Shown here piece after piece: positions 1-37,110 of a stretch of DNA of 37,110 nucleotides (position 1 is the stretch's first letter; the number at the start of each line of letters is the position of its first letter). The translations under genes were made by a program, and so were the position numbers. This stretch comes from Aeropyrum sp. (GTDB lineage: Archaea > Thermoproteota > Thermoprotei_A > Sulfolobales > Acidilobaceae). Below the pieces are notes generated by a model, which was not told the origin of the DNA, did not search any database, and saw only the letters and a list, made by a program, of their open reading frames with translations. The stretch covers positions 1 to 37,110 of the forward strand of contig WAKF01000005.1 of assembly GCA_015523465.1 (NCBI GenBank), written 5' to 3'.

Positions 1-963
1 AACCCTCCCTAGCTTCTTTAGGGCGTCAACCATGTATATACACTCTAGCTTTTCAATAGTATCTATACGAGTATGATAGAAACTTAAGTATACGTTGTCG
101 CTTAACCCCTTTATCGATATCAACACGGAGGTCCTACCCAGCACCTCCTTGTCACGAACAGGGAAGGCCTCCCAAACCAGGCTCACCTCCCTCACTAACC
201 CCGCCTCCCCAAACCCCACGCTATCGACAACAACCACCCTCCTAGCGGTCTCGAAGGCGTGGGGGTAGAGGTTTAGGGCGTCCCGGTAGCCCTTCCCCCA
301 GTATGGCTTCTCGTATGACAGCTCCTCAGCGCCAGTGAACACGAACATAACTTTCTCGAGGCTCCCGCGCTACCTGGCTAAGGCTGCCAGCACTACTGCC
401 ACGCCGCTGGCATTATCGACGGCGCCGTTGAGGACACTATCGTAGTGGGTCGCCACTATAGTCCTGGGCGATTCCGTGTCACCCACGACTATAATCCTGT
501 CGAGGTAGCCTTCCCTCTCAACCTCAACCGTTATCCTAACCTCCCTCCCCGCTATCAATGGTAGGCTCTTCCTACTCACCGCTACAGAGGCCCTGGGGTA
601 GAAGGTTGCAAGGCTCACCTCGTCCGAGTATGGCGAGTAGTTTATGTTCGGCAGGTTGAAATCCTCCCTTACAGCTAAGCTTGAGACTATTACACTCCCA
701 TCTACAACGCCACCCTCAAAGCAGTTAGGCTCCATGTCAACACCGCTAGGCACCCCCTCAGCCTTAACTATCCTCGGCCTAGGCACAGTTACTGGCATCT
801 TAATAACCTCTAAGGAGACCCCCTCTCTAGATAGTATATCAACGATCACGTCTCCAGCCTTCTCAGCCCTATGACCTCTTCTCGGCGAAAGGTTCTCGAG
901 CTTCTTAACTACCTCGATCATGAAGTTACATAGGCTATTAACGCTGGATTCCTCTACATTCAT
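1..963 (-). pseudogene. M28-family zinc aminopeptidase interrupted by an in-frame TAG, cut by the window edge
   Basis: The reading frame starts at ATG 963, preceded by AAGGAG about six bases upstream, which is better than the TTG at 981. The first 197 codons end in a region with the M28 metal-ligand pattern THYDS (His about residue 173) and AVDNASG (Asp about residue 183). A TAG at 370-372 follows. The same frame then stays open to base 1 (123 codons) and carries the rest of an M28 fold: FVFTGAEEL with the catalytic and metal-binding Glu pair, VVVDSVG, and FYHTRIDT with the last His ligand. The truncated product alone would lack half of the active site. This is either a recent nonsense mutation, a sequence error, or readthrough. 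It reads as a di-zinc aminopeptidase whose end lies off the window. Family call confident; functional state unknown. Confidence 0.85.
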
Positions 964-1156
964 GTAAATCTCCTTATACAATTTTTGCTAGGCACCTTTA
1001 ATAAATGATATTATATAGTTTAGGAGGTCCTATACAAGCTAGAAACTACGTGAAGCTGTAAGGAAAAGGCGTCTGCAGGTAAGACTCACCTATTTAACCT
1101 TTACCCAACAAACTCTTCTAACAAAAGCCCCCCGGGATAGTCGGGTGAATTGAAGA

Positions 1157-2338
1157 TTGGGGTACATTGAGGCTGAGACGGCGATAGTCTTTGGCAGGGT
1201 AGTGCATGGATTTAGGATGAGGTGGAGGGAGGACCTCTGGGCCAAAACCCTAGTCGTCCCCGGGTTTAGCGATGGTCACGCCCATCCGCAGGTTGTTGAC
1301 CCCGGAGCTGGTGTTGGGGCTAGGAGGTGGAGGGATAGTTATCACTGGCTTTCCACTAGGAGGCTTAGGGTTGATGAGGCGTCGCTAAGGGCTGACTTGA
1401 GGCTCTCGTCTAGGCTTGCTGAGCTGACTTTCGCGAGGGCTCTGCTTGAGGGCGTGACCCTCATCGCTGTTACGGGGAGGCTTGAGGCTAATGTTGAGGG
1501 TTGGCTCAGGCTAGGTGGCGCTCCTAGGGCGGTTTTCCTGCCTACCGTGATGGATAGGAGGGGGTGGCCTAGTGTTGGGGAGGTTGCTGTGGCGGCTAGG
1601 AGGATAAGGAGGCTCCTAGCCGATGGCCTCGCTCGGGTCGGGGTCTTCGTTCACAGCCTAGGTACTGCTAGACCTGAGAGCGTGAGAGCTGCTATGAGCT
1701 TCGCTGCTTCAGAGAGGACTGTGATGGGGATGCACCTTAGCGAGGGGGTGGCGGAGGCTGGGAGGCTAAGGGAGGTCCTAGGCCCGGGTCCCTACCCAGT
1801 GAGGATAGCGGCTGTTCATTGCACTGAGTCCGAGGACCTACCTGGGGGTGTATACTGTGTGTCGTGCCCCCTGAGCAACATTATACTATACGGGAGGACC
1901 CGGAAGAGCCTCTCGGGGGTGCTGGCTTTCGGTAGCGATTGGCCCCTGCTATTAGGCACTGTGCCCCGCCACCTAAGCCTCCCCCTATCCCTATCCCCCG
2001 GCAGCCTCGACAGCGTGCTCTACAGGGCTACGATGGGCGGCTATAGGATCTATAACATGCCCTTCCAGGGCGACTTCGCCGCCTACGATGAGGGGGTCGA
2101 AAGGGTTTTGATGGGGAAGGCTAGGCCCAGGTTCGTCGCGGTCGCTGGAAGGATGGTGGTTGATGAGGGTAGGCTAGCTGCTAGGGGGTATAGCCTAGCC
2201 GAGGTTGAAGCTATGATAGCCGACGCCATAGCTGAAGCCTTCGAGGAGCACGGGCTAGGCGATGTTAAGCCCCGTGTGGCGGCTAGAGAGGCCCTCAGCC
2301 TCACCCGGAGGGCTCTACTAGAAGCCCCAGCTCCCTAG
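1157..2338 (+). CDS. Amidohydrolase-superfamily protein (nucleoside/cytosine deaminase-like)
   Basis: 393 residues from TTG 1157, with GGTGA about nine bases upstream and an in-frame TGA just before, so no longer start exists. The ligand set of the TRZ/ATZ and cytosine deaminase type is visible in order: HAHP (H41, H43) after the PGFSDG strand, MHLSE (H193, E196), AVHC (H221), CPLSN, and FGSDWPL (D261). These suit a mononuclear metal hydrolase that deaminates a purine-like or heterocyclic substrate. It is a little shorter than typical 420-450 residue members. Substrate is not deducible; MTA or deoxyadenosine deaminase-like activity is possible. Its 3' end overlaps the convergent gene at 2301-2642 by 38 bases. 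Confidence 0.75.
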   Translation: MGYIEAETAIVFGRVVHGFRMRWREDLWAKTLVVPGFSDGHAHPQVVDPGAGVGARRWRDSYHWLSTRRLRVDEASLRADLRLSSRLAELTFARALLEGVTLIAVTGRLEANVEGWLRLGGAPRAVFLPTVMDRRGWPSVGEVAVAARRIRRLLADGLARVGVFVHSLGTARPESVRAAMSFAASERTVMGMHLSEGVAEAGRLREVLGPGPYPVRIAAVHCTESEDLPGGVYCVSCPLSNIILYGRTRKSLSGVLAFGSDWPLLLGTVPRHLSLPLSLSPGSLDSVLYRATMGGYRIYNMPFQGDFAAYDEGVERVLMGKARPRFVAVAGRMVVDEGRLAARGYSLAEVEAMIADAIAEAFEEHGLGDVKPRVAAREALSLTRRALLEAPAP

Positions 2339-2642
2339 CTGCGTCTCCCAGGGCCTTCAAAGCCCTATATGCTTCTTGGGCCCTCAAGGCCTCTATCCTA
2401 ACCCTAATCCTCCCCCCGGCTGGAGGGGAGGGTGGAGGTAGTAACCGAGGGGTTTCCGCGTGGACTAGGATCACTAGTCCCTCCCCGCAGGCTATCATGG
2501 CCCACCCGGCTGAAGCATACTCTTCGCACTCGCCTCCGACCCTCCTACCTATTTCTCCCGGGAGGATTCTCACAAGCCTGGGTAGATCTTCTAGGCTACT
2601 CGTATACACCATCATATCTATTCTGAGCCATCCTCCGGACAT
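2301..2642 (-). CDS. Hypothetical archaeal protein (113 aa)
   Basis: Not recognised. ATG 2642 lies one base after the TAG of the upstream 75-residue gene, so the two are probably translationally coupled; an in-frame GTG-type start at 2660 would overlap that gene. The protein opens with a beta-like stretch (LRIDMMVYTSS), has one Cys near residue 44 and another near residue 52, a proline-rich loop (RLLPPPSPP), and a C-terminal helix rich in Ala and Leu. No signal peptide or membrane segment. It shares its last 38 bases with the 3' end of the convergent amidohydrolase gene. Its place at the end of a tight minus-strand run behind MTA phosphorylase suggests co-transcription, but not function. Confidence 0.55.
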   Translation of the reverse strand: MSGGWLRIDMMVYTSSLEDLPRLVRILPGEIGRRVGGECEEYASAGWAMIACGEGLVILVHAETPRLLPPPSPPAGGRIRVRIEALRAQEAYRALKALGDAARELGLLVEPSG

Positions 2643-2643
2643 G

Positions 2644-2871
2644 CTAGTCCCACCATGCAATAAGCCTTAGAGCCTCGTCTAGCGTTGGGTCTCTAAGGTA
2701 CCTCCAAGCCCTCCTAGCCGACGCCCTGAAGCCCTTCCTAGCTGCCGTTTTAGCTGCGGCTGCCACGAGCCTCCTACCATCGCTATTCAAGACTCCCATC
2801 CTATCGAAGTACCTCTCCCTCTCGGCCACGACCCTCCTTAGGGCCTCGAGCACGGGGTCGCTTCCAGACAA
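2644..2871 (-). CDS. Small helical hypothetical protein (75 aa)
   Basis: Not recognised. 75 residues, rich in Arg and Ala, apparently all helical, with a basic middle (KTAARKGFRASARRAWRYL) and an acidic, Trp-containing end. It starts six bases after the stop of the upstream SIS-like gene and ends one base before the next gene, so it sits in a compact minus-strand operon (4558 down to 2301). The basic helix could bind nucleic acid, but that is only a guess from composition. Confidence 0.5.
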   Translation of the reverse strand: MSGSDPVLEALRRVVAERERYFDRMGVLNSDGRRLVAAAAKTAARKGFRASARRAWRYLRDPTLDEALRLIAWWD

Positions 2872-2877
2872 GCTCCT

Positions 2878-3723
2878 CTACACCACCCTCCCCGCTATCA
2901 GGGCTGCAGCTATCACCCCGTAAACGCCAGCAGTCACGGGATCCGTATTCACTTCCAAGACTGCAAGCCTGACACCCCTAACTCTAGCAGACACTAGAAC
3001 GTCCCTATAGCTTGCCTCCTCGACGCTAGCCATGAAGGCTACACCGGGCGAGCCTAATTTGGGAGCTTCCTCTAGGGGCTTAATGGGGGCTCCCGTGAGG
3101 GCTGAGAGGTAGCTGGCGGCAGGCATGCCTGCAGGCGTATAGTATAATGTGAAGTTCCCAGCCCCTACTATCTGGGAAGCCTCGCCTATCTCCCTGGAGA
3201 ACCTCTCCTCAACCCACTCCACAGCGTCGTCTAAGGCCTCGATCTCGGCCCTCAACCTCTCCTCCCTAAACCCCATCATCCTTGGGACCCAGTGTAACGA
3301 GGCTAGAGTCATGGCGAGTAGCGGCGCCTCTCCAGTCACCCTCACGATCTCAACACCAAGCTCCTCGAGCCTCTGCTCGTATGCCGGGTGCATTCCCGGG
3401 GTTACTATGTAGCCCCTAACACCCAGCTTAGACGCAGCCTCCAGGGCGTGAAGAGCCCTAGTGTCCTTGGGGTCTATGGTGTAGAGCACCAGTGTCGCCC
3501 TGAAGTCCCTATACGGCATGAAGTGTAGCGCGGCCTCGGCTGGAGGCGTGTAGACGGCCCTGGAGCCTGAGTGTAGAACTCCGAGGTATAGGATCCTGGC
3601 GGGGGGCTCAGCTCCCGGGGAGGCAGCTATGATAGCCTCTCCCTCGATCCTGGGTGCCTCGAGTCTCCTAGCCCTGGCGAGGGCTTCCCTGAAGGCCTCT
3701 CTCACCAGGCTAGACGACTGCAT
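2878..3723 (-). CDS. SIS-domain-like protein (possible sugar-phosphate isomerase relative)
   Basis: 281 residues from ATG 3723, which overlaps the end of MTA phosphorylase by 14 bases; a longer form from 3774 would overlap more. The middle holds an alternating strand/helix pattern with [18 protein letters not shown] followed by [11 protein letters not shown], then a second half starting with [15 protein letters not shown] and ending in a long hydrophobic strand-helix. This resembles the double SIS layout of glucosamine-phosphate isomerase-like proteins, but canonical SIS serine motifs are weak. Cytosolic, no membrane segment. Coupling to MTA phosphorylase suggests a role in sugar-phosphate or nucleoside salvage. 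Function is not assured. Confidence 0.5.
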
Positions 3724-4558
3724 ACTCGAGCGCCCTGCAGCAGCTACAGGCCTTAGGGTCTGGGTCTCCCGCAAGCTGTGGTATCACCTTGTAGAGTATC
3801 TCTCGGGCCCTCTCAACGTTCTGCTTCATAACCCTCTCAACCTCCTCGGCTGTGACTGGCTTCTCAGCCCAGACGTCATAGTCTGTGACCATTGCTAGGG
3901 TTGCATAGCATAGCTGGGCCTCGCACGCAAGGTTAACCTCGGGGACCAGCGTCATCCCAATTATGTCGGCCTTGAACACCTCCCTCCAAACCCTACTCTC
4001 GGCTCTCGTGCTAAACCTCGGACCCTCAATGCAAACGTAAGTCCCGGTGCCGTGAACCGGGTACCCCAGCCCCCTGGCGGCCTCGATCAGCTTCTGGCGT
4101 AGGTCCTCACAGAATGGGTCAGCCATGCTAACATGCACCGTTATGGGGCCGTCGAAGAAAGTGTAGGCACCCCGATTCTTAGTCATGTCTATGAACTGGT
4201 CCGGCACCACGAAGTCACCGGGCCTATAGTCCTCCCTAAGGCTCCCGACGGCTGATACGCTTATAACCCACTTAACCCCCAGTGCCTTCAAAGCCCAGAT
4301 GTTTGCCCTGTAGTTGATCGCGTGGGGCGGGTACCTATGCCCCCTCCCGTGCCTAGGCAGGAAGGCAACCCTAACGTCTCCAACTCTCCCTACCACTATG
4401 AAGTCGCTAGGGTTACCGTAGGGAGTGCTAACCCTTACCTCAACAGGCTCCTCCACGATCCCAGGGTCGTAAAGGCCCGAACCCCCAATAACGCCAACGT
4501 GAGCCCTAACACCCTCAGGCCTAACAATACCCCCAAACAACAACCCCAGCCACCACAC
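3710..4558 (-). CDS. mtnP: S-methyl-5'-thioadenosine phosphorylase
   Basis: 282 residues of the PNP/MTAP trimeric family, which cleaves methylthioadenosine with phosphate to adenine and methylthioribose-1-phosphate. Visible marks: [12 protein letters not shown] phosphate-binding strand near the N-terminus, [40 protein letters not shown] (substrate Glu and phosphate Arg), [13 protein letters not shown], and MVTDYDVW with the Asp that sets purine choice. The C-terminus carries CSCC, like the CXC cysteine motif of heat-stable MTAPs. GTG 4558 has GGGAGG at 4567-4572 as a ribosome site. First gene of a compact minus-strand set; MTA would come from polyamine synthesis or other AdoMet use. Confidence 0.93.
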
Positions 4559-4730
4559 CCACTAGCCCTCCCGAAGGCCTATATCACCTACGACACTAGA
4601 ACGCCTAAACCTAGAGTATACCTCGCAAATCAGCCACGCAGTGAAGCCTTCGAGAGTAGGACCTAGCCCTACCTAAGAGACATCTTCCAACGACCCCAAA
4701 GCCTTCTAGCCTAAGAGCTTTCCTTTGAGA

Positions 4731-4752
4731 CCGTAAACCGGGGGGTTAACGG
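4731..4752. repeat. Near-perfect inverted repeat, shared core with 6349-6365
   Basis: CCGTAAACC and GGTTAACGG arms around a four-G loop, one mismatch. It lies about 50 bases beyond the stop of the trmO-like gene (minus strand), so it could form a 3'-end stem-loop. Its 12-base core, gtaaaccggggg, recurs exactly at 6349-6360. The rest of 4559-4803 holds the MTA phosphorylase promoter region and nothing else recognisable. Confidence 0.55.
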
Positions 4753-4803
4753 TGAAGTGCTGGGGATAGGACCTCACGATCGCCTTCCTAATCTTCTCTT
4801 AGG

Positions 4804-5319
4804 CTACCCACAGGGGCCGAGCCAGGGGGCTAGCAAGTCGTACCTCTTCTCGGCGTAGGACCTACTCCACCTCTTTTCAAACCACCAGGGGACCCTAGGC
4901 CTCTTCACAACGTCGTAGTAGTCGTAGGGCTTGACGTCTAGAACTGGAGTTCCGGTCCAAGCATCAAGCCCCCTAACCCTTAGCCTCGGAGGCTCAACCC
5001 CCACGATCTCGACTACAGTAACACCTATAGGGTTGGGCCTGTTAGGGCTCCTCGTGGCGAAGACACCTACCTCAGGGAGCCCTTCGTCACCCCAAGGCCT
5101 AGTCTTGACTCTAGCTTCCCGGGCTTCGTGGAGCCAGTAGACTATTATGGCGTGGGAGTATTCCTCAAGGCCTTCAAGGCCTCGAGAATAATCGTCCATG
5201 AGCCTGATTATGGATTCATAAGTGTAGCGTGAGGGCGTCTCACCAGGGTCCTTAGGAAGGCCCCTTTCAACCCAGCCTATAACCCTAAAGCATACAGACT
5301 CCAAAACGCCCACAGCCAC
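4804..5319 (-). CDS. trmO: TrmO/TsaA-family tRNA methyltransferase-like protein
   Basis: 171 residues matching the YaeB/TsaA (TrmO) beta-barrel family, AdoMet-dependent N6-methylation of t6A37 in tRNA in characterised members. Key motifs: an N-terminal strand (RVIGWVERG), SHAIIVYWLHEA, GVFATRSPNRPNPIG, which is the family signature for AdoMet and RNA binding, and GLDAWTGTPVLDVKPY. Length is close to the core domain without the C-terminal extension found in bacteria. Start is GTG 5319 or GTG 5313; both follow a GGTGGG-type site. It stands alone, with about 245 bases to MTA phosphorylase downstream. Archaeal members are mostly untested. Confidence 0.85.
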   Translation of the reverse strand: MAVGVLESVCFRVIGWVERGLPKDPGETPSRYTYESIIRLMDDYSRGLEGLEEYSHAIIVYWLHEAREARVKTRPWGDEGLPEVGVFATRSPNRPNPIGVTVVEIVGVEPPRLRVRGLDAWTGTPVLDVKPYDYYDVVKRPRVPWWFEKRWSRSYAEKRYDLLAPWLGPCG

Positions 5320-5502
5320 CCCACCGCCTAAAAGAGGAACTCTGCAAAGAGGTATTCAAAGACCTGGGGGAGGTCCTATAGTAGCGCCTTGACCGGGGAG
5401 TTAAAGATATGAAAGTGGCTGGGCCAGGTTTAAATGTAAACTATCAATAACTATTATGCATGGCAAGCCGGGAGCTAGCTTAGAGTATGAGGGGTGGCTG
5501 GG

Positions 5503-6273
5503 GTGGTCGAGTGGTTTGAGACTTTCTTTGACAGTCTCTACTACGAGACCTACAGGCCCTTCGAGACTGAGGAGAGGAATGAGAGAGAGGCTAGGTTCAT
5601 TGTTGAGGCTCTAGGCCTCCCCCAAGGCTCAAAGGTACTCGACTTAGGATGCGGCTATGCGAGGCACGCAGTATACCTGGCTAGGTGGGGCTACAGGGTT
5701 ACCTGCTACGATCTGAGCGAGTTCATGCTCGAGAGGGCTAGGGAGAGGGTGGAAGAGTTCGGGGTGGCTGGTAGCGTCGAGCTTGTTAGGGGCGATATGA
5801 GGGAGCTAGCTTACGAGTCCCGCTTCGACGGGGCCTACATGTTCTTCACAACCTTCGGCTACTTCAGCGACAGGGAGAACATGCTAGTGCTCGAGAGGGT
5901 CTCTAGGGCTCTGAGGCCCAGCGGCGCCCTACTCATAGACCTTCTAAACCCCGTGAGGGTCATGTACGATGTCTATGTGTATGGGGGGGTTAAGAGGGAT
6001 TGGTCTGAGGCGGGCAACTACGTGGAGCTAGAGGAGGCCGTGTTCGATGTTAGGAGGGCTAGGATCAACGTTAGGAGGAGGTACTATAGGAGATCTGATG
6101 GCGGGTTAGTTGACGAGAGGAGCTTCACCCTCAGGATCTACACTTACTGGGAGCTCAGGGAGATGCTAGAGAAAGCTGGCATGAGGCTGGAGAAGGCATA
6201 CGGCTCCTATAAGGGCGACGAGTACGGGCCTACAAGCCCCAGGCTGATAGTAGTGGCGCGCAAGGCCGAGTAG
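5503..6273 (+). CDS. Class I SAM-dependent methyltransferase
   Basis: About 256 residues. Start GTG 5503 has GAGGGG eight bases upstream; GTG 5494 overlaps that site and is less likely. A short N-terminal helix with DSLYYETYRPF is followed by the Rossmann AdoMet motif VLDLGCGYARHAVYLA, the acidic end of strand 2 (YDLSEFML), VRGDM (motif II area), and FDGAYMFFTTFGYF (motif IV). The C-terminal half is a beta sheet extension with many Arg residues (RRARINVRRRYYRR), giving a basic face. Substrate unknown; small-molecule and RNA targets are both possible. An AT-rich TATA candidate (GGTTTAAATG) lies near 5428. Confidence 0.85.
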   Translation: MVEWFETFFDSLYYETYRPFETEERNEREARFIVEALGLPQGSKVLDLGCGYARHAVYLARWGYRVTCYDLSEFMLERARERVEEFGVAGSVELVRGDMRELAYESRFDGAYMFFTTFGYFSDRENMLVLERVSRALRPSGALLIDLLNPVRVMYDVYVYGGVKRDWSEAGNYVELEEAVFDVRRARINVRRRYYRRSDGGLVDERSFTLRIYTYWELREMLEKAGMRLEKAYGSYKGDEYGPTSPRLIVVARKAE

Positions 6274-6348
6274 CCCGGAGGTACCCCTGAAAGCGTTCCC
6301 TGCGATCATAACGTAAGCCCCTCAGCCTAGACGCCACCCAATGCTTGT

Positions 6349-6365
6349 GTAAACCGGGGGTTTAC
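6349..6365. repeat. Perfect inverted repeat GTAAACC-GGG-GGTTTAC
   Basis: Seven-base perfect arms with a three-base spacer, 76 bases after the methyltransferase stop. It shares its core with the repeat at 4731-4752, also 3' of a gene. A stem-loop at transcript ends is one reading, a protein-binding palindrome another. Confidence 0.6.
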
Positions 6366-6548
6366 GCTACAGGGGGCTGCCTGCAAGGGCCTAGCTGGGC
6401 GTTGTTAAGCTATACTTCCTCTCTGCTGTAGGACCTTCTCCGCCCCCCGAACGATCCTTCAACCCCCCTCTTAGGTGTTTTGTAGTGGGTTGTTGGTGGG
6501 CTGATGATTTATAAGGGTGTTTAGGCGTTTATACGTTTGGGTGACTGT

Positions 6549-6791
6549 ATGCCTAGGCGTACAACTTTGATCCTGGATGATGATGTGTATGAGATGTTGT
6601 TGAGGGAGAGTATAAGGAGGTATGGGACGTCTAGGGCATTATCTAGGGTGGCTAACGAGTTGCTGAGAAGGGCTTTGAAGAGTGTAGACGATATCGTTAG
6701 GCTAGTCTACGCCGAACGCTACGTCAAGGTTACTGCAAGGGAGTTCGAGGAGTTCCGTAGAAGGCTTTCTAGAGAGTTGGAGGAGCGATGA
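6549..6791 (+). CDS. VapB-type antitoxin (ribbon-helix-helix)
   Basis: 80 residues from ATG 6549; GGTGA four bases upstream decides this start over TTG 6537. The N-terminus MPRRTTLILDDDVYEML is a ribbon-helix-helix DNA-binding strand and first helix, followed by an acidic/basic C-terminal helix (FEEFRRRLSRELEER) that would wrap the toxin. Stop and toxin start overlap as ATGA, typical of vapBC. The TATA candidate GATTTATAAGG sits near 6507-6516. Expected to repress its own promoter and to neutralise the PIN toxin next to it. First gene of the accessory island. Confidence 0.85.
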   Translation: MPRRTTLILDDDVYEMLLRESIRRYGTSRALSRVANELLRRALKSVDDIVRLVYAERYVKVTAREFEEFRRRLSRELEER

Positions 6792-7222
6792 TACTAGACA
6801 CCACCTACCTACTCCCACTAGCGGGTATAAGCGTTGACGTAGACCTTTTAAGGGGCATAGTTGAAGGCAGGCTTCCACTAGACCTGAGCGACGTGAAGGT
6901 GAGCCTAATATCCCTCTTCGAGCTTCAAGCCAAGGCGGCTAAACTCGACATACCTGTGGAGAGGGTTGTCAAGGCGGTTGAGGCGATAGAAAGGGCATTC
7001 ACAGTAGTACCCTTCACGATACCTGAAATAATAGAGATATCGTTTAGCCTAAGGAAGGCCCTCCTCAAAGACTACATAGACTCGGTCATAGTTGCGACGG
7101 CCATAGCCCTAAAAGAGCCTCTCGCGACTGAAGACGAAGACATACACGCCATAGCCCGTGTCATCGAGAAAAAGTATGGGATCAAAATATATTCTTACAG
7201 TAGGCTACTTCATAGTACCTAG
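6788..7222 (+). CDS. VapC-type PIN-domain toxin (ribonuclease)
   Basis: 144 residues. PIN acidic residues are all present: D4 in MILDTTYLL, E45 in SLFELQAK, D94/D97 in LKDYIDSVIVATAI, and acidic residues in ATEDEDI. These chelate Mg or Mn for RNA cleavage, usually of tRNA or rRNA in characterised VapCs. Four-base overlap with the antitoxin gene. Complete, with no damaging changes visible, so the pair is likely active. Confidence 0.88.
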   Translation: MILDTTYLLPLAGISVDVDLLRGIVEGRLPLDLSDVKVSLISLFELQAKAAKLDIPVERVVKAVEAIERAFTVVPFTIPEIIEISFSLRKALLKDYIDSVIVATAIALKEPLATEDEDIHAIARVIEKKYGIKIYSYSRLLHST

Positions 7223-7386
7223 CTCCCTACTATAGAGGCAAAATCGTGCTTAGCCGCTTTAAGCCATTAAGATGTTAGAGGATTCCAGAAACTATTCACG
7301 CGAGAGCTGCTGATTAGAGTGGTCTAGGCTCATTTAAGGTGCTGCCCCTCAGTGCCTACAAGTCGAGGCTGGTGGCGTGCATAGAA

Positions 7387-7911
7387 CTACCTGTGCTTCG
7401 AGGAAGGCTTCATCTTTATCCTGGCCCTCACCTCTCCCACCAGCCTCTCTACCCTATTGAGTGCTTGCTCCACGTGCTCTCTCTTACACCAGCCCTCGTA
7501 GAAGCATGTGTGCATAGCAGACGCTTGGGCCCATGAATCCCCCACCCACTCCCCCAGGTCTCTTCGCAACACGAGGGTATACTCCCAGATCTCTCCGTGA
7601 CTTGACAGACGCCTTCCTTCCTTCCAGGCTGCATAGGCCTTAACAGCTAGGGCGGCGGCTCCCCATGCCTTCTCGGCGGCCTGCCTAACATTACCCTTAG
7701 CAAGCTCCTCCCGAGCATGGTCCATGAGTGCCTGGGCCTTCTCTATGTAAGCCTGAGCCCTCTCATCGAGGTCCATGTGCTGTAGCACTAGGTCTACAAG
7801 GTACTCTTCAACTCCCAGCCCAGCGTTCCTAGCCTCCCTCTCAACCCTTTCCGCCAATCTACGGGGAAGTCTCACTGTAAGCACTACAATCTCGCCTTCC
7901 AAGTCCCACAC
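7387..7911 (-). CDS. PaREP1-family protein with N-terminal ribbon-helix-helix
   Basis: 174 residues. Residues 1-45 look like an RHH domain (VVLTVRLPRRLAERVEREAR, then GVEEYLVDLVLQ). The rest is the helical PaREP1 type: repeated AQAYIEKAQALMDHAREELAKG, then RQAAEKAWGAAALAVKAYA, common in crenarchaeal repeats and related to HEPN folds as far as I recall. An Arg-x4-His pattern (R-RLSS-H) is visible, like the HEPN RNase motif, though its placement is not proof. Start GTG 7911; a short leader and the AT-rich stretch near 7940-7965 would hold the promoter. Function unknown; its position next to VapBC and the integration scar suggests accessory or conflict roles. Confidence 0.8.
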   Translation of the reverse strand: MWDLEGEIVVLTVRLPRRLAERVEREARNAGLGVEEYLVDLVLQHMDLDERAQAYIEKAQALMDHAREELAKGNVRQAAEKAWGAAALAVKAYAAWKEGRRLSSHGEIWEYTLVLRRDLGEWVGDSWAQASAMHTCFYEGWCKREHVEQALNRVERLVGEVRARIKMKPSSKHR

Positions 7912-8019
7912 CCGCTTAGCTCTAGCTTACAGCCCCCAGCATGATATATCAGTATAATAGACAATTATAAATCGCCAGCCCCAGAGCCCTAAAAGCCTTG
8001 AGCAGCCACTGGTAGCCCT

Positions 8020-8205
8020 TCAACGACCTTTGAGGTGGCGCCTACACAAATCTTTATCCCTAGCCCTCTTCAGGCACCTACAATAGCTTGTACAACTAGC
8101 CTTATCGTAGCCGGCAGCTATGCAAGCTACAATGCAGCTCTTCAGCGTGCCCCGACCCCTAGCCTCCCCATAACCGCGAGCCAGGTCTTCCAGAGTCAGA
8201 GGCAC
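8020..8205 (-). CDS. Small cysteine-rich protein with twin CX9C pattern
   Basis: 61 residues from GTG 8205, with a strong ribosome site CGGGAGGGGG at 8211-8220 five bases upstream. That supports real translation. Cys at 24, 28, 38, 42, 44 and 54. C28-x9-C38 and C44-x9-C54 form a twin CX9C arrangement; C24-x3-C28 and C38-x3-C42 form a twin CX3C. Such spacing fits two helices tied by disulfides, as in eukaryotic CHCH and small-Tim proteins, here by convergence at most. The tail is basic (RRHLKGR). No signal peptide. I recognise no family. Metal binding is an alternative to disulfides. Confidence 0.6.
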   Translation of the reverse strand: MPLTLEDLARGYGEARGRGTLKSCIVACIAAGYDKASCTSYCRCLKRARDKDLCRRHLKGR

Positions 8206-8642
8206 TCAGACCCCCTCCCGTGAATACCTAGCGCAGGCTATCGAGTTACCTAGCAGAGAGGTATAGTGACCCTGCGGCCCTTAAGAGGGTACTGGCTGTA
8301 TAGGCTTACCGTCAGGGCTGGGGAAGCTGGGGTGGCTAACAAGAAGGAAACGAATCACTTATTATACTGGAGGATGAGATAACGGGTATCGTATGGGGCT
8401 CAGGCGAGGAAGTCATAATTAGCTAGGGATAGGGTTAAGGCGTGGGGTGAAAACCTGAGGCGTTGAGCTATCCACGACTAGAATAGCTCTGCTAAATTAA
8501 CATGCACTTGTAAACTACGATAACTAGTATCTCCGGGACGCTCATGCAATGATAATTAAGAGTCAGGCGACCACTGGCAACGGGTTGAGTACGAGAACTT
8601 CCCTTTGATGCGACCGGATAACGCGGTCGTGAGAGAACCACC

Positions 8643-8875
8643 ATGATAAAGTGTCTCAATAGCCCTGAAGAGGCTCTAAGGACTCTGATAAGATGGATAG
8701 CTGCCTATTATGAAAGCGAGACAGTCATTATAAGCCATAGCCCCGTGAAGATATGACCTCAAGCTTTTTGAAGACGTGGAGCTGAGAGTAGGAAAGAGAA
8801 TTGCGAGGGAGAGAAGGATAGAATCTCACAAAGACGGTAGAGGTTGTAAGGGAGATAGTGAAGGGGGCTCTGTAA
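8643..8875 (+). pseudogene. Degraded small gene remnant
   Basis: An ATG at 8643 opens 37 codons (MIKCLNSPEEALRTLIRW...) ending in TGA at 8754. A shifted frame then continues with LKLFEDVELRVGKRIARERR and, after a further shift near 8836, VEVVREIVKGAL and a TAA at 8873. The pieces read like one helical, charged protein broken by two frameshifts, perhaps an antitoxin-like gene. This is reading by eye without homology support. Confidence 0.35.
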
Positions 8876-9036
8876 GCTACGGGGAGAAGTTGAAGTTATT
8901 GAAATTTAAACGTGGTACGGAGAACTAAAGGTCAAGGGGAGAGAGGATACAGGTCTGTGGGAACGAACGAGACTATAAAGCGGCTCCTCTAGCGGCCTAG
9001 CCGCCTCTGAGCCCCCTTCTGAAAGCCCTTATTAGC

Positions 9037-9182
9037 TCAGGTGCTAGGCTCCATAAGGCCCCACATCGCGGAGCCTATGAGCCCGAGGGCGCTTAGGGTT
9101 TCACGTTCATTTCATTATTCATGAAGGCGTAGCTGGTTATAAGAAGGGTGTAGACCCCCAGCACCTAGTAGCAGCGCTGCAT
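9037..9182 (-). pseudogene. Decayed small membrane-protein gene
   Basis: A strong ribosome site AGGAGGT (9186-9192) stands three bases before ATG 9182, yet the frame hits TAG after five codons (9165-9167). It then continues VLGVYTLLITSYAFMNNEMN to a TAA at 9093-9095; a shifted frame continues LSALGLIGSAMWGLMEPST to a TGA at 9037. The two hydrophobic segments look like transmembrane helices. A good start signal on a broken frame suggests recent decay. Confidence 0.45.
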
Positions 9183-9276
9183 GGTACCTCCTAGTAATCT
9201 AGTATTACGCTGAGGTTAAGTTAACTACGGAGGGTGGGCTCGAGTACCTAGATAACCTGGAGATAATAGTAGGGGT

Positions 9277-9530
<254 letters not shown>

Positions 9531-9563
9531 ACTCCTTTGGAAAATCGTATCTGCTGCAGGGGG

Positions 9564-9569
9564 TTTAAA
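9564..9569 (-). promoter_or_regulatory. TATA box for tRNA-Ala
   Basis: TTTAAA (read as AGTTTAAACC on the minus strand) centred about 36 bases upstream of the mature tRNA 5' end, giving a predicted start site near 9541. Confidence 0.5.
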
Positions 9570-9699
9570 CTGTATCTAGTCTGCTACCTCTAGCCGCATC
9601 CTTCTTTAACGTTATGTTGGTTTGCTTGTGCTTCTCCGGAGTTTTATTAACGGGTGGTTATTACCCTCGGGCTCTCCGAGGGTGTTGAGGGGCTCCCCT

Positions 9700-10137
9700 A
9701 TGGCTCTGGCTATAGCCCACTATATACACGTAGTGCTTGTTGGGGTGTGGCTTGGCTTCCTTGTAGGGGGGCTTGCAGTCTCTAGGGCCGGGCCTAGGGC
9801 TCTCTTAGAGTACCACAGGTCCTACGGTCTCATAGCGCTAGCCTCTCTACTGCTGGCAGGCTTTGTGGGCTTGTACCTAGCTACCTTCTATGGGGGGCCT
9901 GGCGAGTGGTTTAGGTTTGGCGAGCCCTCTGGGAGGATCGGGGAGAAGATGGTCTCCTACCTGGTACTCCTAGTGCTGGGGGGCTATCTACAGCATAGGA
10001 TCGTGCCTAGGCTTGAGGGGGGCGGTGGCGATGCTGTTAGGTCCTACAGGATAGCTGCGAGTGTGACCCTACTAATAACGCTGGCTACAATGCTGCTAGG
10101 AACATCGATCGTTAAGGGAGGTTTCTTAGCGGGCTAG
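9700..10137 (+). CDS. Four-helix membrane protein, possibly heme/copper related
   Basis: 145 residues from ATG 9700, which has GAGGGG seven bases upstream; a longer TTG/ATG start at 9622 lacks a site and adds a non-hydrophobic leader. Four hydrophobic segments: about 5-25, 45-65, 85-100, 120-140. Two His in the first helix (AHYIHVV) and one in EYHR suggest ligands, as in CopD or b-type cytochrome-like membrane proteins. Family not certain. It ends in a CTAG shared with the stop of the convergent gene at 10134. Confidence 0.6.
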   Translation: MALAIAHYIHVVLVGVWLGFLVGGLAVSRAGPRALLEYHRSYGLIALASLLLAGFVGLYLATFYGGPGEWFRFGEPSGRIGEKMVSYLVLLVLGGYLQHRIVPRLEGGGGDAVRSYRIAASVTLLITLATMLLGTSIVKGGFLAG

Positions 10138-10484
10138 CATCCCAGCTTGGGGCCTGAGAGCTCCCTTCTAACGAGTATTATTTTCGTCTCGCCTCCGGCC
10201 TCCTTACTAGCCTTCTCAAGCCCTCCAGGCCCTAGTATCTCTGGGCTGTAGAGCAGTATGACCCTACCCCTGTTCTCCCTTATGATCTTAAATGCCTCTT
10301 CCGGCGTGGATGCTGGGTGTATTGCTAGGAGCTTGTACCCCCTGACGCCGGCGTACGTGGTTATGTAGGCCTTCTGGGCCTCTAAGGCCTCGAGCCCAGG
10401 CCTCTCACCAACGATCCCTACAGCCTCCTCCCCGCTGGGTGTCACGAGCTTTTTAACAGCATCGGAAAGCTTCTTTAGAACCAC
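10134..10484 (-). CDS. Hypothetical protein (116 aa), third gene of the ArsA operon
   Basis: Not recognised. GTG 10484 with GGTGGG about nine bases upstream. A basic N-terminal helix (LKKLSDAVKKLV) leads to an alpha/beta domain with strands YKLLAIHP, RVILLYSP and TKIILVRREL. Soluble. The gap to the ArsA-like gene upstream is 75 bases, so co-transcription is likely. C-terminal Cys. Stop overlaps the convergent membrane-protein stop by four bases. Confidence 0.6.
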   Translation of the reverse strand: MVLKKLSDAVKKLVTPSGEEAVGIVGERPGLEALEAQKAYITTYAGVRGYKLLAIHPASTPEEAFKIIRENRGRVILLYSPEILGPGGLEKASKEAGGETKIILVRRELSGPKLGC

Positions 10485-10559
10485 TATAAGCCCACCAGCT
10501 ATACTTTGTAGCTGCCTGGTATCTTCAACCCTAATACTTATTCCTCTGGGGAAACCGGT

Positions 10560-11534
10560 CTAGACGCCCTCAACCACTATCTTGAGGGAGCCTATGAGGT
10601 CCTTGACAGCCTCCAGGCTGTGAGGGGTTTTTGGCGACTGTGGTATGAGGAGTTTCACGCACCTGCCAGGGCACTTGGCTGAGAGTAGCTTCTTCAGGTT
10701 CTCTTCTTGCACCTCGCTGACGCCCATCATTGACGCCAGGCTCTCTGGCAGCACCCTGTTAGCTACTATTATCTTTGCTGGAAGCCCCATCCTACCCAGG
10801 AACTCGAGGGTCTTCAGGGCCTCGTAGACGGGGAGCGGCTCCGGTGTCGCTACTATAGCCCCAGTAGTCTTAGCCTGTGATTTCATTCTCTCCAGTAGCT
10901 CGTCGAAGAGGGTCTTCTGCTCCTCGAGCTTTCTGAGCACGGGGTCGTCCATCTCCCTCTCGATCCCGGCAGTCCTAGCTATCACGTACCTGAGAGAGAC
11001 TATCCTCTCCCTCAGCTCTAGGAGGCGGTCGAGCCAGAAGGAGTAGAGGCTCGGGAGGCTGAGGATCCTGAAGGTTAGGCCCGTTGGGGGAGTGTCAACC
11101 ACGATGTAGTCGAAATCCTTGAGGGCGTAGAGCCGGGCTAGCTCCCTGAGGTAAGCCTCCTCCTCGAACCCCGGAGCATGCTTTATCATCTCCACAACGC
11201 TCTCCACGTTTATCACTTTAAGCCCCGGCATTAGCTGGGATAGTAGGGTTGAGTAGCTCTGCCCAAGCCTCCTAACCTCCCTCCCAATGTCGACCTGCAT
11301 GGCGTAGAGGTTGGAGTCTACTCTCTCAACCCTATTCCTCCCGCTCAACCCAAGATATTCCTCCAGGTGCATTGCCTGGTCGAGGCTAGCAACCAGGACC
11401 TTACGCCCACTCCCAGCTAGGAGGGCTCCCAGAAGTATACTGAAAGTAGTCTTACCCACGCCGCCCTTACCCATAGTCAATACCACGTGGGGCGTCTCAG
11501 CTTCACGGAAGACTTTTAGCAGGTCCTCGGCCAA
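10560..11534 (-). CDS. ArsA/Get3-family ATPase
   Basis: 324 residues. Deviant Walker A GKGGVGKTT at 22-30 with the intradimer Lys, switch I VASLDQAMHLEEYLG (D near residue 52), and switch II VDTPPTGLTFRILSLP. A CPGRC pair near the C-terminus recalls the CxxC that joins Get3 dimers. Single ATPase domain, so a homodimer. Family roles are tail-anchored protein targeting or oxyanion pump ATPase; no ArsB pump or ArsR lies nearby, which favours the Get3-like role. TTG 11534 follows GGAGG by nine bases and the upstream stop by five. Confidence 0.88.
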   Translation of the reverse strand: MAEDLLKVFREAETPHVVLTMGKGGVGKTTFSILLGALLAGSGRKVLVASLDQAMHLEEYLGLSGRNRVERVDSNLYAMQVDIGREVRRLGQSYSTLLSQLMPGLKVINVESVVEMIKHAPGFEEEAYLRELARLYALKDFDYIVVDTPPTGLTFRILSLPSLYSFWLDRLLELRERIVSLRYVIARTAGIEREMDDPVLRKLEEQKTLFDELLERMKSQAKTTGAIVATPEPLPVYEALKTLEFLGRMGLPAKIIVANRVLPESLASMMGVSEVQEENLKKLLSAKCPGRCVKLLIPQSPKTPHSLEAVKDLIGSLKIVVEGV

Positions 11535-11539
11535 CCCGC

Positions 11540-11866
11540 TCAGCCTCCTAAGGCTGCATACTCTGCCAGGGCATCCCTAGCGAGGACGTGCCTCTCATAC
11601 ATGACAGCCAACTCATCCTTAAGTAGGGGTAGGACCTCCAGCGCTATGCCTGGAGGCGCCAAGGGGACCCCTGCTAGGCTACCGACTAGTATCGTGAGGA
11701 AGGCGTTCTCCAGCTCGTCGTGCTCTAGCCTGAGCATGTCGACCGCATGGCCTCTAGCATACGCCGAGAAGGTCTTCCTAGCCTCCCGCACCATGCCAGA
11801 GAAGAGCCATAAAGCGCCTCTAACAACACCCCCCAGTAAGTCCTTGACCGAGGCCAAACCGGGCAC
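11540..11866 (-). CDS. Hypothetical helical protein upstream of the ArsA-like ATPase (108 aa)
   Basis: Not recognised. Predicted mainly helical, with a hydrophobic stretch (FLTILVGSLAGVPLAPPG) near the middle that could touch a membrane, and charged ends. GTG 11866 has no ribosome site and lies about 30 bases from a TATA-like sequence, so it may be leaderless. It leads a three-gene set with the ATPase, suggesting a partner or client. Confidence 0.6.
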   Translation of the reverse strand: MPGLASVKDLLGGVVRGALWLFSGMVREARKTFSAYARGHAVDMLRLEHDELENAFLTILVGSLAGVPLAPPGIALEVLPLLKDELAVMYERHVLARDALAEYAALGG

Positions 11867-11890
11867 CCATAAAGAGGTAAAAAGAGGGTG

Positions 11891-11903
11891 GGATTATTAA
11901 TCC
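11891..11903. promoter_or_regulatory. Palindromic TATA region before the ArsA operon
   Basis: GGATTATTAATCC is a perfect inverted repeat of six-base arms around one T, placed 25-37 bases upstream of GTG 11866 on the minus strand. It combines a TATA-like core with symmetry fit for a repressor. Confidence 0.45.
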
Positions 11904-11924
11904 GCTTTGCAGGGAGTATTAAGG

Positions 11925-13745
11925 CTAGCTGGAGGCAGCTCTAGCCCTCAGTAGGGCTACGACGAAGAGAGCCATCAGCAGCAGGCTCAGTACTAGCGTG
12001 AAGAAGACCATGCTACCCGCTCCATAAGCCTGGAGGGCCGACTTAGCCTGGTATACCGGGAATACCTTCCACAGCCACCAGACCAGGGCTGAGGTCACAG
12101 TGAACCATAGGAAGACTGCGGGGACCATTATCAGGGCGCTAAGGGCGCCTCTAATCCTTAGTATCATGTAGACCCAGAGAGAGCTAGTCATAAGGGCTAT
12201 TGCTGCTAGCATCTGGTTAGCGCCTGCGAAGGCGGGCCACACGATCAGGTAGGCTGCCTGCCAGCTTGGCTCTTCGGGGGTGCCGAAGTTTAGTACGGGG
12301 TACGCCAGGAAGGTCCCGGCGAGTACTATGATCAGGCTGGCAATCCACTTGTTAGTCAGCACAGTATAGGCTACCTCGTTATACCTCCTCATCCAGTCGA
12401 AGAGCTCCTGCCATGCGAACCTTGCTAGCCTGGTAGACGTGTCTAGTGTGGTCAATATGTACATTGATAGGACTAGGGCCGCCATTATGCTGAAGAACTT
12501 GTAGCCAGTCTCGAAGCTGACTCCAACGTTGTCGAACACGCTGGCTACTGTATAGCCGTAGCCCACCACATACCTTTGCACGGGGCTTAGCTTCAGTATG
12601 GTCTCCCCCTCGGGTATAACATTCCCTACAAGCTCTGGAGCTTGCCAGGCGAGGCTTATGGGTATTATTACTGCAAAGCTCGACAAGGCACCCTCCGTTA
12701 GCATGCCTCCGTAGCCTACCATCAGGGCGTCTAGCTCGCTGGCTAGCTGCTTACTAGTGGTGCCTGAGGCTACTAGGCTGTGGAAACCACTCAGGGAGCC
12801 ACAGGCTATGATCAGTGGTATGGCCGGCCAGAAGGGCGTCTCGACGCCTGCTATGATCTTGGGGGAGAAGCTTGTGTATGCTGGGGCCTGTAGGTCCCTG
12901 AGGCCTAGGAGGAGCACGCTGACAGTTGCCAGTCCCAGGGAGAACCATAGGAGATAAGCGTTGATGTAGTCTCTGGGCTGTAGGAGGTACCATACCGGCA
13001 GGCTGGCTGCCAGTATAGAGTAGAGCCCTAGTATCAACACCCACCTATGGTAAGCAACCCAGCCGCCCTCAGCAGGCGACTTGTTGGGGTCGAAGGGGCC
13101 GAAGAACGTGCCTACGTTGTAGGAGTAGATGTATGCTATGACTACCAGGGCTGCAGCTATCACAGTAACAACCCTTAGGTCTAGGCCCAGCCTATACATC
13201 AAGATACCCGTTAGGAGGGCTATGGGCATGAATAGTATGCTAATGGTGGCCACGCTCGGGTTGGCGGCGAAGAGCCTTGCAGCAATGCTAGCGAATGCAG
13301 CATAAACTAGGATCAACGTGAAGATAACGTAGATCAGGAAGAGATACCTTGCAGTCCTACCCATCAGGTTCTCGCTTATACTAACAATAGATATGCCACC
13401 ATACCTCACGCTAGCCATCATAGAAAGGTAGTCGTGCACAGCACCCATGAAGACGTTGCCGAATAGAACCCAGAAGAGGGGTAAGAACCAGCCGTAAGCC
13501 ATTGCTATGGCAGGACCTACTATAGGCCCGGCCCCAGCTATGCTGGCGAAGTGGTGGCCGAAGAGCACGTACCTGTTAGCAGGCACATAGTCTACCCCGT
13601 CGAACCTGGCGATGGCTGGTGTCTCCCTGTCGGCGCTAGCCCTCACGATCTTCTCGCTCAGAATCCTCTTACCGTAGTAGAGATAGGCTATAGCGTATAC
13701 GAGTAACACAACTATGAAGACGAGTAGGACCTTCACTACACCCAC
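11925..13745 (-). CDS. cstA: CstA-family carbon-starvation transporter
   Basis: 606 residues, many transmembrane helices (about 15 by eye). Motifs: DGVDYVPANRYVLFGHHFASIAGAGPIVGPAIA near the N-terminus, a hallmark of CstA/BtsT; GAVHDYLSMMASVRYGG; GFHSLVASGTTSKQLASE; GYGGMLTEG; and LDTSTRLARFAWQE. Characterised bacterial members import peptides or pyruvate. Follows a small membrane protein by four bases (13750-13998), which may be its partner. GTG 13745 start. The substrate here could be pyruvate, which the downstream oxidoreductase at 31-34 kb would use, but that link is conjecture. Confidence 0.92.
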   Translation of the reverse strand: MGVVKVLLVFIVVLLVYAIAYLYYGKRILSEKIVRASADRETPAIARFDGVDYVPANRYVLFGHHFASIAGAGPIVGPAIAMAYGWFLPLFWVLFGNVFMGAVHDYLSMMASVRYGGISIVSISENLMGRTARYLFLIYVIFTLILVYAAFASIAARLFAANPSVATISILFMPIALLTGILMYRLGLDLRVVTVIAAALVVIAYIYSYNVGTFFGPFDPNKSPAEGGWVAYHRWVLILGLYSILAASLPVWYLLQPRDYINAYLLWFSLGLATVSVLLLGLRDLQAPAYTSFSPKIIAGVETPFWPAIPLIIACGSLSGFHSLVASGTTSKQLASELDALMVGYGGMLTEGALSSFAVIIPISLAWQAPELVGNVIPEGETILKLSPVQRYVVGYGYTVASVFDNVGVSFETGYKFFSIMAALVLSMYILTTLDTSTRLARFAWQELFDWMRRYNEVAYTVLTNKWIASLIIVLAGTFLAYPVLNFGTPEEPSWQAAYLIVWPAFAGANQMLAAIALMTSSLWVYMILRIRGALSALIMVPAVFLWFTVTSALVWWLWKVFPVYQAKSALQAYGAGSMVFFTLVLSLLLMALFVVALLRARAASS

Positions 13746-13749
13746 CCCC

Positions 13750-13998
13750 CTAGCTCCTACCAGCCCTCCTCCTAATAGCTGCCGGAACCTCTCCCAGCCA
13801 TAGAGCAGGGCCTATGAGGATCGCGAACCAACCCACTATGAAGGCGGCTACGTCCGGGGCGATGGCCGTCGATTTGGTCCCTATTTGCCCGTTCATAAGC
13901 CCGCTAGCGATTGCGTATAGAAGCAGTAGGATGCCGATGACGGTGAGGGCCATCCCGACCATCCGCTTAGGTTCTTGAGCAGACGCCAACTCGCTCAT
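13750..13998 (-). CDS. Small two-helix membrane protein preceding cstA
   Basis: 82 residues from ATG 13998; an in-frame TTG at 14022 lies inside a palindrome and is less likely. Two membrane segments: about 20-35 (TVIGILLLLYAIASGLM) and 52-68 (VAAFIVGWFAILIGPALWL). Basic tail (RRRAGRS). The four-base gap to cstA suggests one transcript and a possible accessory role, like YbdD/YjiX genes beside bacterial cstA/btsT, although no sequence similarity to those is visible. Confidence 0.6.
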   Translation of the reverse strand: MSELASAQEPKRMVGMALTVIGILLLLYAIASGLMNGQIGTKSTAIAPDVAAFIVGWFAILIGPALWLGEVPAAIRRRAGRS

Positions 13999-14019
13999 CC
14001 CCCACCCATAGCCCCTCTT

Positions 14020-14041
14020 CAAATATATTTGATTTTTATAG
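14020..14041 (-). promoter_or_regulatory. Promoter and palindrome for the cstA operon
   Basis: CTATAAAAATC (14031-14041, minus strand) is a good TATA box. It is followed directly by the perfect 12-base palindrome CAAATATATTTG (14020-14031), a candidate operator near the transcription start. Confidence 0.5.
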
Positions 14042-14133
14042 TTAACAGCTTAAAAACTTTCCTTAGTAAAGCACAGGTTTACAATGGGTTTTCAAGGGGG
14101 TAGGGGTAATACGTGTAGTGGGGTGCGGGTGTT

Positions 14134-14859
14134 GTGGAGGTTCTCGGCTTCGAGATAACCCGGGAAGCTCTGCTCAGAGCCCTCGTGATCCTGGTCCTCG
14201 CCTCCATGCCTAGTGTTGCATGGTTCTTCAAGATTAGGAGGAAGATGCTCGCGTACACCGTCGCCTTGATACGCTCTATCGAGGAGACGTTGAAGCCTCG
14301 TGACCAGAGGTACTGGGTTCACGGTTACCTCGTAGGCTTTGCAGCGAAGTACTGGGTTAGGAGGGGGCCTGTGGATAAGGTTTACGTGAACTTCACCATA
14401 CCCCCCTACCACGTCTTCTTCTACCTCCCAGTGATAGCGCTCTTTAGGAAAAGGGAGAGGCTTGACATAGCGGTAGAGTACTCCAAGCCCCTTGGAGTCA
14501 GGGGTGAGGCCCACCTCTATGACCCCTCGAGAAGGAGTGTGAGGAGCATTGTTGAGAGGGATGTTAGAGAGTCGCCATTCTACCGCAAGGGCGGTTTCGA
14601 GCGGGGAGAGTTAAGGGCTGGGGGGAAGACAATGAGGTACTATGCCCGGGGCGAGGCGCTTCAGCTAGCTCAGAAGCTTGCCGAGGACCTCTCAGAGCTA
14701 GGGGAGGTTTTCAGGGTTAGCGTAGTACCATCTAGGAAGATGGTACTAGCTACCATAGCCCCTAAATCCGCCGAGGCTGGAGGCGAGGCTGTAAGACTCC
14801 TAACCTCGCCCCAGAGGGTGGAGAGGGTTGCTGGAGGGGGAGAGGCTTCTTCTGGCTGA
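14134..14859 (+). CDS. Conserved-looking membrane-anchored protein (241 aa)
   Basis: Not recognised. GTG 14134. One strong N-terminal membrane segment (about 12-30, ALVILVLASMPSVAWFF) followed by a basic stretch (KIRRKML), so the rest probably faces the cytoplasm. A second hydrophobic patch, YHVFFYLPVIALF, lies near residues 90-102. The remainder is alpha/beta and charged. Overlaps the next gene by 32 bases, indicating a coupled pair. Confidence 0.6.
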   Translation: MEVLGFEITREALLRALVILVLASMPSVAWFFKIRRKMLAYTVALIRSIEETLKPRDQRYWVHGYLVGFAAKYWVRRGPVDKVYVNFTIPPYHVFFYLPVIALFRKRERLDIAVEYSKPLGVRGEAHLYDPSRRSVRSIVERDVRESPFYRKGGFERGELRAGGKTMRYYARGEALQLAQKLAEDLSELGEVFRVSVVPSRKMVLATIAPKSAEAGGEAVRLLTSPQRVERVAGGGEASSG

Positions 14860-15607
14860 AAGGATCTCCACCACACTCTGCAGGCTTGCTAGTTGTGGGT
14901 GGGAGGAGCCGGAGCCTAAGCTGCCTGGGTGGTGGGGAGAGCTAGAAACCCGCTATGACCCTTCAGACCCCTTCCAGCTTATGAAGGTCGTTAGGTCCTC
15001 GCTGCCATTCAGAGTAGCCTCTCTCGTCATGGAGGCTAGGAGGTCTAGTAGCTGCTGTAAGCCTCTCTCAACCCTATCAGCGATCCTTGCCGCCTCTCTA
15101 AGAGGCGACCAGTTGAGGGAAGCATCTAGGACTCCCCTTGAGGGGTCTGTGCTCGTGGGCGGCTCGGGGGTTATGGGTTTAATACCCCTACTAGCGGCGT
15201 CTGCAAGGTTCGAGAGGAGTAGGAGTCTGAAGGACCTAGTGAAGCTAGTCTCTATAGCTGCTAGGGAGGCTGGGAGGCCTTGCAGCGTGGACCGCCTCCT
15301 TAGAGCTGAAAGGGATAGGCTTGAGAGGAGGATGCGCTTCTACGGCATCCTACTCGCCCTAGCCATCCCAGCATCGCTAGCACTGAGCATAGTAGTGGAC
15401 CCGCTAGTACTCATAGCGGGGGCTGCCGGCATAGTGGGGTTATGGTGGCTTATAAGGAGGGATGGTGAGAGGTTTAGAGCCCTAAACATTGAGGTTGCGT
15501 GGAGCGAGTGTAAGCTGGGGGATAGGGAGCTAGCTGAGATAGTTGGAGGCCTCAGCGCCGCCGACGTGGCACTAGCCTACCTTATACTAGGCTACGGCAA
15601 GTCCTAG
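14828..15607 (+). CDS. Membrane protein of unknown function (259 aa)
   Basis: Not recognised. TTG 14828, with GGTGG six bases upstream. Residues about 170-210 contain two adjacent membrane segments (FYGILLALAIPASLALSIVV and VLIAGAAGIVGLWWLI) in a helical hairpin. The front is a soluble helical domain with Cys clusters (TLCRLASCGWEEP and SSSCCKPL). Layout (soluble domain, TM hairpin, short tail) recalls type II secretion/archaellum TadC-like folds, but no signature is present. Shares its CTAG stop with the convergent gene. Confidence 0.6.
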   Translation: MLEGERLLLAERISTTLCRLASCGWEEPEPKLPGWWGELETRYDPSDPFQLMKVVRSSLPFRVASLVMEARRSSSCCKPLSTLSAILAASLRGDQLREASRTPLEGSVLVGGSGVMGLIPLLAASARFERSRSLKDLVKLVSIAAREAGRPCSVDRLLRAERDRLERRMRFYGILLALAIPASLALSIVVDPLVLIAGAAGIVGLWWLIRRDGERFRALNIEVAWSECKLGDRELAEIVGGLSAADVALAYLILGYGKS

Positions 15608-16140
15608 GGTGCCTGGAACTCCAGGGCAGGGTCGTAGACAGCCTTTACGCCTCTAAGCCTGGCCATGACCCTATTAACCAGCATCTCAGCCCTAACCCTA
15701 ACCCCCGGAGGTAAGCCGCCTAGAACCTCCTCCATCACCAGCGAGTACTTGCCAAGCCTCCTATTAACCTCATACCAGTTCACATCGGCAAGCGCCTTCT
15801 CAACCTCACTATCCCGTGGGAGGATGCCCATCAACATCATAACCGAGATTATGGGATAGCCTATGTAACCCCTATGCACAGTACCGTTGTCGTCGCTGTA
15901 TACCCTTATGTACCCCTGCTCCGGGGCGACAGCAACCCTATACTTCAAGGGCCTCCCGCTACTAGCAACTAAAGCCTTGTAGACCCTACCAGCCTCTATA
16001 ATATTCACCCTGCCGCCGCCAATCGCCCCAGCAGCCTCCAAGACCTTAACCCTCGGGGGGAGACGCAGCTTGAGTCCCGGCCTAGAAGTCATAGCTAGCT
16101 CGCCCCTAACCGTATTGATCGTGTGTGGCTTTCCACGCAA
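15604..16140 (-). CDS. Hypothetical archaeal protein (178 aa)
   Basis: Not recognised. Basic, with a conserved-looking core: LRLPPRVKVLEAAGAIGGGR, then RVAVAPEQGYIRVYSDDNGTV, and GYPIISVMMLMG. No membrane segment predicted. Start TTG 16140 or ATG 16092. A TATA-like TTTACTATAATAG lies about 30 bases upstream of the longer start, in a region shared with the divergent gene at 16225. Confidence 0.65.
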   Translation of the reverse strand: MRGKPHTINTVRGELAMTSRPGLKLRLPPRVKVLEAAGAIGGGRVNIIEAGRVYKALVASSGRPLKYRVAVAPEQGYIRVYSDDNGTVHRGYIGYPIISVMMLMGILPRDSEVEKALADVNWYEVNRRLGKYSLVMEEVLGGLPPGVRVRAEMLVNRVMARLRGVKAVYDPALEFQAP

Positions 16141-16180
16141 AAACCTGAGAAGTGAACACTATCAAATCTATTATAGTAAA

Positions 16181-16190
16181 GTTTAAATAT
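16181..16190 (+). promoter_or_regulatory. TATA box for the small gene at 16225
   Basis: AAAGTTTAAATAT is a strong crenarchaeal TATA/BRE; start site expected near 16211, leaving a short leader with GGTGA (16213-16217) seven bases before ATG 16225. Confidence 0.55.
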
Positions 16191-16224
16191 AACAGTTATA
16201 TTCAATATTAATGGTGACACGAGG

Positions 16225-16452
16225 ATGGGTGAGACCGACTATAAGATTGGGAGGCTACACCTATCAAAAACCCTAGGACAACCGACACATAACCTCTATG
16301 AAGATGATGGGAAGCATGCAAACGTTATAGCAAAGTTCAACGCAGACTTCACGCAAATGCACGTAAAAGGGGTCACCTACATGCTAGTACCCATAAGCCA
16401 ACAAACACCGCCAGAACCCTATGTGACTTTGAAGAAGAAAAAGAGCCTATAA
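16225..16452 (+). CDS. Small hypothetical protein with different codon use (75 aa)
   Basis: Not recognised. A good promoter, ribosome site (GGTGA) and ATG support it. Its codons use more AAA and AAC and fewer G/C-ending choices than neighbours, and it ends in KKKKSL. Predicted beta-rich, soluble, no Cys. The unlike base composition hints at transfer or at a highly expressed small gene. Confidence 0.6.
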   Translation: MGETDYKIGRLHLSKTLGQPTHNLYEDDGKHANVIAKFNADFTQMHVKGVTYMLVPISQQTPPEPYVTLKKKKSL

Positions 16453-16513
16453 AAAGGCCGTGCCCGAGGAAAACGTTAAATAATCCCTACCACAGTCTCC
16501 CAAGCTTTTTGGT

Positions 16514-17311
16514 GTGCTGCCTATTGTTTCCACCGTTACATACCTAGGACCTCCCGGAAGCTTCTCCGAGAAAGCCGCGAGACTCCTTTACCCGGGATCT
16601 GAGTTAGTGCCTGCTCCGTCAATCCCCACTGCTATATCGGCTGTAGAGGTTGGAAGGGCTGATGCTGCTGTGGTGCCCCTGGAGAACAGTATTTCAGGCC
16701 CTGTAGCGGAGACGTTGCTCTCGCTAAGGAGCAGTATGCTCAGGGTGAGGGTTGCGGGGGTCCTTAAGGTTGAGCTTGTCCTCGCGGGCTCGGGGTCCGG
16801 CCGGGTTTACAGCCATCCCAACGCACTGGCTTTGGCAGCTCGCGAGCTGCTCTCGATAGAACCCAACTTCGAGTTTATAGCAGTCTCCAGCACGTCTGAG
16901 GCCGCGTCGAGGGCTTCGAGAGAGGGGGCTCTCTGCCTATGCAGCCCTGAGGCTGCCGAGAGGGAGGGGTTAGATGTGAGGGCTAGGATTAGAGGGGGGT
17001 ACACTAGGTTCGTGGGCCTAGAATGGAGGGATGGAGCTGAGGAGGGCGAGAGGACCATGATCCTGGCGGCTATACCGGACGAGCCAGGCAGCCTCTACAG
17101 GTTCCTCGAGCCTTTTGCCAGGCTTGGGGTGAACCTCACCATGATATACTCTATGCCTGTCGCTGGGGTGTGGAGGTACCTATTCTACCTGGAGGCTGAG
17201 GGGTCTAGGCTTGATGAGAGGGTCTCTAGGGCTCTCCGGGATGCATCGGGGAGGGCTCTATGCTTCAGCGTCGCTGGGAGCTACCCTCTCAGGCTCCTCA
17301 ATGGGGACTAG
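16514..17311 (+). CDS. pheA: Prephenate dehydratase with ACT domain
   Basis: 265 residues: prephenate to phenylpyruvate in phenylalanine synthesis. PDT domain: TYLGPPGSFSEKAA at the start, VVPLENSISGPVAETL, and the catalytic-type GGYTRFVGL. The C-terminal ACT domain begins at IPDEPGSLYRFLEPF. Its phenylalanine-binding motifs are changed: the usual GALV and ESRP positions read PGSL and YSMP, so feedback control may differ. GTG 16514 has a TATA (TTAAATAA) near 16475-16482 and no clear ribosome site, so it is probably leaderless. The 3' end overlaps the decarboxylase gene by 54 bases. No chorismate mutase is fused. Confidence 0.92.
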   Translation: MLPIVSTVTYLGPPGSFSEKAARLLYPGSELVPAPSIPTAISAVEVGRADAAVVPLENSISGPVAETLLSLRSSMLRVRVAGVLKVELVLAGSGSGRVYSHPNALALAARELLSIEPNFEFIAVSSTSEAASRASREGALCLCSPEAAEREGLDVRARIRGGYTRFVGLEWRDGAEEGERTMILAAIPDEPGSLYRFLEPFARLGVNLTMIYSMPVAGVWRYLFYLEAEGSRLDERVSRALRDASGRALCFSVAGSYPLRLLNGD

Positions 17312-17671
17312 AGGCTGTTGACTCCTATCGGCGCTATGTACCGTATAGTACCTGGGCCTCAGCCTCGCCACCAGGACCTCGAAGCCCTTCCAGGGGTCTG
17401 TGTGGGAGCCGCAGGTGTATATGTCGAATGTGGCATAGTCGTAGTGGGGCCAAGTGTGAAGGGCTAGGTGGCTCTCGAGCACTAAGACTATGACGGAGAC
17501 TCCCCCCTTACTCCCTGGGATCCTCCAACTATGCACTGCGTGCACAGTAGCTCCCGAGGCCTTAGCAGCTTCCACCATTATCTTGCGTAGCTCCTCCTCG
17601 TTCCAGGCTAGGTCCTTAGGTATGCCGTAGAGGCTACCGTAGACGTGTGTGCCCACAACCCTCTCTTCCAA
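17258..17671 (-). CDS. Pyruvoyl S-adenosylmethionine/arginine decarboxylase proenzyme
   Basis: 137 residues. The self-processing site is LESHLALHTWP: cleavage between E66 and S67 would make the pyruvoyl group; H72 and C87 (in IYTCGSHTDPW) are the helper residues. The N-terminal THVYGSLYG and C-terminal YYTVHSADRS are typical of the crenarchaeal branch that contains both AdoMet decarboxylase and, in Sulfolobus, a paralogue that decarboxylates arginine. Sequence alone does not settle which. The product feeds polyamine synthesis, whose by-product MTA would be used by the phosphorylase at 3710. Start TTG 17671; GTG 17656 is possible. Overlaps pheA tail-to-tail. Confidence 0.85.
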   Translation of the reverse strand: MEERVVGTHVYGSLYGIPKDLAWNEEELRKIMVEAAKASGATVHAVHSWRIPGSKGGVSVIVLVLESHLALHTWPHYDYATFDIYTCGSHTDPWKGFEVLVARLRPRYYTVHSADRSQQPLVPIEEPERVAPSDAEA

Positions 17672-17708
17672 CTCTCAAGCCCCAGGCTTCAGGGGGGCCG
17701 GGGGGTTC

Positions 17709-18194
17709 TTAAGCATGGCCCCTTCCCTCAAGCTCCCTCACTACATGCTCGTCAACCTCCACCAGAAGCTCTATGGCTTTCCTGACGGCGTCGGGGCTAC
17801 CGGGGGATACGAACACCAGGGCCCCCGGCGGGACTATAAAAGCCTCTGCAGCAGACACCAAAGCCCTAGGACCTGCAGAATCGAGACTCCTCCTCCTAAA
17901 CTCCTCCCCCAGGCCCGGTAGCCTCTTCCAGGCAATCCTACCCACAACCTCGACGCTAACGTCACGGGGGCTAGGACCCGTACCGCCCGTCACTAGGATC
18001 ACCCTGCAAGTTCTAGCAGCTTCCCTCACAGCCTCAAGTATCTCGTATCCACGATTGGGCACTATGGTTGAGCTAGCAAGCCTCCTACCAAGGGACTCCA
18101 AAAGCTCCTTTACGAGGGGCGTGACCTTATCCTCCTTCTCACCCCTATAAACCCTATCACTAGTAACCACCAGGCAGTAGCTGAGTGATGCCAC
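17709..18194 (-). CDS. moaB: MoaB/MogA-family molybdopterin synthesis protein
   Basis: 161 residues. Molybdopterin-adenylating fold: VVTSDRVYRGEKEDKV, ILVTGGTGPSPRDVSVE, LPGLGEEFRRRSLD, and VSPGSPDAVRKAIE. In characterised members it adenylates molybdopterin before Mo or W insertion, apt for a hyperthermophile using tungsten or molybdenum enzymes. GTG 18194; GGGGTG lies just upstream and a TATA candidate CATACTATAG near 18227-18236. Divergent from fen1. Confidence 0.92.
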   Translation of the reverse strand: MASLSYCLVVTSDRVYRGEKEDKVTPLVKELLESLGRRLASSTIVPNRGYEILEAVREAARTCRVILVTGGTGPSPRDVSVEVVGRIAWKRLPGLGEEFRRRSLDSAGPRALVSAAEAFIVPPGALVFVSPGSPDAVRKAIELLVEVDEHVVRELEGRGHA

Positions 18195-18305
18195 GTGGGG
18201 GCACCCCTGTAGGTCCTACCCCCGAGAGGACTATAGTATGGTGGGCTGGAGTGGCAATGCTACATTTCCTTTAGAGGGGCTGTATCAGTAGTGGGGGTGG
18301 GCCTG

Positions 18306-19358
18306 GTGGGGGTTAACCTTAGGGAAGTCATACCCGAGGGCGCTAAGAGGCAGGTTGAGGTTAAAGCTTTGAGGGGCTACGTTATAGCCCTTGACGCATA
18401 CAACATGCTATACCAGTTCCTCACAGCTATAAGGCAGCCCGACGGGACCCCCCTTATGGACCGTGAAGGACGGGTTACTAGCCACCTCAACGGCCTCTTC
18501 TACAGGACTATAAGCCTAGCAGAGGAGGGTGTTAAGCCTGTCTACGTCTTCGACGGCAAACCCCCGGAGATGAAGAAGGCTGAGCTAGAGGAGAGGATTA
18601 AGAGGAAGGAGGAGGCCGCTGCTAAGCTGAGAGTTGCTGTTGAGAGAGGGAGGCTGGAGGAGGTTAGAAAGTATGCTCAGCAGGCTGCTAGGCTGACTAG
18701 CGAGATGGTTGAGGAGAGTAAGGAGCTGTTGACAGCTATGGGCATACCCTGGGTTCAAGCCCCTGCTGAGGGCGAGGCGCAGGCTGCCTACATGGCTAGG
18801 AAGGGTGACGCTTGGGCCGCCGGCAGCCAGGACTATGATAGCCTTCTTTTCGGGGCCCCCAGGCTCGTCAGGAACATAGCTATAACGGGTAGGAGGAAGC
18901 TCCCCGGGAGGGACCAGTATATAGAGGTGAAACCCGAGATCATAGAGCTTGAGGCGCTGCTGAAGGGGCTGGGGATAACCAGGGAGCAGCTTGTGGCGCT
19001 CGCGATACTCCTAGGCACAGACTATAACCCCGGAGGCGTGAAGGGCTACGGGCCCAAGACGGCCCTGAAACTCGTAAAGACTCTTAAGGAGCCATCAAGG
19101 ATCTTCAGGGCTGTCCCCAAGCACGAGTGGGCTGGAGCCGACCCTGAGGAGATATTCAAGTACTTCATAAACCCCCCGGTCACTGATAGCTACAAGATAG
19201 TGTTTAAGCCCCCTGACGAGGCTAGGGTTAAGGAGATCCTTGTAGAGAGGCACGACTTCAACCCCGAGAGGGTGGAGAGGGCTCTGGAAAGGCTGAGGAA
19301 GGCCTACAGAGAGCACCTTAGGGGGAGGCAGACGAGGCTAGACATGTGGTTCGGCTAA
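18306..19358 (+). CDS. fen: Flap endonuclease 1
   Basis: 350 residues if started at GTG 18306, giving the family N-terminus MGVNLREVIP; GTG 18291 adds five residues and has a poorer site (GGTGGG sits five bases before 18306). N domain YVIALDAYNMLYQFL with the first catalytic Asp, VYVFDGKPPEMK, helical arch rich in Lys/Glu, I domain APAEGEAQAAYMA and GSQDYDSLLFG, helix-hairpin-helix LGTDYNPGGVKGYGPKTAL. The C-terminal PIP box QTRLDMWF binds PCNA. Cleaves 5' flaps in Okazaki fragment maturation and repair. Intact. Confidence 0.97.
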   Translation: MGVNLREVIPEGAKRQVEVKALRGYVIALDAYNMLYQFLTAIRQPDGTPLMDREGRVTSHLNGLFYRTISLAEEGVKPVYVFDGKPPEMKKAELEERIKRKEEAAAKLRVAVERGRLEEVRKYAQQAARLTSEMVEESKELLTAMGIPWVQAPAEGEAQAAYMARKGDAWAAGSQDYDSLLFGAPRLVRNIAITGRRKLPGRDQYIEVKPEIIELEALLKGLGITREQLVALAILLGTDYNPGGVKGYGPKTALKLVKTLKEPSRIFRAVPKHEWAGADPEEIFKYFINPPVTDSYKIVFKPPDEARVKEILVERHDFNPERVERALERLRKAYREHLRGRQTRLDMWFG

Positions 19359-19433
19359 AACATGGCTTCTCTATTGACCCGAGCTAGGCTATAGCGGCTA
19401 AATGCCTAACTAGACTTTGACTTTATAGTAGGA

Positions 19434-21659
19434 ATGAGAGATATGGAAGGTGAGGGGGAGAGCCTTAGGGTCAAGTTCTGGAGGGTTGAAGGGATCCACT
19501 GCTCATTCTGCGAGTCAACTATAAAGGACGCTTTGAGTAGCATCAAGGGAGTCAAGGATTTCAGCGTTAGCTTAGCTCACGAGGAATTAATGGTTAAGTA
19601 TGATCCGAGAGTGGTCAACGAGGATGTAATTAAGGGTGTATTATCGGGCCTCGGTTACAGGCTACTAGATCCCTCCAAGACTTTGGACTTGAACGCTGTC
19701 GTGGCTGGGGAGAAGCGTAGGCTCGTGGCCTCGATCCTCCTCTCACTACCCATAGGTGTCTTAATGGTGTTTATGAGGCTATACGGAGAGCCCAACCTCT
19801 ACATGGCGCTGGCTGCAGGGCTCCTCGCCTCGGTCAACTTCTTTTTGCTTGGCGGTAAGTACCTTGTTATGGCTTATAACGCTTTGAGGAGGCGTATATT
19901 GAATCAGCACGTCCTGATGGCTGCTACGGCCCTTTCAGGGTTAACCGGGGGGTTAATGGGGCTCCTACTCGACCCTAGGACCTTCCCCCCGGTGGAATTT
20001 TTCGGAGTTGCGTCCTTCGTAACTACATACCACATCCTAGGCGGCTTTGCGGGGGCCTACGTTAGGAAGAGGTCCTCTGAGGCCGTTAAGAGGCTACTCG
20101 AGATCCAGCCTAGAGTAGCAAGGGTTAGGAGGGGTAGCGAGTGGGCTGTCGTCCCCGTAGACCAGGTTGGTGTAGGAGACCTAGTACTAGTCAAGCCGGG
20201 GGAGAGGGTGCCTCTCGATGGTGTCGTGGTTGAGGGCTACTCTACTGTGGATGAGAGCATAGTTACTGGCGAGTCCATGCCTGTGGATAAGGCTCCGGGG
20301 TCGGAGGTCCTCAGCGGCTCCCTCAACCTGACAGGGTACCTGGTTGTCAGGGTGACGAGGAGGGTTGAAGAATCCTTTGTAGCTAGGATAGCCAGGCACA
20401 TGAGGGAAGTGAGGGCTCTCAAGCCCGGAGTCATACAGCTTCTGGATAGGGTTCTTGGGTTCTACGTCCCTTGGGTGTTTGTCTCCAGCGTTATAGCGTT
20501 GTTAGCCTGGCTATCCTCGACACTAGTCACAGGCTACCCGGGGGTTAAGGAGTCGTTCTACGCTTTCACGGCTGTGCTTGTAATGGGCTATCCCTGCGCC
20601 CTTGGCATGTCAGTCCCGCTAGCTATGGTTAAGGGAGGCTACCTAGCCGCTGAGAGGGGGATCCTCTTTAGGGGTAGCGAGGCCTTCCACGTGCTCTCCT
20701 CAGACCCCCAGAAGGTGGTAGTGGCGTTTGACAAGACTGGGACCCTGACTAGGGGTAGGGTTAAGGTTGCTAGGGTAGCTAGTAGGGGGTTTCTGAGCGA
20801 GGATGAGCTGCTGAGACTCGCTTCATGCCTAGAAGTCTACTCGAACCACCCTATAGCGAAGGCTATAGTTGATGAGGCAACCTCTAAGCTCGGGAGCGTT
20901 GACTGCGGTTCCATAAGAGGGTTTACCGAGGTCCCTGGGGGCGGCGTGAGCGGGCTAATCAATTCCAACCATGTTGCAGTGGGTAAGCTAGGTTTCCTAG
21001 AGTCGAGGGGCTTCATAGTAGATGAAAGCGTTAGAGTCATGGCTGAAGGCCTCATGGAGAGGGGCTTCACGGTCGTTGGTGTAGGGGTTGGAGGCGCTGT
21101 TGAAGGGTTGATAGCGCTGTCTGACGAGCTTAAGGATGATGCTAGCGAGGCTGTAGGAGAGCTTAAGCGAATGGGGTTTAAGGTTGCAATGCTAACAGGC
21201 GATAGCCCTAAAGTTGCTGAAAGGGTTGCTAGGGAGCTGGGCATAGACTTCTACATGGCTAACCTCAAGCCTAGTGATAAGACCGAGTGGATCAGGGAGA
21301 TGAGGAGGAAAGGCTTTAAGGTGGTAATGGTTGGCGATGGGGTTAACGACGCGCCAGCCCTTACAATTGCTGATGTAGGCATAGCTCTCTCAACAGGCTC
21401 AGACATATCTGTAGAGTCTGCAGACGTAGTTATCATGGGTGACAAGGTCTCTAGGGTGGTGGACGCTATCAGGATAGCACGGTACATGTATAAGGTTACG
21501 AAAGAGAACCTAGCGCTAGCCTTCATCTACAATGGCATGGGGGTTCCCCTGGCTGCTATAGGGCTATTGAAACCCTACTGGGCTATGGTTGCCATGATAG
21601 CTAGCGTCACGTCTATACTAGCTAACACGTTCGCTAGAAAGCCAAGATACACGGGGTAG
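19434..21659 (+). CDS. copA: Heavy-metal P1B-type ATPase (copper-type) with YPC motif
   Basis: 741 residues. HMA domain first: HCSFC (C23, C26). Then membrane segments, actuator TGES, transmembrane metal motif GYPCALG with Y386-P387-C388 in place of the usual CPC, phosphorylation site DKTGTLT (D433), SNHPIAKAI (the HP motif), TGDS, and GDGVNDAPAL. The last helices keep the Tyr-Asn (IYNGMG) and M..S pattern typical of Cu(I) pumps. With a CopZ gene 58 bases downstream, copper export is the likely role, but the missing first Cys of CPC is notable and could shift metal specificity. Start ATG 19434 or 19443. Confidence 0.88.
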   Translation: MRDMEGEGESLRVKFWRVEGIHCSFCESTIKDALSSIKGVKDFSVSLAHEELMVKYDPRVVNEDVIKGVLSGLGYRLLDPSKTLDLNAVVAGEKRRLVASILLSLPIGVLMVFMRLYGEPNLYMALAAGLLASVNFFLLGGKYLVMAYNALRRRILNQHVLMAATALSGLTGGLMGLLLDPRTFPPVEFFGVASFVTTYHILGGFAGAYVRKRSSEAVKRLLEIQPRVARVRRGSEWAVVPVDQVGVGDLVLVKPGERVPLDGVVVEGYSTVDESIVTGESMPVDKAPGSEVLSGSLNLTGYLVVRVTRRVEESFVARIARHMREVRALKPGVIQLLDRVLGFYVPWVFVSSVIALLAWLSSTLVTGYPGVKESFYAFTAVLVMGYPCALGMSVPLAMVKGGYLAAERGILFRGSEAFHVLSSDPQKVVVAFDKTGTLTRGRVKVARVASRGFLSEDELLRLASCLEVYSNHPIAKAIVDEATSKLGSVDCGSIRGFTEVPGGGVSGLINSNHVAVGKLGFLESRGFIVDESVRVMAEGLMERGFTVVGVGVGGAVEGLIALSDELKDDASEAVGELKRMGFKVAMLTGDSPKVAERVARELGIDFYMANLKPSDKTEWIREMRRKGFKVVMVGDGVNDAPALTIADVGIALSTGSDISVESADVVIMGDKVSRVVDAIRIARYMYKVTKENLALAFIYNGMGVPLAAIGLLKPYWAMVAMIASVTSILANTFARKPRYTG

Positions 21660-21691
21660 ACTCTCGCAGAAGCACATTAAAGCTGCTAAAG

Positions 21692-21700
21692 CTATATAAT
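21692..21700 (+). promoter_or_regulatory. TATA box for copZ
   Basis: CTATATAAT about 22 bases before ATG 21718, so copZ can be transcribed on its own, independent of the ATPase gene; the leader is very short. Confidence 0.5.
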
Positions 21701-21717
21701 GGGGGTGGGAGGGGGCT

Positions 21718-21927
21718 ATGAGGATAACAGTGTTTAGAGTAGAGGGTATGCACTGTGAGGGATGTGCCCACGCAGTAAAAAATACACTAACTAGTCTGCA
21801 GGGGGTCGAGCGCGTTATGGTAATGCTCGGTGAAGGCAAGGTTATAGTAGCTTATAATCCCGAGATGATAGGAGTAGAGAGGATAGCAGATGCTATAGAG
21901 GCGATAGGATATAGGGTTAAAAGGTAG
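21718..21927 (+). CDS. copZ: CopZ-like copper chaperone
   Basis: 69 residues, a single HMA domain (beta-alpha-beta-beta-alpha-beta) with GMHCEGC as the metal loop and GYRV near the end. Carries Cu(I) to the P1B ATPase next door. Ribosome site GGGAGGGGG directly upstream. The ATPase's own HMA loop differs (HCSFC), so the two could exchange metal by docking. Confidence 0.93.
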   Translation: MRITVFRVEGMHCEGCAHAVKNTLTSLQGVERVMVMLGEGKVIVAYNPEMIGVERIADAIEAIGYRVKR

Positions 21928-22005
21928 CAGGCTCAGGATTGACCGCGTGAGCGAGGCTAAAGCTTCATTTACAGAACGCAGCTCCCGTTTATGCCGCTTT
22001 AAAGG

Positions 22006-22434
22006 CTAGCCTAGGACCTCCCTTCTCTTACTTTCCAAGGGCTCCACTATCAGTGTTAAACCCTTGACTCCGACTACTATTACCTTGTCGCCGACCCTTG
22101 CACCCGTCTTTGACTCTGCATTCCACAGCTCTCCCTCTATCTCTACTAGGAGCCTTCGGCTCTCCTCAACTATAGCCCTCACCACCCCAACCTTGCCCTC
22201 CATGCTCTCAAAGCCTATAGCAGGGGGTTTTGAGAGGGTCTCGACTACCTTCATGAAGGCTATGGCTAGGAATAGTGCTAGGGGTGAGACTGCTATTGCA
22301 GCTTCTAGGGGGGTTATAGGGAGGCCTAGCCTAGCTGAGACCCATATAGCTCCCAGGACGACCAGGACTATTAGTAGCGCCTCGTCTAGTACCGCTAGAA
22401 TCGCTACTAGGCTAACACCCTTTTTACCCGGCAA
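22006..22434 (-). CDS. NfeD-family short membrane protein
   Basis: 142 residues. Two membrane segments (about 8-33 and 45-65), then a C-terminal OB-like NfeD domain: EGKVGVVRAIVEESR, LLVEIEGELWNAES, GDKVIVVGVKGLTLIVEP. This is the short form without the ClpP-like protease half. Partners in other species are stomatin/flotillin proteins; none is next to it here. TTG 22434. Convergent with copZ. Confidence 0.8.
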   Translation of the reverse strand: MPGKKGVSLVAILAVLDEALLIVLVVLGAIWVSARLGLPITPLEAAIAVSPLALFLAIAFMKVVETLSKPPAIGFESMEGKVGVVRAIVEESRRLLVEIEGELWNAESKTGARVGDKVIVVGVKGLTLIVEPLESKRREVLG

Positions 22435-22524
22435 ACGCTCCTAACCCCCACATCTAGTTATGGGAGCAACATGATTTAGGTATTATCTCCACTAGCCTGC
22501 TTCGACCTCTGAGGGCTTCGGGAG

Positions 22525-23226
22525 TTGGGTAGCGTTAAGAGGGAGTGGGCTAACGTTACTAGAGCCTCGATCTATGCAGCCGTAATCCATAACGTGCTTC
22601 GCATGGTCGAGGAGAGTGTTGAGGATCCGGACCCCGAGAGGGTTAGAGTAGGGTTTTCCAGGCCCCCGGAGTCGCTGGGAGAGGGTGAGGTCCTCGAGGC
22701 TGAGTTATACGGGGCTGAGGGTGTAGAGGGTGAGATTGAGCTTGAGGGAGGGAGGGTAGTTAGGGTTTACCCTGGCGAGGCTTGGAGTGGAGTCAAGCTA
22801 TCTAAACTCCTCTCGACACTCCCCCGGAAGGTGTGGGTGCTCGATGGCCCCTCGATCCGCAGGCTAGCGTCGGAGACTAGTAGGAGCGGTATAGAGTACA
22901 TGGTTGTCTACTTCTCAAATGGAATCTCGGTATGGCTTGAAGGCGACGTGCATAGGGTCACACTCCCGCCCCTCAGAGAGGTTGTGGGAGCCGTTCATAC
23001 TCACCCTGAAGGAGCATGTGCACTATCCAGGGCTGACGTCCTCTCAGCTCTAGACCTTATGGTTGAGGGTGGCGTGTTCGAGGCTGCTGCTACGGGGAGC
23101 TGTATGTTCTATCTGGTCAGGCTAGGGCTTCTAACTGAAGACGACTATATAACCCTCTTAAACGTGAAGGATGGGCTGTGGAGGCCTTTAAAGCTTGACA
23201 GGGTCGAGGCCGGGGTAATACTCTGA
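22525..23226 (+). CDS. JAMM/MPN-domain metalloprotease-like protein
   Basis: 233 residues. Residues about 1-110 are an N-terminal region with acidic helices and beta strands; the C-terminal half holds a textbook JAMM motif H-T-H-(7)-S-xx-D in AVHTHPEGACALSRAD. The upstream Glu ligand is probably in GIEYMVVY. Zinc-dependent isopeptidase or peptidase activity is typical. No ubiquitin-like protein gene is near. Start TTG 22525 with GAGGG nine bases upstream. Followed by an HD gene and an unknown, likely one transcript. Substrate unknown. Confidence 0.75.
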   Translation: MGSVKREWANVTRASIYAAVIHNVLRMVEESVEDPDPERVRVGFSRPPESLGEGEVLEAELYGAEGVEGEIELEGGRVVRVYPGEAWSGVKLSKLLSTLPRKVWVLDGPSIRRLASETSRSGIEYMVVYFSNGISVWLEGDVHRVTLPPLREVVGAVHTHPEGACALSRADVLSALDLMVEGGVFEAAATGSCMFYLVRLGLLTEDDYITLLNVKDGLWRPLKLDRVEAGVIL

Positions 23227-23269
23227 GCTGAAAGGGCCTCCAACACCCTGAAAGCCCCTGGGGGTTGCG

Positions 23270-23842
23270 GTGGAAGGCAAGATAATACCCCTAGGTAGAG
23301 CTTTAAGGGGGGTTGTTAGTCTGGCTAGGACTGGCTGGATGCTTCGTGGAGTGCCGCCGGGGGAGGCCGAGACTGTAGCCTCTCACAGTTACGCCGCTGC
23401 AGTCATAGCATTCGAGCTAGCTGTTGAAGCATCTAAAAAGGGATTTAGGGTTGACCCATACAAGGCTGCCTCTCTAGCCCTTGTGCACGACCTCGCTGAG
23501 GGCGTTATAGGCGACATCTCTAGGAGGGCGGGGATAGGCGAGGCTAAGAGGAGGGCTGAGGAAGAGGCTTTCAAAGCGCTTGGGGTGTCTGAGGAGGCTA
23601 AGAAGCTGTTCATGGAGTTTGAAGAGGGCTCCACCCTAGAGAGTAGGGTTGCAAGGATCGCTGAGCTCCTTGCAACATACTGGATGTCACTCATCTACAC
23701 TTGTAGGGGCTACGATGTGGCCGAAATAGGAGAGTCCTCGTGGAGGGAGGCGTTGGAGCTAGCGTCTAGGGACGGTATTGTGGAGCTGATATACTCCCTT
23801 AGAGGGAAGCTTAGTGTGGAGTGTAGTGGTGGATTGAGGTGA
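23270..23842 (+). CDS. HD-domain phosphohydrolase (YfbR-like)
   Basis: 190 residues. HD ligands: ETVASHSYAAAVIA (first His) and LALVHDLAEGVIGDIS (His-Asp, plus E and D as in YfbR 5'-deoxynucleotidases). The fourth ligand region reads ARIAELLATYW, where most relatives have Asp, so Glu replaces it. Probably cytosolic, Mn/Co dependent, acting on nucleoside monophosphates or similar. GTG 23270, GGGGG upstream. It overlaps the next gene by four bases (GTGA). Confidence 0.82.
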   Translation: MEGKIIPLGRALRGVVSLARTGWMLRGVPPGEAETVASHSYAAAVIAFELAVEASKKGFRVDPYKAASLALVHDLAEGVIGDISRRAGIGEAKRRAEEEAFKALGVSEEAKKLFMEFEEGSTLESRVARIAELLATYWMSLIYTCRGYDVAEIGESSWREALELASRDGIVELIYSLRGKLSVECSGGLR

Positions 23843-24432
23843 GGGTATCACTACCCTACTATAAGGTTGACTACAGAGCGGGCCGCCGTCGAGGCACCAT
23901 CTATCTAGAAGCATACCTATCTCAGACCGTCGAAGATAGGCTCATATGCCTCCTAGCCTCCAAGAAGCCTCTAGGCCTCGATAAGAAGTCCTGGGGAGTA
24001 GAGGCTAGGCCTTGGTCGAGTCCAGACGACGTACTAAGAAGGTACCTTGAGGGGGCTCGGAGGCTCCTTGGGACCCCAGTGGCATTGCCGGAGCCTCGCT
24101 CCAGATGGGCCCTTAAGAGAGCTATCCAGGAAATAAACAGGCTCTTCTTCGGAGGCTTCGTTGTAGGTCCTCCCGCAGCCCCAGAGCTTGATAGGGGTAT
24201 ATTATCCCGTAGGCTAGCCTCTAGGCTGTGCAAGGACCTACTTGGCCCCCTGTTATCGGGGGGTTACAGCGTGACTAGCTCCTCCATTTTGTGGAAGAAC
24301 GTTGAGGTCCTACGCTCTGAAAGCGGTTTAAGAATTCTCTCAGGGGGCTCGGAGGATAGAATACTATCTTACGTCGTCGGGGAGAGCAGGGACGCCTTTA
24401 ACCTGCTTAAAAAGCTGGCGCTAGACCTGTAG
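23839..24432 (+). CDS. Hypothetical protein coupled to the HD gene (197 aa)
   Basis: Not recognised. Coupled by GTGA overlap to the HD gene. Arg and Leu rich; contains DYRAGRRRGTIYLEAYLSQ near the N-terminus, a likely helical middle (RWALKRAIQEINRLFFGGF), and KDLLGPLLSGGYSVTSSS. No membrane segment, few Cys. The tight spacing of JAMM, HD and this gene suggests a joint process. Confidence 0.6.
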   Translation: MRVSLPYYKVDYRAGRRRGTIYLEAYLSQTVEDRLICLLASKKPLGLDKKSWGVEARPWSSPDDVLRRYLEGARRLLGTPVALPEPRSRWALKRAIQEINRLFFGGFVVGPPAAPELDRGILSRRLASRLCKDLLGPLLSGGYSVTSSSILWKNVEVLRSESGLRILSGGSEDRILSYVVGESRDAFNLLKKLALDL

Positions 24433-24489
24433 ATAGGAAACAGCTATACCCGATTAACAGGCACTAACTAACTATGGAGGTAGAGTGTC

Positions 24490-25107
24490 ATGGCCCAGCT
24501 TAAGCCGGGTTCTGTGGCAGTCCCCGAGATACCCGTAGAGGAGAGGGTTGAGCTCCCAGCCTCTGAGACCGCAGTTATAGTCGTCGACATGCAGAACGAC
24601 TTCGTAAAGCCAGAGGGAAGGCTCTTCGTGCCCACAGCCCCCCAAACAATAGAGCCCATCAGGAAGCTACTAGAGAAGGCTAGGAAGGCTGGAGTTAAGG
24701 TGTTCTACACTCAGGACACCCACTATGAGGGTGACCCAGAGTTCAAGATCTGGGGGGAGCACGCACGTTACGGCACCTGGGGCTGGGAGATAGTTGAGGA
24801 GCTGAAGCCTGTCGAGGGTAGGGATATAGTGGTGAGGAAGACTAGGTACGATGGCTTCTACGGCACTCCAATGGACGATCTGCTGAGGGTCTACGGTATC
24901 AGGAACACGGTAATAGTGGGTACTGTAGCCAACATCTGCGTCCTCCACACTGCAGGCAGCGCGGCCCTCAGATGGTACAAGGTCTACGTTCCTATGGACG
25001 GCATAAGCGCCCTAAACGACTTCGACTACTACGCAGCCCTTAGGCAGATAAGCTTCCTCTACAAGGGTGTGGTGGTAAGGAGCGTGGATGGCATAGAGTT
25101 CAAGTAG
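24490..25107 (+). CDS. pncA: Nicotinamidase/isochorismatase-family hydrolase
   Basis: 205 residues. Catalytic triad visible: D33 in VIVVDMQNDF, Lys in VVRKTRYDGFYGT (about residue 117), Cys in ANICVLHTAGSA (about 154), with the conserved cis-peptide bend before it. The HYEGDPEF loop fits the metal-binding region of PncA. Likely nicotinamide to nicotinic acid in NAD salvage; related amidases are possible. ATG 24490 follows GGAGGT. Alone in its unit, with a 258-base gap after. Confidence 0.85.
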   Translation: MAQLKPGSVAVPEIPVEERVELPASETAVIVVDMQNDFVKPEGRLFVPTAPQTIEPIRKLLEKARKAGVKVFYTQDTHYEGDPEFKIWGEHARYGTWGWEIVEELKPVEGRDIVVRKTRYDGFYGTPMDDLLRVYGIRNTVIVGTVANICVLHTAGSAALRWYKVYVPMDGISALNDFDYYAALRQISFLYKGVVVRSVDGIEFK

Positions 25108-25365
25108 TAGGGGGTAGGACCTAGAGGATAACTAGCTTCCCAAACCTTTTGTACTAGCTTTACAACCCATTTCTGGCTTGTTTAAGGCCCTCGAAGCCAG
25201 GGGACTCTTCACGGCCCCCTTCTATGGGCTCTGACGATGCGGGCTTCGCCCGACAGTAGCTCATCGGGCTCCATAATAGTGGTTTTGTCAGGACGGTATA
25301 AATCCTGGTCTACACTATTTAAGGCTTATATTTTTCCCTGCCGATGTTAATGTGTGTAGGGAGCT
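25108..25365 (+). other. Hairpin-rich intergenic region, possible structured RNA
   Basis: Holds GGCTT...AAGCC around a TTTAA box near 25170-25200 and a sharp GGGC-TTC-GCCC hairpin inside a larger imperfect stem (GATG ... CATC) near 25223-25265, then AT-rich TATA-like sequence (TATTTAAGGCTTATATTTTT) before the gene at 25366. No box C/D or tRNA fold fits. An untranslated regulatory RNA or leader is possible. Confidence 0.35.
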
Positions 25366-26214
25366 ATGGAGGAGCTTTTATTCGTCTACGGGCTCCTAAG
25401 GTATGGGTTTTCGCTTCACAGGGAGCTTCTAGGCCTGCATAAGCTTGTTGCCGTCGGCTTTGTAGAGGGCTTTGAGATGTTCGACCTGGGGGGCTATCCC
25501 GGCGTGATTAAGGGGTTTGACGTCGTTTGGGGCGAGGTTTATACTGTTTCCCCCGAGGAGCTGAGGGAGATTGACGGGATAGAGGGTGGCTATCAGAGGG
25601 TTAAGGTAAACGTTAATGTGGCCCCTTTGCCCGACATGAAGCCTGACTTAGTGCTCGAGGCTTGGATGTACGTGTGGAGGGGTTCTGTAGACTACTCGCG
25701 CAGGATACCCGGAGGAGACTATGCAAGGTACATGAACGTTGACCCTGTGGTCCCCTATTTCACCTACGGGAGAAACCTGAATGTAGCCCGGTTCCTAGAC
25801 ACTGTGGGTTTAGGAAAAATCTATGCTATGGCTCCAGCAAGGCTTAGAGGCTACCGTAGGCTCTTCGGCGTTAAGTGCCGCGAGGGGTCGTGTACCGCGC
25901 TTGTTAAAGCCTCGGACTCTGAGGTTCATGGCGCCGTTTATTACCTTAGGAGGAGCTCCTTTGATCCGCTTGATAGGCGTGAGGGACATCCCCACGATTA
26001 TAGGAGGACCGTTATGCCCGTCGAGGTCCTACCCTGGGGTCGTACTGTCTACGCTATAGTATACGACGCTGTTAATAAGGAAGCCTTAACAGATCCTGAC
26101 TGCCGCCATGTATGCGACGTTGTAGTGGGCCTCAGGCTTCACGGGTACCTTGAAGAAGCTGCCAGGTTACAGAGGGAGCACACACTGTGCGAGTGCGATG
26201 TCCACGCCCTCTAA
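25366..26214 (+). CDS. Tandem gamma-glutamylcyclotransferase-like (AIG2) protein
   Basis: 282 residues with two GGCT-like domains. The first (about 1-120): LFVYGLLRYGFSLHRELL, GGYPGVIKG, GEVYTVS, and ELREIDGIEGGYQRVKV with the acidic catalytic pattern. The second (about 130-250): YFTYGRNLNVARFLDTVG, HGAVYYLRR, and a REGHPHDYRR variant at the acidic position, with Glu kept. A Cys-containing tail follows (CRHVCD, LCECDV). The enzymes cyclise gamma-glutamyl amines to pyroglutamate. Fusion of the two subtypes is unusual. ATG 25366 after TATA-rich sequence. Stop overlaps the convergent gene by four bases. Confidence 0.75.
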   Translation: MEELLFVYGLLRYGFSLHRELLGLHKLVAVGFVEGFEMFDLGGYPGVIKGFDVVWGEVYTVSPEELREIDGIEGGYQRVKVNVNVAPLPDMKPDLVLEAWMYVWRGSVDYSRRIPGGDYARYMNVDPVVPYFTYGRNLNVARFLDTVGLGKIYAMAPARLRGYRRLFGVKCREGSCTALVKASDSEVHGAVYYLRRSSFDPLDRREGHPHDYRRTVMPVEVLPWGRTVYAIVYDAVNKEALTDPDCRHVCDVVVGLRLHGYLEEAARLQREHTLCECDVHAL

Positions 26215-27119
26215 CCCCTCCCCCTCTCCTCGCCCACAAGTACCATTCCTATGCCGAGCAGGGTGATACCCATTAGCAGCGCTTCGATGGGGCCTAGAGG
26301 CTCTCCTAGTATCAGCCACGCTAATATCGCAGCCCCCACAGGCTCTCCAAGTATTGGTACTGTTGCTGCCAGTAGCGTTAGCCTCCCGAGGGCGTAGTTA
26401 ATGAGCGTGTGGCCTCCCAGCATCGGTAGTATGGCTAGAAGTGCTAGGTAGACGTAGGTCGCGGGGGAATAGCCTGTGAGCCTCTCCCCCAAGGTTAGAG
26501 TCAGTAGGCTACTAGCCAGCGCTGCCACTAGATAGACCGGCAAGGTGTACTCGAGGGTTGTGTACCTCGCTCTAAGCCCCCGGCCTATGGAGAAATAGGC
26601 CGCCACAGCTAGCATGCCTGCGAGGGCTAGAATGAAGCCTAGAACGGGGTCCCCACCCTCAGGCGCTGGAGCCCCCCTACCGGTATACCATGCAATACCG
26701 GCTACGCCTAGGAACGCTATGAGGGCTCCGAGTAGCTGGGTTACAGTATACCTCTCCCCAAACACGACCCTACCCACGACTGCAAGCACCGCCGGGTAGC
26801 TGTCTACTATGGTTACGCTGAGGGCTACGCTAAGGTGGAAGAGGCTTACCATCCAGAGGTCGAAGTGTAGGGCTAGCGCCACTCCAGAAGCTATGGCTAA
26901 GAGTAGGTCCTTACCGGCGGGTATGAGGGGCCTCCTATGGCGGCCCGCAGCGTAGAGCAGTAGTAACAGGACCGCAGTTAGGAGGGTTCCCAGGATCAGC
27001 CTCCAGCTTGCCGCGACGAAACCGTGAACCCCCGCAAGCCTCACGAGTATCGACGCCGTCGACACATTAACTACAGCCACAGCGAGTACCGCGTAGTCTA
27101 TGGGAGAGCTACGCCCCAT
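26211..27119 (-). CDS. EamA/DMT-family transporter
   Basis: 302 residues from ATG 27119; the longer 27188 start only adds a non-membrane leader. Ten hydrophobic segments in two repeats of five. The first repeat begins DYAVLAVAVVNVSTASILVRL and holds FGERYTVTQLLGALIAFLGVAG, the second has GRLTLLAATVPILGEPVGA and LGEPLGPIEALLMGITLLG, matching the GEP/GE pattern at the end of each half. Exports metabolites or amino acids in known members; substrate unknown. Divergent from pyrE, which starts 91 bases away. Confidence 0.88.
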   Translation of the reverse strand: MGRSSPIDYAVLAVAVVNVSTASILVRLAGVHGFVAASWRLILGTLLTAVLLLLLYAAGRHRRPLIPAGKDLLLAIASGVALALHFDLWMVSLFHLSVALSVTIVDSYPAVLAVVGRVVFGERYTVTQLLGALIAFLGVAGIAWYTGRGAPAPEGGDPVLGFILALAGMLAVAAYFSIGRGLRARYTTLEYTLPVYLVAALASSLLTLTLGERLTGYSPATYVYLALLAILPMLGGHTLINYALGRLTLLAATVPILGEPVGAAILAWLILGEPLGPIEALLMGITLLGIGMVLVGEERGRG

Positions 27120-27209
27120 ACCCAATAACCCGAAAACCCCGCTATTAGGGGGCTTGACACGGAAAAAGGCTAAGCTCCCGAGATTCATGGATGCTGTAGG
27201 GTGTAGCGC

Positions 27210-27755
27210 TTGGAGGGGCGGATTGAAAGGCTCGCTAGGATACTCTCCGAGAGGAAAGCCATCCTCACAGGCAGATTCGTGCTCTCTAGCGGTAGGGTGA
27301 GTAAAGTCTACCTAGACCTGAGGCTGCTCCTAGGAGACCCTAGGTCCTTCAGGAAGGCCCTAAGCCTCCTAGACGAGGCTGCTCCTAAAGCCGAGATCCC
27401 TATACTGGGCGTCGCTACCGGGGGGATAGCGTGGGCTGTAGGGCTCAGCCTCCTTAGGGAGGTGCCTTCAGGGTATGTCAGGGTCGAGGCTAAGGGTCAC
27501 GGGGTTGGGAGGCGGGTTGAGGGCATGCCGCCCAAGGGGCCTGTAATTATAGTTGACGACGTAGCCACTACTGGTAGGAGCCTCTCAGCAGCCGTAGAGG
27601 CCGCTAGGAGTGAGGGTTATGAGCCCATAGCTGCTGTTGTCCTCGTCGACAGGGAGGAGGGGGCTTCCGAGGCTCTAGAAGAGCTAGGCGTCAAGCTCTA
27701 TAGCGTGGCTAGGCTGAGCGAGGTGCTTGAAGCCCTAGGCATCAGAATCCCCTAA
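27210..27755 (+). CDS. pyrE: Orotate phosphoribosyltransferase
   Basis: 181 residues. GRFVLSSGRVSKVYLDLR near the start, the PRPP loop VIIVDDVATTGRSL, and LGVATGGIAWA for phosphate. Converts orotate and PRPP to OMP. TTG 27210. Its 3' end overlaps pyrF tail-to-tail by 21 bases, so the two consecutive enzymes of UMP synthesis are convergent, not co-transcribed. Confidence 0.95.
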   Translation: MEGRIERLARILSERKAILTGRFVLSSGRVSKVYLDLRLLLGDPRSFRKALSLLDEAAPKAEIPILGVATGGIAWAVGLSLLREVPSGYVRVEAKGHGVGRRVEGMPPKGPVIIVDDVATTGRSLSAAVEAARSEGYEPIAAVVLVDREEGASEALEELGVKLYSVARLSEVLEALGIRIP

Positions 27756-28409
27756 GCACCTCTTAAGGCCTGGGGCTATCGACTCTAGAGCGGCCTTAGG
27801 GTCTCTGGAGTAAGCTAGCATTCTACCTATAATCTCGTAGTCGGCCCCAGCGCAGAGTGCTGTGCCGGGCTTAGCCCCCTGAGCCCCTACCCCGGGGCTT
27901 AGTATCTTAGCCCAGGGGAAGAGGTTGCGGGCCTCCTTAACCTCCTCGGGCCTTGTGGCAGGTGCTACAACCCCCCAGGGCTTAATTGAGGATATGACCC
28001 TCCTAAGCCGCTCCCTACAGGGCGCCATAGTCTCGAGGGCTCCAGAATGGCTCATATTGTAAACAAGTATAAGCTTCAACCCCACACTATCCAGGAACTC
28101 CTTTAGGTCTCTTAGAGCACCTTCAACACCTACGAACGAGTGGGCTATCACGGCGTCAATATAACCGGACACAGCTTCAACCACTAGCCTCATAACATGG
28201 CCTATGTCGGCTAGCTTAAAATCGGCTATTACAAGCCCCTCACCGCAGGACCTACGGACCTCAGAGAACCCTCGAGGACCGTAAAGGGCTAAGAAGGGGA
28301 GGCCCAGCTTGAAGCCGCCGACAAGGCCGCAGAGAGACTTCACAGACTCTAGTACAACGCCCAAGGTAACAGTCCTTCCAGGGTCAAAGGCCACAATAAC
28401 AGGATACAT
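27735..28409 (-). CDS. pyrF: Orotidine 5'-phosphate decarboxylase
   Basis: 224 residues from ATG 28409 with GGTGA six bases upstream (GTG 28421 is alternative). Archaeal type: VIVAFDPG, KLGLPFL, the catalytic array VIADFKLADIGH (D-x-K-xx-D), VYNMSHSG, SPGVGAQGAKPG, and GADYEIIGR at the phosphate end. Decarboxylates OMP to UMP, the step after pyrE. A TATA-like TTATATAG lies at 28424-28431. Confidence 0.94.
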   Translation of the reverse strand: MYPVIVAFDPGRTVTLGVVLESVKSLCGLVGGFKLGLPFLALYGPRGFSEVRRSCGEGLVIADFKLADIGHVMRLVVEAVSGYIDAVIAHSFVGVEGALRDLKEFLDSVGLKLILVYNMSHSGALETMAPCRERLRRVISSIKPWGVVAPATRPEEVKEARNLFPWAKILSPGVGAQGAKPGTALCAGADYEIIGRMLAYSRDPKAALESIAPGLKRCLGDSDA

Positions 28410-28725
28410 TTCAATCACCACATCTATATAACATCTAAAACCCTCTAAGAGGCTTAAGAAGGCCTAACAGCCTAGACTTAAAACCTATAAATTAGCCCAT
28501 GCAAGTTTCCCTGTTATTAGGCAGTCGCCACGTAATGACGGCCTAATCTTTAATATTTATCCTGTTACCCTGATTACCTATTTAGAATTTTAGAGACGAA
28601 AAATATTTCAACCCCGCCTAGGACTTCGAGAAATGTTAATACAGGCTCTGGTATGGGATGGATGATAAGGTTTATAAAGTGTGGCTAAGCCCCTTTTTGA
28701 AGGGCTCAGGGAGGTCGAGGATGCT
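28410..28725. other. AT-rich divergent intergenic region
   Basis: No gene. It holds the pyrF promoter region, an inverted repeat at 28516-28547, and the TATA box GTTTATAAAG (28669-28678) for the acidic gene. Base composition is visibly more AT than elsewhere. Confidence 0.6.
28516..28547. repeat. Inverted repeat ATTAGGC / GCCTAAT
   Basis: Seven-base perfect arms separated by 18 bases, mid-way in the pyrF to acidic-gene intergenic region. Could be an operator or a stem-loop. Confidence 0.45.
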
Positions 28726-28911
28726 ATGTCTGATTATGAGTTGGTTGTAGCTTTAAGGGAGGAAGAGGAAGAAGAGGAGTTCTGGGAGGATGAGGAGGAG
28801 GAAGAATTTTGGGAGGAGGGTGAAGAAGAGGAAGAGGAAGAGTGGGAGGAGCTTCTAGAAGAGGAGGAAGAAGAGGAAGAGTGGGGTGAAGAAGAGGAAG
28901 AGGAGTTCTAG
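28726..28911 (+). CDS. Hyperacidic poly-glutamate miniprotein
   Basis: 61 residues from ATG 28726. This start fits GGGAGGTCGAGG just upstream and the TATA box at 28669-28678; the GTG at 28681 would precede the expected transcription start. After a short head (MSDYELVVALR) the sequence is runs of 5 to 8 Glu broken by Trp and Phe (FWED, FWEEG, EWEELLE, EWGE). By count 39 Glu and 2 Asp in 61. The aromatic spacers suggest binding patches on a disordered or helical acidic rod. No family recognised. Possible roles: DNA mimic, cation or basic-protein binder. The coding strand is an almost pure purine tract. Confidence 0.7.
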   Translation: MSDYELVVALREEEEEEEFWEDEEEEEFWEEGEEEEEEEWEELLEEEEEEEEWGEEEEEEF

Positions 28912-29024
28912 CCCTCCCGGAGTGTTTTTAAAGTCTTACTACGTAACCCGATATATTCTCGGGCTTGATAACACCCATAGGAATTCCTTGATCCCTGTGT
29001 TCGGCTGGTACGTGGTGTACGTTG

Positions 29025-29891
29025 ATGGTGGTAGGATACATTTTAGCGTATGCCGCTGGCTGGCTGTTCGCGGTCTCGGATGTGCTGGTTAGGGGGGCTA
29101 GCAAAGGTCTGTCGCCAAGGGATAACCTGCTTCTAAGCCTCGTCTACGGGACCCCCCTGCTAGCGGCTCTCTCTCTAGCCTTTGGGGAGGGCGCTATTAG
29201 CCTTGAAGGCCTGGCAGTATACTCTGCCATCGGGGCCCTCCACTTCTACCTAGGAAGACTGCTCTTCTACACAGCCGTAGCTAACCTAGGCTCCGCGAGC
29301 GCCGCCATAATAGTGTCGCCCTCACCTATTATAGCTAGCATACTTGCGGTTGCCCTTCTCGGAGAACCCTTGACCCTCTGGCAGGTCCTAGGGTTGACTC
29401 TAGTAGCTGTAGGCGTATACATAGCGGCTGCAGAGCCTACAGGGAAGCCCCTGACTGCTGGCGGGTCTAAAGCTGCCGGGGCTTTGGCCGGCGTCGGGAG
29501 CACCCTCATATTCTCCTTCACGATGGTAGCCGTCAGGTGGGCTAGCGGCGAGTACGGCTCCCCGCTTCTAGGCGCTACAGCCTCCTACACTGCAGCCCTA
29601 GCCATAGTATCCCTTACTCACAGGCTTAACCCAGGGAGGGAGGCTTGGGGGAAGGTTAGGTACGCGGCTCTAGCGGGAGTTGCGGTTGCTCTAGCACAGG
29701 CTTCCAGGTACACAGCACTATCTCTGATACCGGTAGCCGAGGCAGCCGCTCTCATAAGCCTGTTCCCCGTAAATACAGTGATAGCTGCATCCCTAGCTCC
29801 TTGGACTGAGGAGAAGATTAGGGGTAGGCACATAATTGCGGCGGGCCTGGCAGTAGTTGGAGTGGTAGCCACCATACTAGGGCGAAGTTAA
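29025..29891 (+). CDS. EamA/DMT-family transporter
   Basis: 288 residues from ATG 29025 (GGTG seven bases upstream; TTG 29022 is alternative). Ten membrane segments in two repeats: GYILAYAAGWLFAVSDVLVR opens the first, LLGEPLTLWQVLGLTLVAVGV closes it; VAEAAALISLFPVNTVIAA and the last helix ending TILGR close the second. It belongs to the same superfamily as the gene at 26211 but they are not close. Substrate unknown. A TATA-like GTTTTTAAAG lies near 28923. Confidence 0.87.
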   Translation: MVVGYILAYAAGWLFAVSDVLVRGASKGLSPRDNLLLSLVYGTPLLAALSLAFGEGAISLEGLAVYSAIGALHFYLGRLLFYTAVANLGSASAAIIVSPSPIIASILAVALLGEPLTLWQVLGLTLVAVGVYIAAAEPTGKPLTAGGSKAAGALAGVGSTLIFSFTMVAVRWASGEYGSPLLGATASYTAALAIVSLTHRLNPGREAWGKVRYAALAGVAVALAQASRYTALSLIPVAEAAALISLFPVNTVIAASLAPWTEEKIRGRHIIAAGLAVVGVVATILGRS

Positions 29892-29924
29892 CACCACCCA
29901 GGGTAGCCATAACCACTGGGGCCT

Positions 29925-29965
29925 GTGAGGTGGGGGTTCGAATCCCGCGTCTCTGAGCCCCGTTG
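29925..29965 (+). other. tRNA 3'-part-like fragment
   Basis: GTTCGAATCCC is a perfect T-loop signature with partial T stem (GGGGG / CCCGC, one mismatch) followed by seven bases and an A. No matching 5' acceptor, D arm or anticodon stem can be built from nearby sequence. Likely a tRNA remnant or a chance match; a split-tRNA half is a remote possibility. Confidence 0.35.
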
Positions 29966-30053
29966 AGGGCCGTGTTGAGGGTCTCAAGCGCCGAGGCCCC
30001 GAGTAACTCCTTAAGTCCTCTAATCTAGCCTCTGTGGTTGAGGTGGCTTTCTA

Positions 30054-30884
30054 GTGCCTCAGCCCCTGGTGTCGAGGCCTTGTAGGGTAGTAGCTATTGT
30101 TAGCGGCGGCCCCGATAGCCTAGGGTACATGGCGCTCTGGCTCTCGAGGGGCTGTAACGCCCATGTCATAAGCGTTGTGTATGGTCAGAAGGCCGGTAAG
30201 GAAGTCCTAGTGGCTAAAAGGCTCGTGTCGGAGGTCGATAGAGTTGCTGAGAAGCGGGGTTGGGGTCGTGTTGTAGAGCATAGGATAGTCGATATCAGTT
30301 TCATGAAGGACTTGTGGAGGGGAACTCAGCTTACAGATGAGAGGGTTGAGGTTGAGAGGGACTATACTCCCAGCGTCGTGGTGCCCATAAGGAACGTTGT
30401 CATGCTGAGTATAGCCTCAGCCTACGCCTACACCATTCAGTCAATGACTGGGGAGAAGGTCTATGTAGTCTATGGGGCACACGCAGACGACATAAAGCCT
30501 AGGCAGGACACCGGCGAGCCCCTGTATCCTGACTGCTCGCCAGAGTGTATAGAGGCGCTGCAGACAGCATTCAGGCTGTGTCACGAAAGGGCTTCCAGGA
30601 CCCTCGAGATCTGGAGCCCCTCTAGGGAGGGGTATGGGAAGGCTGAGGGCCTGCGTAGGACCTACAGCCTCATAGGAAGCCTGGTATACGAGACCTGGAG
30701 CTGCTACCTAGACGGCAAGTATCACTGCGGCAGGTGTGAGAGCTGCATCAACAGGCACAAAGGGTTTAAGAGGGCTGGTATACCTGATTGCACCAAGTAC
30801 GAGGCTCCACCTGGCGACCCAGAAGAGTTCGTCAAGGTCGACGACTACTACCTGCATAAAAGCTGCGTGGAGGGTGGTGAATAA
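30054..30884 (+). CDS. queC: 7-cyano-7-deazaguanine synthase (QueC)
   Basis: 276 residues. PP-loop [13 protein letters not shown] binds [39 protein letters not shown] as in QueC; C-terminal zinc set [20 protein letters not shown]. Makes preQ0, the archaeosine precursor. GTG 30054 has GAGGTG eight bases upstream. Two bases separate it from the QueF-like gene. Confidence 0.93.
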
Positions 30885-30886
30885 CT

Positions 30887-31237
30887 GTGGAGGAAGGACC
30901 TAAGACTTTCTCGTGCCCAGAGGGCATAAAGATAGTCGTTGAAGGTTTTGTGGAGGCCAAATGCCCCTTCACGGGGGCACCAGACTTCTATGAGCTCAGT
31001 GTCGAGTATGTGAGCAGAGGGAGGTGTTTAGAGGCATTATCTTTCTCTAGCTGGCTCTCCCTCTTCAAGGATAAAAGCGTTAGCCAAGAAGAGCTAGCCC
31101 ATAGTATAGGCGTCTACTTGAAGAAGCTGCTAGACCCCTCTATAGTATGTGTTAGGCTTAGTGGGAGGCATGGAAGCCTCGACTTGACTGTAGAGTATTG
31201 CGTTGAGGGCTCTGCTATGGAGCCTTCAACACTCTAG
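30887..31237 (+). CDS. QueF-like amidinotransferase for archaeosine
   Basis: 116 residues. AKCPFTGAPDFYELSVEY holds the QueF catalytic Cys (C26) and Asp (D33); it lacks the NADPH-type E-specific extension, like the crenarchaeal QueF-L enzymes that add ammonia to preQ0 in tRNA to form archaeosine instead of reducing it. Follows queC by two bases, so the pair covers two steps of the pathway. GTG 30887. The stop shares CTAG with the convergent oxidoreductase gene. Confidence 0.88.
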   Translation: MEEGPKTFSCPEGIKIVVEGFVEAKCPFTGAPDFYELSVEYVSRGRCLEALSFSSWLSLFKDKSVSQEELAHSIGVYLKKLLDPSIVCVRLSGRHGSLDLTVEYCVEGSAMEPSTL

Positions 31238-32157
31238 GTCACTATAACCCTATCCTTGAAGACCTCGAATGGGTCTACTATCGGCCTCCCGTCAACGCTT
31301 ATCCTTCTAGTGCCCGGAGGAGCCTGCATGTAGCCCGGCATTATCTTTTCAAGCCTCTCTTCGAACGAGTCTTTAGTCTGGTCCCAGTATAGGATCCCTA
31401 GAGGTATCCTGTCGCCGAATTCCAACAGCTTCTCCATTATAGCTGGTAGCTTCTCCTTGAAGTCCTCCCTAGTCCTTATGATGGGGTCGTAGTCCTCCCC
31501 CACGTAGTATATCCTCTCCTCGTACCACTTATTCGTCATGACGTTGTTGTAGGTGGGGCAAGGCTGAAGGACGTCTATGAATGAAGCTCCCTTATGCCTT
31601 ACAGCCGTCTTTATAAGCTCCTTTAGCTGGCTTGTGTGGTAGGCATAGCCCCTAGCCACGAACGTGTAGCCTGCTGAGAAGGCTAGCAGTACGGGGTTGA
31701 CGTTGTCGTGTATGTTGGGTGAGGTGAGCGCCTTAGTCTTTATCCAGGCTGGGAGCGTCGGGGCTGCCTGGCCCTTAGTGAGCCCGTATACTGCGTTGTC
31801 GAAGAGTATCACAGTTATATCAACGTTCCTCCTACCCAAGGCCACGAAATGGCCGCCACCGATGCCCAGCAGGTCTCCGTCCCCACCAGCGACTATAACT
31901 GTGAGCTCGGGCCTAGCCAGCTTTATCCCAGTCGCCATCGGTATAGCCCTGCCGTGTAGAGCGTGGGCGTTGCTACCCTTAACGTAGAATGTAGTCCTAC
32001 CGCTACAGCCTATGCCGCCTACGACTACCAGCCTCTCAGGCGGTATATCAAGCTCAGCCACAGCCCTATAGATCGCGTTTAGTATCCCGAAGTCCCCGCA
32101 GCCTGGGCACCATTGGACCCAGGCCGGGGCCTTATACTCGAGCCAGCTACGAGCCAC
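31234..32157 (-). CDS. 2-oxoacid:ferredoxin oxidoreductase, beta subunit
   Basis: 307 residues. ThDP-binding fold: QWCPGCGDFGIL, GGIGCSGRTTFY, GGDGDLLGIGGGHF with Mg ligands, and FDNAVYGLTKGQ. Cys at CPGC, GCSGR and QPCPTY fit the [4Fe-4S] ligands of two-subunit archaeal enzymes. Oxidises pyruvate or other 2-oxoacids with CoA, passing electrons to ferredoxin. Overlaps the alpha gene by 11 bases. GTG 32157 with GGTGG upstream. Confidence 0.95.
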   Translation of the reverse strand: MARSWLEYKAPAWVQWCPGCGDFGILNAIYRAVAELDIPPERLVVVGGIGCSGRTTFYVKGSNAHALHGRAIPMATGIKLARPELTVIVAGGDGDLLGIGGGHFVALGRRNVDITVILFDNAVYGLTKGQAAPTLPAWIKTKALTSPNIHDNVNPVLLAFSAGYTFVARGYAYHTSQLKELIKTAVRHKGASFIDVLQPCPTYNNVMTNKWYEERIYYVGEDYDPIIRTREDFKEKLPAIMEKLLEFGDRIPLGILYWDQTKDSFEERLEKIMPGYMQAPPGTRRISVDGRPIVDPFEVFKDRVIVT

Positions 32158-34069
32158 CGCTCACCACCACCCTCCCAGCACCATCAAGGGCCTTCAAAAC
32201 CCCCTCCACAACCTCATAGTCGTAAATGGGCCTCCCGTTAACTTTGATTACCTGCGAGTCGGGTTTAACGCCCGTATGTGCTCTGAGCAGGAAGGCTAGC
32301 TGGCCCATAAGGTTTAGCTCCACCGTTATAACTTTCTTGGCGCTTGACAGTATGTCCGCGACCAGGTCCTCGGGGAACGGGCTTAGGAGGCGTATCTGGA
32401 GGAAGTTAGCCTTGACACCCTTACCCTCAAGCATCTTCATAGCGTCTAGTATCACCCCCTTGGTGGATCCGAAGGATACCAGGGTGACGTCAGCGTCAGG
32501 GTCCCCGTAGAGCACAGCTTTATCTTCCTCAGGCAGGACCTCCAGGACCTTCCTCATCTTCCTCTCCCTCTTAAACATCATCTGCTCCCTGGCTACCGGG
32601 TCCTCGGTTGCCTTTCCATCCTCAGTATGCTCTAGCCCCGTCATGTACATTACAGCGTCTCCTATCCTAGCCCTAGGGCTTATCCCATCCTCGGTTATCT
32701 TATACCTCAAATAGCCTTCACCCGGGTTATCGACCAGCTTACCCCTATCAATCACCACTTTGGATAGGTCTAGCTCCTCCCTGTCTAGGCTTGCCATAGC
32801 CGAGGCGAGGTACTTGTCTAGCAAGTGTATCACTGGGCTCTGGAAGATCTCCGCCCAGTTGAAAGCCTTTATAGCATCGTAGAACGCCTCCACGTGGTCG
32901 CCAGAAGCTATCACTATCTTCGGAGCGTCCCCGTGACCCGAGAATATACTGTGAAGTAGGTCCTGCTGCCCAGTCCTAGTAGGCATCCCAGTGCTGGGCC
33001 CAGCCCTCATCCAGAGCGTAACCACTATGGGAACCTCAGCCTCCACAGCCAAGCTTATCCCCTCGTTCATCAAGCTATACCCGGGACCGCTGGTAGTAGT
33101 CGAAGACCTAGCACCAGCCAGCGCAGCCCCTATAGCAGCGTTGATCGAAGCAAGCTCATCCTCCATCTGGACAGCGACTACGGAGAGCCTGTCGTAACCC
33201 ACCTTCTCAGCCATGCCGTCATCAAGCTTAACATACTTATGCCTCTCCAGGTAGAGGGCCTCATCGCTACTCGGGGTTATAGGGTAGTATGATAGGAAGC
33301 CCACTCCAGCTACGATCTTACCCATAGCCACTAGGTCGTTGCCGGAAGCAACCATCCTCACTTTACCCTTATGAGGCCCGTCAGGCAGTACCTCCGGCTC
33401 CCCGTAAACCTCCCTCACATACTCCACAGCGATCCTAGCTGCAGCCACGTTCATCCTAATGACCTTCTCCTTCCCGGCGAACTGGAGGGATATCGCCTTC
33501 TCGATATAGCCGGGCTCAACGCCTAGCATGTATAGCATGGCCGAGAGCCCTAGAGTATTCACAGTCTTTGAGACACTCGCTATAGGAGCCTTAGCCTCCT
33601 CAGACACCTTCCTGAGCATGGCCTTGAGAGGCAAGCCCACAAGCTTGACCCCCTCCGACTCCATAGCCTTAAGAGCCCCCTCAGCCGTAGTAGGGAGACC
33701 CCGGGACTCCAAGTCCTTCTTAACCCTCTCCTTCAACGGGGGAGCCATAGGCTGTATGCTATCAACCCTCGTAGCCTTGACCGCAGGATCGTAGACTACT
33801 ATCCCCCCAGGCCTGACTTCACGATAATGTGTTAGTACCGTCTCCGCGTCGAGGGCTAAGAGTGCGTCAACAGGTAGTGTGAGTGAGCCCGGCTTATCCT
33901 CCTTGGCTCTCAGGTGGTAGTAGCTGTGGGCTCCCATTATATTGCTATGGTACTCCCTACTCCCCAAGATGTTATAGCCTTTTAATACTAAGCTCTTCAC
34001 AGCTATTTGCCCAGCAGACTCAATACCCCCTCCCTGAGGCCCCCCAATTATAATGTTTAAATCAGTCAA
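32147..34069 (-). CDS. 2-oxoacid:ferredoxin oxidoreductase, alpha subunit (gamma-alpha fusion)
   Basis: 640 residues. Residues about 1-200 are the gamma-type domain (GGPQGGGIESAGQIAVKSL), the rest the alpha domain with YPITPSSD, the YPITP motif for substrate, and a long C-terminal domain. The fused layout is the two-subunit crenarchaeal type with broad 2-oxoacid use. TTG 34069 with GAGG upstream. A zinc-type gene at 34107 precedes it by 37 bases and may share its promoter. Confidence 0.94.
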   Translation of the reverse strand: MTDLNIIIGGPQGGGIESAGQIAVKSLVLKGYNILGSREYHSNIMGAHSYYHLRAKEDKPGSLTLPVDALLALDAETVLTHYREVRPGGIVVYDPAVKATRVDSIQPMAPPLKERVKKDLESRGLPTTAEGALKAMESEGVKLVGLPLKAMLRKVSEEAKAPIASVSKTVNTLGLSAMLYMLGVEPGYIEKAISLQFAGKEKVIRMNVAAARIAVEYVREVYGEPEVLPDGPHKGKVRMVASGNDLVAMGKIVAGVGFLSYYPITPSSDEALYLERHKYVKLDDGMAEKVGYDRLSVVAVQMEDELASINAAIGAALAGARSSTTTSGPGYSLMNEGISLAVEAEVPIVVTLWMRAGPSTGMPTRTGQQDLLHSIFSGHGDAPKIVIASGDHVEAFYDAIKAFNWAEIFQSPVIHLLDKYLASAMASLDREELDLSKVVIDRGKLVDNPGEGYLRYKITEDGISPRARIGDAVMYMTGLEHTEDGKATEDPVAREQMMFKRERKMRKVLEVLPEEDKAVLYGDPDADVTLVSFGSTKGVILDAMKMLEGKGVKANFLQIRLLSPFPEDLVADILSSAKKVITVELNLMGQLAFLLRAHTGVKPDSQVIKVNGRPIYDYEVVEGVLKALDGAGRVVVSGGS

Positions 34070-34106
34070 TCCACCCTCCCCAGGCTTCTAGCTAGTTACT
34101 TGAGAG

Positions 34107-34415
34107 TCAAAAAGCGTCGTATATTTCCTCTCTCACGTCAGGGTCAATGTATCCCGATAAATAAACTTTATGTCCCCTAGAAGCGTGCTCCCTAGCCTCA
34201 ACCGCTGTAAGCCTCATCCTACAAGTAACACACCAATAAAACCTATCCTCCCCGTAGCTCAGGGGCTTATAGTGCTCGCACCAGTCGTCCTCGAAGGTCA
34301 AGACCCCCCTAACGCTGCATAGCCCCAGGATAGGGTAGAATATGTGAGGCCTCCAGTGGGCACAGCTATGGCAAGCTACTTCACGCCTCCCGTTACCGCT
34401 GCGCCTATTGTTCAA
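34107..34415 (-). CDS. Small zinc-binding protein (102 aa)
   Basis: Not assigned to a family. Two Cys/His sets: CHSCAHWRP ... CSVRG ... CEHY (about 15-50), and WCVTCRMRL ... HASRGH (about 61-82), the latter spaced like a C2H2 finger (Cx2C-x11-H-x4-H). Start TTG 34415 with GGGGT six bases upstream and a TATA candidate GTTTAAGC near 34453. Precedes the oxidoreductase genes; it may be unrelated in role. Confidence 0.7.
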   Translation of the reverse strand: MNNRRSGNGRREVACHSCAHWRPHIFYPILGLCSVRGVLTFEDDWCEHYKPLSYGEDRFYWCVTCRMRLTAVEAREHASRGHKVYLSGYIDPDVREEIYDAF

Positions 34416-34547
34416 GCTAGTACCCCTAACGCTACTATGAAGGGCGGGAATAGTAAGCTTAAACCCCTACACTGCAGACAGCCATTAAGCTGTAGTAGCG
34501 TGCACCTTTCATGATCCACGTCTAAGGCACGACCTATTAAACGGCGT

Positions 34548-34556
34548 GAAAATATA
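34548..34556 (+). promoter_or_regulatory. TATA box for the radical SAM gene
   Basis: AAAATATAG centred 26 bases before GTG 34578, which points to a leaderless start there rather than at GTG 34569 or ATG 34593. Confidence 0.5.
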
Positions 34557-34577
34557 GTATGTAGTGGGGTGTGGACC

Positions 34578-35693
34578 GTGCCAGGCCTGAGAATGGATAC
34601 AGAATTGCTAAAGAAGCCCCACGTAAAGCCTGCGAGGATCTGGAGTCCCTCGCCCGAGAGGGGTGAAGGCTGGGTTAAGTGCGACCTTTGCCATAGACGC
34701 TGCTACATAGCTCCAGGCAAGTATGGCGCCTGCGGGGTTAGGAAGAACATCGGAGGCAAGTTATACACCCTAGTCTACGGCCTCCTTACAGCCATGAATC
34801 TGGATCCGATAGAGAAGAAGCCCTTACTCCACTTCCACCCTGGTAGCGTTGTACTTAGCATCAGCACTGCCGGCTGCAACTTCTACTGCCAGTTCTGCCA
34901 GAACTTCGAGATAAGCCAGGCTAGGCTCGAGAAGGGCCTCTACGGCTTCCTGAGGGAACCAGAGGACATAGTGCTTACCGCCGTGAAGTATGGAGCCGAC
35001 GGGATAACCTATACTTACAACGAGCCAACCATATTCTTCGAGCTACTCCAGGACACCGCGAGGGAGGCTAAGAAGTACGGCCTAGTGAACACTATGGTCA
35101 CCAACGGCTACATAACCCCCGAGGCTGTAGACGAGCTGGGAGGTCTCATGGACGCGGCGACTGTAGACTTCAAAGGCGGGGGCGACCCCGAATTCTACAG
35201 GAAGGTAATGTTCGTCCCAGACCCGGAGCCCATATTCGAGAGCATGCTCGCTATGAAGGAGAAAGGCTGGTGGCTAGAGGTAACTAACCTAGTAGTCCCC
35301 CAGATAGGTGACAAGCCCGAGTACGTCCGGAAGCTAGCCAGGTGGGTTGTAGAGAACCTAGGCCCCGAGACCCCATTCCACCTACTGAGATTCCACCCAG
35401 ACTACAAGCTACGCCACCTACCCCACACACCAGTAAAGACCCTCGAGAGGCTGGCAGAGATAGCCAGGGAGGAGGGGCTCAAACACGTCTACATAGGCAA
35501 CGTGTGGGGACACCCACTAGAAGACACCTATTGCCCCAACTGCGGCTACAAGGTTATAGACAGAGAGGGCTTCGCAATAGTAGACTGGAGGCTGACTAGC
35601 GACAATAGGTGTCCCAAGTGCGGGTACAAGCTCAACATTAAGGGTAGGTATAAGCCTAGGAACTTCAACATGCCCATGCCAGTATACTGGTAA
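34578..35693 (+). CDS. amrS: AmmeMemoRadiSam-system radical SAM enzyme
   Basis: 371 residues from GTG 34578. N-terminal Cys set CDLCHRRCYIAPGKYGACGVR, then radical SAM CNFYCQFC (CxxxCxxC) binding the [4Fe-4S] cluster and AdoMet. TYTYNEPTIFFE, MVTNGYITPEA and TVDFKGG follow the pyruvate-formate-lyase activase-like barrel. A rubredoxin-like end adds CPNCGYK and CPKCGYK. The partner Memo and AMMECR1 genes are not in the window. Chemical role unsettled in the literature. Confidence 0.9.
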   Translation: MPGLRMDTELLKKPHVKPARIWSPSPERGEGWVKCDLCHRRCYIAPGKYGACGVRKNIGGKLYTLVYGLLTAMNLDPIEKKPLLHFHPGSVVLSISTAGCNFYCQFCQNFEISQARLEKGLYGFLREPEDIVLTAVKYGADGITYTYNEPTIFFELLQDTAREAKKYGLVNTMVTNGYITPEAVDELGGLMDAATVDFKGGGDPEFYRKVMFVPDPEPIFESMLAMKEKGWWLEVTNLVVPQIGDKPEYVRKLARWVVENLGPETPFHLLRFHPDYKLRHLPHTPVKTLERLAEIAREEGLKHVYIGNVWGHPLEDTYCPNCGYKVIDREGFAIVDWRLTSDNRCPKCGYKLNIKGRYKPRNFNMPMPVYW

Positions 35694-35771
35694 AAACCCG
35701 GGGGAGAGAGGTAGGACCTACCGCCACCTTGCATCAAAGCTTCTGGAACTCCTACCCAACAGCCACTTACA

Positions 35772-36479
35772 CTACTCCTCGTAGGCTGCAGCCTCCTCAG
35801 CAGCCTCCTTTTCAGCCTTCTCAGCAGCCTCCAGCATGGCTAGGATCTCCCTCACAACCTTGTCAGCCTCCTTCCTCTCGACGTTGCTAGCCTTCTCCAT
35901 TATCTCGGAGATCCTTCCCCTGATGAACTCGTCTAGGTCTCCCTCAATACTAATCCGTGTCCTTGAGAGGCGTAGTGGCGTAGGCTCTATCACAGCCCCC
36001 CTGACAAGCGCCTCCCCATCCAGCGGCGTGACGACTAGAGCCCCCACATCCCTACCCTGGAACCTTAGCCTGTAGACTACGTCGCCCGTGAGAGTCTCAC
36101 CCAGCTTTTCAGCCTCAAATGCTATGGCGCCCGCAACGATCTCCTCATACCTCTCAACATACTCCCTCACCACGCCCTCGACATCCTCCGGTGGAACCCT
36201 CCTCCAAACCTCAATCCTCAGGGTGTCAAGCTTGAATTCGACCCTCCCATCCTCGACCTCATAGTCAACCTGGATCCTGACGACGTCTAGCTTATCAACC
36301 TTAAGCCTATTAACTAGCACCTCGAAGAGGAACCTATTTAAGCTACCAGCAGCAGCGGCAACATCGCTATTAGACAGCTCACCCTGCCTAATCTTATCCC
36401 TAAGCTGCGCAAATAGAACCCTCCTAACCTTGTCAGCATACCCAGCAGCAATGACAAGCCCGGTCCTCAGAGTGGGCAC
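35772..36479 (-). CDS. Probable DUF2258-family crenarchaeal protein
   Basis: 235 residues from GTG 36479, with GGTGGG five bases upstream; an in-frame start at 36521 would be 14 residues longer. The N-terminus TGLVIAAGYADKVRRVLFAQ and the middle beta sheets (LDVVRIQVDYEV, EFKLDTLRIEVWRR) fit, from memory, DUF2258, a crenarchaeal family. Highly charged C-terminal coiled helix of Ala, Glu and Lys (residues about 190-235). Possibly nucleic-acid related; not shown here. Confidence 0.65.
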   Translation of the reverse strand: MPTLRTGLVIAAGYADKVRRVLFAQLRDKIRQGELSNSDVAAAAGSLNRFLFEVLVNRLKVDKLDVVRIQVDYEVEDGRVEFKLDTLRIEVWRRVPPEDVEGVVREYVERYEEIVAGAIAFEAEKLGETLTGDVVYRLRFQGRDVGALVVTPLDGEALVRGAVIEPTPLRLSRTRISIEGDLDEFIRGRISEIMEKASNVERKEADKVVREILAMLEAAEKAEKEAAEEAAAYEE

Positions 36480-36548
36480 ACAGACCCACCCCCTAATTAT
36501 ATGAGTGGGGGAGAGGTTCAAAGATTACCCTTTACCCTAGAAGCAAGC

Positions 36549-36561
36549 TTTACAATGTAAA
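36549..36561. promoter_or_regulatory. Palindrome TTTACAATGTAAA between two minus-strand genes
   Basis: Six-base perfect arms around one base, between the genes at 36479 and 36633, upstream of the DUF2258-type gene by about 70 bases. Candidate operator. Confidence 0.4.
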
Positions 36562-36632
36562 CTTTACCGCAGGAAGACTATATAGATAAGAATACCTAAG
36601 GAACCGACTTAAAATGCATACTCCCTCTATCT

Positions 36633-37013
36633 CTAAAATATGAAGTTGTCCACGAGCCTTATCTCAACTTTAGCCTGCTCCGAAGGCCAATACTTCAGAG
36701 CCTCGTCAGCAACACACGTTCTCGGCATAGCAAGCTCAATGCCGCACACCTTAACATAGCCCCTTTCACCCTCGTATAAGGCGAGGGTCAACACGCCACT
36801 ATACTGATCCTCTGTCACGAGAACCGACGCGAGGGCTCCGGGCTTGCTGCGGGCTAGCTCTAAAGCGGTAAGGACACTGCCAAGAAGACCTTCAGCAGCC
36901 TTCACCTTAAGTTTTTCATCGCTAATGCTCTTACCAGTCATACCCAATACAAGATTACTAACACCTACATAATTCAAAATCTTCCCTACCACGTCCGGTT
37001 GTATGCTCAACAC
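36633..37013 (-). CDS. Hypothetical protein (126 aa)
   Basis: Not recognised. GTG 37013 with GAAGGGGG about seven bases upstream, and a TATA-like TTAAAATTAATAAG near 37049-37062. Predicted alpha/beta: LNYVGVSNLVLGMTG, then a helix, ASVLVTEDQYSGVLTLALYEGERGYVKVCG. Two Cys. No membrane segment. The rest of the window right of it holds no gene. Confidence 0.6.
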   Translation of the reverse strand: MLSIQPDVVGKILNYVGVSNLVLGMTGKSISDEKLKVKAAEGLLGSVLTALELARSKPGALASVLVTEDQYSGVLTLALYEGERGYVKVCGIELAMPRTCVADEALKYWPSEQAKVEIRLVDNFIF

Positions 37014-37110
37014 CTTTAAACCCCCTTCCCGCAGGTCGTTTACTCCTTATTAATTTTAAGTCTCATAGGCTCCCTATTTCAACTTTTCCAAAATCACCGT
37101 TAACTAATAC

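Follow-up and report, generated by a model that had tools for sequence, protein, structure and literature searches.

A hyperacidic glutamate/tryptophan mini-protein family of Thermoproteota and the linkage of its gene to ABCE1

An Acidic Mini-Gene in Aeropyrum

The gene described here lies on the forward strand of the window, by which we mean the whole stretch of 37,110 nucleotides of an Aeropyrum sp. genome that was analysed. It occupies positions 28726..28911 (+), from an ATG at 28726 to a TAG ending at 28911, and encodes a hyperacidic Glu/Trp mini-protein that belongs to a Thermoproteota-wide family. The translation, MSDYELVVALREEEEEEEFWEDEEEEEFWEEGEEEEEEEWEELLEEEEEEEEWGEEEEEEF*, is 61 aa long and includes 39 Glu, 2 Asp, 4 Trp, 3 Phe and 1 Arg, with 2 Gly in all and no Cys; its computed charge is about -40 and its pI 4.05, and 10 residues precede the acidic core. 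A sequence-only reading of this DNA had described a hyperacidic poly-Glu protein with Trp/Phe spacers, encoded by a stand-alone gene that has a promoter and a ribosome site to itself. Translation bears out the composition, and the expected signals are in place, namely a TATA-box-like element TTTATAAA (28671..28678, +; a consensus match only) and a Shine-Dalgarno-like GGAGGT (28710..28715, +) located 10 nt 5′ of the ATG. GGAGG also stands ahead of the acidic ORF in most members of the genus. An alternative in-frame GTG would extend the ORF to 28681, and since this start would lie only a few bases past the TATA box, the ATG at 28726 is the likely one.

The composition of the gene is exceptional within its own genome. 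Its densest 30-aa stretch holds 24 acidic residues, where the next best among the 365 open frames of at least 40 aa in the window holds 11, and six successive GAR codons, (GAR)6, occur at this single place in the 1.8 Mb assembly. The core of 153 nt is 86% purine. The earlier description of some 150 bases of nearly continuous purine overstates the case: the longest unbroken run is 25 nt, because codons for Trp, Phe, Leu and Asp interrupt it. No RNA was found at this locus with Rfam. AlphaFold2, run on the single sequence, returned one long helix (mean pLDDT 85, pTM 0.45), a result that is uninformative for a protein of such composition.

Downstream follows an EamA-family transporter gene (PF00892; 29022..29891, +), which is the syntenic neighbour within the genus only. 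This gene may use a separate TATA box, TTTAAA (28927..28932, +; a consensus match only), hence the acidic gene and EamA need not share a transcript. EamA was considered as a functional link and dropped, as other families have no EamA neighbour, and it is probably not part of the acidic gene's function. The upstream neighbour in the window genome is a divergent orotidine-5′-phosphate decarboxylase gene (PF00215; 27735..28421, -), at a position that is held by a methyltransferase elsewhere in the genus. Two further observations concern these surroundings. Adjoining QueC and QueF-like genes, which belong to archaeosine/queuosine-type pathways, are present at 30054-31237 of the window, and in genome G009 a weak match to the C/D-box sRNA sR14 (L033:1412-1463, minus strand; 29 bits, less than the gathering score) lies near the start region of EamA.

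Relatives Across the Phylum

An ordinary homology search with the acidic protein in 48 genomes of the family matched only the protein itself; there was no match in Pfam or NCBIfam, and a PDB sequence search gave none even at E=10. Relatives were found instead by DNA patterns and synteny, reading the DNA around orthologues of both neighbours. The syntenic acidic genes that the earlier reading had proposed to look for do exist, as each of the other five genomes of the genus, and one from a different genus, has an acidic ORF ahead of EamA. The genus-level alignment keeps an EEEEE-x-W block and a second Trp nearer to the C-terminus, and the last residues are all hydrophobic (F, F, I, L, I, L, F). 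Variation in length and frame between close relatives had been raised as a point against the gene: the length does vary (44-61 aa), but the frame is kept in all six members of the genus and in the one neighbouring genus, together with a core free of Lys, Arg and His and the hydrophobic C-terminus.

At larger scale, a DNA pattern for EEEExW[DE]EE was matched in 135 of the order's 214 genomes, typically at a single locus in each, while the reversed pattern, which served as control, gave matches near zero; a relaxed pattern recovered more of the order's genomes. The strict pattern was found in 133 of 397 genomes of the phylum. Nearly all of the ORFs that match are stand-alone proteins of about 25-65 aa, for example MIFEEEEEWEEEDWEEEEWEEEEW. 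When strict-pattern matches are counted together with ORFs seen beside ABCE1 (see below), a gene of the same design is present in at least 45 of the 68 sampled family-level groups of Thermoproteota; by these pattern and ABCE1-neighbour tests it was not found in groups f15, f21, f24, f30, f46 and f50. Viral contigs were also searched and yielded 38 pattern stretches, most of which are acidic parts inside, or closing, frames that are long or unrelated. One short frame on the minus strand of L287 (IMGVR_UViG_3300002966_000068, about 3804-3830), ending MEEEEEWEEEDWEEEWEEEEEE, is a possible viral copy of the mini-protein.

We found no paper naming such a family in a literature search whose range excluded most subscription journals. 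The E/W mini-proteins are an unnamed family, outside Pfam, NCBIfam, PDB sequences and the literature found. They illustrate how standard searches lose proteins of extreme composition: although the family extends over most of a phylum, the homology search brought up no relative.

Design and Selection of the Family

The shared design becomes clear from 133 distinct cores comprising 4405 residues, of which 74.6% are Glu, 12.8% Trp, 4.4% Asp, 2.7% Phe and 2.4% Leu. Lys, Arg and His are entirely absent from these residues, and Glu outnumbers Asp 17 to 1. The acidic runs have a mean length of 4.5 and a variance of 3.7, compared with 15.7 for randomly placed spacers, so that the regular aromatic spacing once claimed for the window protein holds true family-wide. 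The last residue is Trp in 86 of the 133 cores, where 15 would be expected from the interior frequency; it is hydrophobic in 105 and Glu in 27, and most ABCE1-linked members end EEEW. With Glu as the last residue of about one-fifth of the members, Trp at this position is not essential everywhere. The window protein conforms to the design, being stand-alone, with Glu runs, Trp/Phe/Leu spacers and a core without Lys, Arg or His; its C-terminal residue is Phe (it ends EEF), whereas the family mostly ends EEW. An amphipathic helix was tried as a candidate arrangement and rejected, since the hydrophobic moment at 100 degrees (0.331) gave no signal against random placement (0.336).

Codon changes point to selection at the protein level. 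There were 125 synonymous against 57 non-synonymous changes, where about 20% synonymous would be expected without selection, in sequence pairs taken at ≥80% protein identity, a threshold that itself favours synonymous counts; the six closest pairs topping the list gave 46 against 11. Changes at the third position make up 159 of 252, and GAA and GAG are mixed in the cores, which are therefore not a simple repeat. Among purine-only codons essentially those of Glu alone are used, with no Lys or Arg and little Gly. Since AAR, AGR and GGR are equally purine, the near-exclusive use of GAR shows that it is the protein, rather than purine DNA, that is under selection.

Linkage to ABCE1

Clustering of the neighbouring genes revealed that ABCE1/Rli1, recognized by the NCBIfam RLI model PRK13409 (1.4e-252) and PF04068, adjoins the acidic gene in dozens of loci. 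An independent survey in the reverse direction took ABCE1 as its starting point in 70 genomes, at roughly one per family, and had a match in 66. In 27 of these 66 genomes, representing 25 families, ABCE1 is preceded on its own strand by an upstream acidic ORF no more than about 1.2 kb away, whereas about 0.03 such genomes would be expected by chance (estimated by dividing 1.2 kb by both strands of 1.6 Mb and multiplying by 66). The linkage is also seen in five families of the window's own order. The distance between the two genes ranges from about 40 to about 1100 nt and is 38-90 nt in several families. At locus L160 the acidic peptide ends ...EEEDWEEEEDWEEEW, 49 nt before ABCE1, and a TATA-like TATAAATA lies between them; at some other linked loci no TATA box is evident in this gap, by a pattern that is loose in AT-rich DNA. 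The family combines conservation at the protein level with linkage to ABCE1.

A conserved motif, GCCGTCACCACTC[A/C/T/G][T/C]CAT, is also present, mostly in the gap between the acidic gene and ABCE1 (L143, L144, L146-L152, L165, L235 and L248, e.g. L148 at about 1694; also L122, L131, L177, L178 and L182). Its reverse complement starts with a C-box-like ATGATGA, for which reason the opposite strand probably carries a conserved C/D-box sRNA gene here; Rfam made no call on it.

The linkage is absent from the window genome, where ABCE1 is on contig C41 and the acidic gene on C5. In family f3 the acidic gene is divergent from a TFS-ABCE1 pair, and in most of f1 it stands between a methyltransferase and a convergent MiaB-like gene (TFS and the f1 neighbours were named by reading their sequences); both families keep the gene with no ABCE1 downstream of it and with convergent downstream genes. 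An ancestral linkage to ABCE1 has thus been broken several times with the gene kept, and the window lineage is one in which the linkage was lost and the acidic gene retained, still under selection. Retention where the linkage is broken argues for a product that acts in trans on something connected with ABCE1, and against a pure leader peptide. No acidic mini-ORF was found at 30 ABCE1 loci of another archaeal phylum, that of Methanohalarchaeum, nor at L342. Not found at these 30 loci or in several groups of Thermoproteota, the acidic gene is not a universal partner of ABCE1.

Possible Role in Ribosome Recycling

The genomes point towards ribosome recycling, since linkage of the gene to ABCE1 recurs over the phylum. 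The explanation that we prefer, at somewhat less than an even chance, is a trans-acting acidic-aromatic peptide that acts in ribosome recycling through ABCE1 or through the factor-binding region of the ribosome. Archaea are not known to have eIF3. A narrower version, which is tentative and rather doubtful, would make the peptide a phylum-wide recycling cofactor, i.e., a Glu-run/Trp array without a conventional fold that regulates or targets ABCE1 as the archaeal functional counterpart of eIF3j. We infer from the genomic data that the peptide is expressed, that it binds and that it has a role in recycling. The peptide consists of runs of 3-8 Glu broken by Trp/Phe and usually closed by a hydrophobic residue, mostly Trp. 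In the proposed mechanism, as gene linkage suggests, it would dock either on ABCE1, the ATPase that splits ribosomes, or at the ribosome's factor-binding region. By analogy with known systems, the Trp side chains might fill hydrophobic pockets while the Glu runs might contact basic surfaces against which rRNA or the stalk tail normally lies; the peptide would then be the soluble equivalent of aP1's acidic-hydrophobic tail or of eIF3j's acidic arm. That said, the linkage to ABCE1 could reflect mere co-regulation, and a Glu/Trp peptide may bind many basic surfaces.

The last point touches on an alternative that follows the sequence-only reading, a nucleic-acid mimic or charge buffer that neutralises basic proteins (chromatin proteins like Alba/Cren7, or ribosomal proteins in assembly) or binds divalent ions with no specific partner. 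A charge of about -40 on 61 residues, the lack of basic residues in every core and the low constraint on sequence beyond composition all agree with it, however nothing we found points to chromatin, and linkage to ABCE1 over 30 families, regular Trp spacing and the enriched C-terminal Trp would be left unexplained; we consider it unlikely. The same reading had also suggested unusual structure in the nucleic acid, and purine-rich DNA or RNA that is itself functional, with the ORF as a by-product, would suit a core that is 86% purine and varies in length among relatives. This is disfavoured to the point of being most improbable by an open frame kept across the phylum, the promoter and ribosome site, and the codon usage above, in which Glu codons are almost the sole purine-only ones, with none for Lys/Arg, GAA and GAG are mixed and third-position changes dominate.

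Two alternatives take the linkage to ABCE1 itself as their starting point. In one of them, which is quite unlikely, the peptide is an Lto1-like adaptor in Fe-S maturation; ABCE1 is an Fe-S protein, to which the C-terminal Trp would bring the machinery of Fe-S assembly. The EEEW ending of most ABCE1-linked members fits this, as does the C-terminal Trp of Lto1 that brings Rli1/ABCE1 to the CIA targeting complex (PMC4523923), and in one genome (G292, family f36; L330) the acidic gene (1510-1716, +) follows a SufC-like ABC ATPase (607-1389, +), a possible link to Fe-S assembly, although the SufC-like label comes from reading the sequence and Pfam gives ABC_tran only. Against it, the acidic protein lacks the deca-GX3 motif, its third-last residue is Glu where the eukaryotic motif has [ILM], the 27 of 133 members ending in Glu have no aromatic end, archaeal orthologues of CIA clients are without the motif and very few Fe-S proteins of M. 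jannaschii or E. coli end in Trp (PMC10623007). In the other, the peptide itself matters little: translation of an acidic, Trp-rich ORF would destabilise or pause ribosomes, and this event, as a nascent-chain sensor or leader peptide, would regulate ABCE1. N-terminal D/E runs do make ribosomes unstable in E. coli and yeast, and runs of Trp cause pausing (PMC9718836); the ORF is directly upstream of ABCE1 in many genomes, by 38-90 nt in several families, and some linked genomes have no evident TATA box in between by the loose pattern. Yet the distance is variable (about 40 to 1100 nt), L160 does have the TATA-like TATAAATA there, and f3, f1 and the window keep the gene with no ABCE1 downstream on the same transcript, often next to a convergent neighbour; we regard a leader peptide as very unlikely.

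A trans-acting peptide of ribosome recycling remains our preferred reading, and the ABCE1-linked family suggests a missing small partner in this process. Linkage to ABCE1 offers a concrete starting point for testing how the splitting of ribosomes and the release of the small subunit are assisted or controlled in archaea. The family itself, at 25-61 aa and with members in tractable Sulfolobaceae, is also a very small system in which to study how a Glu/Trp peptide can be specific.

Comparison with Known Systems

DSS1/Sem1 and prothymosin alpha are small hyperacidic proteins of eukaryotes, and DSS1 carries Trp/Phe among its acidic residues. They differ from the present family in their eukaryotic partners, their basic residues and their mixed Asp/Glu, and the likeness is one without recognizable homology. 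LysW is likewise a small and acidic amino-group carrier protein, with a carrier motif EDWGE. The window protein does not end in this way and, unlike LysW/ArgW, has no zinc ribbon, no Cys and no NCBIfam match. In genome G265, however, a Glu/Trp tail like that of the family, ending EEEEEW, is fused to a LysW-like zinc ribbon (L337:1527-1805, +; PF21344 above cutoff, NF041070 below cutoff at E=8.4e-10).

The N-terminal segment of eIF3j/Hcr1 is acidic and contains Trp. The protein is much larger (25.5-30.5 kDa) and has a further folded part, for which no counterpart beyond an acidic arm was found in the 61 aa of the window protein (no Pfam match), so this too is a likeness without recognizable sequence homology. 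eIF3j binds ABCE1 and assists it in ribosome recycling (PMC5737393, PMC7196836). Lto1, of the Yae1-Lto1 adaptor, has a conserved C-terminal Trp, or Phe in some organisms, and Rli1/ABCE1 as its client (PMC4523923). The family resembles it in the C-terminal Trp and in this client, but has no deca-GX3 motif, of which the window protein with 2 Gly in all shows no sign, and carries Glu in place of Ile/Leu/Met as third-last residue; the Lto1/CIA tripeptide (Ile/Leu/Met third-last, Trp/Phe last) is accordingly not seen in the EEF of the window protein.

The tail of the archaeal stalk protein aP1 binds translational GTPases and also the ATPase aABCE1 (PMC6791870). Like the window protein, it has an acidic run followed by a hydrophobic/aromatic C-terminus (KKEEEVDLSGLSGMFGF in A. 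pernix). The aP1 tail contains Lys and is attached to a dimerising ribosomal protein, and the N-terminal dimerisation domain was not found in the window protein, which has no Pfam match and only 10 residues before its core. In contrast to aP1, the window protein is stand-alone, its core is without Lys/Arg, and its units of Glu run and Trp extend along the whole length.
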